From an uncultured Alistipes sp. (GTDB lineage: Bacteria > Bacteroidota > Bacteroidia > Bacteroidales > Rikenellaceae): a stretch of 50,891 nucleotides of DNA. Below, in pieces: positions 1 through 50,891 of the stretch. Where the stretch lies: the NCBI GenBank assembly GCA_944321945.1, contig CALUNE010000017.1, positions 1 to 50,891 of the forward strand, given 5' to 3'. The notes under the pieces are model-generated. The model was given only the letters and a program-made list of their open reading frames with translations. It was not told where the DNA came from and searched no databases. A program made the position numbers and the translations under genes. The stretch's first letter is position 1. Each line of letters starts with the position of its first letter.

Positions 1-179
1 CTCTGCAGCGTGCGTTTGGTGATGTTCAGTGCCCGGCACACCTCTTCGCTGTCCAATCACCCGTCGTCCTGCGGTGGAGCCAAACGGCGTTCCAGACGTT
101 GGGCAAGGGCGGAGAGATGTTCCACCCGTTCAAGGAGCCTCAGCCAACTTCGCTCCCCGATACATACGATCTTTTCCAT
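1..179 (-). pseudogene. HTH excisionase-like protein, interrupted by TGA (partial)
   Basis: A small DNA-binding protein of the kind that accompanies integrases in Bacteroidales mobile elements; it probably acts as excisionase or regulator. Reading starts at the ATG at 179 (MEKIVCIGERSW), followed by an alpha-helical stretch (LLERVEHLSALAQRLE). At 57-59 the frame meets TGA and then continues in the same frame as LDSEEVCRALNITKRTLQ up to the window edge, which is a typical HTH core. Family members usually carry Trp just before this LD, so the TGA is best read as a TGG to TGA nonsense change. The gene lies downstream of the recombinase in the same orientation and runs off the window. A sequencing error is the main alternative. 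Confidence 0.6.
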
Positions 180-447
180 GGTCTTCTTTTTCTGTTTGGT
201 TTGACTATGCGACAACCCGTCTCTGTGGGTTGCACTCTGTGTGGATGGAGCCGCCGAACATTCAGCGGTCCCGGATCCGAAAGGCACGGCATTTCATCTT
301 TTTCCCGGTTTATGAATCGTTGTTCCTGCAAGCTTGCACTCGGATAACGCGTGCAGCCCCTCAAAAGTTTCGCCCGCAAAGTGATGTGGCAGTGGTTGGC
401 GTCGGTTGGCGTCGCGAGGGTGGACAAACTGCGATGAAAACGCCGGT

Positions 448-1665
448 TTACGCCGTCAGGACTTTGCCGATGCGGCGCATCTCGCGGCTGATGTTCGCCT
501 CGGAGATCTTCGCATAGCGCCGTGTCATGTTCGTATTCGTATGACCCAGAATCTTGGCGATGATGTCGATCGGCATCCCGTATTCAATCGCCAGGGTGGC
601 AAACGTATGGCGCGCCAGGTGCGTGGTCAGATGCTTGTGAATCTGACAAATATCCGCTATCTCCTTCAGGTAGGCGTTCATCTTCGTATTCGACGGAACG
701 GGCAGCAGTTTGCCCCGCTCCCGACAGTTGGCATCGTCGCGGTACTTCTCCAGCAGGGCCGCTGCCTGCGGAAGCACCGGAACACGGCTCATCACCGAGG
801 TCTTCTCCCGCGGTTTATGGATCCACAGCTGACCCTCCTCGTCCGTCGTGAAGTGTTCCCGCCGCAGGTGGTCGACATCCGTGAAGGCCAATCCCGTCAG
901 TGCGCAGAAGCAGAAGACATCCCGGATGTGATCCAGACGCTCGTTGGGCATCTGTCTCCTTAGCAGCAGGTCCAGCTCCGCTTTCGTCAGCGGCACCTTG
1001 ACATTCGTCTTGTCGATCTTCATCTTGTAGTAGCGGAAGGGATTCTTCTCGATCCATTCGTTGCGGACCGCATAGAGCAGGAAGTTTTTCAAACAGCAGA
1101 GCAGATTGACCGCTCCGTTGTTGTGGCAGTTGTAGGCCGTCTGCATGTAGGTGTTCAATCCATCGACGTAGGCATAGTCGATCGTCTCCAGCGGAAGATC
1201 CTCTTTGTGGTAGGTATCCCGGATATATTCGGTCATGTAGCGCAGCAGGCGGTGGTACTTGTTGGCCGTGAGCTGCGTGATGCGGGTGCCGACCTCCTGC
1301 TGCCGTTTCTCGCAATATTTGCCGAACTCTGCCAGCACCATCCGGCTCGAAGAGGCGGAGCCCAGCAGCTGTTTGACGGCAAAGCAGGTCGGCGTCCTGT
1401 TCTCCTGGATCAGACGGTCATAGGCTGCCAAGATGGAGGCCCGGTAGCTGGCTACGATGCGGTTGATCTGCTGATCGACCTCGTCCTTGTAGAGCGAGCG
1501 TTCGAGACGCTGGTTCCAGCGTTCGGGCTCAATCTGGCACTGCGTATAGACTTCGGTCGACTGGCCGGTCGTAGTGATACGGGCATAGATCGGGGCCTTG
1601 CCCTTTTTCGTGACTTTGGTCTTCTTGCAGAAGAAGACGACGCTGAAGGTGGTTCGTGGCAACAT
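448..1665 (-). CDS. Tyrosine recombinase / integrase of a mobile element
   Basis: Site-specific tyrosine recombinase of about 405 residues with the Bacteroidales domain order: N-terminal arm-binding segment (from MLPRTTFSVVFFCKKT), SAM-like core-binding domain in the middle, and a C-terminal catalytic domain. The catalytic end shows HLTTHLARHTFATL, KILGHTNTNMTRRYAKI (HxxR, LGH and Tyr). The box that usually holds the first Arg reads TGLAFTDVDHL, a variant common in CTnDOT-type enzymes. The start was placed at the ATG at 1665, because the upstream in-frame residues are not family-like. It is transcribed away from tRNA-Gly, whose 3' end is 250 bp upstream, as expected for an element integrated in the tRNA. 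A terminator and an inverted repeat lie between them. Confidence 0.88.
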   Translation of the reverse strand: MLPRTTFSVVFFCKKTKVTKKGKAPIYARITTTGQSTEVYTQCQIEPERWNQRLERSLYKDEVDQQINRIVASYRASILAAYDRLIQENRTPTCFAVKQLLGSASSSRMVLAEFGKYCEKRQQEVGTRITQLTANKYHRLLRYMTEYIRDTYHKEDLPLETIDYAYVDGLNTYMQTAYNCHNNGAVNLLCCLKNFLLYAVRNEWIEKNPFRYYKMKIDKTNVKVPLTKAELDLLLRRQMPNERLDHIRDVFCFCALTGLAFTDVDHLRREHFTTDEEGQLWIHKPREKTSVMSRVPVLPQAAALLEKYRDDANCRERGKLLPVPSNTKMNAYLKEIADICQIHKHLTTHLARHTFATLAIEYGMPIDIIAKILGHTNTNMTRRYAKISEANISREMRRIGKVLTA

Positions 1666-1750
1666 GGCTGCTTGGTTTTTGGATAAATTAAACGTCTTCA
1701 GCACCGGAATGTTGCAGAGTAAAATGATGCAAATCAGCGAAATAGAGCTA

Positions 1751-1792
1751 AATCGTGACCTATTTTCGGTCCGAGCAAAAAAGGTCACGATT
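1751..1792. promoter_or_regulatory. Perfect 11-bp inverted repeat upstream of the integrase
   Basis: AATCGTGACCT at 1751-1761 and its exact reverse complement AGGTCACGATT at 1782-1792, with a 20-base spacer. The arms are about 31 bp apart centre to centre (three helical turns) and sit 86 bp upstream of the integrase start. It is probably an operator or a recombinase/excisionase binding site; the function is not shown. Confidence 0.55.
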
Positions 1793-1845
1793 AAGGCGTG
1801 AAATACTTGCTGCCTTTTGCGTCAACAGGAGTGGGAGAATACAAG

Positions 1846-1882
1846 AAAAAGCCTCGTATATCGCTGATATACAAGGCTTTTT
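1846..1882. terminator. Bidirectional rho-independent terminator
   Basis: A long stem, AAAAAGCCTCGTATATC against GATATACAAGGCTTTTT, with a 3-base loop and one mismatch. It has A and T runs on both sides, so it can work in either direction. It lies between tRNA-Gly and the integrase and would end the tRNA transcript. Confidence 0.8.
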
Positions 1883-1914
1883 GCTTTCTATCGGGGTTTC
1901 TTTCTGGCCCCCTC

Positions 1915-1990
1915 TGGAGCGGAAAACGGGACTCGGACCCGCGACCTCAACCTTGGCAAGGTTGCGCTCTACCAACTGAGCTATTTCCGC
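1915..1990 (-). tRNA. tRNA-Gly (anticodon GCC), CCA encoded
   Basis: The minus strand reads GCGGAAATAGCTCAGTTGG at the 5' end, an anticodon arm CAACCTTGCCAAGGTTG with GCC in the loop, a T arm CGGGTCCGAGTCCCG, and acceptor TTTCCGC at 1919-1925 pairing with GCGGAAA. The discriminator base is U and the CCA end is encoded (1915-1917). The 3' end is the probable attachment site of the neighbouring integrase. Confidence 0.95.
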
Positions 1991-2022
1991 ATTCAAACCA
2001 GCCGCTTGGCTGATTGCGTGTG

Positions 2023-2053
2023 CAAAGGTAGCTAAAAAATGTGAATCTCCAAA
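2023..2053 (-). promoter_or_regulatory. Promoter of tRNA-Gly
   Basis: On the minus strand TTTG (2050-2053), a 19-base spacer, then TACCTTTG (2023-2030). This is an exact match to the Bacteroidetes -33/-7 pattern and lies 32 bases before the tRNA 5' end. Confidence 0.8.
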
Positions 2054-2165
2054 TTTTTAATTAAAATATTATCACTATTCTTTTTCTTTTTCTCGGACTC
2101 TTCTCAGCACTCGCACATAACACGCTATTAATCATGAATTTAATAGGCATACTAATAAATCCAGT

Positions 2166-3288
2166 CTATTTCCCCTGCTTGGGCCGAAGGATCCTCACAA
2201 CCTTTTCCCTGAATGTAATTTCACTCTCGAGAACCGTCCCGCCTCCAAAATCTTCGCCCGCGTTTTCCCAAACCCCGTTCCGATTATAAAAGTACCATAA
2301 TCCATAAACCCCCATCGAATCCAGGTATTTATCATTCACCTCTCCGGTGATCTCGTCCTGAAACAGGAATATTTTATCCACACTCGAATCCAGATACGAC
2401 CAGCTCTTCCGGGCCATCTCCCGCACAATGGCCACATATGCCGACAACGGCGTAGACGAACCATCCTTCTCGATTTCACGGATTTTTCGCCCCACCTCTA
2501 TACTCTCGTACGCCCCTTCAGGAAGCGCATCTTCCGCAATCAGAAGCTCTGCATCCTGCTCCTCGACAGCAACACGGTTCTTGTGCCGGCTGACATAATA
2601 AACATGGGGTCTGTCACTCTGCGTAATAAATTTTTCCGCCTTCCCATTCACCAAAAGGATTCCGACCCTTTCATCAAAAGCATAACCCGGACCGATCTTC
2701 TTCCGCCTTATCAGATCGTCATACCGTTCGCGACGTACCTCCTGGGAATAATGGGGACAATTGCTGTACGGCAGGAATCCAAGCCCCTCCACGAAACTCC
2801 AGTCTTCCGGGCGTGAATCACTCATCCCGCCATCAAACCAGCAAATGGATCCGGCACTGCCCCCCGGCCAGCACGATACCCCGGCGCAGGGCCTCGGCAA
2901 GCAGTTTGTCGATCCCCTGTGCCTTCCAGATTCCCATCATGTTCAGCGTATTCCCTCCTCCTACGCCAATCGCGTCAGCACCAAGAAGCTGCTCCTCGAA
3001 GGAGGGGTTCTCCGGGGAGGTGCTCACCCATACCCGAAGAACAAGCGTATCGATATCCAGCGTATGGCAGATCCGGCTCCAGTAGTTGATATTGTCGGAA
3101 TGATCTCTGCTCGCCGTGGGCACATAGCAGATACGGGGTCTCCTTTCCCGTCAGATCGGCCACATACCGGGTAAACTTGAGGTCGATGTCTCCACCCCAA
3201 CAAAAATCCGCCTATCCTGGGCGTTCGTCTCGAACAAACCCGCAAACAGCGCCACAAGGGCAACCATATTCCGGAACACAGATGACAT
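2166..3288 (-). pseudogene. Peptidase S51 (peptidase E-like) gene with three frameshifts
   Basis: Four pieces in three frames together form one secreted S51 / class I glutamine-amidotransferase-like protein. Order: signal-like start MSSVFRNMVALVALFAGLF and DRRIFVG; IDLKFTRYVADLTGKETP; YVPTASRDHSDNINYW through VGGGNTLNMMGIWKAQG; then AGGSAGSICWFDGG (the Ser-containing nucleophile motif) and a C-terminal region ending ILRPKQGK. The breaks are a one-base loss in a C run at 3195-3198, a two-base loss near 3134-3138 and a one-base gain in the C6 run at 2860-2865, all read on the plus strand. Two of the three fall in homopolymers, so sequencing error is possible, but three independent hits favour decay. 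The family cleaves Asp-X dipeptides; this copy should be inactive unless the sequence is wrong. The C-terminal part alone is open for 244 codons and could be misannotated as a gene. Confidence 0.8.
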
Positions 3289-3372
3289 GAATGATTCCAG
3301 AATTGATATTCGGTTCGGACCGGACGGAGATGCCGGCGGGCGGTCCTGACGCAGCGAGGGGAGAAGAAACAA

Positions 3373-3404
3373 AATAACCCTCACCCATACGGGTGGGGGT
3401 TATT
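3373..3404 (-). terminator. Terminator of the alpha-oxoamine synthase gene
   Basis: Hairpin AATAACCC(TC)ACCC / CGGGT(GG)GGGTTATT just after the stop codon at 3424, followed on the minus strand by a T-rich tract (TTATTTTGTTT). Confidence 0.7.
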
Positions 3405-3423
3405 CTGTTCGCGACCGGTTGGT

Positions 3424-4695
3424 TTAGCGCACCTTGAAGCCCTCGTCGGCCTTCATCGGAATCGGCAGCGAGGCGTAGTAGCCGCTCTCGAGCTTGCTCC
3501 GCACAGCCTTGAAGGCCTCGATCGTCTCCTTGACGTCCTCCAGCGTGTGGGCTGCCGTCGGGATCACACGAAGGATGATTTCGCCCTTCGGAATCACCGG
3601 GTAGATCACCATCGAGCAGAAGATACCGTGGTTCTCACGCAGGTCTACGACCAGGTTCGTGGCCTCCGGAATACCTCCCTTCAGGAAAACAGGCGTCACG
3701 GGCGAATTCGTCACACCGATATTAAAGCCGTTCTCTTTCAGGCTGCCCTGCAGCGCACGAACGATCTCCCACAGCTTCTGCTGGAACTCCGGATGGTTGC
3801 GGATCAGGTCCAGACGCTTCAGCGCGCCGATCACCATCGGCATCGGCAGCGACTTGGCGTAGAGCTGCGAACGCATGTTGTAACGGAACAGGTTGATCAG
3901 CCAGCGGGGGCCGCAGACGAAGGCGCCGATGCCGGCCATCGACTTGGCAAAGGTGTTGAACAGCACGTCCACCCCGTCGACTACGCCGAAGTGCGAAGCC
4001 GTACCGCGGCCGCCCTCACCCATCGTACCGAAGCCGTGTGCGTCGTCGACCAGCAGACGGAACTGGAAGTCCTTCTTCAGGGCGACGATTTCGTCGAGCT
4101 TGCCCAGGTCGCCCTTCATGCCGAATACGCCTTCGGTGATGACCAGCACGCCGCCGTTCTGCTCGTTGGCCAGTTCGGTGGCATGGTGGAGCTGCAGGCG
4201 GAGCGACTCCATGTCGTTGTGGCCGAAGACGAAGCGCTTGCCCTTGTGCAGACGCAGACCGTCGATGATGCAGGCGTGAGCCTCGGCGTCGTAGACCACC
4301 ACGTCGCGCGGTGTCAGCAGGCAGTCGATGATCGAGATCATGCCCTGGTAGCCGAAGTTGAGCAGGAAGGCATCCTCCTTGCCGACGAATGCGGCCAGTT
4401 CGCGTTCGAGCTGCTCGTGGTACTTGGTCTGACCGCTCATCATGCGGGCACCCATCGGGGCAGCCATGCCGAACTGGGCGGCGCCTTCGGCGTCGGCCTT
4501 GCGGACTTCGGGATGATTGGCCAGTCCGAGGTAGTTGTTCAGGCTCCAGTTAAGGACCTTGTGGCCCCGGAAGGTCATGTGGGGACCGATCTCGCCCTCG
4601 AGTTTCGGGAATGCAAAATAGCCGTGAGCATAAGCCATGTACTGACCGATAGGTCCGCCGGCGTTCTTCTCCAGGCGTTCGAAAATATCAACCAT
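3424..4695 (-). CDS. Alpha-oxoamine synthase, probable cysteate acyltransferase for sulfonolipids
   Basis: PLP enzyme (423 residues) that condenses an amino acid with an acyl thioester, the first step of sphingolipid or sulfonolipid synthesis. It shows the fold-type I pattern: SLNNYLGLANHPEV near residue 50, DAEAHACIIDG, VDDAHGFGTMGEGGRG for the cofactor Asp and His, and FAKSMAGIGAF with the PLP lysine. The N-terminus (MVDIFERLEKNAGGPIGQYM...GYFAFPKLEGEIG) and the MGARMMSG motif resemble, from memory, the Flavobacterium/Alistipes type linked to capnine and sulfobacin (cysteate plus acyl-ACP) rather than classical serine palmitoyltransferase. Substrate choice is therefore inferred. It is monocistronic, with its own promoter and terminator. 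Its upstream neighbour was probably the symporter before the 4.2-kb element inserted between them. Confidence 0.85.
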   Translation of the reverse strand: MVDIFERLEKNAGGPIGQYMAYAHGYFAFPKLEGEIGPHMTFRGHKVLNWSLNNYLGLANHPEVRKADAEGAAQFGMAAPMGARMMSGQTKYHEQLERELAAFVGKEDAFLLNFGYQGMISIIDCLLTPRDVVVYDAEAHACIIDGLRLHKGKRFVFGHNDMESLRLQLHHATELANEQNGGVLVITEGVFGMKGDLGKLDEIVALKKDFQFRLLVDDAHGFGTMGEGGRGTASHFGVVDGVDVLFNTFAKSMAGIGAFVCGPRWLINLFRYNMRSQLYAKSLPMPMVIGALKRLDLIRNHPEFQQKLWEIVRALQGSLKENGFNIGVTNSPVTPVFLKGGIPEATNLVVDLRENHGIFCSMVIYPVIPKGEIILRVIPTAAHTLEDVKETIEAFKAVRSKLESGYYASLPIPMKADEGFKVR

Positions 4696-4743
4696 GTTGT
4701 TTGTTATTTGAGTTTATGTGTCCTATTCTTTGGTTTTGCCGCG

Positions 4744-4751
4744 CAAAAGTA
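4744..4751 (-). promoter_or_regulatory. -7 box for the alpha-oxoamine synthase gene
   Basis: The minus strand reads TACTTTTG, 48 bases before the start codon at 4695. A TTG about 21 bases further upstream is a weak -33 candidate. Confidence 0.55.
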
Positions 4752-4805
4752 CAAATAATCCGACGATTTTAGCAATCAAAGGTAGCCGTTTTTTGCGCGT
4801 CCCGG

Positions 4806-4826
4806 ATACGCATTTATGCGTATTTT
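4806..4826. other. Left attachment site (attL) of the 4.2-kb element
   Basis: The core ATTTATGCGTATTTT (4812-4826) recurs exactly at 8984-8998. Here it is part of a perfect inverted repeat, ATACGCAT-TT-ATGCGTAT (4806-4823), the type of paired core sites tyrosine recombinases bind. The matching left arm is not preserved at the right copy, as expected if it comes from host DNA on the left side. Confidence 0.7.
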
Positions 4827-4971
4827 CAAAAGATTCAGCGTCCAACAGCCAAAAGCAGCCATCGGCATCTCATGACAGCCCGGTCATTACCGGAGAGTTG
4901 GACCCGGTGCCGATTCCTGCGAATGGCTGTTTTTTATCGGTCTTTTCCTGTTCCCGTTTTGTTACTATTAT

Positions 4972-5025
4972 GTTACCCGGGAACCGAATCTCTTGTTACC
5001 CGGATGTTACCCAGGTGTTACCCGA
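4972..5025 (+). repeat. Left arm-type sites, four direct GTTACCC repeats
   Basis: GTTACCCGG at 4972, GTTACCCGG at 4995, GTTACCCAG at 5006 and GTTACCCGA at 5017. The last three are spaced exactly 11 bp apart, so they face the same side of the helix. The sequence reappears near the right end (8906-8925). They probably bind the N-terminal domain of the element's integrase. Confidence 0.7.
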
Positions 5026-5096
5026 AGAAAAAATTTGCAATGACATCGAATCCTTTCGCTAAAACCCGAATATAATTTCTAAACAAAAAATGAGAT

Positions 5097-6239
5097 ATGA
5101 TGCACGAGAAAGAGATCATAAGATTGCGAAGGAAGAGAATTCAATCGGGGGAATCCCTCTACCTCGATAGTTACTTCAAGGGAAAACGGAGATATGAATT
5201 TCTTCGGTTGTATTTAATACCCGAACGGACAAAAGCAGACAGACTCAAAAATGAACAGACCCTTCGTCTTGCAAATATGGTCAAAGCAAAACGATCGGTG
5301 GAGTTATTCAACAACAAATACGGGTTCACGAACGAAAAACCGGAAGTCAATCTGATCCAATACATCCGTTTGGTCATGGAGAACAAGGAGAAACAGGGGA
5401 AAACCGGAATCAAGAGCACCTTTGAAACGTTAATCTATCATCTGACCAAATATCGAGGGGAAAAGATTCTGCTATCCGATCTGGATGACCGATACACCAA
5501 AGGATTCGTCCTCTATCTTTCTACCGCAATTTCCCGAACGAGTGGAACCACATTGAAAACATCCTCGCAACATAACATCTACACAAGTTTGAAAACGATT
5601 GTTCATCAAGCAATTAAAGATAATCTGTTGACTACCGATCCTACGAAATCGATCGATCCTCCCCGAATGGTCCTCCCTCACAAGGAGTTCTTGACGGAGG
5701 AGGAGTTGAAACGACTCATTCGAACTCCCTGTTCAAAGGAGATTGTGAAACGATCGTTCCTGTTCTGTTGCTTCACTGGTTTGAGAATCTCCGATGTCCG
5801 GGAACTTACGTGGAAAAAGGTGACCTTCGAAGAACAAGGTGCACACATCAACTACCGACAAAAGAAGACCAAAATCGAAAACTATGTTCCGCTCTCGGAG
5901 AATGCAATTTCAGTCTTACCTCCGAAAGACGACAAATCAGACTCCGATCTGGTCTTCATGTTACCTCCGGAGACAACGATCCGTAAAACATTAAAGGAAT
6001 GGATGACGAATGCAAAGATCGACAAACATATCACCTTCCATTCATCCAGACATACATGTGCAACCTTGTTGTTGAACTCGGGAGTGGACATCTATACCGT
6101 CAAGGAGATCCTGGGACATACCGACATAGGAACCACCATGAAGTACACGAAGGTAATCGACAAAACCAAACGGATTGCAGTCAACAAGATCCCGAATTTA
6201 TATTCGACGAAAGAGAAATCCGAAGGAGTTCCCATGTAA
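5097..6239 (+). CDS. Tyrosine integrase of the 4.2-kb element
   Basis: Site-specific recombinase of 380 residues. A basic N-terminal arm-binding region (KEIIRLRRKRIQSGESLYLDSYFKGKRRYEF) is followed by a SAM-like core-binding domain (about 95-190) and the catalytic domain (about 200-360). All catalytic residues are visible: Arg in TGLRISDVRELTW, HSSRHTCATLL, EILGHTDIGTTMKYTKV with the nucleophile Tyr. Two ATG codons stand in tandem (5097 and 5100); either may be used. It is the first gene inside the left attachment site and lies just downstream of the repeated arm sites, so Int binding may also control its own expression. Base composition is much lower in GC than in host genes. It is distinct from the recombinase at 448-1665. 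Confidence 0.95.
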   Translation: MMHEKEIIRLRRKRIQSGESLYLDSYFKGKRRYEFLRLYLIPERTKADRLKNEQTLRLANMVKAKRSVELFNNKYGFTNEKPEVNLIQYIRLVMENKEKQGKTGIKSTFETLIYHLTKYRGEKILLSDLDDRYTKGFVLYLSTAISRTSGTTLKTSSQHNIYTSLKTIVHQAIKDNLLTTDPTKSIDPPRMVLPHKEFLTEEELKRLIRTPCSKEIVKRSFLFCCFTGLRISDVRELTWKKVTFEEQGAHINYRQKKTKIENYVPLSENAISVLPPKDDKSDSDLVFMLPPETTIRKTLKEWMTNAKIDKHITFHSSRHTCATLLLNSGVDIYTVKEILGHTDIGTTMKYTKVIDKTKRIAVNKIPNLYSTKEKSEGVPM

Positions 6240-6251
6240 ATCGAGTTCTCC

Positions 6252-6275
6252 TCCCGGATTTCCCTTTCCGGGATT
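6252..6275 (+). terminator. Possible terminator after the integrase
   Basis: TCCCGGA (6252-6258) and TCCGGGA (6267-6273), 13 bases after the integrase stop, followed only by a short T tract. Weak. Confidence 0.4.
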
Positions 6276-6370
6276 TGACTTTCACGAAGGAATAAAACCG
6301 GGAACCTATCAAGAAGATAATAAAAGCAAAATAGCATTTTTTAGAATATTCGGGTTAATTTTGTCCTACG

Positions 6371-6612
6371 CAATACCCCTAAGAGTGTTGGAGTTAGGAA
6401 ACATTTTTATACCTTTGTGGTGTTCCTTCGGGAACCGACATATTTGATGAAAGTGTTTTGCTTCATCCTTGAGAGAAAATGTGGTAGTTTTCAAGAATAC
6501 AAGGAGAACCAACAACACTCATCACTTGTATTGGTATGTTTATTTCTCAACATATCATACAGGTGTGGGGTATTGTTTATTTGTATTCGGGTTCTACCAC
6601 AACCTTCTCTCA
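6371..6612 (+). ncRNA. Highly structured non-coding region (RNA or single-strand origin)
   Basis: This stretch has no convincing coding frame but many complementary segments. Pairs seen: CAATACCCC (6371-6379) with GGGGTATTG (6567-6575); CCTAA/TTAGG hairpin (6378-6398) whose loop GAGTGTTG (6383-6390) matches CAACACTC (6513-6520) in the loop of another hairpin, AATACAAG/CTTGTATT (6496-6503, 6525-6532); GTTCC-TTCG-GGAAC (6422-6435), a UUCG tetraloop stem; GATGAA/TTCATC (6446-6467); TGAGAGAA..TGTGGTAG (6470-6487) with CTACCACA..TTCTCTCA (6594-6612). Some helices exclude one another, so alternative folds or pseudoknots are likely. It may be a regulatory RNA, or the single-strand or packaging origin of a rolling-circle element. 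Function unknown. Confidence 0.5.
6388..6417 (+). promoter_or_regulatory. Promoter inside the structured region
   Basis: TTG (6388-6390), a 19-base spacer, then TACCTTTG (6410-6417), a close match to the Bacteroidetes consensus. Transcription would start near 6422, at the base of the UUCG hairpin, and run through the structured region to the lipoprotein gene. Confidence 0.6.
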
Positions 6613-6690
6613 GATAGACAAACAACTCCACACTTTCTTTTTTAATAAAACACCATTAAGGAGTTGGATGGTAACAAAATTATTCAAACT

Positions 6691-7269
6691 ATGTTATTAT
6701 CTACCAAACACGACCTCTCCCAACTCTTAATCCAATCGGTGATATTCTCTCTCTTGGGAATAACTTTGTCATCTTGCAATCTGGGACGAGTTGAATTAGT
6801 CAAAGAAGATATCGTCGTTGAAAACTGCATCAGAGTTCCAAAACAAGACGGAGAACTTAAAATTCGATATTATGGCAAAGATGACGATTCCACAGAAAGT
6901 TATGATCTAATATTAGATCTTGTCGTTGAATGTATTAGAGAGATCGATTCTTTTGAAGATTTTCCATTTATTCAAGTCAATTTATTGGATGAGAATGAAG
7001 TACGATTAACATATCTTACATACAATGTAAATAGAGACCTTTTTAAGCATAAAGGAATCAAATCTCATATCGAATTTAGCTTAACTCTTGATAATGATTC
7101 ATTAAGCAAAAAAGAACTTAAACAAATCAAAAAGAAGACCAAACACATATCTATACAATCTAATATCGAAAAAACTGAAGAAGAAAAAAGAGAAGAGGAG
7201 AAAAAAAAGCAAGAACAAGCAGCAGAAGAACTATCCAATGCGATATTAAAAGCAATGTTCGGTCTTTAA
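6691..7269 (+). CDS. Putative lipoprotein of unknown function (element cargo)
   Basis: I do not recognise this 192-residue protein. From the ATG at 6691 it has a lipoprotein signal: a short polar start, the hydrophobic stretch LLIQSVIFSLLGI, and the lipobox LSSC with Cys29 as lipidation site. The mature part is acidic and mixed alpha/beta in appearance (DGELKIRYYGKDDDS, FPFIQVNLLDENEVRLTYL). It ends in a charged coiled-coil-like segment (EEEKREEEKKKQEQAAEEL). A TTG at 6664 in the same frame would give a longer signal region but is less likely. It is the only gene in the element without an obvious mobility role, so it is cargo or a surface factor. It probably uses the promoter at 6388-6417, and it ends at a strong shared terminator. 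Confidence 0.75.
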   Translation: MLLSTKHDLSQLLIQSVIFSLLGITLSSCNLGRVELVKEDIVVENCIRVPKQDGELKIRYYGKDDDSTESYDLILDLVVECIREIDSFEDFPFIQVNLLDENEVRLTYLTYNVNRDLFKHKGIKSHIEFSLTLDNDSLSKKELKQIKKKTKHISIQSNIEKTEEEKREEEKKKQEQAAEELSNAILKAMFGL

Positions 7270-7275
7270 CGACAG

Positions 7276-7324
7276 AAAACCGGGAGAAAATCGCTCAAAA
7301 AAGATGATTTTCTCCCGGTTTTTT
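7276..7324. terminator. Bidirectional terminator between convergent genes
   Basis: AAAACCGGGAGAAAATC (7276-7292) pairs perfectly with GATTTTCTCCCGGTTTT (7306-7322); A/T runs flank both sides. It separates the lipoprotein gene (plus) from the Rep gene (minus). Confidence 0.9.
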
Positions 7325-7340
7325 ATGTCGTTATATAATT

Positions 7341-8279
7341 TTACACCACTTGTTCAACAAGGGAGTCTAACTCCTCGATTTGCGGATTTCGGACGATTCC
7401 CAACGAACGATTCTCCAATAATTGCTTCGTCTGTCTTTTGATCTCCGACAACTGTCTCTTATCTAACAGACCCAACTCGAACTGATGGTCGAATGTCTTA
7501 AAAAATTCATTCATTCCTCCGTATCTCTCCACCAACATCAACATCCCCATCTTGTTCAAATCTCGAATCCCCTTACATCCATTGATGTCAATCTCGTATT
7601 CGTTAACCTTGACGATCTTGCGATATTCTCCCTTCCAAAAGTCCACGATACGACGATAGAACTGGACATCGTATAACATCGGAACGGTAATCTTGTCCAC
7701 CCCAAACATACGATTCACATGATTCTTCAACCGGAGTTCGTATCTCAATAAATATCGATCCGAATATCCTTCCGGAATCCGATCTTTTCGATAGGATGAC
7801 TCCTTGATCTTATCGTAGAACACCAATTGTTTCTTATCCGACAGACAGTTATAATATAACCCCTCCAAACTGTGATGGGTTTGCTCCAACCGTTTGTAAC
7901 GGGGCAAACTCCCCAGATAATAAAAATAGGATTCCGGAGAATTCTTGACCTCGAAATTATATGCGATATCCATTCGGGAGACGGTTGCATGATTCAATGA
8001 GACGTGTAAAAGATCCGATAGTTTCTCGATTGCATGAAACGTGTCATCCCGGGTAAAGTTGACCATATTATCCCCATAAAGGAACTTGCACAGACTCCCG
8101 TTCCCGATCGATAATGTAGTCTCTGTGGATCTCACCGTCAAATTTTCGAGACGGGTTGTAAATACTACTCCGTTACATGTCCTTGTCTCTTCGAAACTAT
8201 GATCTCGTGTTATCGTTTTCAGAATATTGAGTTGGTTCACATCCTTATATTTTAAATTAAATTGAATAGTATCGAACAT
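7341..8279 (-). CDS. Phage/plasmid replication initiator, gene II/X family
   Basis: Putative rolling-circle replication protein (312 residues) resembling filamentous-phage gene II/X and related plasmid initiators. The family pattern is visible from MFDTIQFNLKYKD, through LSIGNGSLCKFLYGDN (glycine-rich GSLxKFLYG), LLHVSLNHATVSRMDIAYNF, the YYLGSLPRYKR segment, LVFYDKIKE and YLLRYELRLKNH. II/X proteins nick the double-strand origin and stay bound through tyrosine; candidate tyrosines are plentiful, but I cannot assign the catalytic one. The first ATG in frame is at 8279; a TTG at 8291 is the only earlier start. The small HTH gene lies upstream in the same direction, and short inverted repeats lie in between (8325-8372). 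This gene is what makes the element plasmid- or phage-like. Confidence 0.7.
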   Translation of the reverse strand: MFDTIQFNLKYKDVNQLNILKTITRDHSFEETRTCNGVVFTTRLENLTVRSTETTLSIGNGSLCKFLYGDNMVNFTRDDTFHAIEKLSDLLHVSLNHATVSRMDIAYNFEVKNSPESYFYYLGSLPRYKRLEQTHHSLEGLYYNCLSDKKQLVFYDKIKESSYRKDRIPEGYSDRYLLRYELRLKNHVNRMFGVDKITVPMLYDVQFYRRIVDFWKGEYRKIVKVNEYEIDINGCKGIRDLNKMGMLMLVERYGGMNEFFKTFDHQFELGLLDKRQLSEIKRQTKQLLENRSLGIVRNPQIEELDSLVEQVV

Positions 8280-8324
8280 AAACCATAACAAATTTTTTGT
8301 ATTAAAACCATATTAATATTACAT

Positions 8325-8372
8325 CGAGGATCCCCTCGGAGATCACGGGATAACCTCCGAGATGAATCCATC
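8325..8372. repeat. Overlapping short inverted repeats upstream of rep
   Basis: CGAGG-ATCC-CCTCG (8325-8338), CTCGGAG with CTCCGAG (8335-8341 and 8355-8361), and GATG-AATC-CATC (8361-8372) follow each other about 50 bp before the Rep start. Stacked hairpins like these are typical of rolling-circle double-strand origins or of Rep operators; neither role is shown. Confidence 0.45.
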
Positions 8373-8439
8373 GAATAGATGTAACACAGGTTGTCATAGA
8401 TTGTCGATACGTCCTTTTTATAATATATATCCTCCATAA

Positions 8440-8727
8440 TCATCTCTTGTTATTTTTTAAATCTCGTACCACTACTTGTTGTTGCATTTCGTCAACGGTA
8501 TCCTGTCGATTTCGCAACAACCAGGTTTCGATCTCCTCTTTGAGAAAATAAATTTTCTTTCCGTTGGGTTTGTAGTAGGGGATCAACTTATCACTGGTCA
8601 AGTGATACAGGTAATCCGTACTGATCCCGTACATCATAGACACCTCGGTCGAGGTCAAAACGTTCTTGGAGTTCATCAACAGGAGATGTTTGATCTCCGT
8701 TAACTCCGTATTTAATATACCCATCAT
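8440..8727 (-). CDS. HTH (MerR/excisionase-like) DNA-binding protein
   Basis: A 95-residue protein with a winged HTH of the HTH_17 / excisionase type at about 22-73: VLTSTEVSMMYGISTDYLYHL, then the wing YKPNGKKIYFLKEEIETWL. It ends in a polar tail rich in Gln, Val and basic residues (MQQQVVVRDLKNNKR). It begins with two ATG codons (8727, 8724). In Bacteroidales mobile elements such proteins serve as excisionases or as regulators of replication. It is transcribed toward rep and probably shares its transcript. A 63-codon frame starts inside its stop codon (ATGA at 8443-8440) and runs into rep, but it shows no recognisable features. Confidence 0.8.
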   Translation of the reverse strand: MMGILNTELTEIKHLLLMNSKNVLTSTEVSMMYGISTDYLYHLTSDKLIPYYKPNGKKIYFLKEEIETWLLRNRQDTVDEMQQQVVVRDLKNNKR

Positions 8728-8810
8728 ATTTATAATTTTTATTATGTTCTTCGTGCTATAACAATCTATTTAGTATATCATCGAGATTTCATTTCGATTA
8801 GGAACACGAC

Positions 8811-8842
8811 ATAAAAAAACCCGATTCGCAATGAATCGGGTT
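8811..8842 (-). terminator. Terminator near the right end of the element
   Basis: AACCCGATTC (8818-8827) / GAATCGGGTT (8833-8842) with a 5-base loop; on the minus strand it is followed by a T7 run. It points away from the symporter, so it would stop symporter read-through before the element's HTH and rep genes. Confidence 0.75.
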
Positions 8843-8905
8843 ATGTAAAATTCAAGAAATCAGATTCTTATATTCCTTACAAATTCTTTGTATTTAGATA
8901 TTTTT

Positions 8906-8925
8906 GTTACCTGGTTGTTACCCGG
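8906..8925 (+). repeat. Right arm-type sites, two direct GTTACCYGG repeats
   Basis: GTTACCTGG at 8906 and GTTACCCGG at 8917, 11 bp apart and in the same orientation as the left-end copies. They lie about 60 bp inside the right attachment site. Confidence 0.7.
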
Positions 8926-8983
8926 ACATAGGGTTCAAGAAAGTAATAATATGGCAATCAATCAGTTGAGCATAAAGGTGCGG

Positions 8984-8998
8984 ATTTATGCGTATTTT
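8984..8998. other. Right attachment site (attR) of the 4.2-kb element
   Basis: Exact second copy of ATTTATGCGTATTTT. It overlaps the symporter stop codon (TAA, 8997-8999) by two bases, so integration leaves the gene's coding sequence intact. Confidence 0.7.
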
Positions 8999-10163
8999 AC
9001 ACCTCTTTGTGCCTTTTGCGGGCGACGGCATCGACGATGACGGCCACGGCGCCGTCACCCGTGACGTTGGTTGCCGTACCGAAGCTGTCCATGGCGATGT
9101 AGGTGGCGATCATCAGCCCGCAGAGCGTTTCGTCGAATCCCAGCATCGATTCGAGCAGCCCCAGCGCCGCCATGATCGCACCGCCCGGCACACCCGGTGC
9201 CGCCACCATCGTCACCCCCAACAGCAGGATGAAGCCCGCGAAGGTGGTCATCGAAAGATCCATCCCCGCCAGCATCGAGACGGCCAGCGCGCAGGCCGTG
9301 ATCTTCATCATCGACCCCGAGAGGTGGATCGTCGCACACAGCGGAATGACGAACGACGCCAGCTCGGGCCGCACGCCCAGCCGCAGTGTCCGCTCGAGGG
9401 TCACCGGAATCGTTGCCGCCGACGACTGCGTGCCGAGGGCCGTGACATAGGCCGGCAGCATCATACGCAGCATCGTCAGCGGATTCCGCCGCGCCGCAAG
9501 CCCCGCCACCGAGAACTGGAAGAGCAGCAGCAGAAGCGTCAGCACGAAGATCACGACGATCAGCTTGACGAAGACCCCCAGCACGGAGGCCACCTGTCCC
9601 GACTGCGTGATCGAGAGAAAGATACCGAAGATATAGAACGGCAGCAGCGGCAGAATGACCCGTGCGATGACCCGTTCGATGATGCGCTTGAAGTCGTCGA
9701 GGGCCGCCTTGAGTGTCACGGAGCCCGTCGCGGCCATGCCCAGTCCCACGACGAAGGCCAGCACGAGGGCCGACATGACCCCCATGACCGGCGGCATGGC
9801 AATTGTAAAGTAGGGGGTCAGGGTCTCGCCCGCGGCGGGCGGTGTCACCTCCGATCCGGCGAGCAGCGTCGGAAAGACCGCCCGCCCGACGAAACAGGTT
9901 CCAAAACCCGAAATCAACGTGAAACCGTAGGCCAGCGCGGCCGTCAGCGCCAGCAGCCGGCCGGCATTCCGCCCCAGATCGGCAATGCCCGGAGCCACCA
10001 GCCCGAAGATCAGCAGCGGAATGACGAATTCCAGAAACTGCCCGAACACGGCATTGAACGTCAACGCCACCCGGGTCACCCACCCGGGCATGAACAACCC
10101 GCAGGCAATGCCCAGCACGATGGCCAGCACGACGCGCGGCAGAAGACCGAATTTTCGCTTCAT
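8997..10163 (-). CDS. Dicarboxylate/amino acid:cation symporter (DAACS family)
   Basis: Inner-membrane sodium- or proton-coupled carrier of 388 residues. The sequence has alternating hydrophobic helices throughout, the serine-rich re-entrant loop in GTQSSAATIPVTLERTLRLGV (about residue 245), SGSMMKITACALA, and the C-terminal signature YIAMDSFGTATNVTGDGAVAVIVDA with the Asp/Asn residues that bind substrate and cation. Which substrate it carries (glutamate, aspartate, serine/threonine or C4-dicarboxylates) cannot be told. The basic C-terminus ARKRHKEV ends exactly at the attachment site of the integrative element. It is transcribed divergently from the radical SAM gene across a 49-bp gap. Confidence 0.9.
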   Translation of the reverse strand: MKRKFGLLPRVVLAIVLGIACGLFMPGWVTRVALTFNAVFGQFLEFVIPLLIFGLVAPGIADLGRNAGRLLALTAALAYGFTLISGFGTCFVGRAVFPTLLAGSEVTPPAAGETLTPYFTIAMPPVMGVMSALVLAFVVGLGMAATGSVTLKAALDDFKRIIERVIARVILPLLPFYIFGIFLSITQSGQVASVLGVFVKLIVVIFVLTLLLLLFQFSVAGLAARRNPLTMLRMMLPAYVTALGTQSSAATIPVTLERTLRLGVRPELASFVIPLCATIHLSGSMMKITACALAVSMLAGMDLSMTTFAGFILLLGVTMVAAPGVPGGAIMAALGLLESMLGFDETLCGLMIATYIAMDSFGTATNVTGDGAVAVIVDAVARKRHKEV

Positions 10164-10175
10164 CGGAGAACGATT

Positions 10176-10208
10176 TTTGTAAAGGTATGAAAAATTTAGC
10201 TACTTTTG
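10176..10208 (+). promoter_or_regulatory. Promoter of the radical SAM gene
   Basis: TTTG (10176-10179), 21-base spacer, TACTTTTG (10201-10208). Only four bases separate the -7 box from the ATG at 10213, so the message should be leaderless. Confidence 0.65.
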
Positions 10209-10212
10209 TCAC

Positions 10213-10986
10213 ATGACATCCCTTTATCACGACATCATCTACGGCCCGGTACACTCGCGGCGGCTGGGCCTCTCGCTCGGGGTCAATCTGTTGCCCACCG
10301 AGTCGAAACTCTGCTCGTTCGACTGCATCTACTGCGAATGCGGCTGGAATGCCGACCATCCCGGCGGGCGCCGCTTCAATGCCCGGGAGGAGGTGCGCAC
10401 CCATCTCGAAACGGCTCTGCGGCAGATGTCCGAAGCCGGTACACCGCCCGATGTCATCACCTTCGCCGGAAACGGCGAACCGACGCTTCACCCCGATTTC
10501 GAGGGGGTGATCGACGACACGCTCGCCCTGCGCGACCGCTACTGCCCCTCGGCGAAGGTCTCCGTGCTGTCGAACGCCACGCAGATCCACCGCGACGAGG
10601 TACGGCGGGCGCTGTTGCGCGTCGACAACAACATCCAGAAGCTCGATTCGGCGTTCGACGCCACGGTACGACGCATCGACAACCCGCAGAACCCCCGCTA
10701 TGCGGTCCGCGACATCGTCCGCGAGATGAAGCGATTCGAGGGGCGGATGATCCTCCAGACGATGTTCCTGCGCGGCGAGTGCAACGGTCAGGCCATCGAC
10801 AATACCACGGAAGAGGAGGTCGAGGCGTGGCTGCGGCTCGTCGACGAAATCCGCCCGCGGCAGGTGATGGTCTATTCGCTCGACCGCGACACGCCCTGCC
10901 CGACCCTCGAGAAGGTCTCCCGCGAGGAGTTGCAGCGCATCGCCGCCCGGGTCGAGGCACTGGGCATCCCCTGCTCCGTCGCCTGA
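10213..10986 (+). CDS. Radical SAM protein
   Basis: A 257-residue iron-sulfur enzyme of the COG0731-like group. The opening YGPVHSRRLGLSLGVNLLP is the family hallmark; the cluster-binding motif CSFDCIYCECG (CxxxCxxC) follows at about residues 33-43. VITFAGNGEPTLHP matches the SAM-binding GGE-type motif, and SVLSNATQI and MFLRGECNG are later barrel strands. The exact reaction is unknown for this subgroup. A -7 box only four bases upstream suggests leaderless translation. The gene shares its regulatory region with the symporter. Confidence 0.88.
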   Translation: MTSLYHDIIYGPVHSRRLGLSLGVNLLPTESKLCSFDCIYCECGWNADHPGGRRFNAREEVRTHLETALRQMSEAGTPPDVITFAGNGEPTLHPDFEGVIDDTLALRDRYCPSAKVSVLSNATQIHRDEVRRALLRVDNNIQKLDSAFDATVRRIDNPQNPRYAVRDIVREMKRFEGRMILQTMFLRGECNGQAIDNTTEEEVEAWLRLVDEIRPRQVMVYSLDRDTPCPTLEKVSREELQRIAARVEALGIPCSVA

Positions 10987-11110
10987 CCGGGGAGGGACAG
11001 GGCGGATGGCGGCGCAGGCCCCGGCAACGAGACCAGACAAGCCCCCGACAAAGAAGTCCCGGCAAAGAAACCATACAAAGCCCCCCGGCAAAGCAGTCTG
11101 GAACCGCCCG
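10987..11110. repeat. Degenerate CCGGCAAAG-type repeats in the spacer
   Basis: The 196-bp spacer before yaaA is GC-rich and contains several imperfect copies of (C)CCGGCAAAG / CCCGACAAAG / CCCGGCAACG about 15-20 bp apart. No coding frame is supported. Confidence 0.4.
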
Positions 11111-11182
11111 GAACCACCCGGATGAAGTTTTCCCGGCGGGAACCCGTATCTCACCCTTATCTCAAGAAAAGATCGAACCACC

Positions 11183-11935
11183 ATGCAGATCCTGCTCTCG
11201 TGCGCCAAGACGATGGCCGAACATGCCACCATCCGGGTGCCCTACACCACCGAACCGCTCTATCGCGCCGAAGCCGATGCGGCAGCCGCCGCACTGGCCT
11301 CGCTCACGGCCGACGATCTGGGGCGTCTGCTGCGCGTCAACCGTACGCTGGCGGCCGAAAACCGACGCCGCTACGCCTCGTTCCACGCCGCGGAGACGAT
11401 GCCCGCCCTCGCGGCCTACACCGGGATTGTCTTCAAGCGGATCGACCCGGCGAGCTTCTCTACGGCGGATTTCGAATATGCCCAGGAGCATCTGAACATC
11501 ACCTCGTTCCTCTACGGACTGCTGCGCCCGCTGGATGCCATCCGCCCCTACCGGCTTGAGGGCGACGCCATCCTCCCGGGCGATGAACAGACGCGCTTCG
11601 CCTTCTGGCAACGGCGGCTCACCGACCGGTTTCTCGACAAAATCCGCGCCGACGACGGCATCCTGCTCAACCTGGCCAGCAGCGAGATGAAACGCCTCTT
11701 CGACTGGCGGCGCCTCACCCGCGAGGTGCGGATCATCACCCCCGAATTCCGCATCCGCGAGGGCGACCGGCTCCGCACCATCGTCGTCTACACGAAGATG
11801 TGCCGCGGCGAGATGACGCGCTTTGCACTCCAGGGCCGGATCGACGACCCCGAGCAGCTGAAGGCCTTCGAATGGGAGGGATTCCGGTTCGACCCGGCGG
11901 CAAGCCGCGGAGACACATGGTTCTTCACGATGTAG
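11183..11935 (+). CDS. yaaA: Peroxide stress protein YaaA (DUF328)
   Basis: A 250-residue member of the YaaA/DUF328 family, DNA-binding proteins that limit oxidative damage by lowering free intracellular iron in E. coli. Diagnostic segments are the start MQILLSCAKTM, YTGIVFKRIDP, YAQEHLNITSFLYGLLRPLDAIRPYRLEGD, LLNLASSEMKRLFDW and the C-terminal FEWEGFRFDP. Length matches the family. It stands alone on the plus strand. Convergent dxs lies downstream, with a hairpin in between. Confidence 0.92.
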   Translation: MQILLSCAKTMAEHATIRVPYTTEPLYRAEADAAAAALASLTADDLGRLLRVNRTLAAENRRRYASFHAAETMPALAAYTGIVFKRIDPASFSTADFEYAQEHLNITSFLYGLLRPLDAIRPYRLEGDAILPGDEQTRFAFWQRRLTDRFLDKIRADDGILLNLASSEMKRLFDWRRLTREVRIITPEFRIREGDRLRTIVVYTKMCRGEMTRFALQGRIDDPEQLKAFEWEGFRFDPAASRGDTWFFTM

Positions 11936-11959
11936 ATCCGACCCGGCCGGACAACAAGA

Positions 11960-11989
11960 AAAGGCCTCTTCCCGAGCGGGGAGAGGCTT
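11960..11989 (-). terminator. Terminator for dxs (also faces yaaA)
   Basis: AAGGCCTCTTCCC-GAGC-GGGGAGAGGCTT forms a strong stem; on the minus strand it is followed by CCTTTTCTTG. It sits about 75 bp after the dxs stop codon. Confidence 0.75.
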
Positions 11990-12063
11990 AACCTGTAAAA
12001 CAGAGAGAGGGGAAATCGAAAATACCGGCCGCGATATGCCCGACGTCCGGCTGCAGGCAGGCG

Positions 12064-13950
12064 CTATTCGACCGAGCGGATCGCCAGCAGGGCCCGCAGG
12101 ATCGCCTCCTCGTCGTAGCCGCAGAGGGCCTTCAGCTGGGCGGGTGTACCGTGTTCGACCCACTGGTCGCCGATACCCAGGCGCGTGACCTTCACGTCGT
12201 AGCCGCGCATGGCGAAGAAGATCGTCACGGCCTCGCCCACACCGCCGCGCAGACAGCCGTCCTCGACGGTGATGACCCGTCCGAAACGGCGCCCCACCTC
12301 GTCCAACAGCACCTCGTCCAGCGGTTTCACGTAACGCAGGTCGTAATGGGCCGCCTCGATCCCTTCGGCCGAGGCCCGTTCGGCAGCCCGCGCCGCCGCA
12401 TTGCCCGTCGTACCGATCGTCACCAGCGCCACATCCGACCCCTCGCGCAGCTTCCGCCCGCGTCCCACGGGCAACTTCGCAAAGGCCTCGCCGCGCCAGG
12501 GGGTCCCCTCGCCACAACCGCGCGGATAGCGGATCATGAAGGGATGGCCGGCATGCAGCGCCGTATACATCAGGTTGCGCAGTTCGGATTCGTTCATCGG
12601 TGCGGCGATCGTCAGCCCCGGGATGGCCCGGAAGGCCTCCATGTCGAAGACCCCGTGGTGGGTCACGCCGTCCTCGCCGACCAGCCCGCCCCGGTCGAGG
12701 CACATCACCACCGGCAGATCCTGGATCGCCACGTCGTGGATCACGTTGTCATAGGCCCGCTGCATGAAGGTCGAGTAGATGTTGCAGAAGGGGATCATCC
12801 CCGCGGCGGCCAGTCCGGCCGAGAAGGTCACGGCATGCCCCTCGGCGATACCCACGTCGAAACACCGCTCGGGCATCTCGCGCATGAGGATGTTCATCGA
12901 ACAGCCGGTCGGCATGGCGGGAGTCACCCCCACGACCCGGCTGTCGAGCCGCGCCAGTTCGAGCAGCGTCTCGCCGAAGACATCCTGGTAGCGCGCCGCA
13001 CCGCCCGGCGACTTGATCCGCTCGCCCGTATCGGGATTGAAACGCCCGGGGGCATGCCACACCGGCTGATCGTGTTCGGCCGGAAGATAACCCTTGCCCT
13101 TGACCGTCAGCACGTGCAGCAGTTTCGGGCCCTCGATGTCGCGCAGGGCCCGCAGCGTACGGACCAGCTCCTTGAGGTTGTGGCCGTCGACGGGACCGAA
13201 ATAGCGGAAATTGAGACTCTCGAAGAAGTTGCTCTTGTTCAGCACCCCCTGCTTGACGGCGTTGCCGGCCTTCTGGCAGAATCGCAGCAACCGCGGCGTA
13301 TGCGAAAGGATTCCCCACAGCCGCTGCTTGAGCCGGTTGTAGTGGACCGAGGTCGAGATCTTGAGCAGGTAGTTCTTCAGTGCGCCGGTGGCCTGATCGA
13401 TGGCCATGTTGTTGTCGTTGAGGATCACCAGCAGGTTCGTGCGTTTCGAGGCGCCGGCGTTGTTCAACCCCTCGAAGGCCAGTCCGCCGGTCATCGAACC
13501 GTCGCCGATGACGGCCACCACCTGATGCTTTTCGCCGCGCAGTTCGGCCGCCTTGGCCATGCCGAAGGCCGCCGAGATCGACACCGAGGCGTGGCCGCCT
13601 CCGAAGGCGTCGTACTCGCTCTCGGACATGCGCGGGAAGCCGCTGATGCCTCCCAGCTGGCGTTTGGTGCGGAATGCCTCGCGACGTCCCGTGATGATCT
13701 TGTGGGCATAGGTCTGGTGCCCCACGTCCCAGACGATCCGGTCCTGAGGCGTATCGAAGACATAATGCAGCGCCGCGGCCAGCTCCACGGCCCCGAGGCT
13801 CGATGCCAGATGGCCCGGATTGACCGAACACTCCTCGATGATATAGTGGCGCAACTCGTCGCAATAGAGCCGCAGCTCTTCGGGCGAGAGTCTCTTCAGA
13901 TCACGGGGCGAGGAGACCCGATTCAGCAATTTATAATCTTCACACGACAT
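12064..13950 (-). CDS. dxs: 1-deoxy-D-xylulose-5-phosphate synthase
   Basis: First enzyme of the MEP isoprenoid pathway: a thiamine-diphosphate enzyme that joins pyruvate and glyceraldehyde 3-phosphate. About 628 residues. It shows DRIVWDVGHQTYAHKIITGR, FGGGHASVSISAAFGMA, the ThDP motif GDGSMTGGLAFEGLNNAG through NDNNMAI, YFGPVDGHN, then the pyrimidine-binding domain (GIAEGHAVTFSAGLA, the catalytic-type Glu) and a C-terminal transketolase-like domain (LRYVKPLDE, VTVEDGCLRGGVGEAV). The start at 13950 (MSCEDYKLLNRVSSP) matches the family. The -7 box TATCTTTG ends eight bases before it, so the leader is very short. ispG of the same pathway lies at 49193-50701. Confidence 0.97.
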   Translation of the reverse strand: MSCEDYKLLNRVSSPRDLKRLSPEELRLYCDELRHYIIEECSVNPGHLASSLGAVELAAALHYVFDTPQDRIVWDVGHQTYAHKIITGRREAFRTKRQLGGISGFPRMSESEYDAFGGGHASVSISAAFGMAKAAELRGEKHQVVAVIGDGSMTGGLAFEGLNNAGASKRTNLLVILNDNNMAIDQATGALKNYLLKISTSVHYNRLKQRLWGILSHTPRLLRFCQKAGNAVKQGVLNKSNFFESLNFRYFGPVDGHNLKELVRTLRALRDIEGPKLLHVLTVKGKGYLPAEHDQPVWHAPGRFNPDTGERIKSPGGAARYQDVFGETLLELARLDSRVVGVTPAMPTGCSMNILMREMPERCFDVGIAEGHAVTFSAGLAAAGMIPFCNIYSTFMQRAYDNVIHDVAIQDLPVVMCLDRGGLVGEDGVTHHGVFDMEAFRAIPGLTIAAPMNESELRNLMYTALHAGHPFMIRYPRGCGEGTPWRGEAFAKLPVGRGRKLREGSDVALVTIGTTGNAAARAAERASAEGIEAAHYDLRYVKPLDEVLLDEVGRRFGRVITVEDGCLRGGVGEAVTIFFAMRGYDVKVTRLGIGDQWVEHGTPAQLKALCGYDEEAILRALLAIRSVE

Positions 13951-13958
13951 TGGGAAGA

Positions 13959-13966
13959 CAAAGATA
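13959..13966 (-). promoter_or_regulatory. -7 box of dxs
   Basis: The minus strand reads TATCTTTG; eight bases separate it from the dxs ATG, predicting a nearly leaderless message. It lies back to back with the pyrH upstream region. Confidence 0.6.
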
Positions 13967-14030
13967 CACAATAATAGGGAAATTTTCGAAAATTTTCCTA
14001 TCTTCGCGTAACGGTAAAACCTTACGAAGC

Positions 14031-14738
14031 ATGAAATACAAGCGAATCCTCCTGAAATTGAGCGGCGAATCGCTCCAGGGTGCGCAGAAGTACGGGCTCG
14101 ACCCGGCACAGCTCCAGTCCTACGCCGAGCAGATCAAGGCCGCGGCACAGTCCGGCGTCCAGATCGGCATCGTCATCGGCGGCGGCAACATCTTCCGCGG
14201 CCTCTCGGGCGCCAAGAAGGGCTTCGACCGCGTCAAGGGTGACCAGATGGGCATGCTCGCCACGATCATCAATTCGCTGGCCCTGCAGTCGGCCCTCGAA
14301 GACAACGGCGTCAAATGCAAGGTCCTCACCTCGATCCGCATGGAGCCCATCGGCGAATACTTCTCCAAGGCCCGCGCCATCGAATACCTCGAGGCCGGAT
14401 ATGTCGTCATCATCGGAGGAGGAACCTCGAACCCCTACTTTACGACCGACTCCGCCTCGGCACTGCGCGGCATCGAGATCGAAGCCGACGTGCTGCTCAA
14501 GGGCACCCGCGTCGACGGAGTCTACACGGCCGACCCCGAAAAGGACCCCTCGGCCACGAAATTCGCCGAAATCTCCTTCGAAGAGGTGCTCGACCGCCGG
14601 CTCAAGGTCATGGACCTGACGGCCTTCACCCTCTGCCGCGAAAACGGTCTCGAAATCATCGTCTTCGACATGGATACCCCCGGCAATCTCGGAAAGGTCC
14701 TCGCCGGAGAACCCATCGGAACCCTCGTAAAGCGCTGA
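14031..14738 (+). CDS. pyrH: UMP kinase
   Basis: Amino-acid-kinase-fold enzyme (235 residues) that phosphorylates UMP to UDP for nucleic acid and cell-wall precursor synthesis. Motifs: KRILLKLSGESLQG at the start, GIVIGGGNIFRG (phosphate loop), GDQMGMLATIINSLALQ, RAIEYLEAGYVVIIGGGTSNPYFTTDSASALR, and DGVYTADPEKDP. The start at 14031 was chosen because the family begins directly with MxYKRILLK. It begins a short plus-strand cluster with the thioredoxin-like gene (five bases later) and frr; pyrH and frr are neighbours in many bacteria. Confidence 0.97.
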   Translation: MKYKRILLKLSGESLQGAQKYGLDPAQLQSYAEQIKAAAQSGVQIGIVIGGGNIFRGLSGAKKGFDRVKGDQMGMLATIINSLALQSALEDNGVKCKVLTSIRMEPIGEYFSKARAIEYLEAGYVVIIGGGTSNPYFTTDSASALRGIEIEADVLLKGTRVDGVYTADPEKDPSATKFAEISFEEVLDRRLKVMDLTAFTLCRENGLEIIVFDMDTPGNLGKVLAGEPIGTLVKR

Positions 14739-14742
14739 CACC

Positions 14743-15357
14743 ATGGCCATCCGCAAACCCCGTCGCAAAAACGGCCGGCAGCTGTGGATCATGCTGGCGC
14801 TGATCGTCGTCATCCTCGTCCTGATCGCCCTGCTCCCCTCGGGGAACGAACAACCCGCCGGACAGGACGCGGAAACCGAAAACGAAATCGAAGCCACGAC
14901 GCTCGTCAAGGCCGGCGATCCGGCACCCGACTTTACGGTCGAGATGTTCGACGGAAGCCGCGTCACACTCTCCGACCTGCGCGGGAAGGTCGTCCTGCTC
15001 AACTTCTGGGCCACGTGGTGCCCGCCCTGCCGCGAAGAGCTCACCCACGTGCAGTCGGAGATCATCGACCGCTTTGCCGGCCGCGAATTCCTCTTCCTGC
15101 CCGTCTCGCGCGAAGAGAGCCGGCAAACCGTCGCCGCCTTCCGGGAGAAGTACGGATACGAATTCCCCATGGGACTCGACACCTCACGCGAGATCTTCGA
15201 CCGATACGCCTCGAACTACATCCCCCGCAACTTTCTGATCGATGCCGACGGAAAGGTCGTCTCGGCCACCGTGGGCTTCGAGAAATCCGAATTCGAGGAG
15301 CTCATCCGCTCCATTGAGGCCACCCTCGCATTCACCGAACAATCCACGCAGGAATAA
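14743..15357 (+). CDS. Membrane-anchored TlpA/ResA-like thioredoxin
   Basis: Periplasmic thiol-disulfide protein of 204 residues. A basic N-terminus (AIRKPRRKNGRQ) precedes one membrane helix (LWIMLALIVVILVLIALL, about 14-31). An acidic linker follows, then a thioredoxin fold of the AhpC/TSA-Redoxin type: GDPAPDFTVEMFDG, VVLLNFWATWCPPCREEL with the CPPC redox pair, and YIPRNFLIDADGKV carrying the cis-Pro region. It is likely a reductant for cytochrome c maturation or other periplasmic cysteines; the partner is unknown. It sits four bases after pyrH and 48 bases before frr, so the three are probably co-transcribed. Confidence 0.92.
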   Translation: MAIRKPRRKNGRQLWIMLALIVVILVLIALLPSGNEQPAGQDAETENEIEATTLVKAGDPAPDFTVEMFDGSRVTLSDLRGKVVLLNFWATWCPPCREELTHVQSEIIDRFAGREFLFLPVSREESRQTVAAFREKYGYEFPMGLDTSREIFDRYASNYIPRNFLIDADGKVVSATVGFEKSEFEELIRSIEATLAFTEQSTQE

Positions 15358-15405
15358 CCCCCCGCACGGAAGACCCCACCGGAAAAATTCAAATCGATAC
15401 TTCAT

Positions 15406-15963
15406 ATGGATACCAAAACGATTCTCAACGATGCTTCGGCCCGCATGCAGAAGGCCATCGACCACCTCGAGGAGGAGCTCCTCAACGTACGTGCCGGCAA
15501 GGCGTCGCCCAATGTCCTCAACGGCGTGATGGTCGACTATTTCGGCTCGCAGGTACCCGTCTCGGGCGCTGCCAGCGTCACCGTCCCCGACGCCAAGACC
15601 ATTCTGATCCAGCCCTGGGACAAGAAGATGCTCCGCCCCATCGAGAAGGCCATCCTCGACTCGAACATCGGTCTGACCCCCTCGAACAACGGCGAAACCA
15701 TCCGTCTGACCATTCCGCCTCTGACCGAAGACCGCCGCAAGGAGTTGGTCAAGCAGATCCGCGGCGAAGCCGAAACCGCCCGTATCAGCCTGCGCAACGC
15801 CCGCCGCGATGCCGTCGACGCCTTCAAGAAGGCCCAGAAAGAGGGCATGCCCGAGGACGAATCGAAGGATGGCGAAACCCAGTCGCAGAAACTCCTCGAG
15901 AAGTTTACCAAACAGCTCGACGAGGTACTGGCCCGCAAGGAGAAGGAGATCATGACCGTCTGA
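15406..15963 (+). CDS. frr: Ribosome recycling factor
   Basis: Releases ribosomes from mRNA after termination, together with EF-G. 185 residues, the usual length. Motifs include MQKAIDHLEEELLNVRAGKASPNVLNG, the two-domain hinge region AKTILIQPWDKKMLRPIEKAI, IRLTIPPLTEDRRKELVKQ, and the long C-terminal helix EDESKDGETQSQKLLEKFTKQLDEVLARKEKEIMTV. It is followed by a strong terminator, closing the pyrH cluster. Confidence 0.97.
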   Translation: MDTKTILNDASARMQKAIDHLEEELLNVRAGKASPNVLNGVMVDYFGSQVPVSGAASVTVPDAKTILIQPWDKKMLRPIEKAILDSNIGLTPSNNGETIRLTIPPLTEDRRKELVKQIRGEAETARISLRNARRDAVDAFKKAQKEGMPEDESKDGETQSQKLLEKFTKQLDEVLARKEKEIMTV

Positions 15964-15998
15964 GGTCCGGTTCCGAGACGAGAAACATTACGACCAAA

Positions 15999-16036
15999 GC
16001 ATCCGGCCGCCCGAAGGCAGCCGGATGCTTTTTTTA
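15999..16036 (+). terminator. Terminator of the pyrH-frr cluster
   Basis: GCATCCGGC (15999-16007) pairs with GCCGGATGC (16020-16028) and is followed by a T-run. Confidence 0.9.
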
Positions 16037-16039
16037 TAG

Positions 16040-16190
16040 TTCCCAAGGCGACGGGCACGGCCCGAGACGCAGGTTCCAAGGCGACGGCACGGTCTGAAGC
16101 GACAGCGCAGTCCGGGACAACGGCTCGGTCTGGAACAACGGCACGGTCCGGAACGACTGCGGCGAACAGACGCCGGGGCCGGAATGGGCC
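16040..16190. repeat. Degenerate tandem repeats of about 18 bp
   Basis: The frr-pckA spacer (375 bp) holds, besides two terminators, a run of imperfect units such as GGCACGGTCTGAAGCGAC, GCGCAGTCCGGGACAAC, GGCTCGGTCTGGAACAAC and GGCACGGTCCGGAACGAC. No gene is supported here. Confidence 0.6.
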
Positions 16191-16264
16191 GGAATGGGGC
16201 CGGAACTCCTCTCCCCTCAAAGGCATGAAGATTACCCCTCCGGCAATCCGTCCCGCCCGGGCAC

Positions 16265-16299
16265 AAAAAACGGGGCGGATGGTGATCCATCCGCCCCGT
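16265..16299 (-). terminator. Terminator of pckA
   Basis: A near-perfect stem CGGGGCGGATGG/CCATCCGCCCCG with a four-base loop; on the minus strand a T6 run follows. Confidence 0.88.
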
Positions 16300-16338
16300 C
16301 GGGGGTATCTCATGCGGCACGAACCGCACGAAACGTCA

Positions 16339-17943
<1,605 letters not shown>

Positions 17944-18022
17944 AACTTGTTTATTTTGATTAAACACCAAATCCTTAACCTAACGTCCGACCGGCCTTGG
18001 AAATTGCCTTTTCCGGACGGCA

Positions 18023-18030
18023 CAAAGGTA
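18023..18030 (-). promoter_or_regulatory. -7 box of pckA
   Basis: The minus strand reads TACCTTTG, 79 bases before the chosen pckA start. No clear -33 element was seen. Confidence 0.6.
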
Positions 18031-18351
18031 AAAACTTTTTTTAGAATTGTGAAAAAAATAACAATCAAAGTTACGAAATTTTTTTACTATCGCCTGCCGA
18101 CGCCGCAGGCAGGCACCCGGGGAGTTCTCCGACGGTGTTTCCCGGCGGCCGGCGCATCCGTACGTTCGATCGCACAACGCTCCCTTGTCGTCCCAAATGC
18201 GGCGGTGCGAAACCCCGCATACCCCCCCCGAACGGGGAGGCGGTCCCGACATGCGCAAGACCCGATTCGCAAAGTTCGCCATATTTCGAAACGAAGCCCC
18301 TTCCGGAAAATAATTTCATTTCGAAAACGTTCCTCCAGACGATTATTTTTA

Positions 18352-18359
18352 TAACTTTG
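18352..18359 (+). promoter_or_regulatory. -7 box of hemW
   Basis: TAACTTTG, seven bases before the ATG at 18367, predicting a very short leader. Confidence 0.6.
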
Positions 18360-18366
18360 ATCTGTT

Positions 18367-19479
18367 ATGGCCGGACTTTATCTCCATATTCCGTTCTGCA
18401 AACGCGTGTGCGCCTACTGCGACTTCTTCAAGGAGGTCGGAACCGCACGCATGACCCCGCTCGTCGAAGCCATGCACCGCGAACTGGAGAGCCGCCGCGA
18501 CTACCTCGGCGGCGAAGCGGTCCGAACCCGGTATTTCGGCGGCGGAACCCCTTCGCTGTGTCCTCCCGAACAGTTGAAGAAGCTGCTGGACCACGCCGCC
18601 CGGCTCTTCGACTGCTTGGCGGTCGAGGAGACCACCCTCGAAGCCAACCCCGACGACCTCACGCCCGAATACCTCGACGGTCTGCGGCGGGCCGGCATCG
18701 ACCGCCTCTCGATCGGCATCCAGTCGTTCGACGACGGCTGCCTGCGGCTGATGAACCGCCGCCACACCGCCGCACAGGCCGTCGAAGCCGTACACAACGC
18801 CCGCCGGGCCGGCTTCACGAACATCACCGTCGACCTGATCTTCGGCGTGCCGGGATACGGCGGCCGAAGTCTCGACCGTTCGATCGACCAGGCCCTGGCG
18901 CTCGACGTACAGCACATCTCGGCCTATCATCTGACCATCGAACCCGGAACGGCCTTCGGTCGCCGCATGGCCCGCGGCGACTTCGCTCCGGTCGACGAGA
19001 CGGTCAGCGAGGCCGAATATGCCCGCGTCCACGAACGTCTGACCGAGGCCGGATACGAACATTACGAGGTTTCGAATTTCGCCCGCCCCGGGTTCCGGGC
19101 CCGCCACAACGCCGCCTACTGGCACGGCGTGAAGTACCTCGGAATCGGTCCGGCCGCCCACTCGTTCGACGGCCGGGAGCGCCACTGGAACGTCTCGTCG
19201 GTCGAAGCCTACATCGCCGGCGATCCCCCCGAAGCCGAAATCCTGACGGATCACGACCGCTTCAACGAATACGTGATGACCCGCCTGCGGACCGCCGAAG
19301 GGATCGATCTGGAGGAGGCCGCAACGCTGTTCGGGCCCCGGCGCGTCGCCCGCATGCGCCAAGATGCCGATGGCTGGATCCGCCGCGGAACCCTCCGCTG
19401 CCACGGATCACGGATGTCCATTCCGCCCGAACGGATGCTCGTTTCGGACGCCGTCATCGAGGATCTCTTCGAAACGTAA
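18367..19479 (+). CDS. hemW: Radical SAM heme chaperone HemW
   Basis: A 370-residue member of the HemN/HemW family; HemW proteins deliver heme and are often misnamed coproporphyrinogen III oxidase. The start MAGLYLHIPFCKRVCAYCDFFKE has the iron-sulfur motif CxxxCxYC and lacks the longer N-terminal extension of true HemN. Further motifs: RTRYFGGGTPSLCPPEQL, EANPDDLTPEYLDGL, GIDRLSIGIQSFDDGCLRLMNRRH, VDLIFGVPG, HISAYHLTIEPGTAFGR, and the C-terminal HemN domain (NAAYWHGVKYLGIGPAAHSF). It is monocistronic and lies before the glucan cluster. Confidence 0.93.
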   Translation: MAGLYLHIPFCKRVCAYCDFFKEVGTARMTPLVEAMHRELESRRDYLGGEAVRTRYFGGGTPSLCPPEQLKKLLDHAARLFDCLAVEETTLEANPDDLTPEYLDGLRRAGIDRLSIGIQSFDDGCLRLMNRRHTAAQAVEAVHNARRAGFTNITVDLIFGVPGYGGRSLDRSIDQALALDVQHISAYHLTIEPGTAFGRRMARGDFAPVDETVSEAEYARVHERLTEAGYEHYEVSNFARPGFRARHNAAYWHGVKYLGIGPAAHSFDGRERHWNVSSVEAYIAGDPPEAEILTDHDRFNEYVMTRLRTAEGIDLEEAATLFGPRRVARMRQDADGWIRRGTLRCHGSRMSIPPERMLVSDAVIEDLFET

Positions 19480-19550
19480 GTCAGCTTCGCAACCAAGTGA
19501 AACAGAAATGTTAAGTTATTATTAAATATTTTTAGTAATTAAATTTTCAA

Positions 19551-19581
19551 TTGTTTTATCTAAATATAAGTATTACCTTTG
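19551..19581 (+). promoter_or_regulatory. Promoter of the glucan cluster
   Basis: TTG (19551-19553), 20-base spacer, TACCTTTG (19574-19581), 45 bases before the fusion gene start, in an AT-rich tract. Confidence 0.75.
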
Positions 19582-19626
19582 CGGCCGGATTCAAACCCGT
19601 TCGTCACGAAACAAACAAGCACAAAT

Positions 19627-22600
19627 ATGAGCAATGCTAAACACACCCCCGACTTCCTGTTCGAGGTAAGTTGGGAGGTCTGCAACAAGGTGGGCGGTAT
19701 CCACACCGTCATCTCCACCAAGGCACAGACCGTCACCCGCAAATTCGGCGATCACTATCTCCTGCTCGGACCCGACCTCTCGCACGAGGGCGTCAACCCC
19801 GAATTCGAGGAGGATCAGAACCTGCTCAAGGCCTGGCGCCAGGGCCTCTACAACGAAGGTATCCGCGTCCGCGCCGGCCACTGGAAAATCAAGGGCGAAC
19901 CCACCGTCCTGCTCGTCGACTTCTCGTCGCTGATCCCCCGCAAGGACGAAATCCTCAAGAGCCTCTGGGAATCGTATCACGTCGACTCGATCTCGGGCCA
20001 GTGGGACTATATCGAACCCGTACTCTTCGGCTGGGCCGCCGGCGTGGTCATCGCCTCCTACGTCAAGACCTTCGGCTCGCCGACCGACCGCATCGCCGCC
20101 CACTTCCACGAATGGCAGACCGCTGCCGGCGGCCTCTACCTGCGCAACCACTCGCCCTACGTGGCCACCGTCTTCACGACCCATGCCACCGTCATGGGCC
20201 GCTGCATCGCCGGAAACCGCCTGCCGCTCTACAACTCGCTCACCAAGTTCAATGCCGACGAACTGGCCCGCCGCTTCAACGTCGTGGCCAAACACTCGAT
20301 CGAAAAGATGGCCGCCACGTATCACGACGCCTTCCTCACCGTGAGCGACATTACGGCCAACGAGTGCAAGTACCTGCTCGGCCGTGAACCCGACGGCGTG
20401 ACACCCAACGGATTCGAAAACGACTTCGTCTGGTCCGGCGACGAATACTACGCCAAGCGCGACGAGGCCCGCAAGGCCATGATCACGGTGGCCGAAGCCT
20501 GCCTGGGCGAAAAATTCTCGGGCGACCCGCTCATCGTCGGAACCAGCGGCCGCTACGAATTCCGCAACAAGGGCATCGACGTCTTCATCGAGGCGATGAA
20601 ACTCCTCGCGCAGTCGGACAAGCTCCAGCGTGAAATCCTCGCCTACATCACCGTGCCGGCCGGCAACCGCGGCCCGCGCGTCGACCTGCAGGCCCATCTG
20701 GCCGATCCGTCGAAACCCATCGACGAGAAACAATACCGGTATTCGACCCACTATCTGGAGGATCCGACCTGGGATCCGATCGTCAACGCCCTGAAGGACA
20801 GCCCGCTCACGCAGCCCGGTTCGAAGGTCAAGGTGATCTTCGTGCCGACGTACCTCAACCACAACGACGGCATCTTCAACAAGGATTACTACGAACTGCT
20901 CGTGGGCATGGATCTGACGGTATTCCCCTCCTACTACGAGCCGTGGGGCTACACGCCGCTCGAATCGGTGGCCTTCTCCGTGCCGACCGTCACCACGACG
21001 CTCGCCGGATTCGGCATGTGGGTCGACAAACAGCGCGACCACGCCGGCGTGGAGGTCATCCGCCGCGACGACTACAACGACAAGGAGGTCGAACAGAAGA
21101 TCGCCGACACCCTGCTGCACTTCAGCCAGCTCGACGAAAAGCATGTCAACGAAATCCGCACCTCGGCCTACGAAATCTCCACGACGGCCCTCTGGGAACA
21201 CCTCTATGCCGCCTACGAACAGGCCTACTCCGAGGCCGTCGAGAGCTCGATCGTCCGCACCAACCGCGCCATGCTCGACGACGGCGGCGCCAAGACCGAA
21301 CAGATCAACTTCGTCCGCCAGCAGCTCTTCGTCGAGAAACCCAACTGGAGCCGCATGATGGTCGACAAGACCCTGCCCAAACGGCTGCATGCCCTCGAGG
21401 AGTTGTCGCGCAACCTCTGGTGGTGCTGGAACCCCGGCGCCCGCGACCTGTTCGAAAGCATCGACCCGACGCTCTGGGCCGAATGCGAACGCAACCCCAT
21501 CGCCCTGCTCGACAAACTCAGCGTCGAACGCATGCACGAACTCGAAAAGGATTCGACGTTCCTCGCCCTGCTCGACGCCGTACACACGCAGTTCCGCGAC
21601 TACATGAACGAAAAGCCCGATCCGAAGGCCACGTCGATCTCCTACTTCTCGATGGAGTACGGTCTGCACTCCTCGCTGAAGATCTACTCGGGCGGTCTGG
21701 GCATTCTGGCCGGCGACTACCTCAAGGAGGCTTCGGACCGCAACGTCCCGATGGCCGCCGTCGGTCTGCTCTACCGCTACGGATACTTCACCCAGCGGCT
21801 CTCGGCCCAGGGCGCCCAGGAGGCTACCTACGAGGCACAGAACTTCTACAAGCTGCCGATCTCGCCCGTGCGTGACGAGGCCGGAAACTGGATGACCGTC
21901 TCGATCGCCTTCCCGGGACGTACGCTCCTGGCCCGCATCTGGAAGTGCCAGGTCGGCCGCACCGACCTCTATCTGCTCGACGCCGACATCGAGGACAACC
22001 TCGAGGAGGACCGTCAGGTCACCCACTACCTCTACGGCGGCGACTGGGAGAACCGCCTCAAGCAGGAGATCCTGCTCGGCATCGGCGGTATCCGCGCCCT
22101 GCGCAAACTCGGCATCAAACACGACGTATACCACTGCAACGAGGGTCACGCCGCCTTCATCGGCATCGAGCGCATCCGCGACCTGGTCAACCACCGCAAG
22201 CTCTCGTTCTCCGAAGCCCTGGAGGTCGTACGCTCGTCGTCGCTCTTCACGACCCACACCCCCGTGCCGGCCGGCCACGACGCCTTCCCCGAATCGATGA
22301 TCCGCCAGTACATGTCGCACTACCCCGACGTGCTGGGAATCACCTGGGAGCAGTACATCAACCTCGGCAAGACCAACCCCAACGACCCGAACGAGAAGTT
22401 CTCGATGTCGGTGCTGGCCTGCAACCTCTCGCAGGAGGTCAACGGCGTGTCGTGGCTCCACGGCGAGGTCTCGAAGGAGATCCTCGGCAACATGTGGCCC
22501 GGATACTTCAAGAACGAACTCCACATCGGCTACGTCACCAACGGCGTACACTTCCCGACGTGGATCGCCACACCGCTGCGCCGCCTCTACGCCCGCTACT

Positions 22601-23877
22601 TCGCCGACGGATTCGAGGGCCACACCTACGACATCCCGGCCTGGCAGAAGGTTCACAACATCCCCGACGTCGAACTCTGGGAGGAGCGCATGAAGCTCAA
22701 GGACAAGCTCATCAAGCACATCCGCAAGCGTTACAGCGACCCGAAGCAGGTGCGTCTCGAATCGCCGCGCCAGATGCTGCAGGTCCTCGAGGGAATTCGC
22801 CCCGACGTGCTGACCATCGGCTTCGCCCGCCGCTTCGCCACCTACAAGCGCGCCTACCTGCTCTTCACGAACCTCGACCGACTCTCGGCCATCGTCAACA
22901 ACAAGCAGCGCCCCGTGCAGTTCATCTTCGCCGGCAAGGCCCACCCGAATGACAAACCGGGTCAGGACCTCATCAAACGCATCGTCGAAGTGGCCGCCAT
23001 GCCGCAGTTCGTGGGCAAGATCCTCTTCCTGCAGAATTACGACATGGAGCTTGCCCGCCGCATGGTTCAGGGTGTGGACGTATGGCTGAACACGCCGACC
23101 CGTCCGCTCGAGGCTTCGGGTACGTCGGGCGAAAAGTGCGTCATGAACGGCGTGCTGCAGTTCTCGGTGCTCGACGGATGGTGGGTCGAGGGCTACAAGG
23201 AGGGGGCCGGCTGGGCCCTGCCCATGGAGCGTACCTTCACCGACCAGCACTTCCAGGATGAACTCGACGCCGAGATGATCTACAACACCATCGAGGAGCA
23301 GATCGCCCCGAAGTACTACGCCCGCGGTACGGACAACATCCCCCACGAGTGGATCGAATCGATCAAGAAGTGCGTCGCCGACATCGCCTCGAACTTCACG
23401 ACCAACCGCATGCTCATCGACTACGAGGAGCGCTTCTACAACAAACTCGCCGCGCGCAAGCACCTGATGAGCGCCGACTCGTACCGCATGGCCCGCGAAA
23501 TCGCCGCCTGGAAACGCAAGGTCTCGGCCGCCTGGGACAAGATCCATGCCGTCGACGTACAGCGTGTGAAGATCGACAAGGAGGCCGTCTACGTCGGCGA
23601 GAAGTACCACTTCTCGGTGACGGTCGACATCGCCAACCTGCGCCCCGAAGACATCGGCGTCGAGATGGTTCTCGCCCGTCAGATCGTCGGCGGACAGAGC
23701 GTCAACGTCACCCGCACGATCCAGCTCGAACGCACGAAGATCGACGGAAGTCTGGTGACCTATGCGTTGGACTATACCCCGGATGAGGCCGGAACGTTCG
23801 ATGTGGCTCTGAGAATCTACCCCTCGAACCCGAACCTGCCCCACCGGATGGATTTCGCGCTCGTGAAGTGGGCCTAA
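19627..23877 (+). CDS. Glycogen synthase (GT3) - alpha-glucan phosphorylase (GT35) fusion
   Basis: One 1416-residue frame joins two opposing glycogen enzymes. Residues about 8-570 form a GT3 glycogen synthase (FLFEVSWEVCNKVGGIHTVI, HFHEWQTAAGGLYL, TTHATVMGRCIAGN, PSYYEPWGYTPLES near 435). Residues about 570-690 are the DUF3417 domain of GT35 phosphorylases (LEELSRNLWWCWNPGARDLF). Residues about 670-1300 are the phosphorylase proper (YFSMEYGLHSSLKIYSGGLG, TTHTPVPAGHD, RRFATYKRAYLLF, EASGTSGEKCVMNG with the PLP lysine near 1168). A beta-rich C-terminal domain closes the protein. The start at 19627 was chosen because an upstream in-frame start overlaps the -7 box. Base use is uniform, with no sign of a recent join. 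It is first of four glucan genes. Related Bacteroides have separate neighbouring genes, as far as I recall. Confidence 0.93.
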   Translation: MSNAKHTPDFLFEVSWEVCNKVGGIHTVISTKAQTVTRKFGDHYLLLGPDLSHEGVNPEFEEDQNLLKAWRQGLYNEGIRVRAGHWKIKGEPTVLLVDFSSLIPRKDEILKSLWESYHVDSISGQWDYIEPVLFGWAAGVVIASYVKTFGSPTDRIAAHFHEWQTAAGGLYLRNHSPYVATVFTTHATVMGRCIAGNRLPLYNSLTKFNADELARRFNVVAKHSIEKMAATYHDAFLTVSDITANECKYLLGREPDGVTPNGFENDFVWSGDEYYAKRDEARKAMITVAEACLGEKFSGDPLIVGTSGRYEFRNKGIDVFIEAMKLLAQSDKLQREILAYITVPAGNRGPRVDLQAHLADPSKPIDEKQYRYSTHYLEDPTWDPIVNALKDSPLTQPGSKVKVIFVPTYLNHNDGIFNKDYYELLVGMDLTVFPSYYEPWGYTPLESVAFSVPTVTTTLAGFGMWVDKQRDHAGVEVIRRDDYNDKEVEQKIADTLLHFSQLDEKHVNEIRTSAYEISTTALWEHLYAAYEQAYSEAVESSIVRTNRAMLDDGGAKTEQINFVRQQLFVEKPNWSRMMVDKTLPKRLHALEELSRNLWWCWNPGARDLFESIDPTLWAECERNPIALLDKLSVERMHELEKDSTFLALLDAVHTQFRDYMNEKPDPKATSISYFSMEYGLHSSLKIYSGGLGILAGDYLKEASDRNVPMAAVGLLYRYGYFTQRLSAQGAQEATYEAQNFYKLPISPVRDEAGNWMTVSIAFPGRTLLARIWKCQVGRTDLYLLDADIEDNLEEDRQVTHYLYGGDWENRLKQEILLGIGGIRALRKLGIKHDVYHCNEGHAAFIGIERIRDLVNHRKLSFSEALEVVRSSSLFTTHTPVPAGHDAFPESMIRQYMSHYPDVLGITWEQYINLGKTNPNDPNEKFSMSVLACNLSQEVNGVSWLHGEVSKEILGNMWPGYFKNELHIGYVTNGVHFPTWIATPLRRLYARYFADGFEGHTYDIPAWQKVHNIPDVELWEERMKLKDKLIKHIRKRYSDPKQVRLESPRQMLQVLEGIRPDVLTIGFARRFATYKRAYLLFTNLDRLSAIVNNKQRPVQFIFAGKAHPNDKPGQDLIKRIVEVAAMPQFVGKILFLQNYDMELARRMVQGVDVWLNTPTRPLEASGTSGEKCVMNGVLQFSVLDGWWVEGYKEGAGWALPMERTFTDQHFQDELDAEMIYNTIEEQIAPKYYARGTDNIPHEWIESIKKCVADIASNFTTNRMLIDYEERFYNKLAARKHLMSADSYRMAREIAAWKRKVSAAWDKIHAVDVQRVKIDKEAVYVGEKYHFSVTVDIANLRPEDIGVEMVLARQIVGGQSVNVTRTIQLERTKIDGSLVTYALDYTPDEAGTFDVALRIYPSNPNLPHRMDFALVKWA

Positions 23878-23988
23878 GGAGGTGAATGGATGGACAAACG
23901 ACACGAAAAATGATAATTTTCAGCATTTAACTTGTTGATTTTTGAATTTTTCAATAACTTTAATGGACGAACCGCATTTTTAAAGCAT

Positions 23989-26118
23989 ATGTCAGCATTA
24001 ACCTTCGACAAAAACGAACTCGGGAACCTGGAGTACTCCCTCCAGCGCGAAATGCTCGCTACCGACCGAATCGGCGGATACATGAGTACGACGATCGTCT
24101 GCTGCAACACGCGCCGCTATCACGGATTGATGGTCGCTCCCATCGACAGCAGCGACCGGACCTATGTTCTGTTGTCGTCGCTCGACGAAACGATCATCCA
24201 GCACGACCAGACCTTCAATCTGGCCCTCCACCGCTACAAGGGAACCTATGAGCCCCGCGGCCACAAGTACATCACCGACTTCGAATATACCCCGACCCCC
24301 ACGATCACCTATCGCGTCGGTGGCGTGATTCTCAAGAAGGAGATGCTCTGGATCCACAAGCGCACGCAGCTCATGATCCGCTATACGCTCGTGGACGCCC
24401 ACTCCGAAACGCGGCTGCGGCTGCGGCCGTTCCTCGCCTTCCGCGACAAGCATGCCCTGACGCATGCCAACATGGAGGCCGACGGTCACTCGTACCCCGC
24501 CGTCAACGGCGTCAAGTGCCGCCTCTACGGCTCGTTCCCGTGGCTCTACCTGCAGACCAACAAGCCCGATACGGAGTTCGTCCCGGCCCCCGACTGGTAC
24601 TACAACTTCGAATACCTGCAGGACATCGCCCGCGGCTACGACGGGCACGAGGATCTGATGACCACCGGATACTTCGAAACCGAACTGAAGAAGGGTGAAA
24701 GCATCATCTTCTCGGCCTCGCTCGACGAAATGGGCTCCACGAAGACCATCGACGAACTCTTCGCCGGATCGATCGCCCGCCGTACCCACAAGATCGACTT
24801 CATCAGCTGTCTCGAACACTCGGCCCGTCAGTTCCTGATCCGCCGCCCCGGCAACCGTACCGAAGTCATCGCCGGATACCCCTGGCACGGCGTCTCGGGC
24901 CGCCAGACCTTCATCTCGCTGCCCGGAATCACCCTCCGCCAGAACCACAAGGAGGACTGCATGGATGCCCTCGACACCCAGACCCGCAACCTCTGCAACG
25001 GCATGTTCTGCGGCGACTTCTCGGCCGCCGTGGGTGCCGACACCCCGCTGTGGTTCTTCTGGACCCTCCAGCAGCTCGAACCCCAGATCGGCGCCAAGGC
25101 CGTCTGGGAACGCTACGGCGAAACGATGAAGCAGCTGCTCGACGCTTACCGGCGAGGTGTGGCCGGACGCGTCATCCTCAACGACAACGGCCTCATATGG
25201 GCTTCGGCCGAAAACATTCCCCTGACGTGGATGAACTCCATGATCGACGGCAAACCCGTCACGCCGCGCAACGGATACCAGGTCGAGGTCAACGCCCTGT
25301 GGTACAACGCCGTATGCTATGCGCTGAAACTCGCCGCCGAGAACGGAGACAAGAAGTTCGTCAAGGAATGGGAGAAACTCCCCGAAAAGACCAAGGCTTC
25401 GTTCAACGAACTCTTCCATCTGTCGGAGGGCTATCTGGCCGACTACGTCGGTTTCGAAGGCCCGAACAAGGACATCCGCCCCAATATGATCATCGCCTGC
25501 GCTCTGCCCTTCAAGATGCTTGACGAACAGGCGCAGCTGGAGGTCATCCAGACCGTCCGCCAGCACCTGCTCACCCCGAAGGGTCTGCGAACCCTATCAC
25601 CCCGCAACCCGCTCTACCGCGGCTCGCAGGAGGGTACGCCCCAGGAGCGTGACTTCGCCGGAAAGAACGGATCCGTATGGACGTGGCTGCTCGAATTCTA
25701 CGTCCAGGCCTGCTTCGACATCAACGGCGATGCGTTCCTGCCCCAGGCCGAGGAGATCCTCGAAAACTTCAACGAGGATATCCAGACCTACGGCATCGGA
25801 TCGATCGGCGAACTGTTCGACGCGGATCCCCCCTATGCACCGCGCGGCGCCATCTCGCAGGCTTGGAGCGTCGGATCTGTCGTGGACATCTACGCCATGA
25901 TCCAGGCCCGCAAGGCCAGTCAGCCCGAAAAGCCGAAGAAGACCGCACGCAAGAGCACGGCGAAAACGGCAAAGGCGGAAACCGCTTCGACGGTCCGCAA
26001 ACCGGCTGCCGGGAAAAAGGCTGAAACGGCATCGAAAACCGCCGAAACCAAGGAACCCAAAGTCGTAAAGAAGACAGCTGCGAAGAGAACCGCAGCAAAA
26101 AAGACGACGGCAAAATAG
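23989..26118 (+). CDS. Glycogen debranching enzyme (amylo-alpha-1,6-glucosidase, GH133-like)
   Basis: A 709-residue enzyme that removes alpha-1,6 branches from glycogen. An N-terminal bacterial debranching domain (LATDRIGGYMSTTIVCCNTRRYHGLMVAP) precedes the (alpha/alpha)6 catalytic domain: YPWHGVSGRQTFISLPGI, WASAENIPLTWMNSMIDG near 410, TPRNGYQVEVNALWYNAV, YEPxxG-like YTYGIGSIGELFD region, AWSVGSVVDIYA. From about 641 on, the protein ends in a Lys/Ala/Thr-rich tail resembling histone H1 (KKTARKSTAKTAKAE...KRTAAKKTTAK), not needed for catalysis and unusual in this family. The start at 23989 gives MSALTFDKNELGN. It is 111 bp after the fusion gene and likely in one transcript with it. Confidence 0.93.
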   Translation: MSALTFDKNELGNLEYSLQREMLATDRIGGYMSTTIVCCNTRRYHGLMVAPIDSSDRTYVLLSSLDETIIQHDQTFNLALHRYKGTYEPRGHKYITDFEYTPTPTITYRVGGVILKKEMLWIHKRTQLMIRYTLVDAHSETRLRLRPFLAFRDKHALTHANMEADGHSYPAVNGVKCRLYGSFPWLYLQTNKPDTEFVPAPDWYYNFEYLQDIARGYDGHEDLMTTGYFETELKKGESIIFSASLDEMGSTKTIDELFAGSIARRTHKIDFISCLEHSARQFLIRRPGNRTEVIAGYPWHGVSGRQTFISLPGITLRQNHKEDCMDALDTQTRNLCNGMFCGDFSAAVGADTPLWFFWTLQQLEPQIGAKAVWERYGETMKQLLDAYRRGVAGRVILNDNGLIWASAENIPLTWMNSMIDGKPVTPRNGYQVEVNALWYNAVCYALKLAAENGDKKFVKEWEKLPEKTKASFNELFHLSEGYLADYVGFEGPNKDIRPNMIIACALPFKMLDEQAQLEVIQTVRQHLLTPKGLRTLSPRNPLYRGSQEGTPQERDFAGKNGSVWTWLLEFYVQACFDINGDAFLPQAEEILENFNEDIQTYGIGSIGELFDADPPYAPRGAISQAWSVGSVVDIYAMIQARKASQPEKPKKTARKSTAKTAKAETASTVRKPAAGKKAETASKTAETKEPKVVKKTAAKRTAAKKTTAK

Positions 26119-26703
26119 CCGTCGCAGCCCGACGGTCCGGAACAGCGTGCTGAAGTGACGACACCCCGCGTGTCAGAAGCCAGGCACGGAGATTCCGGAC
26201 AAAACCTGACCAGGGTACAGAGTGGCCAAAGTGCATTGGAGACCGGACGTGCGAAGGAAAGAGCGAGTGGAGCCGAGTGCGTTGGAGACCAGACGTGCGA
26301 AGGAAAGAGCGAGTGGAGCCGAGTGCGTTGGAGACCAGACGTGCGAAGGAAAGAGCAAGTGGAGCCGAGTGCGTTGGAGACCGGACGTGCGAAGGAAAGA
26401 GCAAGTGGAGCCGAAAGCCGGGTGCTCGAAATACGAGAGACCTGGATGCGAAGCCAATGATGCATGCACAAGGCCGAGTGTATGTGGTGAAAGACGGATT
26501 GAGCATGAAAGAGAGGTAAGAGAGATCACGCAAAAGTGCAGCTGAAAGCAGCAGCGGGCAACTGCATGCGGCAGGAAGCAATGAATGCAGCAAAGCGGCC
26601 GAGGAGGAGAGAAGAGAAAAATCCGAAGCAAGAAGTGACCAGGCCAGTAAAGCCGGACAACAGCGAAAAACGCAAGGATATACAAGACAAAATTAAATAA
26701 GAC
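26119..26703. other. Long purine-rich spacer with tandem repeats
   Basis: 585 bp between two genes of the same cluster. The plus strand is strongly enriched in A and G, which leaves several long open frames on both strands. None has family resemblance, and the repeats change frame every unit (46 is not a multiple of 3). No hairpin terminator was found, so the transcript may run through. Confidence 0.6.
26231..26414 (+). repeat. Tandem repeat, four copies of 46 bp
   Basis: Units start at 26231, 26277, 26323 and 26369 (GTGC[A/G]TTGGAGACC[A/G]GACG ... GTGGAGCCGA) and differ at only a few positions. The period of 46 bp is exact. No internal palindrome was seen. Likely a minisatellite whose copy number varies between strains. 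Confidence 0.9.
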
Positions 26704-28023
26704 ATGAAAGTATTAATGTTCGGATGGGAGTTCCCGCCCCATATTGCGGGCGGATTGGGAACGGCCTGCTACGGTATGACTCGCGGACTGGCCCGTAACG
26801 GCGTGGATGTAACCTTCGTGGTCCCGCACGCCTACGGCGACGAGGACCAGCGTTTCACACACGTCCTGAATGCAAGCGAGGTCGAAGCCCTCTACGGCTC
26901 CACCGGAAACGGCGCCGACGACGTCCTCGAAAAGATGTCGTTCATCCATATCGACTCCAACATGGTCCCCTACATCTCCCCCGAAGAGTATCAGTCCTAC
27001 CACGAGAAGTATGTCAAGAGCGGTCAGCGCACCTGGTCAACGACCGATGCCTGGAAACAGCGCTACACCTTCTCGGGCAAGTACGGTGCAAACCTCATGG
27101 AGGAGGTGGCCCGCTATGCCGTCGTGGCGGCGCAGGTGGCCCGCGACCTCGAAGGCCAGTTCGACGTCATCCACGCCCATGACTGGCTGACCTACTACGC
27201 CGGAATCGCCGCCAAACGCATCTCCGGCAAACCGCTGGTCGTCCACATGCACGCCACGGAATTCGACCGCAGCGGCGAGAACATCAACACCCAGGTCTAT
27301 GCCATCGAACGTGCCGGCATGGAGGCTGCCGACCGCGTGATCGCCGTCTCGAACCTCACGCGCAACATCGTCATCAACCGCTACGGAATCCCCGCCAACA
27401 AGGTAGTCACGGTGCATAACGCCGTGCGCTTCGCCGAACACGACACCGAAGCCCCCGAACGCGGCGTGACGGACAAGATCGTCACCTTCCTCGGTCGCAT
27501 CACCTACCAGAAAGGTCCCGACTACTTCGTCGAGGCGGCCGCCAAGGTCCTCAAACGCGTCCCCAACGTGCGCTTCGTCATGGCCGGTTCGGGTGACATG
27601 ATGAACCACATCGTACGGCGCGTCGCACGACTGGGTATCGCCGACCGCTTCCACTTCACCGGATTCCTCCGCGGCGAGGACGTCCACAAGATGTTCCAGC
27701 TGTCGGACGTCTACGTCATGCCCTCGGTCTCGGAACCCTTCGGCATCTCGCCCCTCGAAGCCATGCGCTCGAACGTTCCGGTCATCATCTCCAAACAGAG
27801 CGGTGTGGCCGAAGTCCTCGACTACGCCGTCAAGGTCGACTACTGGGATGTCGATGCCCTGGCCGACGCCATCTACGGCCTGATCGAATACCCGGCTCTG
27901 GCCAAAATGTTCGCATCGAAAGGCCTCGAAGAGGTCACCAACCTGAAATGGAACGACGCGGCAGCCAAGATCAAGAAGGTCTACGAAGACGTGATCGAAG
28001 AGAACAAGAATCAATCCAAATAG
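26704..28023 (+). CDS. GT4-family glycosyltransferase of the glucan cluster
   Basis: A 439-residue GT-B retaining glycosyltransferase. The N-terminal domain opens with MKVLMFGWEFPPHIAGGLGTACYGMTRGL, the glycine-rich acceptor/donor loop of GT4/GT5 enzymes, and contains DVIHAHDWLTYYAG and HMHATEFDRSG. The C-terminal domain has KIVTFLGRITYQKGPDYFVEAA, and SVSEPFGISPLEAMRSNVPVI with the donor-binding E-x7-E. The sugar donor is unknown; the gene order suggests ADP- or UDP-glucose and a glucan product. Only 14 bp separate it from the GH57 gene, so the two are surely co-transcribed. Confidence 0.9.
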   Translation: MKVLMFGWEFPPHIAGGLGTACYGMTRGLARNGVDVTFVVPHAYGDEDQRFTHVLNASEVEALYGSTGNGADDVLEKMSFIHIDSNMVPYISPEEYQSYHEKYVKSGQRTWSTTDAWKQRYTFSGKYGANLMEEVARYAVVAAQVARDLEGQFDVIHAHDWLTYYAGIAAKRISGKPLVVHMHATEFDRSGENINTQVYAIERAGMEAADRVIAVSNLTRNIVINRYGIPANKVVTVHNAVRFAEHDTEAPERGVTDKIVTFLGRITYQKGPDYFVEAAAKVLKRVPNVRFVMAGSGDMMNHIVRRVARLGIADRFHFTGFLRGEDVHKMFQLSDVYVMPSVSEPFGISPLEAMRSNVPVIISKQSGVAEVLDYAVKVDYWDVDALADAIYGLIEYPALAKMFASKGLEEVTNLKWNDAAAKIKKVYEDVIEENKNQSK

Positions 28024-28037
28024 ACATATACACCGAC

Positions 28038-29252
28038 ATGAAAACCGTTTGCCTCTACTTTCAGGTACATCAGCCCTGGCGTCTGAAAAAGTACCGCTTC
28101 TTCAACATGGGCAAGGACCATAACTACCTGGATGACCTTCAGAACCGCTCCATCATGCAGAAGGTCGCCCGGCAGTGCTATCTCCCGATGAATGCCCTCC
28201 TGCTGAAGCTCATCAAGGAGAACAAGGGCAAGTTCCGCTGCTCGTTCTCGATCACGGGAAGCGCCATCGAACAGATGAAGGCCTTTGCTCCCGAAGTTCT
28301 CGATTCGTTCAAGGAACTCGCCGCCACGGGCTGCGTGGAGTTCCTCGCCGAGACCTACTCCCACTCGCTCGCCTCGCTGGCCTCGAAAGAGGACTTCGAA
28401 GAGCAGGTAAAGCTCCACGTCAACCTCATCAAGAAGGAGTTCGGCGTCAAACCCACCGCATTCCGCAATACGGAGCTGATCTACTCCGACGAAATCGGCG
28501 CCATGGTGGCCGGCATGGGCTTCCGCACGATGCTGGCCGAAGGTGCCAAGCATGTCCTCGGCTGGAAATCGCCCAACTACGTCTATGCCAACGCCATCGA
28601 CCAGAAGCTGCGGCTGCTGCTGCGCAACTACAAACTCTCGGACGACATCGCTTTCCGCTTCTCGAACAAGAGCTGGGACCAGTGGCCGCTGACCGCCGAC
28701 AAGTACGTACAGTGGCTCGCTTCGGAGGATACGCCCGGCGAGGTGATCAACCTCTTCATGGACTACGAGACCTTCGGCGAACACCAGACGGCCGACACGG
28801 GTATCTTCGAATTCATGCGGGCCCTGCCCAAGGCGATCCTGGCCAAGAAGAACGGTCTGGAATTCGCCACCGTGACCGAAGCCGCCAAGAAACATCAGCC
28901 CGTGGCCGTACTGCACTGCCCGCACGTCATGTCGTGGGCCGACGAGGAGCGCGACGTGACGGCCTGGCTGGGCAACGAGCTGCAGAACGAGGCCTTCTCG
29001 AAACTCTACGCCCAGAAAGAGAAGGTCAAGGCGCTGAAGAGCCCCGACTTCGACTACGTATGGAGCTTCATGCAGACCTCCGACCACTTCTACTATATGG
29101 CAACGAAGTGGCTCTCGGACGGCGACGTGCACTCGTACTTCAACCCCTACGATTCGGCCTACGACGCCTTCATCAACTACATGAACGTCCTCTCGGACTT
29201 CATCATCGAGCTGGACAAGGCGCTGGCCGCCAAGAATGCCAAGAAGGCATAA
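28038..29252 (+). CDS. GH57 alpha-glucan-active enzyme
   Basis: A 404-residue family 57 glycoside hydrolase (alpha-amylase, 4-alpha-glucanotransferase or branching type). It shows the GH57 motifs: VCLYFQVHQPWRLKKY (His-Gln-Pro), AETYSHSLASL, AFRNTELIYSDEIG with the nucleophile Glu near residue 145, FMDYETFGEHQ with the acid Asp near 240, and the late helix YDAFINYMNVLSDF. It is short, lacking the C-terminal extension of branching enzymes, so amylase or transferase activity is more likely; the specificity is not settled by sequence alone. Last gene of the cluster, followed by a strong terminator. Confidence 0.92.
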   Translation: MKTVCLYFQVHQPWRLKKYRFFNMGKDHNYLDDLQNRSIMQKVARQCYLPMNALLLKLIKENKGKFRCSFSITGSAIEQMKAFAPEVLDSFKELAATGCVEFLAETYSHSLASLASKEDFEEQVKLHVNLIKKEFGVKPTAFRNTELIYSDEIGAMVAGMGFRTMLAEGAKHVLGWKSPNYVYANAIDQKLRLLLRNYKLSDDIAFRFSNKSWDQWPLTADKYVQWLASEDTPGEVINLFMDYETFGEHQTADTGIFEFMRALPKAILAKKNGLEFATVTEAAKKHQPVAVLHCPHVMSWADEERDVTAWLGNELQNEAFSKLYAQKEKVKALKSPDFDYVWSFMQTSDHFYYMATKWLSDGDVHSYFNPYDSAYDAFINYMNVLSDFIIELDKALAAKNAKKA

Positions 29253-29283
29253 GGCGCTCCGGACAAAGCCCGAGACATTCTGA

Positions 29284-29313
29284 AAAAAGCCTCCCGAAAA
29301 GGGAGGCTTTTTC
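29284..29313. terminator. Bidirectional terminator after the glucan cluster
   Basis: AAAAAAGCCTCCC-GAAAA-GGGAGGCTTTTT, with A and T runs on both sides, between the GH57 gene and the convergent AraC gene. Confidence 0.9.
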
Positions 29314-29394
29314 ATATGCGGAAATACAGAGGGGCTTTTCGACCCGGACTCCCCTCAGAAAGGGCCCGAATGCCCCATCCGCGGGACGGGAGGA

Positions 29395-30306
29395 TTATCC
29401 CTTGCGCTTGTAACGCGACGGCGAAGTGCCGGTATGCTGTTTGAAATACTTGCCGAAGAACGACTGTGTCGAGAAGTTCAGGTGGTAGGCGATCTCCTGG
29501 ATGCTCATGCCCGAATACTTCAGAAGGGCCTTGGCCTCGAGGATCACCGACTCGTCGATCCATCGCGCCGCCGTCTTGCCACTCACCTCCTTGACCACCG
29601 ACGAAAGGTATTTCGGCGTGATGTTCAGCTGCTTGGCATAGAAACTCACGTTCCGTTCACGTTTGCTGTACTGTTGCAGCAGCGACATGAATTCGTCGAA
29701 GAGCACCTCGCAGCGCCCTTGCTTCATCTCGCCGGGCTGTTCGCGCAGGTTGATCTCCGTGATGATGTAGAAGGCCGTGGTGAAGAGCGTACGGATGATC
29801 TCGTGGCGATAGCGCTCCTTGTTGCTCAGGAGCATCGTCTTGATCAACTGGAACAGTTGCCGGATCTCGTCCACGTCCTGCTGTGTGACGGGCAGCACCG
29901 GGGCCTTGCCGAAACGCATGTAGACCGGCAGCGAAGTCGACAGATCGATCTGGATCTCGTTGACGAACGATTTGGAAAAGGCCAGCAGATAGGCCGCAGC
30001 GTTCGACGAACACTTCACCGTGCGGATGATCGAATCGGGATTGAAAAAGACAATCGTATTGGGACGCACCGTGTAGTTCTGCATGTCGATCGACACGACA
30101 GCTTCGCCCGCCATCATGATAATGGCCGTAAATCCGTCGATCGACGTCGGATAGTTCGCCGTGGTGTTCTTGTCGGCCGTAAGCGTCGTGATAACCAGAT
30201 CGTCCGAAAGGTAAAAGACATTGCTCATCTCCTTCTTGATTCGGGAGATGGAGACTTTGTGCAGCCCTTCGCGACCGCCGCGCGTTGTCTTGCCGTTTTC
30301 CGCCAT
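29395..30306 (-). CDS. AraC-family transcriptional regulator
   Basis: A 303-residue regulator. The N-terminal half is a cupin-like sensing domain (ISIDMQNYTVRPNTIVFFNPDSIIRTV). The C-terminal 100 residues carry the double HTH of the AraC/XylS family (FYAKQLNITPKYLSSVVKEVSGKTAARWID, then SIQEIAYHLNFSTQSFFGKYFKQHTGTSPSRYKRKG). It lacks a signal peptide and membrane segments, so it is a soluble one-component regulator. Targets are unknown; it lies tail to tail with the glucan cluster, which gives no direct evidence of control. Confidence 0.93.
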   Translation of the reverse strand: MAENGKTTRGGREGLHKVSISRIKKEMSNVFYLSDDLVITTLTADKNTTANYPTSIDGFTAIIMMAGEAVVSIDMQNYTVRPNTIVFFNPDSIIRTVKCSSNAAAYLLAFSKSFVNEIQIDLSTSLPVYMRFGKAPVLPVTQQDVDEIRQLFQLIKTMLLSNKERYRHEIIRTLFTTAFYIITEINLREQPGEMKQGRCEVLFDEFMSLLQQYSKRERNVSFYAKQLNITPKYLSSVVKEVSGKTAARWIDESVILEAKALLKYSGMSIQEIAYHLNFSTQSFFGKYFKQHTGTSPSRYKRKG

Positions 30307-30323
30307 AAGGTCGTGTTTTTTGA

Positions 30324-30356
30324 CAAAATTAGCATTTTACACCGGAAAAAAGCAAA
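30324..30356 (-). promoter_or_regulatory. Promoter of the AraC-type gene
   Basis: On the minus strand TTTG (30353-30356), 21-base spacer, TAATTTTG (30324-30331), 17 bases before the start codon. Confidence 0.65.
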
Positions 30357-30445
30357 TCATCGCATAAAAAAACGCCCGATCCGGAGTAAACAGGCCGAAA
30401 ATGCACCCTGCAGAAGGCCTTTTTAAGAAATTATGAATATAAAAT

Positions 30446-30477
30446 GCCGATCGCGAAAAATTCAAAAAACGATCGGC
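30446..30477 (-). terminator. Possible terminator after the lipid kinase gene
   Basis: GCCGATCG (30446-30453) and CGATCGGC (30470-30477) with a 16-base A/T-rich loop, 34 bp after the stop. An A/T-rich stretch follows on the minus strand. The loop is long for a classic terminator. Confidence 0.45.
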
Positions 30478-30510
30478 AAACGGGGGATCAATCATAAAGT
30501 CCGCCCCGCA

Positions 30511-31404
30511 TCAGACCGGCTCCGGCACCGGCTCCTGAACACGCGGCCGGGGACACATCACCCGCAGACCGCCCGCCACACACTCGATGTGCAGCGGGAA
30601 TTCGGCTCCGGGCTGTCCGTCGACATCGGTCGGTTCGTTGACCGTCGACTGGATGTCGATATGCCGGGCCCGCAGATGGCGGACAATCTTGGGATTGCCG
30701 CCCAGCAGGTACTGTCCCATGGCCAGCGTCGAGCGGAAAAGATCCTTCTTTTCGAGCAGGATGCAGTCGAACAGTCCGTCGCGGATCGACGACGTGCGTG
30801 CCAGGCGGAACCCTCCGGCCGTCTCACCGTTGAAGATCAGCACCATCAGCGACCGCAGATCGAAATGTTCACCGTCGGCCACAATCTCCAGCGGCACGGC
30901 ATGGATCGTGCGGAACTCCTTCACCCCCTCGATGATATAGGCCAGTTTGCCGATGCGGTGCTTACGCGAATTGGGCGTGCGCTGCGAGGTGGTCGTGAAG
31001 ATGCCGAACGAGAAGATATTGACGAACCACAGGTCGTTGACCCGTCCGACATCGACCCGGTCTTCACAACCCGTTGCAATCTGACGGGCCGCCTCGATCA
31101 GTTCGCCGGACATACCGAGCGCCCCGGCAAAGTCGTTTGCCGTACCGGCGGGAATCACGCCGATGGGAATATCGAGCCCCTTGCGCTTCATGGCATTGAC
31201 CACGAAATTGATGGTCCCGTCGCCGCCGGCCACGACCATCAGATCGATCGTCTCGTGACCGTCGAACGGGTTGACCGCAAAATCAATCGGTTGCGGTATG
31301 ACATGATAGCCGTTCGTGCGGAAGATCTCGTCGATCTGCTCGGCCTCGCGGGCGACACGGCCCCGGCCCGATTCGGGGTTATAGAGAAAGACTGCGTTTT
31401 TCAT
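30511..31404 (-). CDS. YegS/diacylglycerol kinase-family lipid kinase
   Basis: A 297-residue cytosolic or membrane-peripheral kinase acting on a lipid such as diacylglycerol, phosphatidylglycerol or a sphingoid base. The catalytic domain shows AVFLYNPESGRG, LMVVAGGDGTINFVVNAM (the GGDGT nucleotide-binding motif), IGVIPAGTANDFAGALG, and the later NIFSFGIFTTTS and GQPGAEFPLHIECV segments. Length is that of the family. The organism probably makes sphingolipid-like lipids, so a sphingoid base is a plausible substrate, but this is inference. It begins 20 bp after the apbE stop; the two form an operon. Confidence 0.92.
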   Translation of the reverse strand: MKNAVFLYNPESGRGRVAREAEQIDEIFRTNGYHVIPQPIDFAVNPFDGHETIDLMVVAGGDGTINFVVNAMKRKGLDIPIGVIPAGTANDFAGALGMSGELIEAARQIATGCEDRVDVGRVNDLWFVNIFSFGIFTTTSQRTPNSRKHRIGKLAYIIEGVKEFRTIHAVPLEIVADGEHFDLRSLMVLIFNGETAGGFRLARTSSIRDGLFDCILLEKKDLFRSTLAMGQYLLGGNPKIVRHLRARHIDIQSTVNEPTDVDGQPGAEFPLHIECVAGGLRVMCPRPRVQEPVPEPV

Positions 31405-31423
31405 GATTGGGTCTGCTCGGTGT

Positions 31424-32443
31424 TCACTCCATGATCAGGGGTTTCATCGCCGGGGAGACATACTCCTCGTACCGATCGCCGTCGCCCGCCAGAATGAAGT
31501 AGACCTTCACCCCCGGCATGCGGTCGACGGCCGCACGCGCATCGTCGGCGCCCATGGCCAGAAACATCGTTCCCAGGGCGTCGGCCTCGGCACACGTCGG
31601 CGCCACGACCGTCACCGACAGCAGTCGCGACACGATGCTGCGTCCCGTACGCGGATCGATCGTATGGGCCACCTTGTTGCCGTCGGCATCGAGGTAGAAG
31701 CGGCGGTAGTTGCCCGACGTGGCCAGTCCTCCGTCGGTGAGCTGGATGCGCCGCTGGAGGTAGTCGCCGTCGGTCATGTTGCCGTCGAAGGGGGTCTCCA
31801 CACCGATGCGCCACGGATGGCCCTGGCGGTTGACACCCCGGCAGCGCACCTCGCCGCCGATGTCGACGATGTAGTTCTCGGCCCCGAAGCGCTCGACCAG
31901 CGCCGCCAGCAGGTCCACCGTATAGCCCTTGGCCACGGAGTTGAAGTCGAGCTGTACGCGCGGATCCGACTTGACGAGGCGGTTGCCCTCGATGTGCACC
32001 TTGTCCCGCCCGACGAAGGCGAGAATCGAATCGATGTTCGGATGAGCCTGGGCCGCCTTGCCGGCAAAGCCCCACGCTTCGACCAGCGGTTTGACCGTCA
32101 CGTCGTAGCGGCCGTCGCTCAGGGCGCCGATACTGTCGGCCAGGTGCAGATTGAAGGCGATATGACGATCGACCGTATCGGTCTCGTTGCGGTTCAGACG
32201 GCTCAGCAGCGACCCTTCGTCGAAGATCGACATCGAGGCCTTGGCCTCGCGGTCGAGCTCCATCACCGCGGCGTAAAGTTCGCCCGACGAGACCCCCCGC
32301 ACGTCGGCCACCACGTGCAGCGTCGTACCGAGCATCACCCCGTCGACGGTCGTATAGTCCGGCCGGCCGGCGCACGACACGAACAGACCCGAAACCACCA
32401 CGGCCACAAGGCCGAACAGGCGCATGTTTCCCATAATTTTCAT
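31424..32443 (-). CDS. apbE: FAD:protein FMN transferase (ApbE), lipoprotein
   Basis: Attaches FMN covalently to threonine of target flavoproteins such as Rnf or Nqr subunits in the cell envelope. 339 residues with a lipoprotein signal (MRLFGLVAVVVSGLFVSC, lipobox Cys near 24). Motifs: VMLGTTLHVVADV, DREAKASMSIFDEGSLLSRLN, the LDFNSVAKGYTVDLLAALVERFG segment, NYIVDIGGEVRCRG, and KVAHTIDPRTGRSI with AEADALGTMFLAMG for Mg and flavin binding. The first ATG (32443) and later in-frame ATGs (32434, 32425) are all possible. A TATTTTTG box precedes it by 11 bases. Confidence 0.94.
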   Translation of the reverse strand: MKIMGNMRLFGLVAVVVSGLFVSCAGRPDYTTVDGVMLGTTLHVVADVRGVSSGELYAAVMELDREAKASMSIFDEGSLLSRLNRNETDTVDRHIAFNLHLADSIGALSDGRYDVTVKPLVEAWGFAGKAAQAHPNIDSILAFVGRDKVHIEGNRLVKSDPRVQLDFNSVAKGYTVDLLAALVERFGAENYIVDIGGEVRCRGVNRQGHPWRIGVETPFDGNMTDGDYLQRRIQLTDGGLATSGNYRRFYLDADGNKVAHTIDPRTGRSIVSRLLSVTVVAPTCAEADALGTMFLAMGADDARAAVDRMPGVKVYFILAGDGDRYEEYVSPAMKPLIME

Positions 32444-32454
32444 ACGTTTAGGTG

Positions 32455-32462
32455 CAAAAATA
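32455..32462 (-). promoter_or_regulatory. -7 box of the apbE operon
   Basis: The minus strand reads TATTTTTG, 11 bases before the ATG at 32443. Confidence 0.55.
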
Positions 32463-32546
32463 CGATTTTCCCCGCTAACTTTTCATTTTTCGCCTCAAAA
32501 GACGAAGAATTTTTGACTTTTCATTCCTAAATCGTAATTATATTCG

Positions 32547-32554
32547 TACCTTTG
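32547..32554 (+). promoter_or_regulatory. -7 box of rpsO
   Basis: TACCTTTG, predicting a transcript starting near 32560 and a leader of about 65 bases. Confidence 0.65.
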
Positions 32555-32561
32555 CCGAACG

Positions 32562-32600
32562 CTCTGGCGTTATCCACGGTAAGGGGGATGCGTCGTAGAG
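32562..32600 (+). promoter_or_regulatory. Hairpin in the rpsO leader
   Basis: CTCT-GGCGTTATCC (32562-32575) pairs with GGATGCGTCG-TAGAG, with a loop of about 10 bases and one bulge. It occupies the very 5' end of the predicted rpsO message. S15 mRNA leaders are bound by S15 for feedback control in several bacteria, so an autoregulatory site is possible. Confidence 0.5.
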
Positions 32601-32625
32601 TGGAACTTAAATAAACTTTTACAAA

Positions 32626-32898
32626 ATGGCTTATTTAACAGCTGAAAAAAAGCAGGAGCTTTTTGGCCAGTACGGCAAGTCTAACACCGACACGGGTTCT
32701 CCCGAGAGCCAGATCGCGTTGTTTTCGTACCGTATCAACCACCTTACTGAACACCTCAAGAACAACCGGCACGACTTCGGCACCCAGCGCGCCCTGCTGC
32801 GCCTGGTCGGCAAGCGTCGCCAGCTGCTGGAGTACCTCAAGGAGGTTGACATCGAGCGCTACCGCGCCATCGTCAAGACCTTGAACCTCCGCAAGTAA
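32626..32898 (+). CDS. rpsO: 30S ribosomal protein S15
   Basis: Primary 16S rRNA-binding protein of the small subunit. 90 residues, the normal length, with the typical GKSNTDTGSPESQIALFSYRINHLTEHLKNNRHDFGTQRALLRLVGKRRQLLEYLKEVDIERY pattern. It is followed by a hairpin and pnp in the same direction, the arrangement seen in many bacteria. Confidence 0.98.
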   Translation: MAYLTAEKKQELFGQYGKSNTDTGSPESQIALFSYRINHLTEHLKNNRHDFGTQRALLRLVGKRRQLLEYLKEVDIERYRAIVKTLNLRK

Positions 32899-32911
32899 TC
32901 ACGAGGTCAGA

Positions 32912-32952
32912 AATGAGGGCAATTCCCGAAAGGGGTTGCCTTCATTTTCTTG
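32912..32952 (+). terminator. Hairpin between rpsO and pnp
   Basis: AATGAGGGCAA...TTGCCTTCATT with an inner CCC/GGG stem, followed by TTTTCTTG. It is a partial terminator or an RNA-processing hairpin comparable to the E. coli rpsO-pnp spacer. Confidence 0.65.
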
Positions 32953-32988
32953 CGAATCTGAATCGAAACATCATAGGTTAAAATTTTT

Positions 32989-35214
32989 ATGGAAGAAAAG
33001 AAGCTGTACAACGCAGTCCGCAAGATCATCACGCTGGGCGACGGTCGCCAGATCGAGATCGAAACGGGCAAGCTGGCCAAACAGGCCGACGGCGCCGTGG
33101 TCGTCAAGATGGGCGACACGATGCTCCTCGGTACCGTCGTGGCCGCAAAGGATGCAAAACCCGACACCGACTTCATGCCCCTGCAGGTCGAATACAAGGA
33201 GAAATACGCCGCCTGCGGCCGCTACCCCGGCGGATTCATGAAGCGCGAAGGCAAGGCCAACGACAGTGAAATCCTCGTCGCCCGCCTGATCGACCGCGCC
33301 CTCCGCCCGCTGTTCCCCGCCGACTACCACGCCGAAGTCTACGTCACCGTCAACCTCATCTCGGCCGACAAGGACATTCAGCCCGATGCCCTGGCCGGTC
33401 TGGCCGCTTCGGCCGCCCTGGCCGTGTCGGACATCCCCTTCGGAGGCCCGATCTCCGAAGTCCGCGTCGTACGCAAGAACGGTCAGTATGCCATCAACCC
33501 CAACTTCTCCGAAATGCCCGAGTGCGACCTCGACATCATGGTCGGCGGTACGATCGACAACATCCTCATGGTCGAGGGTGAGATGAAGGAGGTTTCGGAG
33601 GAGGTCATGCTCGGCGCCATCAAGTTCGCCCACGAGGAGATCAAGAAGCACTGCGCCGTACAGATCGAACTCTCGAAGGAGCTCGGCAAGGACGTGAAAC
33701 GCACCTACTGCCACGAAGTCAATGACGAGGAGCTCCGCCAGACGATCATCAAGGAGCTCTACGACAAGGCATACGCCATCGCTACCAGCGGTACGATGAA
33801 GCATGAGCGCGAGGACCTCTTCAACGCCCTCGAGGCCGAATTCGCCTCGCGTTACACCGAAGAGGAGCTCGTCGAAAAGGCCCCGCTGATCCACAAGTAC
33901 TTCCACGACGATGTCCAGAAAAAGGCCATGCGCAACATGATCCTCGACGAGGGCAAGCGCCTCGACGGCCGCCGCACGGACGAAATCCGCCCCATCTGGT
34001 GCGAAGTGGGCTACCTGCCCGCCGCCCACGGTTCGGCCATCTTCACCCGCGGCGAAACCCAGGCCCTGGCAACGGTCACCCTCGGTACGAAACTCGACGA
34101 AAAGGTCAAGGACGAAGTCCTCGTCCAGGGCACCGAGCAGTTCGTGCTCCACTACAACTTCCCGCCCTTCTCGACCGGCGAGGCCAAGGCCGCCCGCGGT
34201 CTGTCGCGTCGCGAGATCGGCCACGGACACCTCGCATGGCGCGCCCTGAAGCCCATGATCCCGCTGGGCGAGGAGAACCCCTACGCCGTGCGCGTGGTTT
34301 CGGATATCCTCGAATCGAACGGCTCCTCGTCGATGGCTACGGTCTGCGCCGGTACGCTCGCCCTGATGGACGCCGGCGTCAAGATCAAGAAACCCGTTTC
34401 GGGTATCGCCATGGGTCTGATCACCGATTCGGCAACCGGCAAGTGGGCCGTCCTCTCCGATATTCTCGGCGATGAGGACCACCTCGGCGACATGGACTTC
34501 AAGGTCACCGGTACGCGTGACGGCATCACCGCCACCCAGATGGACATCAAGGTCGACGGTCTGTCGTATGACGTGCTCGCCGCCGCCCTGGAGCAGGCTC
34601 GCAAGGGTCGTCTGCACATCCTCGACAAGATCACCGAGTGCATCCCCGAACCGCGCGCCGACTACAAGCCCTTCGTTCCGCGCATCGTCCAGATCACCAT
34701 CCCGCAGGATATGATCGGTCCCGTGATCGGCCCCGGCGGAAAGGTCATCCAGGACATCCAGAAGACCACCAATACCACCATCACCATCACCGAGGTCGAC
34801 AACAAGGGTATCGTCGACATCTTCGGCGTGGACAAGGCTGCGCTCGACGCCGCTCTGGCCCGTATCAAGGCCATCGTCGCCATCCCCGAGGTGGGCGAAA
34901 CCTATCACGGCAAGATCCGCTCGATCGTCGCATTCGGCGCCTTCGTCGAGATCCTCCCCGGAAAGGACGCCCTGCTCCATATCTCCGAAATCGACTACAA
35001 GCGTTTCGAGACCATGGAGGAGACCGGCCTGAAGGAGGGTGACGAGATCGACGTCAAGCTCATCGGCGTGGATCCCAAAACCAACAAACTCAAGCTGTCC
35101 CGCAAGGCGCTGCTCCCGAAACCCGAGGGCTATGTCGAGCGCGAACGCCGTCCGCGTCCCGAACGCGGAGAGCGTCGTCCGCGTCCCGAACGCCACGACC
35201 ACAAGGAGGAGTAA
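32989..35214 (+). CDS. pnp: Polyribonucleotide nucleotidyltransferase (PNPase)
   Basis: Phosphorolytic 3'-5' exoribonuclease central to mRNA decay. 741 residues in the usual order: RNase PH domain 1 (about 10-225; [28 protein letters not shown]), helical domain, catalytic RNase PH domain 2 (about 315-545; [70 protein letters not shown]), KH domain ([17 protein letters not shown]), S1 domain ([34 protein letters not shown]), and a short Arg/Pro-rich tail ([15 protein letters not shown]). It is co-oriented with rpsO and ends at a strong terminator. Confidence 0.98.
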
Positions 35215-35238
35215 AAAGCTTTTGTCACTGTGCAATTT

Positions 35239-35277
35239 CGGGCGGAATTTTTATTTGCATTTTCCGCCCGTTTTTTT
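35239..35277 (+). terminator. Terminator of pnp
   Basis: CGGGCGGA (35239-35246) with TCCGCCCG (35263-35270) and a T7 run. Confidence 0.88.
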
Positions 35278-35306
35278 GCATAATTTGACAGACTTTTCTA
35301 TATTTG
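35275..35306 (+). promoter_or_regulatory. Promoter of the TPR/OmpA-like lipoprotein gene
   Basis: TTTG (35275-35278), 20-base spacer, TATATTTG (35299-35306). The -33 element overlaps the T-run of the pnp terminator. The start would give a leader of about 220 bases (35313-35536), which is purine-rich and contains a GTTGCC/GGCAAC hairpin at 35326-35343. No small gene was recognised in it. Confidence 0.7.
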
Positions 35307-35536
35307 CGTTGTTCCAGAGCCACAAGTTGCCGCTCAAGGCAACTCCCGGAGAGAGGAGCCTCACAGGTGCAGTCAGGCAATGAGTTGTGGAGAGGGGCAG
35401 AAGTGTTGAGAAAAACAGAACGGTGAAGTATTGAGAGGTAAGAAAACTCCGAAACACGAAAGGATCCGCCAACGTGCGAATCGTCGGTTTGTAACGAATT
35501 TGGCAAACAACAAATAACACACTAACTTTATCTATT

Positions 35537-37267
35537 ATGAAAAACATCATGAAATTGAGCGTTGTGCTCGTAGCTGCCACCCTGGCATTCTCGAGTTGTA
35601 ACTGCTTCAAGAAGATGGCCCAAAATCGGGACGACATCCAATTGACGGTGACCCCCGAGATTCTGACGCTGAACAACGGCACGGTCGCTGCCGACATCAA
35701 CGTCACGTTCCCCCAAGAGTACTTCAACAAGAAGGCCGTAATCAAGGTTACGCCCGTCATCGTATTCGAGGGCGGCGAGGTTGCCGGTACGACCAAATAT
35801 TATCAGGGTTCGAAAGTAGACGAGAACTATGCAGTCGTTGACATGAAGAACGGCGGCAACTTCACCCAGCATGTCGAGTTCGCATACGATCCCCGCATGG
35901 ACCAGTGCGAACTGCAGCTTCGCGCCGAGATCAAGTGCCCGAAAGGCAAGTGCAAGGAGTTCACGCTCGTGAACCTCAACACCGGTGCAATCCCCACCAA
36001 GGAGCAGGCTGCCGTTCTGGCCGGCAACGACGAGGCCGCCAAGGCCGCTCTGGCCAAGGAATTCGGCCTGACGGTCGCCTACGGTCTGAATACCCTTCAG
36101 AAGGACCTCAAGTACGGCGATCTGATGGAGCAGATGGACAACGACTACAAGAAGGTAACCACCGTCGTTGACAAGACCGACCTGCTCTATGCCATCAACT
36201 CGTCCGTCGTAACGAAGAAGAACGAGAAAAACGCCAACCTTGACGCCTTCAAGGCCAACGTCGACAAGAACCTCGAGAACGACCGCGCCACGCAGAACAT
36301 CGCCGTCAAGGGCTATGCTTCGCCCGATGGTCCGGTGAAGTTCAACGACAAACTGTCGAAGGCTCGTAGCGAGTCGGGCCAGAAGGTCGTTGCCAAGCTG
36401 CTCAAGGATGCCGGTCTGGAGATCGACGCCGCTGCTTACGGTGAGGACTGGGACGGCTTCAAGGAGCTGGTCGAGAAATCCGACATCCAGGACAAGAACC
36501 TCATTCTCCAGGTGCTGAGCCTCTACAACTCGCCCGCCGAGCGTGAGGCCGAGATCAAGAACATGTCGACCGTATTCGAGGAGCTGAAGAAGGACATTCT
36601 GCCCGAGCTGCGTCGTTCGCAGATCGTCAACAGCACCGATCTCCAGGGTCTGACCGACGCCGAGATCATGGCTGCCTACCGCAATGGCGGCGAACTGACG
36701 CCCGAGCACTACCTCTACGCTGCCCAGGTTCTGACCGAGGATCCCGCCGAGCAGGTTGAGATTCTCACCGCCGCTTCGAAGAAGTACAACGACGCCCGCA
36801 TCTGGAACAACCTCGGCGTTGCCCAGACCAAGGTAGGCGACAAGGCCGCCGCTCTCGAGTCGTTCGAAAAGGCTGCCAAGCTCGACTCCTCGAAGGAGCT
36901 CAACAAGAACCTCCTGCTGGCTAACCTGGCCAACGGCAACACCGCCGAGGCCAAGAAGTATGCCGCTGCCGCCGACGCCGAGTCGAAAGCTGCCATGGCT
37001 GCTGCCGAAGGCGACTACAAGAGCGCTGCCAAAGGTCTGACGGGCTACAACGAGGCTATCGCCCTGATCCAGTCGAACGATCTGGCCGGTGCCAAGAAGG
37101 CCATCGCCAAGGACAACTCCGCTGAAGCCGACTACCTGCGCGCCGTGATCGCCGCCAAGGAAGGCGACCTGAAGACCGCTGAGGCCCAGCTGAAGAGCGC
37201 TACCTCGAAAAAGCCCGAGCTCGCTGCAAAGGCTGCCAAGGACGTTAACCTCAAGGCGCTGAAATAA
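35537..37267 (+). CDS. Outer-membrane TPR/OmpA-like lipoprotein
   Basis: A 576-residue lipoprotein. The signal MKNIMKLSVVLVAATLAFSSC gives Cys21 as lipidation site. An N-terminal beta-rich region (about 30-140) is followed by an OmpA_C-like segment (NIAVKGYASPDGPVKFNDKLSKARSESGQKVVAKLLK, about 255-295). Three or more TPR-like helical repeats fill the C-terminal half (NDARIWNNLGVAQTKVGDKAAALESFEKAAKLDS, then Ala-rich units to the end). OmpA-like domains bind peptidoglycan, so it may tether the envelope; the precise role is unknown. The strong promoter, long leader, own terminator and lysine/alanine-rich composition suggest high expression. Confidence 0.85.
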   Translation: MKNIMKLSVVLVAATLAFSSCNCFKKMAQNRDDIQLTVTPEILTLNNGTVAADINVTFPQEYFNKKAVIKVTPVIVFEGGEVAGTTKYYQGSKVDENYAVVDMKNGGNFTQHVEFAYDPRMDQCELQLRAEIKCPKGKCKEFTLVNLNTGAIPTKEQAAVLAGNDEAAKAALAKEFGLTVAYGLNTLQKDLKYGDLMEQMDNDYKKVTTVVDKTDLLYAINSSVVTKKNEKNANLDAFKANVDKNLENDRATQNIAVKGYASPDGPVKFNDKLSKARSESGQKVVAKLLKDAGLEIDAAAYGEDWDGFKELVEKSDIQDKNLILQVLSLYNSPAEREAEIKNMSTVFEELKKDILPELRRSQIVNSTDLQGLTDAEIMAAYRNGGELTPEHYLYAAQVLTEDPAEQVEILTAASKKYNDARIWNNLGVAQTKVGDKAAALESFEKAAKLDSSKELNKNLLLANLANGNTAEAKKYAAAADAESKAAMAAAEGDYKSAAKGLTGYNEAIALIQSNDLAGAKKAIAKDNSAEADYLRAVIAAKEGDLKTAEAQLKSATSKKPELAAKAAKDVNLKALK

Positions 37268-37290
37268 CCTCGTACCGGTTGGTACAAAAC

Positions 37291-37321
37291 GGCCCGGATC
37301 GATTGATCCGGGCTTTTTTTT
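37291..37321 (+). terminator. Terminator of the TPR lipoprotein gene
   Basis: GGCCCGGATC-GATT-GATCCGGGC followed by a T8 run. The T-run also supplies the -33 element of the deoC promoter. Confidence 0.92.
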
Positions 37322-37349
37322 GCGGGTACGAATAATTTGCTTATTTTTG
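37319..37349 (+). promoter_or_regulatory. Promoter of deoC
   Basis: TTTG (37319-37322), exactly 19 bases, TATTTTTG (37342-37349), 16 bases before the ATG. Confidence 0.7.
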
Positions 37350-37365
37350 TGCAAAACCGCTAAGT

Positions 37366-38247
37366 ATGGAATACGCCAACCATCTCAAAGAGTATGCGCC
37401 GGCCATGAGCCCCGCACAGGTAGACGAAGAGGTCGCACGCATCCGCAAGATCGCCGAGGCCCGGAACCATAACACCGAAGTGTACAAGTTCTGCTATTCG
37501 GCCATCGATCTCACGACGCTCTCGTGCAACGACTCGATTGCTTCCGTCACGGAATTTGCGCGCAAAGCCGCCGAATTCTATGAAAAATATCCCGAAATCC
37601 CCAACGTTGCCTCGATTTGCATCTATCCGGCATTCGTCGATACGGTCGGCGTTGCGGTCGACGGCACGCCGATGCGCATCACAAGCGTGGCCGGCGGCTT
37701 CCCGGCCTCGCAGACCTTCCTCGAAGTGAAGGCGCTGGAGGTGGCCATGGCCGTGGAAAACGGCGCCGATGAGATCGATATCGTGCTGAACGTCGGCAAA
37801 ATGCTCACCGGAGCCTATGACGAGGCCGCCAACGAAGTGGAGGTGATCCGCTCGGAGATGGACAGCGACATCGTCCTGAAGGTCATCATCGAATCCGGAG
37901 CCCTGAAGACCCCCGAGCTGATCCGCAAGGCCTCACTGCTGTCGATGTTCGCCGGCGCGGACTTCGTCAAGACCTCGACGGGCAAGATCGACGTGGCGGC
38001 GACACCCGAAGCTGCCGTCGTCATGTGCCAGGCCATCCGCGACTACCATGAGAAAACGGGCCGCAAGGTCGGTTTCAAGGCCGCTGGCGGCGTCCGCACC
38101 CCCGAAGAGGCGGCTCTCTACTACACGATCGTCGAGGAGATTCTCGGCAAGGAGTGGCTCACGACGGAGCTCTTCCGCATCGGAGCCTCGTCCGCCGCAA
38201 ACAACATCCTCTCGGCCATCGAAGGGAAAACCGTCAAATACTATTGA
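37366..38247 (+). CDS. deoC: Deoxyribose-phosphate aldolase
   Basis: Splits 2-deoxyribose 5-phosphate into glyceraldehyde 3-phosphate and acetaldehyde in deoxynucleoside breakdown. 293 residues, the longer DeoC type. The TIM-barrel motifs are clear: VASICIYPAFVDTV, TSVAGGFPASQT, GADEIDIVLNVGKML, LKVIIESGALK, ADFVKTSTGK with the Schiff-base lysine, and VGFKAAGGVRTPEEA with the second lysine. It is a single gene between its own promoter and terminator. Confidence 0.96.
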   Translation: MEYANHLKEYAPAMSPAQVDEEVARIRKIAEARNHNTEVYKFCYSAIDLTTLSCNDSIASVTEFARKAAEFYEKYPEIPNVASICIYPAFVDTVGVAVDGTPMRITSVAGGFPASQTFLEVKALEVAMAVENGADEIDIVLNVGKMLTGAYDEAANEVEVIRSEMDSDIVLKVIIESGALKTPELIRKASLLSMFAGADFVKTSTGKIDVAATPEAAVVMCQAIRDYHEKTGRKVGFKAAGGVRTPEEAALYYTIVEEILGKEWLTTELFRIGASSAANNILSAIEGKTVKYY

Positions 38248-38265
38248 TCGGTAGGATCTCCCGCA

Positions 38266-38307
38266 AAAACGACGGCAACCTGTGTATGCAGGTTGCCGTC
38301 GTTTTTT
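38266..38307 (+). terminator. Terminator of deoC
   Basis: AAAACGACGGCAACCTG / CAGGTTGCCGTCGTTTT with a TGTATG loop and T-run; symmetric enough to work both ways. Confidence 0.92.
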
Positions 38308-38455
38308 ACAGGACCGTGCTTTGTAGCACCGAACAGGAATCAATCAGGAGTGGTGTCTGGAGGGACCCGCTCCACATGCAGCGTTGCAAAGCTCCCCGCC
38401 ATAAAGACATTCCGCGGAGCCGCAACGACACGACCAAAACCGAAATTGCCCGAAG

Positions 38456-38794
38456 CTATTCGCGGCCCGAGGCGGTGGAAACCGCAGCGGGAGTTGCGGA
38501 TGCACCCCCGGAAATGCCGGCGACAGAATCCGCGACGGGCGACAGATCGGTCGGAGCGGACTGAGCAGCAGGATCGGATTGCGGGCCGGGCACAGAAGAG
38601 TGTTCACCGGAGAGCAGTGCCTCCTCCGAATCCGAAGAGGCCGCTCCGGATTGCGGCACCTGCTCACCGGACCGGGCCTCGACGGCATTCCTCGCAGGAA
38701 GCATCGTACGATACCGATCGCGGTGAAGCACCGTAACAACCACCGTGGCCAGGACGGCCAGCGCAATCAAGGTCCCGATCACCCGCTTAATCAT
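38456..38794 (-). CDS. Small single-pass membrane protein, unknown function
   Basis: A 112-residue protein I do not recognise. One membrane helix (VIGTLIALAVLATVVVTVL, about 5-23) is followed by a short basic stretch (HRDRYRTMLPARN) and a low-complexity Ser/Ala/Pro/Gly-rich, acidic tail. The basic side suggests a signal-anchor. Its ATG overlaps the end of the S41 protease gene (38787), so translation is probably coupled and the proteins may act together in the envelope. The disordered tail fits a small accessory protein rather than an enzyme. Confidence 0.7.
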   Translation of the reverse strand: MIKRVIGTLIALAVLATVVVTVLHRDRYRTMLPARNAVEARSGEQVPQSGAASSDSEEALLSGEHSSVPGPQSDPAAQSAPTDLSPVADSVAGISGGASATPAAVSTASGRE

Positions 38795-40427
38795 GGTCGG
38801 CCTCCTCTCCTTTCAGAATGGCGATGGCACGCATCGTCACGTTGTCCACGGGATAGATATTGGCATAGAAGCCGTTGTCCTCGAGCTGGGTATTGCGGCC
38901 GATATAGGCCCGCAACTGTGCCTCGATCAACCGACGCGAACGGGCAATGTCGTTGTAACGCGGTGCAACCCCCTTGCGGGCCGCATAACGGACGAAATCG
39001 TCGACAAGCGTCTTGTCACTGTCGAGCAACGTCTCCAGATCGTCGATCGTCCGCACGGCATTGAGCGCCTCGCGGTGACGGTCGGCATACTCGATCGTAT
39101 AACGGTAGAGAATGTTGCGGCCGGCCACCTCGACGAAATACTTCGTCACGTCGGTCGTGTCGGCCGGGACGAAGACATCGGGCATGATGCCGCCCCCGCC
39201 GTAGACCACCTTGCCGCCCGGCGTCACCCGCTTGAGCGAATCGGCAAAATGGATGCTGTCGGCCGAGAAGAATTCGTTGTTGCGATAGCGGTTGTAGAGA
39301 TCCTCCTCGTAGCTCTCGTCGTCGCCGATCGTATAGGGTTTCTGGATCGAACGCCCGGTCGGCGTATAGTAGCGGGCCGTGGTCAGACGCAGGGCCGAGC
39401 CGTCGCTGTAGGGAATCTGACGCTGCACGAGCCCCTTGCCGAACGACCGGCGTCCGATGATCGTGCCGCGGTCGTTGTCCTGGAGCGCTCCGGCCAGAAT
39501 TTCGCTCGACGAGGCGCTCCCCTCGTCGATCAGTACGGCCACCTCCATATCCTGAGCCATCCCCTCGCCGTCGGCATATTCACGCACCTGGCGGTGGTGG
39601 CGGTCCTCCGTGTAGACGATCAGCTGCCCCTCGTGGAGGAATTCGTCGGCCACGCCGATCGCCTGGTCGAGGAATCCGCCCGAGTTGCCGCGCAGGTCGA
39701 AGATCAGCTTCGTAACCCCCTCGGCCCGCAGCATGGCCAGAGCCTTGCGCACCTCGTCGTGGGTCGTGCGGGCAAACTGTCCCAGCTTGATGTAACCGAT
39801 GCTGTCGGTGATGCGGAAAGCCGATTCAACGCTCTTGATCGGGATGACGCCCCGTTCGACCTCGACCCGCACCAGATCGGAGATTCCCTGCCGTTCGAGC
39901 CCCAGATGGACCTTCGAGCCGCGCGGTCCGCGCAGCAGCTTGACGATTCCGTTCTGGGGAATCTTCCGTCCGGCCACCAGCGAATCGTCGATCTCGATGA
40001 TCCGGTCACCGGCCTTGATGCCGGCCTTGTCGCTCGGGCCCTGCGGGATGACGTTCAGCACGATGACCGTATCGGTGGCCATGTTGAAGACCACGCCGAT
40101 CCCGTCGAACTCACCCTCGAGGGGTTCGTTCAGTTCGGCCATCTCCGAGGCCGGAATATAGACCGAATGAGGGTCGAGTTCGCGCACCAGCAGCGGAATG
40201 ACATGCTCGGAGAGCGAATCCATCGACACCGAATCGACATATTCGTTCTCGATGAGCGAGAGCGTATAGGTCAGTTTGTTCGAAGGGAGTGTCATGCGGT
40301 CCAGCACCCCCTTGAGCTGTGAAGCCGTTGTGTTGCGCCCGAGATACTGCCCGAGCAGCAGCCCCAGCACCACTCCCGCCGCCAACAGCAGCGGAAAGAG
40401 GATCGTGTGTTTCGAATTGCGATACAT
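38787..40427 (-). CDS. S41 family C-terminal processing protease
   Basis: Periplasmic CtpA/Prc-type serine protease of 546 residues. A signal-anchor (HTILFPLLLAAGVVLGLLLG) is followed by a PDZ domain (about 95-175; GIGVVFNMATDTVIVLNVIPQGPSDKAGIKAGDRIIEIDD). The S41 catalytic core has KLIFDLRGNSGGFLDQAI, VLIDEGSASSSEILAGAL with the nucleophile Ser, and RSFGKGLVQ with the general-base Lys. A C-terminal extension of about 130 residues follows (YTIEYADRHREAL to the end). The start is the ATG at 40427, sharing one base with the DUF3078 stop (TAATG). The 3' end overlaps the small membrane protein gene. It probably trims envelope proteins. Confidence 0.94.
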   Translation of the reverse strand: MYRNSKHTILFPLLLAAGVVLGLLLGQYLGRNTTASQLKGVLDRMTLPSNKLTYTLSLIENEYVDSVSMDSLSEHVIPLLVRELDPHSVYIPASEMAELNEPLEGEFDGIGVVFNMATDTVIVLNVIPQGPSDKAGIKAGDRIIEIDDSLVAGRKIPQNGIVKLLRGPRGSKVHLGLERQGISDLVRVEVERGVIPIKSVESAFRITDSIGYIKLGQFARTTHDEVRKALAMLRAEGVTKLIFDLRGNSGGFLDQAIGVADEFLHEGQLIVYTEDRHHRQVREYADGEGMAQDMEVAVLIDEGSASSSEILAGALQDNDRGTIIGRRSFGKGLVQRQIPYSDGSALRLTTARYYTPTGRSIQKPYTIGDDESYEEDLYNRYRNNEFFSADSIHFADSLKRVTPGGKVVYGGGGIMPDVFVPADTTDVTKYFVEVAGRNILYRYTIEYADRHREALNAVRTIDDLETLLDSDKTLVDDFVRYAARKGVAPRYNDIARSRRLIEAQLRAYIGRNTQLEDNGFYANIYPVDNVTMRAIAILKGEEADHD

Positions 40428-41599
40428 TACTTGTTCTTGAAGGTATAGGTCAGACCGACGCTCAGCAGGGTTTCGGTCTGCACGGAGAGATTCTGCGCCC
40501 GGTTGTAATAGAGTTGGAAACTCAGCGTCGTGGTCAGGAATTTCGTCGCCTTGATGTCGAGCGTATTGGTCCAGCGGACCGTCGGATGGAGCGCCAGACG
40601 CGGTTTGAGCTCGGGATCCGACCCGTTCTGCTCCCACGTCCGCAAGGCATCCAGATACCGGTTGTAGTCGTTGTACTTGTTCGGTTGTCCGATGTCGCTG
40701 ATCCAGCCGTAGAAGGTATAGACCGTCGTCCGGTAGCGCAGGTAGCCTGTCTTGCCGAACGTGCGGTCGAAGTTGATCTCCACCGACGAACCGCCTTCGT
40801 ACTTCGAGGTCGCATCCTCCGTAGCCAGACCGTAGGACTCCCAACCCAGCTTGTTGCTGTCCCAACTGTTGCTCCGGATCCGCGAACTCTCCACAAAGAC
40901 GGCACTCATGGCCACCGGCGAGAAGTTGACCGCTATCGGGAACTTCGGCTGCGGGCTCTTGTAGGTCAGACCCAGCGAAATATCGAGATAGCCCGGCGAA
41001 AGGAAGGAGCTTTTCAGATGTTCGCGCTCCTGTTCGGTGCGCGACTTGTAGCCGTTGACAAACTGGCTGCGGAACTGGAACGTCGAACCGTAGGACCAGT
41101 TCTTGGCCAGCTTGAAGGCCGGATTGACCCAGATGACAAACTCGTCCTGATTCTTGAACCAGACGCCGTTGCTCACCGGCTCGTTCTCCGCGTTCGTCGT
41201 CTCGACCTTCATGCGGTTGTAGCCCAGTTTGGCCGAGGCTTTCGTCTCGATCGAGAAGAGATTCTTCTTGAACAGATGCCGCAGGTTGAACGAGGCGACC
41301 AGCGCGATGGAGTTGTCACCGCCCGATACCGAAATCCACGGATCGTTGTAGGAGGTCAGCGTCCCCTGCAGGCCGGCACTGATCTCCAGATCGTTGCGTT
41401 CCTTGCGAATGGCGGCGCGCTCGGCCCTGTAACGCGCCAGGCTGAAGTAGTCGACATCCACCGACGTGGATTTCAATTGGTCGTGGAACTTCACGTCCTG
41501 AGGCTCGGCCTTGACCTCGTCGATCGAGATCTGGGCCGCGGCGGGGAGTGTCGAGGCCAGCAGGAAGAGGCCTGCAAGAAGCACGCGGGAGCTTTTCAT
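40427..41599 (-). CDS. DUF3078 outer-membrane beta-barrel protein
   Basis: A 390-residue secreted protein with a Sec signal (MKSSRVLLAGLFLLASTLPAAAQ). The rest alternates polar and hydrophobic/aromatic residues typical of beta strands (ISAGLQGTLTSYNDPWISVSGGDNSIALVASFNLRHLF, NWSYGSTFQFRSQFVNGY, SPGYLDISLGLTYKS) and ends with a strand and terminal aromatic region (LLSVGLTYTFKNK). It matches the DUF3078 family common in Bacteroidetes, whose function is unknown. It is first in an operon with the S41 protease and the small membrane protein. Confidence 0.85.
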   Translation of the reverse strand: MKSSRVLLAGLFLLASTLPAAAQISIDEVKAEPQDVKFHDQLKSTSVDVDYFSLARYRAERAAIRKERNDLEISAGLQGTLTSYNDPWISVSGGDNSIALVASFNLRHLFKKNLFSIETKASAKLGYNRMKVETTNAENEPVSNGVWFKNQDEFVIWVNPAFKLAKNWSYGSTFQFRSQFVNGYKSRTEQEREHLKSSFLSPGYLDISLGLTYKSPQPKFPIAVNFSPVAMSAVFVESSRIRSNSWDSNKLGWESYGLATEDATSKYEGGSSVEINFDRTFGKTGYLRYRTTVYTFYGWISDIGQPNKYNDYNRYLDALRTWEQNGSDPELKPRLALHPTVRWTNTLDIKATKFLTTTLSFQLYYNRAQNLSVQTETLLSVGLTYTFKNK

Positions 41600-41630
41600 A
41601 ACGGATTCGAAGCATCAGATTTCCAAAATG

Positions 41631-41638
41631 CAAAGTTA
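41631..41638 (-). promoter_or_regulatory. -7 box of the DUF3078 operon
   Basis: The minus strand reads TAACTTTG, 31 bases before the start codon at 41599. Confidence 0.6.
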
Positions 41639-41659
41639 TGAATTTATTTACAAAATCCT

Positions 41660-41667
41660 TAACTTTG
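41660..41667 (+). promoter_or_regulatory. -7 box of nfo
   Basis: TAACTTTG, 27 bases before the ATG at 41695; it is back to back with the DUF3078 promoter, only 21 bases between the boxes. Confidence 0.6.
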
Positions 41668-41694
41668 TCCGAACAACACGAAACAACACACGCC

Positions 41695-42543
41695 ATGAAA
41701 TATTTCGGAGCGCACGTCAGCGCATCGGGCGGGCTGGAGAACGCCCCCCGCAACGCCCACGCCATCGGAGCCACGGGCTTCGCACTCTTCACCAAGAACC
41801 AGCGTCAGTGGATGGCCAAACCCCTGACGGCAGCCGAGGTCGACGCCTTCCGCCGCGCCTGCGACGAATACGGATACACCGCGGCACAGATCCTCCCCCA
41901 CGACTCCTACCTGATCAACCTCGGACACCCCGAAGAGGCTGCTCTGGAGAAATCGCGCGAGGCGTTCATCGACGAGATGAAACGTTGCGAACTGCTCGGG
42001 CTCGACCGGCTGAACTTCCACCCCGGGAGCCATCTGAAGCAGATCTCCGAAGAGGAGAGTCTCGACCGCATCGCCGCATCGATCAACCTGGCCCTCGAAC
42101 AGACGCACGGCGTGACGGCCGTCATCGAGAATACGGCCGGCCAGGGTTCCAACCTCGGATTCCGCTTCGAGCACCTCGCCTATCTGATCGACCGCATCGA
42201 GGACAAGTCGCGCGTCGGGGTCTGCATCGACACCTGCCACGCCTTCGCGGCGGGTTACGACCTGCGCACCGAGGAGGCCTGCGAGGCCACCTTTGCCGAA
42301 CTGGAGCGCATCGTCGGATTCCGTTATCTGAAGGGTATGCACCTGAACGATGCGATGAAGATCCTCGGCAGCCGCGTCGACCGCCACTCGCCGCTCGGCC
42401 AGGGAATGATCGGCGAGGCCTGCTTCCGCTACATCGCCCGCGATCCGCGGTTCGACGCCATTCCGCTGATCCTCGAGACACCCGACGAGAGCCGCTGGCC
42501 CGAGGAGATCGCCCGGCTGAAGAGCTTCGCCGAGGAGGCCTGA
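41695..42543 (+). CDS. nfo: Endonuclease IV (deoxyribonuclease IV)
   Basis: AP endonuclease of base-excision repair; cuts 5' to abasic sites with a trinuclear zinc centre. 282 residues. Motifs: [126 protein letters not shown], which supply the metal His, Glu and Asp residues. The start is set by the conserved N-terminus. Confidence 0.97.
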
Positions 42544-42590
42544 CGCCGGGTCGTGATACCGGATCGGGCGAGACATCGCACGCCAAACAG

Positions 42591-42622
42591 AAAGAGACCC
42601 CCGTCGAGGAGGTCTCTTTTTC
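42591..42622. terminator. Terminator between nfo and the aminotransferase gene
   Basis: AAAGAGACC / GGTCTCTTT with an 11-base loop and a T-run on the plus side; the convergent genes can share it. Confidence 0.8.
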
Positions 42623-42658
42623 ATGTACGGACCGGTGACGTCCGGGCCGGTCGTGTGT

Positions 42659-43858
42659 CTACAGCCGGTCGAGGCACTCACGGATCAGCGCCGCACTGTC
42701 GCGCACCTCCTCCTCGGAGATGGTCAGCGGCGGCGAAATGCGGAACGCCGTGTCGCAGAAGAGGAACCAGTCGCTCAGGATTCCCTCCTCCTTGAAGATC
42801 TCCATGATCCGGTAGAGCCGCTCCGACGAGCCCAGTTCGACGGCCAGCAGCAGGCCGCTGCGGCGGATCTCCCGTACGGCCGGATGGTCGCGCAGCAACT
42901 CCTCGTACAGGGCCCCCTTGGCCTCGACCGTCTCGACGACGTGGTTCTCCAGCAGGTAGTCGAGCGCCGCCAGTCCCGCCGCGCAGCAGACCGGATGGCC
43001 GCCGAAGGTTGTGATATGCCCCAGCACGGGGTCACTCTGCAGCGTATCCATCACCTCGTGGCGCGAAATGAAGGCCCCGAGGGGCATTCCCCCGCCGAAT
43101 GCCTTGGCCAGGCAGACGATGTCGGGCACCACGCCATACTTCTGCATGGCAAACAGCTCGCCCGTACGTCCCAGACCGGTCTGGATCTCGTCGAAGATCA
43201 GCAGCGCCCCCGTCTCGTCGCAACGCCGTCGCAACGCCTCAAGGTAGCCCGGTTTCGGAGGACGAACACCCGCCTCACCCTGCACCGGTTCGGTCAGCAC
43301 GCAGGCCGTGCGCCGCGTGATGCGCTCCAGCTGCGCGAAGTCGTTGAACTCGATCGCCTGCACGTCGGGCAGCAGCGGCCGGAAGGCCGACTTCCACTCC
43401 TCGCCCTCGGGAGCACCCATCATGCTCATCGAACCGTGGGTCGAACCGTGGTAGGCCCGCCGCATGGAGATCATCTCGGTGCGGCCGGTGAAGCGTTTGG
43501 CCAGCTTCAGCGCCCCTTCGACCGCCTCGGCCCCCGAATTGACGAAGTAGACGCTCTCCAACGGATCGGGCAGCAGCGAGGCGATCTTCGTCGCATAGCT
43601 CACCTGCGGCGTCTCGACCAGCTCGCCGTAGACCATCACGTGCATGTAGCGCGCCGCCTGCTCCTGTACGGCCCGCACGACGGCCGGATTGGCATGTCCG
43701 ACGTTGCTCACCGAAACACCCGCCACCAGGTCGTAATAGCGTTTCCCCTCGGGCGTATAGAAGAACGTGCCCTCGCCCCGGGCCACCTCCACCAGCATGG
43801 GTGACGGCGACGTCTGGGCCACATGGGCCAGGAATTGCTTCCGCAGAATCGTATTCAT
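42659..43858 (-). CDS. Class III aminotransferase (acetylornithine/ornithine type)
   Basis: PLP-dependent aminotransferase of 399 residues. Motifs: VNSGAEAVEGALKLAKRFTGR, RRAYHGSTHGSMSMMG, ACVLTEPVQGEAG, LLIFDEIQTGLGRTGELFAMQKYGVVPDIVCLAKAFGGGMPLGAF with the PLP lysine, and TFGGHPVCCAAGLAAL. It falls in the acetylornithine/ornithine/4-aminobutyrate aminotransferase group; no arginine genes are adjacent, so the substrate is undecided. The start at 43858 gives the family-like MNTILRKQFLAHV. Confidence 0.9.
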   Translation of the reverse strand: MNTILRKQFLAHVAQTSPSPMLVEVARGEGTFFYTPEGKRYYDLVAGVSVSNVGHANPAVVRAVQEQAARYMHVMVYGELVETPQVSYATKIASLLPDPLESVYFVNSGAEAVEGALKLAKRFTGRTEMISMRRAYHGSTHGSMSMMGAPEGEEWKSAFRPLLPDVQAIEFNDFAQLERITRRTACVLTEPVQGEAGVRPPKPGYLEALRRRCDETGALLIFDEIQTGLGRTGELFAMQKYGVVPDIVCLAKAFGGGMPLGAFISRHEVMDTLQSDPVLGHITTFGGHPVCCAAGLAALDYLLENHVVETVEAKGALYEELLRDHPAVREIRRSGLLLAVELGSSERLYRIMEIFKEEGILSDWFLFCDTAFRISPPLTISEEEVRDSAALIRECLDRL

Positions 43859-43886
43859 GATTTTTATATCTGGTTGTCCGAAAAAT

Positions 43887-44612
43887 TCACTTCGCGGAGC
43901 CGAGGCGGCGTTGCAGAATCGCATCGGCATCCTTCACACTGCGCCGCATCCAGCGCTCCATCAAGGCGGCCTGCTCGCCGATCGGCAGCTGCCATCCGTC
44001 GACCGTCTGCCGCACGCGCGTCGAGAGTTCGTAGATCAGGATCGCCGCCGAGGCCGAGACGTTCAGGCTCTCGACCAGGCCGCACATCGGGATGCGCAGG
44101 AACTCGTCGGCCGCTGCAATCGCCTCGTCCGAGATACCGGCATGCTCCGTGCCGAAGATCAGCGCAAAGGGCCCCTTCGCAACGTCGAACGTCTCGGGGG
44201 TGACATCCTCGCGGTGAGGCGTCGTGGCCACGATCCGGTAGCCGGCCGCACGCAGCGCCGAGATGGCCTCCGGCGTCGAGGCATGACGCTCGACATCGAC
44301 CCAGCGTTCCGACCCCCGCGCAATGACGGGATTGGGCTGGAAGCGGCACATCGTCTCGACGGTGTGCATCTGCTGCACCCCGAAGGCATCGCAATGGCGG
44401 ATCAGCGCCGCGGCATTCTGTCCATGGTACATGTTCTCGGCCAGGACCGTCATGTAGCGCGTGCGCATGGCCACACTGCCCCGCAGCACACCGTAGCGTT
44501 CGGCCGTCATGAACTCCGCCAGACAGGCAATCCGTTCGGCCGCAGGTCCCGCCTCGGGGCCGAACAGCGCGTCGCTGCGCGGTGTCGTATCGTTACTTGC
44601 GGTACTTCTCAT
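43887..44612 (-). CDS. TrmH-family RNA 2'-O-methyltransferase
   Basis: SPOUT-class methyltransferase of 241 residues acting on rRNA or tRNA ribose. The three SPOUT motifs are present: RYMTVLAENMYHGQNAAALIRHCDAFG with the catalytic Asn/Arg region, FALIFGTEHAGISDEAI, and IPMCGLVESLNVSASAAILIYEL (SAM-binding knot). The C-terminal extension (WQLPIGEQAALMERWMRRSVKDADAILQRR) resembles tRNA (Gm18) TrmH, so that substrate is plausible. Its start overlaps the rsgA stop by 20 bp, so the genes are translationally coupled. Confidence 0.9.
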   Translation of the reverse strand: MRSTASNDTTPRSDALFGPEAGPAAERIACLAEFMTAERYGVLRGSVAMRTRYMTVLAENMYHGQNAAALIRHCDAFGVQQMHTVETMCRFQPNPVIARGSERWVDVERHASTPEAISALRAAGYRIVATTPHREDVTPETFDVAKGPFALIFGTEHAGISDEAIAAADEFLRIPMCGLVESLNVSASAAILIYELSTRVRQTVDGWQLPIGEQAALMERWMRRSVKDADAILQRRLGSAK

Positions 44613-45534
44613 CTTCGTCGAGGATTTTCAGATAACTCTCGTAGCGCTGCCAGGCGATTTCGCCCCTCTTGACCGCCTCCGTCACCGCACAGCCCGGTTC
44701 GTGGGTGTGCGTGCAGTTGTAGAAGCGGCAGCCCGGGGCCACGCGCATCATCTCCGGGAAATAGTGCCACAGCTCGGCATCGTCGATGTCGATCAGCCCG
44801 AAGCCCTTGATCCCCGGCGTATCGATCACCGCACCACCCCCCTGCAGCGGGTACATCGTCGAGAAGGTCGTCGTATGGCGCCCCTTGTGGTGGCTCTCCG
44901 AGATCTCGCCCGTGCGGATCTCGAGCGAGGGGTCGATCGTGCGGATGAGGGTCGACTTCCCGACCCCCGAATTCCCCGACACGAGGGTCGTCTGACCGCT
45001 CAGCAGCCGCCGGACCTCCTCCACGCCCCGCCCCTCGGCGGCCGAAACCTCGAGCACCTCGTAGCCCGCCCCCTCGTACACGGCACGGAATGCCGCCACG
45101 GCCTCCGGATCCTGCAGGTCGATCTTCGACAGCAGGATCGTCACCGGGACCTTGTAGGCCTCGCACGTCACCAGAAAGCGGTCGACGAACTCCGGCGGCG
45201 TCTCGGGTGAGCGCAGCGTCACCATCAGCAGCGCCCGGTCGATGTTCGAAGCGATGATGTGCGACTCCTTCGAGAGGTTCGAGGCGCGGCGGATCACATA
45301 GTTGCGGCGCGGGCGGATCTCCACGATCACCCCCTCGTCGGCCGCTCCTTCGACGCCCGATGCCTCCCGTTCGCACTCCACGACGTCGCCCACGACCACC
45401 GGATTGGTCGAACGCACCCCCTTCAGGCGCAGGCGCCCGCGGATGCGGCAGCGCATCGTCGTGCCCTGCTCGGCCACGACGTCGTACCAACTGCCCGTCG
45501 CACGCACGACGGTGCCCGTAAATCGGTCAGACAT
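44593..45534 (-). CDS. rsgA: Ribosome small subunit-dependent GTPase A
   Basis: Late 30S ribosome assembly GTPase with circularly permuted G motifs. 313 residues from the ATG at 45534 (MSDRFTGTVVRATGSWYDVV). An N-terminal OB-fold is followed by the GTPase domain: VTILLSKIDLQ (G4), EVSAAEGRG (G5), SGNSGVGKSTLIRTI (G1), IDTPGIKGFG (G3). The C-terminal zinc motif reads CRFYNCTHTHEPGCAV. An ATG six codons earlier is possible. Its start overlaps the cvpA stop by 8 bp and its stop overlaps the methyltransferase start. Confidence 0.96.
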   Translation of the reverse strand: MSDRFTGTVVRATGSWYDVVAEQGTTMRCRIRGRLRLKGVRSTNPVVVGDVVECEREASGVEGAADEGVIVEIRPRRNYVIRRASNLSKESHIIASNIDRALLMVTLRSPETPPEFVDRFLVTCEAYKVPVTILLSKIDLQDPEAVAAFRAVYEGAGYEVLEVSAAEGRGVEEVRRLLSGQTTLVSGNSGVGKSTLIRTIDPSLEIRTGEISESHHKGRHTTTFSTMYPLQGGGAVIDTPGIKGFGLIDIDDAELWHYFPEMMRVAPGCRFYNCTHTHEPGCAVTEAVKRGEIAWQRYESYLKILDEDEKYRK

Positions 45535-46042
45535 GGTGTTCCTGGTTTTCATTCGTCAGCGGAACCCGGTCGCCCACCCACTCCAGAAAGGGAAAGAGCG
45601 ATTCGGAGAGCCGCAGAATCGGTCCGTAACTCCGTGAACGTTCGATCGTCCGGGGCTCCACCAGCGTGTAATCCGCATTCAACCGGTCGAAGGCCGAAAA
45701 GAGGAGGCTCAGCACCAGCAGGTACTTCACCGCCGAGACGGCAACCCCCAACAGGATGTCGGCCACACCGAGCCCCGCAAAATGGAAGACCCGGCGCACC
45801 AGCCGTGCTGCTATGGCAACCACAAGCACCACGGCCACAAGCACCGTGATGAAACCTCCGGCCGCCGCCACCTGCTCCTCGAGCCCCAGCCACCGGCCCA
45901 CCTCGCCGCCGAAACGCGACGCCAGCCAGATGCCAACGGCAATACCGGCCAGCGAGCAGATCTGCACGATGAACCCCTGGCGCCATCCGTTCCACACGGC
46001 CAGCACCAATACCAGGCAGACGATCAGATCGATCACATTCAT
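45527..46042 (-). CDS. CvpA family membrane protein
   Basis: Inner-membrane protein of 171 residues. Four hydrophobic helices are visible: MNVIDLIVCLVLVLAVWNGW, IVQICSLAGIAVGIWLASRFGG, GGFITVLVAVVLVVAIAARLV, and ILLGVAVSAVKYLLVLSLLFSAFDRL. They are followed by a soluble tail ending LFPFLEWVGDRVPL. It matches CvpA (colicin V production) family members, which affect biofilm and envelope traits; the molecular role is unknown. The start at 46042 (MNVIDLIVC) is the family-like one. First of the cvpA-rsgA-methyltransferase operon. Confidence 0.88.
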   Translation of the reverse strand: MNVIDLIVCLVLVLAVWNGWRQGFIVQICSLAGIAVGIWLASRFGGEVGRWLGLEEQVAAAGGFITVLVAVVLVVAIAARLVRRVFHFAGLGVADILLGVAVSAVKYLLVLSLLFSAFDRLNADYTLVEPRTIERSRSYGPILRLSESLFPFLEWVGDRVPLTNENQEHHV

Positions 46043-46184
46043 ATATAGGTATTGTCTCTTTAAGCCCCGAAAGATACGAAAATAACCCGAACACGCCAAA
46101 AACAGCCTCCCCGGGCCGCCGGAGCCCGGCCGCAGCCCCTCGGTGAGCATCTCCCCGTCAGCCCCCCCGGTCAGCGGGCCCCGG

Positions 46185-46397
46185 TCAGCGGATCACGTCG
46201 CGAAGTCCGACCCCCAGCGCCTTGCAAATAATGCATAGGGTCTTCAGCGTCAGATTCGTACGCCCGGCCTCGATACGGCTCAGATTCGACCGCTCCATGT
46301 CGCAACGATAGGCCAGCTCCTGCACGGTCAGGTGTCTCTCCCGACGCAACTCCCGGATGCGCCCGCAAACCTGTCTGAGCTCCTCTTCGTAGTCCAT
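46185..46397 (-). CDS. Small XRE-family HTH regulator
   Basis: A 70-residue DNA-binding protein that is almost entirely a Cro/C1-type helix-turn-helix: RIRELRRERHLTVQELAYRCDMERSNLSRIEAGRTNLTLKTLCIICKALGV. There is no second domain. It is divergent from the GH2-like gene (109-bp spacer) and could regulate it, or be the remnant regulator of a lost element. No toxin-like partner was seen nearby. Confidence 0.88.
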   Translation of the reverse strand: MDYEEELRQVCGRIRELRRERHLTVQELAYRCDMERSNLSRIEAGRTNLTLKTLCIICKALGVGLRDVIR

Positions 46398-46476
46398 ATT
46401 CCCGGAAATTCGTTTCTCCGATCAAAAATAATACATCCGTTCGAAATTTGGAAACATGGGGTATTCCGAAATTCAC

Positions 46477-46484
46477 TATCTTTG
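46477..46484 (+). promoter_or_regulatory. -7 box of the GH2-like gene
   Basis: TATCTTTG, 22 bases before the ATG at 46507. Confidence 0.6.
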
Positions 46485-46506
46485 CACAAATCGATGTGAA
46501 CACGAC

Positions 46507-48543
46507 ATGAAACGATCCATCACCCTACTCCTGTTACTGCTCGCCGGGGTCGTCTCGTCGGCCCGCGCACGCGAAGTCTTCCCCATCAACGAGGGCTGGA
46601 GATTCTTCTTCAAGTCGGAGCGCACCTCCGACAATGCCCGCCACGTCACGCTCCCCCACAGCTGGAACACCGATCCCCTGGCTCAGGGATACTGGCTCGA
46701 AACCACGGGCAACTATCAGAACGGCATGTATATCCCCGCCGAATGGGCCTCGAAGCGCCTCTTCGTGAAATTCTACGGCGTACAGAGCGTCGCCGACGTC
46801 TTCGTCAACGGAAATCTCGTCGGAACCCACCGCGGCGGAGGCACCGCCTTCGTCTTCGAAATCACCGACAAGATCCGCTTCGGAGCCGATAACAGCCTGC
46901 TCGTAATGGTCAACAACAGCTGGCGCGACGACCTGCTGCCCACCTCCACCGACATGAATCTCTACGGCGGAATCTACCGCGAAGCCGAACTCATCGTCAC
47001 GGAATCCACCGCCATCTCACCCCTCTACCTCGGGTCGGACGGCGTGCTGATTCATCCGCGCAACGTCACCTTCGATCGCGTCGACGGCGAAATCGAGATC
47101 CATCTCACCTCGAAAACCGAAAGCTCCTGCTCGCTCGACATCGCCATCACCGCCCCCGACGGCCGGCAGGTCTTCGAAAAACGCCAGAAAACCAAAATCG
47201 AAGACAAACCCCTGATGATCCCCTTCTCGGTGGAGGCCCCCGAACTGTGGAGCCCCGATTATCCGGCCCTCTACACCGTGACGGCCGCCATCGGCGAAGA
47301 CAGTATCACGGACCGCGTCGTCGTCCGCACCGGATTCCGGTCGATTGCCGCCAGCCCCGAGAAAGGACTGGAGATCAACGGAATACGCACACCGCTGCAC
47401 GGCGTGGTGATGCATCACGACAACGCTCTCTCGGGCGGCCTGCTCGTCGCCGAGGACTATGACACCGATCTGCGGGAGGTCCACGACATCGGCGCCAATG
47501 CCATCCGTTCGGCCGTCATGCCCCACGCGCAGTATCTCTACGACCGCTGCGACGAACAGGGACTGCTGGTCTGGGTCGATGCTCCGCTCCACCGCGCCTC
47601 CTTCCTGAGCGACATGGCCTACTTCGCCACCCCGGCCTTCGAGCAGAACGGCATGCAGCAGCTGCAGGAGATCATCGCCCAGAACATCAACCATCCGTCG
47701 ATCATCATGTGGGGGCTCTTCTCCCAGTTGTGGATGCGCGGCGACGACGTGACGCCCTACCTGCGCCGGCTGAACGAGACGGCCCACACGATGGATGCCT
47801 CGCGTCCGACGGTCGCCTGCAGCGACCAGGACGGCGCCGTGAATTTCGTCACCGATCTGATCGTCTGGAAACAGAGCGTCGGATGGCAGCGCGGCTCGAC
47901 CGACGACGTGGCGGTATGGCGCGACCAGCTGCAGAAAAACTGGTCCTACCTGCGTTCCGCCGTGCAGTACGGCGCACCGGGATTCCTCGGCCACAAGAGC
48001 TACACGGCCCAGGCCGAACCCCGCTCGAACTGGCTGCCCGAAGATCGGCAGACCCGCTTCCACGAGGAGTATGCCCGCAACCTGCAGAACGATTCGCTCT
48101 TCTGGGGCGTATGGATCGAAAGTCTGTTCGATTACGGATCGGCGCGGCGCCCCTACGGCATGAACGGTACGGGGCTCATCACCCTCAACCGCCGCGAGAA
48201 AAAGGATGCCTTCTACCTCTACAGAGCCATGTGGAACCACATCGACCCGACGCTGCACATTGTCGACAAGCGGCGGCGTCTGCGCGACGGCGACAAGCAG
48301 CTCTTCCGCGTCTACTCGTCGGCAGGGCTGCCCGTGCTGACGGTCGGAGCCGATACGCTCGCCCTGACCGAGTATGCACCGTGTCAGTACCGCACGGACT
48401 CCATTGCACTGAAGGGTGCCGTCGAGGTGAAGGCCTCGGCCGGCGAGCTGCGTGACAGCGTCACGATCCGAATCGGCAACGTCCTAAAACCGAAACGGAC
48501 GCCGGGCCTTCGGCGAACAGCAGGTCCGCAAACGACAAATTAG
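46507..48543 (+). CDS. Secreted GH2-like protein with both catalytic Glu replaced
   Basis: A 678-residue protein of the family 2 glycoside hydrolase fold. It has a Sec signal (MKRSITLLLLLLAGVVSSARA), then the jelly-roll sugar-binding domain (INEGWRFF, HVTLPHSWNTDPLAQG, VFVNGNLVGTHRGGGTAF), an Ig-like domain (about 180-290) and the TIM barrel (LEINGIRTPLHGVVMHHDN, ANAIRSAVMPHAQYLYDRCDEQGLLVWVD). At the acid/base site, where GH2 enzymes read N-E after a Trp-Leu stretch, it has NHPSIIMWGLFSQLW (Gln407). At the nucleophile site, usually SEYG, it has SAVQYGAPG (Gln487). The 80-residue spacing is normal for GH2. It is therefore probably not a classical hydrolase; carbohydrate binding is possible. 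The C-terminus overlaps the convergent WbqC-like gene. Confidence 0.88.
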   Translation: MKRSITLLLLLLAGVVSSARAREVFPINEGWRFFFKSERTSDNARHVTLPHSWNTDPLAQGYWLETTGNYQNGMYIPAEWASKRLFVKFYGVQSVADVFVNGNLVGTHRGGGTAFVFEITDKIRFGADNSLLVMVNNSWRDDLLPTSTDMNLYGGIYREAELIVTESTAISPLYLGSDGVLIHPRNVTFDRVDGEIEIHLTSKTESSCSLDIAITAPDGRQVFEKRQKTKIEDKPLMIPFSVEAPELWSPDYPALYTVTAAIGEDSITDRVVVRTGFRSIAASPEKGLEINGIRTPLHGVVMHHDNALSGGLLVAEDYDTDLREVHDIGANAIRSAVMPHAQYLYDRCDEQGLLVWVDAPLHRASFLSDMAYFATPAFEQNGMQQLQEIIAQNINHPSIIMWGLFSQLWMRGDDVTPYLRRLNETAHTMDASRPTVACSDQDGAVNFVTDLIVWKQSVGWQRGSTDDVAVWRDQLQKNWSYLRSAVQYGAPGFLGHKSYTAQAEPRSNWLPEDRQTRFHEEYARNLQNDSLFWGVWIESLFDYGSARRPYGMNGTGLITLNRREKKDAFYLYRAMWNHIDPTLHIVDKRRRLRDGDKQLFRVYSSAGLPVLTVGADTLALTEYAPCQYRTDSIALKGAVEVKASAGELRDSVTIRIGNVLKPKRTPGLRRTAGPQTTN

Positions 48544-49072
48544 CCGCAAAGGGCATCCGGTCGGAAAAGACCTGGAAATAGGGCTCGGCAACGAATGCCG
48601 GGCCCTTGCTGTTTCGGGGCCGCAGGTCGAGATCGCCCGCTTGCGCCTCGACATAGACCTCGGAAAGGGTCGGAAAGGGGATTTTCGCCAGCCGGCAGAG
48701 CGTCTCGAGCAGGCGAAAGTCGTAATCGGCCAGAAATTCGTACTCGTGCGTATAGAAGGGTTCGAAATGCGCGGCATAGTAGTCGAAATAGGGCGACGAA
48801 CGGTAGGAGGCCACCAGCGCCCCCCAATGCTGATGCTGCCAGCGCTTCGAGTAGTCGAGCCGCACGTCGCGCATGGGCTGCCGCGGGCGGTTGGCGTGGC
48901 AGACATGGGCCGTCAGCTCCATCACGCCGTCAGTAGCCAGAATCCGCGTGCGGTTGCGTTCGGAGCGTTTGATGAAGTGTTCGCCGAGGTCCACGACGCA
49001 GTCGCCGCGGAGCAGGTGTGCAAAATACGACACCGAAGGCAGATAGGCAAGGGGCAGAATGGTCATGCGCAA
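48461..49072 (-). CDS. WbqC-like family protein
   Basis: A 203-residue protein of the WbqC family, named after an O-antigen locus protein; biochemical function unknown. Family marks: ILPLAYLPSVSYFAHLLRGDCVVDLGEHFIKRSERNRTRIL at the start, MRDVRLDYSKRWQHQHWGALVASYRSSPYFDYYAAHFEPFY, and the closing SFADLLFAEGPAS. Its last 83 bp overlap the 3' end of the convergent GH2-like gene. It is preceded by a tandem repeat and ispG in the same orientation. Confidence 0.85.
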   Translation of the reverse strand: MRMTILPLAYLPSVSYFAHLLRGDCVVDLGEHFIKRSERNRTRILATDGVMELTAHVCHANRPRQPMRDVRLDYSKRWQHQHWGALVASYRSSPYFDYYAAHFEPFYTHEYEFLADYDFRLLETLCRLAKIPFPTLSEVYVEAQAGDLDLRPRNSKGPAFVAEPYFQVFSDRMPFAANLSFADLLFAEGPASVSVLGRCRFGS

Positions 49073-49096
49073 GGATTTCTACGGGATCGGAATAAA

Positions 49097-49181
49097 ACAG
49101 TGCGGGCCGGAAGACAGTGCGGGCCGGAAGACGTGACGAGCCGGAAGACAGTGCGAGCCGGAAGACAGTGCGAGCCGGAAG
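49097..49181 (+). repeat. Tandem repeat, five copies of 17 bp
   Basis: Units of the type ACAGTGCG[G/A]GCCGGAAG start at 49097, 49114, 49131, 49148 and 49165; the middle unit varies (ACGTGACGAGCCGGAAG). They fill the spacer between ispG and the WbqC-like gene. Confidence 0.9.
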
Positions 49182-49192
49182 ACGGGCAAAGG

Positions 49193-50701
49193 TCAGCTCC
49201 GCAGCGGTTCGCCGGACGGGGCGTCGGTCCAGTCGCCGTTCTCGCGGATCAGCTCGATGAGCCGGTCGAGAGCCTCCTCCTGCGGAATGTTGCGCACGAT
49301 CACGTCGCGGCCCTTGTAGAGGGTGATGCGTCCCGGACCGGCCCCCACGTAGCCGTAGTCGGCATCGGCCATCTCGCCCGGGCCGTTGACGATGCAGCCC
49401 ATGACGCCGATGCGGAGATTCTTCAGATGTGACGTACGGGCCTTGATGTCGGCCAGCGTCTTCTCGATGTCGTAAAGCGTCCGCCCGCACGAGGGGCAGG
49501 CGATGTACTCCGTATGGGAAAAGCGCACGCGCGCCGCCTGGAGGATCATCAGCTCCACGTCGCGGATCTGCGCCTCGTCGAAGCCCGGAGCATCGATCCA
49601 GATGCCGTCGGCCAGTCCGTCGAGCAGCAGCGGCCCCAGGTCGGCCGCCGCCTTCACGGCCACGGCCTCCAGCGTCGGCTCCTCGTAGCGGCGCCGGACG
49701 ACCACCGGTTCGTCGGGCTGCTCAAGGTTCAGGATCGCCGCGCGCAGTTCGGCCGTCGGGTTGCCCGAGCAGGCCTCCAGGATGCGGAATCCGTCGAGCG
49801 GCTCGCCGTGGACCACGGGCACGGTGACATGCGAACGGCGGCGGTAGGCCGTCGGCGAGTAGCGTTCGGGGTGGAGCACCTCGAACTCGCCGGGGCGCGA
49901 GGCGAAGTGTTCGACCAGCATCCGGGCCACGGGGATCTCGTTCTCGGGGGCCTCGGTCAGCGAGACGCGGATCGTGTCACCGATACCGTCGGCCAACAGC
50001 GCCCCGATCCCCACGGCGCTCTTCACGCGGCCTTCGAGACCGTTTCCGGCCTCGGTGACCCCGAGGTGAATCGGATAGTGCATCCCCTCGGCATCCATCG
50101 CCTCGACCAACAGCCGGTAGGCGGCCACCATCACGCGCGTGTTGCTCGACTTCATCGAGACGACCACCTGGTCGAAATCGTGCTCGCGGCAGATGCGCAG
50201 GAACTCCATCGCCGAGACGACCATCCCCTGGGGGGTATCGCCCCAACGGTCGAAGACCCGTTTGGCCAGCGACCCGTGGTTGACGCCGATGCGCAGCGCC
50301 ACACCCCGCTGCCGGCACTGCTCGATCAGCGCCTCGAATTCGCCATGTTCGTTGCGGTAGTTGCCGGGGTTGATGCGCACCTTGTCGACATACTGCGCCG
50401 CGATGGCGGCCACCTCGGGCACGAAGTGGATATCGGCCACCGTGGCCGTGTCGTAGCCGTCGGCACGCAGCTGCCGGACGATGTTGGCCAGGTTCTCGCC
50501 CTCGCGCCGTCCCTGGGCCGTCAGACGCACGATCTTGCCTCCGGCCCGGTCGATGCGCTCGATCTGGGCAACGCTGGCCGCCGTGTCGTTCGTATCCGTA
50601 TTGGTCATCGACTGCACGGCCACCGGATAACGGCCGCCGATGGTCACCCGTCCGATCCGCACTTCGCACGTCGGACGCCGTCTGAATTTCGTCAGATCCA
50701 T
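49193..50701 (-). CDS. ispG: 4-hydroxy-3-methylbut-2-enyl diphosphate synthase (IspG/GcpE)
   Basis: Iron-sulfur enzyme of the late MEP pathway that reduces MEcPP to HMBPP. 502 residues, the longer form found in Bacteroidetes, with an extra domain between the TIM barrel and the cluster domain. Barrel motifs: VQSMTNTDTNDTAASVAQI, VRLTAQGRREGENL, DIHFVPEVA, VRINPGNY, RIGVNHGSL, VSMKSSN, LGVTEAGNG, IGDTIRVSLTE. The C-terminal cluster domain has YIACPSCGRTLYDIE and IGVMGCIVNGPGEM, providing three cysteines and the conserved Glu. The start at 50701 (MDLTKFRRRPT) precedes the conserved region directly. A TATCTTTG box lies about 94 bases upstream. Confidence 0.97.
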   Translation of the reverse strand: MDLTKFRRRPTCEVRIGRVTIGGRYPVAVQSMTNTDTNDTAASVAQIERIDRAGGKIVRLTAQGRREGENLANIVRQLRADGYDTATVADIHFVPEVAAIAAQYVDKVRINPGNYRNEHGEFEALIEQCRQRGVALRIGVNHGSLAKRVFDRWGDTPQGMVVSAMEFLRICREHDFDQVVVSMKSSNTRVMVAAYRLLVEAMDAEGMHYPIHLGVTEAGNGLEGRVKSAVGIGALLADGIGDTIRVSLTEAPENEIPVARMLVEHFASRPGEFEVLHPERYSPTAYRRRSHVTVPVVHGEPLDGFRILEACSGNPTAELRAAILNLEQPDEPVVVRRRYEEPTLEAVAVKAAADLGPLLLDGLADGIWIDAPGFDEAQIRDVELMILQAARVRFSHTEYIACPSCGRTLYDIEKTLADIKARTSHLKNLRIGVMGCIVNGPGEMADADYGYVGAGPGRITLYKGRDVIVRNIPQEEALDRLIELIRENGDWTDAPSGEPLRS

Positions 50702-50794
50702 TTCTACGCGGTTTTCAAGAGGATTGCAGACCGCAAAACAGCCGCAAAACAGGCTTCGGCACCCTTATTTGCCCGGCCGCACGCGATCCGAAGA

Positions 50795-50802
50795 CAAAGA
50801 TA
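50795..50802 (-). promoter_or_regulatory. -7 box of ispG
   Basis: The minus strand reads TATCTTTG, giving ispG a leader of roughly 90 bases. It is divergent from a plus-strand box at 50816-50823. Confidence 0.55.
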
Positions 50803-50815
50803 GTACAAATTTTCG

Positions 50816-50823
50816 TATATTTG
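50816..50823 (+). promoter_or_regulatory. -7 box for a gene beyond the window end
   Basis: TATATTTG on the plus strand, only 13 bases from the ispG box. The downstream gene is not in the window, unless it starts at the ATG at 50888. Confidence 0.45.
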
Positions 50824-50891
50824 TTGTAATCAGGTAGGTTTTATTTGACTATCAACAGATTGGATAAAACTCGCACGAGAACGGGCAATGG

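Follow-up and report, generated by a model that had tools for sequence, protein, structure and literature searches.

A small integrative element of gut Alistipes with a G2P-type replication protein and a replaceable cargo gene headed by a structured RNA

A 4.2-kb integrative element occupies positions 4806–8998 of a 50,891-nt window, the whole stretch of DNA analysed here, from an uncultured Alistipes sp. It is bounded by a 15-bp attachment repeat, ATTTATGCGTATTTT, identical at the left (attL, 4812–4826, plus strand) and right (attR, 8984–8998, plus strand) attachment cores, as the initial annotation had reported. A search allowing up to two mismatches returned two matches in the whole window, both att cores (0.01 expected in shuffled sequence), and the exact 15-mer is confined to these cores throughout the 2.23-Mb assembly, with one further copy at one mismatch. 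The left core overlaps an 8+2+8 palindrome at 4806–4823, ATACGCAT-TT-ATGCGTAT, and the GC content within the element is 0.31–0.44 versus 0.55–0.67 in the adjoining intervals (2.5–4.5 kb and 9–12 kb), so that both the palindromic site and the AT-rich character described earlier are borne out. The right core overlaps the stop codon (8997–8999) of a minus-strand ORF for a symporter, which remains open, and the gene is therefore intact, as had been proposed; the names symporter and kbl, the latter for the gene on the other side, were assigned by eye. Empty sites were found in 6 of 20 fetched homologous loci (L006–L011), where the kbl flank leads through a single core copy into the symporter end, and host sequence beyond attL as well as beyond attR matches such empty sites of other genomes. 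The same site is occupied in relatives, with both ends recognizable in L064, the right end in L067/L003, and the left end in L105. Since other genomes of the genus show the empty junction with a single core copy, the boundaries of the element are beyond chance. Genome comparison demonstrates that the element is real and integrates at the kbl/symporter site, a single chromosomal spot that is its home in some gut Alistipes, and its excision appears probable. A circular-junction (attP-like) pattern had no match in viral contigs.

The plus-strand integrase gene (5097–6239) encodes an open tyrosine integrase of 380 aa matching PF00589 (1.1e-32), PF13102, and PF17293 in Pfam. Residues R230, K257, H315, R318, H341, and Y350, which we take to be of catalytic type, are invariant among five aligned sequences, the element's own copy included. 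Direct repeats, a single-copy empty site, and a gene for a catalytic tyrosine recombinase are thus all present, as befits a tyrosine-integrase integrative element. Five TGTTAC direct repeats (4960–5025, plus strand; positions 4960, 4971, 4994, 5005, and 5016) follow each other mostly in 11-bp steps, with a spacing that L064 shares exactly and L105 to within 1 bp; two more, 11 bp apart, lie at 8905–8925 (plus strand), across the core from the first five. These repeats are likely arm-type sites of the integrase. A minus-strand gene (8440–8727) encodes an excisionase-like helix-turn-helix (HTH) protein of 95 aa that matches PF12728 (3.4e-10) and scores 28.5 bits against the NCBIfam excisionase model TIGR01764, slightly under its cut-off of 28.8. 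Integrase and HTH protein had both been named in the initial annotation.

The replication protein (Rep, 312 aa; 7341–8279, minus strand) belongs to the G2P/Phage_CRI family by its match to PF05144 (2.1e-20; 73.9 bits at a cut-off of 21.7), which upholds the earlier assignment to the gene II/X type. Its AlphaFold2 model (pLDDT 83) has a fold like that of rolling-circle initiators, and the best PDB match is RepDE (4cwe; E=1.6e-7, probability 1.00, TM only 0.48/0.54), which we take to be a Rep_trans-type initiator; the fold matches have TM values below 0.5 by query length and an rmsd of 6–9. Among viral models, an Inoviridae protein ranks first. A Rep profile searched against PDB sequences had no match. 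Residues F154, Y155, K157, K159, and E160 are invariant in both alignments and may participate in nicking-joining. Because empty sites and occupied sites exist in other genomes and because the Pfam G2P match and the predicted fold concur, the reading as an integrative element with a II/X-type Rep resembling rolling-circle initiators is supported. A PF05144 match was found in only 9 of 180 genomes of the same genus, four of them strong. At E<=1e-3, phage records contained no close Rep relatives and plasmid records one, from Parabacteroides. Int-HTH-Rep loci with this Rep family recur across Bacteroidales, with relatives in several families, so that the layout in its general form has parallels.

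The cargo gene (6691–7269, plus strand) encodes a predicted lipoprotein of 192 aa with LSSC lipobox-like residues, the one lipoprotein expected in the block, and belongs to no known family: scanned from 6694, the ORF had no match in Pfam or PHROG and only a chance-like one in NCBIfam. A perfect 17-bp inverted repeat with a 13-bp loop (7276–7322, plus strand), terminator-like, follows the cargo gene. The cargo product also measures 192 aa in L064, whereas L067 carries a 607-aa lipoprotein, L065 a 1004-aa BspA-type protein, and L105 a 732-aa leucine-rich repeat (LRR) protein. DNA identity between L067 and the element is 98% over 6466–6681, and homology resumes beyond the cargo at 7274, from where it amounts to 89% through the right flank. 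Comparison of these loci shows that the cargo differs among relatives.

Between integrase and cargo gene lies a structured RNA that the initial annotation did not mention. It is preceded by the motif TAnnTTTG (TACCTTTG; 6410–6417, plus strand), presumably a promoter -7-like element, which does not vary among the 26 aligned copies (26 of 26). A 5′ hairpin, GUUCC-UUCG-GGAAC (6422–6435, plus strand), judged from sequence and fold, is followed by the leader core (6446–6637, plus strand), closed by a stem of 6449–6456 with 6630–6637, and by a 3′ hairpin, ACCAU/AUGGU (6652–6672, plus strand), whose loop GGAGUUG (6660–6666) is complementary to CAACUCC at 6623–6629. The copy scores 205.9 bits against the model R1, of which it is itself a part. 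Across 56 pairs, 97.8% of cells are paired; compensatory change affects 23 pairs, with 137 cells altered on both sides versus 37.5 in shuffles (0 of 500 shuffles), and the RNA thereby possesses the covarying secondary structure of a structured cis-regulatory RNA. At pairs with a Watson–Crick majority, G-U occurs 64 times versus 9 for A-C, as is the case for an RNA of the cargo strand. The R1 set (66 of the 67 context rows, L067 being left out, plus L141 and L165) shows the loop–core pseudoknot clearly, with 47 of 68 own partners complementary versus a swapped mean of 19.4 and a largest value of 29; the pseudoknot is weak in the set located with model R2 (16/34 versus a mean of 9.7 and a largest value of 15). 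Two folds, such as an attenuator or riboswitch with mutually exclusive structures might adopt, were computed for the leader, at -73.0 and -69.4 kcal/mol. Alternative pairings were counted in 95 rows (eleven rows were dropped to leave 101, and six without a motif were skipped) and exceed the shuffled control for 1:4 (87 versus 28), 1:2 (80 versus 39), and 2:3 (91 versus 69); pairing 3:4 is seen in 94 rows, with a control of 82 that makes for weak discrimination. For distant members, deriving the alternative fold from their alignment proved unreliable.

All four close relatives have the RNA ahead of their cargo, and DNA matches to its region occur in 161 of 180 genomes of the same genus. Among sampled genomes it was found in 66 of 247 at the level of the order, 50 of 198 of the class, and 16 of 148 of the phylum, with 3–14 copies per genome in 15 chosen ones. 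Gene context was read from loci that are mostly the best match per genome: 67 of 78 R1 rows, the same eleven being left out as above (nine antisense and two weak second matches), and class-level loci in which the RNA was located with R2. A start codon stands 40–65 nt behind the RNA in 40 of 66 R1 loci with an ORF (control on the opposite flank, upstream: 1 of 32) and in 16 of 32 R2 loci (control: 2 of 16); the spacing differs in the other 26 of 66 and 16 of 32. Hydrophobic N-termini follow the RNA in 49 of 66 R1 loci versus 4 of 32 controls and are lacking in 17 of 66 R1 and 12 of 32 R2 loci. The place of the RNA before start codons is thus consistent, and less tidy in genome G187, where 11 other copies, not chosen as best matches, were inspected by eye: a clear gene for an exported protein lies behind five, and three have no clear same-strand gene close behind. 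The genes that the RNA precedes also include unrelated ones, for example those of methylases and restriction-type proteins, and two leader-bearing scaffolds belong to a phage collection. Structure and gene context, as compared across genomes, are best read as those of a new cis-acting leader family common to chromosomes and mobile elements, whose most likely role is to control, in cis, how the downstream gene is expressed.

Taken together, the locus is probably best explained in full as one of a Bacteroidales family of small integrative elements, with an exchangeable, leader-headed cargo cassette. A lambda-like integrase with arm sites would recombine attP with a roughly 14-bp attB located between the kbl-type and symporter genes, the HTH protein would probably aid excision, and the excised circle would probably be copied by the G2P/RepDE-like initiator in rolling-circle fashion. 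Replication in the excised state and a life as plasmid or satellite, both suggested by the initial annotation, are inferences. The single cassette would comprise promoter, structured leader RNA, surface protein gene, and terminator, the leader being a copy of an RNA family spread well beyond the genus and most likely exerting a cis effect on the next gene.

Alternatively, the element could be a phage satellite that is packaged by a helper phage, with Rep making the packaged DNA and the surface lipoprotein excluding competing phages. This seems unlikely, although a gene II-type Rep, viral fold matches beginning with the Inoviridae protein, and the phage-collection scaffolds speak for it, as do the related viral contigs L142 and L144, where HTH or terminase-small-subunit-like genes come after Int-HTH-Rep, and L158, where Rep precedes a DUF5681 gene. 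Neither the terminase match in L144 nor the HTH match in L142 reaches the Pfam cut-off, terminase-like or DUF5681 genes were seen only in more distant relatives, and none of the four element proteins matched packaging, coat, or Zot families in Pfam or PHROG. The likeness to inoviruses, which are filamentous phages, lies in the Phage_CRI/G2P replication protein and in fold matches that count Inoviridae proteins among them; membership was rejected because the Zot/pI morphogenesis ATPase is unmatched by the four proteins, and, of inovirus genes, pI alone suited a universal marker according to the relevant part of Roux et al. 2019 (PMC6813254). PICIs and PICMIs (the latter the subject of PMC10803314) resemble the element in small size, integrase, HTH and replication genes, a fixed att site, and accessory cargo, but packaging or capsid-redirecting genes are unmatched here, and a PICI-type satellite was rejected since neither TerS nor other packaging-redirecting genes were matched by the four proteins (Pfam, PHROG).

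It appears similarly doubtful that the element is mobilizable, with Rep doubling as the relaxase and a resident conjugative element carrying it. Rep-like proteins do double as relaxases in the Rep_trans-type MobT of ICEs, RepDE is the best fold match, and relatives occur in several Bacteroidales families; against this, the four proteins matched neither known relaxase families nor a coupling protein in Pfam. AICEs and Rep_trans/MobT elements are integrative elements with a rolling-circle Rep and share with the present one an integrase, an excisionase-like gene, and a rolling-circle-type initiator, but a matched transfer gene is lacking here and Rep is G2P by sequence.

The RNA, rather than a leader, might mainly be a trans-acting multicopy small RNA, or a selfish repeat landing before genes. 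Its copy number, together with several copies in G187 that lack a tidy gene behind them, agrees with this rather unlikely reading, and multicopy sRNA families exist in Bacteroides, as exemplified by FopS in excerpts of PMC11697453; preferred orientation and spacing to the start codon argue against it, as does the lack of an Rfam match. FopS, a single-stranded 5′ stretch with a terminator hairpin as described there, is unlike the new fold and was rejected as its identity. Candidate RNAs from passages of PMC8040213 were also found not to fit. Flavo-1, placed on either strand according to the portion of PMC9723704 that describes it, had no match at the examined loci and was likewise discarded.

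That the element is a decayed island, no longer excising and with Rep and Int as relics, is very unlikely. Its rarity (a strong PF05144 match in four of 180 genomes), a transposase-like gene (by eye) that separates cargo from Rep in G187, and a second, shorter integrase relative in G129 would be in keeping with decay, but Int and Rep are open with conserved residues in the aligned copies, the att repeats are exact, and close copies differ in cargo. Least probable is that the conserved noncoding region, which sits in an element with a Rep, serves as a rolling-circle origin by folding as single-stranded DNA, given that rolling-circle replicons often initiate at hairpins: with a promoter-like motif in front and a start codon at the preferred distance behind, the origin was rejected as main reading because the region occurs in 161 of 180 genomes versus 9 with PF05144 and because G-U but rarely A-C is kept.

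The four genes form a delimited integrative unit of a gut genus, for which empty sites occur naturally and which encodes a rolling-circle-type Rep. The leader outweighs the element itself in importance, being a large, strongly covarying RNA outside all Rfam 15 families. If it regulates the mainly exported proteins that it heads in the loci examined, gene control in a dominant gut phylum includes a common layer that has so far lacked a name. It is quite possible, though less likely than not, that the leader is a new Bacteroidota-wide bistable regulatory RNA: through its copies ahead of surface, defence, and mobile-element cargo genes, the chromosome and its mobile elements alike would bring acquired genes under a common RNA-sensed signal, and integrative rolling-circle elements would use the leader as a homology handle for cargo-cassette swaps. 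Searches of Rfam 15 with positions 4700–9100, four element loci, and 20 further loci found no family at the RNA's own span, the only match there being at chance level (mir-568, E 2.5, far under the cut-off). Like Rfam cis-regulatory leaders and riboswitch candidates, the RNA has a conserved covarying structure, a pseudoknot, and a preferred spacing to the start codon; unlike them, it heads unrelated, mostly exported proteins rather than one pathway. The cis-regulatory-type RNAs DUF805 (RF03081) and DUF805b (RF02914) lie about 47 and 80 nt downstream of it in L119 and L177, the DUF805-type match in L177 being below gathering score, and are separate, shorter motifs that do not overlap the new RNA.

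The AT-rich block at 4806-8998 is bracketed by exact 15-bp direct repeats at 4812-4826 and 8984-8998, as the initial annotation had proposed. They are the sole such pair within the window (shuffle expectation for the window, 0.01); one extra copy, with a mismatch, occurs elsewhere in the assembly. GC content is 31-44% between the repeats vs 55-67% in adjacent windows. Four credible genes are present: an integrase (5097-6239, plus strand), a cargo lipoprotein (6691-7269, plus), a Rep protein (7341-8279, minus) and an excisionase-like HTH protein (8440-8727, minus). A putative 63-aa ORF at 8252-8443 (minus) overlaps the Rep start and is kept, at 61 aa, in the related loci L064 and L067. As the annotation had suggested, empty sites were sought with the left flank as query, which matched 95 of 101 sampled same-genus genomes; 20 loci were fetched, the window itself among them. 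In six of the 20 (L006-L011), the flank of the kbl gene (named by eye, like the symporter gene) is joined by one core copy to the end of the symporter gene, and the alignments of L006, L009 and L010 overlap by 17 bp containing the core. L012, L013, L019 and L023 have both flanks with a wider gap between, and the remaining nine contain the left flank alone within the fetched stretch. In L064, from genome G187, an element sits at the identical place, its attL and attR have ATTTATACGTATTT in common, and its flanking host arms are those of the L006 empty site. The right end of a further element is visible in L067/L003, and the left end of another in L105, a viral-collection contig. These sequence comparisons indicate that the element is mobile, at present or formerly. 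The att core lies within a sequence (4806-4826 in the window; L005-L022) kept upstream of the kbl-type gene, mostly without an element; this core-like sequence is retained in 12 of 15 loci where the anchor was found and is perhaps a regulatory site. In L005 (genome G023), the left flank extends beyond the core, where about 40 bp similar to the left end of the element give way to other DNA in which a lipoprotein-like start was seen by eye: another or decayed insertion at the att site.

The integrase carries an arm-DNA-binding domain (PF17293), and R230, K257, H315, R318, H341 and Y350, which we take to be residues with catalytic roles, are invariant in five aligned sequences. TGTTAC repeats lie on either side of the core, five at the integrase side and two at the other. 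Their number alone is only moderately unusual (7 in the window vs 2.31 expected, a count attained in 3 of 100 shuffles), and their kept spacing, identical in L064 and within 1 bp for the five in L105, is the stronger argument. In genome G129, an integrase and a Rep, each at 64%, occur together in one larger element at a different site, with a 12-bp exact repeat at the att-like position. A second, shorter integrase relative there (L066, G129:C5:1295296-1296105; 62% identical) is probably a remnant.

The assignment of Rep to the gene II/X type was supported by a Pfam match to Phage_CRI (2.1e-20) and by an AlphaFold2 model from six sequences (pLDDT 83, pTM 0.73). Among solved structures, this model best matches two rolling-circle initiators, RepDE and a Rep from Geobacillus (E 1.6e-7 to 5.6e-6; rmsd 6-9, and TM, normalized to the query length, 0.42-0.48), and an Inoviridae protein ranks first among viral matches; the sequence profile found no match among PDB chains. 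Neither alignment shows variation at F154, Y155, K157, K159 or E160, and Y155 is the candidate catalytic tyrosine. PF05144 is present in 9 of 180 same-genus genomes (six above cut-off, four strong), and across the order the Rep profile detected relatives in 11 of 247 genomes, the host genome counted in. In the 11 neighbourhoods fetched, BLAST detected an integrase in six (L159, L161, L165, L167, L168 and, in two frames, L163), an HTH relative in seven (L158-L161, L163, L167, L168) and neither in L164; several others are truncated by contig ends. Int-HTH-Rep is therefore a recurring module. A structured leader RNA accompanies Rep in the window, L064, L065, L067, L069, L070, L073 and L105 within the genus, in L165 of the 11 order-level neighbourhoods and in L109 and L141; no leader match was obtained at Rep loci L068, L072, L074, L142 and L144. 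The second Rep-bearing locus of the host genome, L069 (G000:C18:16000-30000), adjoins serine recombinases: at 6714-13107, a distant Phage_CRI protein and leader RNA precede outer-membrane-like and lipoprotein-like genes, followed by a small resolvase together with a serine recombinase of 500 aa. Gene order in L070 (G023) is similar. L109 (Parabacteroides distasonis NZ_OY725790.1, labelled a plasmid; it has an aspartate kinase aboard and appears chromosomal) and L141 (viral contig) harbour related integrase-HTH-Rep elements, in which the leader lies about 0.4 kb and 1.2 kb behind Rep, respectively, followed by a run of small genes. In viral contigs L142 and L144, Int-HTH-Rep is followed by HTH or terminase-small-subunit-like proteins (under Pfam cut-offs), a gene content that gives a hint of packaging in some family members.

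The leader lies between integrase and cargo (core 6446-6637), in DNA whose conservation exceeds that of the genes (in L065, 85-87% vs 66-67% for int/rep DNA). TAnnTTTG precedes it in 26 of 26 aligned copies, which fold into a single long, interrupted, unbranched stem of 50 predicted pairs, 20 showing compensatory change. Over the 56 pairs counted in the core alignment, 97.8% of cells are paired vs 88.7% in shuffles, and two-sided change affects 23 pairs and 137 cells vs 13.2 and 37.5; none of 500 shuffles matches this covariation. Slid versions of the structure reach at most 52.6% paired, 11 pairs and 17 cells, a comparison that favours the structure because it was derived from the same sequences. 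Among pairs with a Watson-Crick majority, 64 cells are G-U vs 9 A-C, which is what an RNA of the cargo strand should show; related rows are not independent. A 3′ pseudoknot is supported in the set of model R1, where 47 of 68 loci have their own downstream partner of at least 5 bp (swapped partners: mean 19.4, largest 29); the signal is weak in the R2 set (16 of 34; mean 9.7, largest 15). A U-rich run comes after the closing stem. For the strand CUCCACAC there are two possible partners, the 5′ strand and the internal GUGUGGGG, and the two folds of the window RNA are near in energy (-73.0 vs -69.4 kcal/mol). The leader might thus work as an attenuator; this is put forward as a proposal, given a weak control for the second pairing (94/95 vs 82/95). 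Translation could equally be controlled via the 3′ hairpin of the pseudoknot, a hairpin ending 18 nt ahead of the start codon in the window.

Leader DNA matches (E<=0.01, with no more than four candidates per genome scored) were found in 161 of 180 same-genus genomes, and R1 detected 3-14 copies apiece in 15 of 15 chosen ones. Beyond the genus, where strict filters and few scored candidates make the counts lower bounds and most sampled genomes gave no match, R1 found it in 66 of 247 genomes (53 of 174 genera) across the order. R2, built from shorter distant members, found it in 50 of 198 genomes (34 of 121 genera) across the class and in 16 of 148 genomes sampled from the phylum, two of the 16 lying outside the class; model E-values are rough owing to short calibration. 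Rfam 15 has no family at the leader spans, the sole match in the window being a chance-level miRNA (E 2.5). No name for the element or leader was found among the papers listed in the literature searches, including passages of PMC8040213, PMC11697453, PMC8632094, PMC11109978, PMC2864571, PMC7366714, PMC6813254 and PMC9723704; an unnamed entry in a supplementary candidate list is possible. A DUF805 RNA (L119:1386-1454) and a below-threshold DUF805b RNA (L177:1736-1768) occur just downstream of leader RNAs.

Genes behind the leader were sought as ATG-started ORFs of >=60 aa starting within 400 nt downstream, mostly at the best hit per genome, hydrophobic N-termini being scored by a simple residue count, with no signal-peptide predictor. 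Such ORFs follow 66 of 67 R1 loci (40 starting at 40-65 nt, 49 with a hydrophobic N-terminus) and 32 of 34 R2 loci (16 and 20); on the opposite side the figures are 32 of 67 (1 and 4) and 16 of 34 (2 and 1). A Pfam search of 63 downstream proteins gave 45 families, most frequently LRR_5 (9), LRR_8 (5), DUF4988 (4) and OMP barrels (4); DNA methylase (3) and domains of restriction type (2 apiece) also occur. Genome G187, which is complete, provides a less selected sample of 11 copies besides that of the element: a clear exported-protein gene follows five by eye (L203, L206, L207, L209, L211) and no clear gene stands close behind three (L205, L210, L212); single cases are an AbiE-like pair, a 71-aa ORF beside an integrase and an ORF without a signal peptide. 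Among relatives of the element the cargo likewise varies: its product has 192 aa in the window and L064, whereas L067 has an LRR-like protein (by eye) of 607 aa, L065 a BspA-type protein of 1004 aa and L105 an LRR protein of 732 aa. Identity between the window and L067 is 98% at 6466-6681 and 89% in the stretch that starts at 7274 and takes in the right chromosomal flank, and their DNA is unrelated between 6681 and 7274; cassettes appear to have been exchanged between leader and terminator. In L064 a transposase-like 379-aa ORF (by eye; reverse coordinates 6042-7181) lies between cargo and Rep. At class level, leader RNAs lie 24-31 nt ahead of large ORFs in L175, L188, L191, L194 and L197, some of which are probably the three DNA-methylase-matching proteins.
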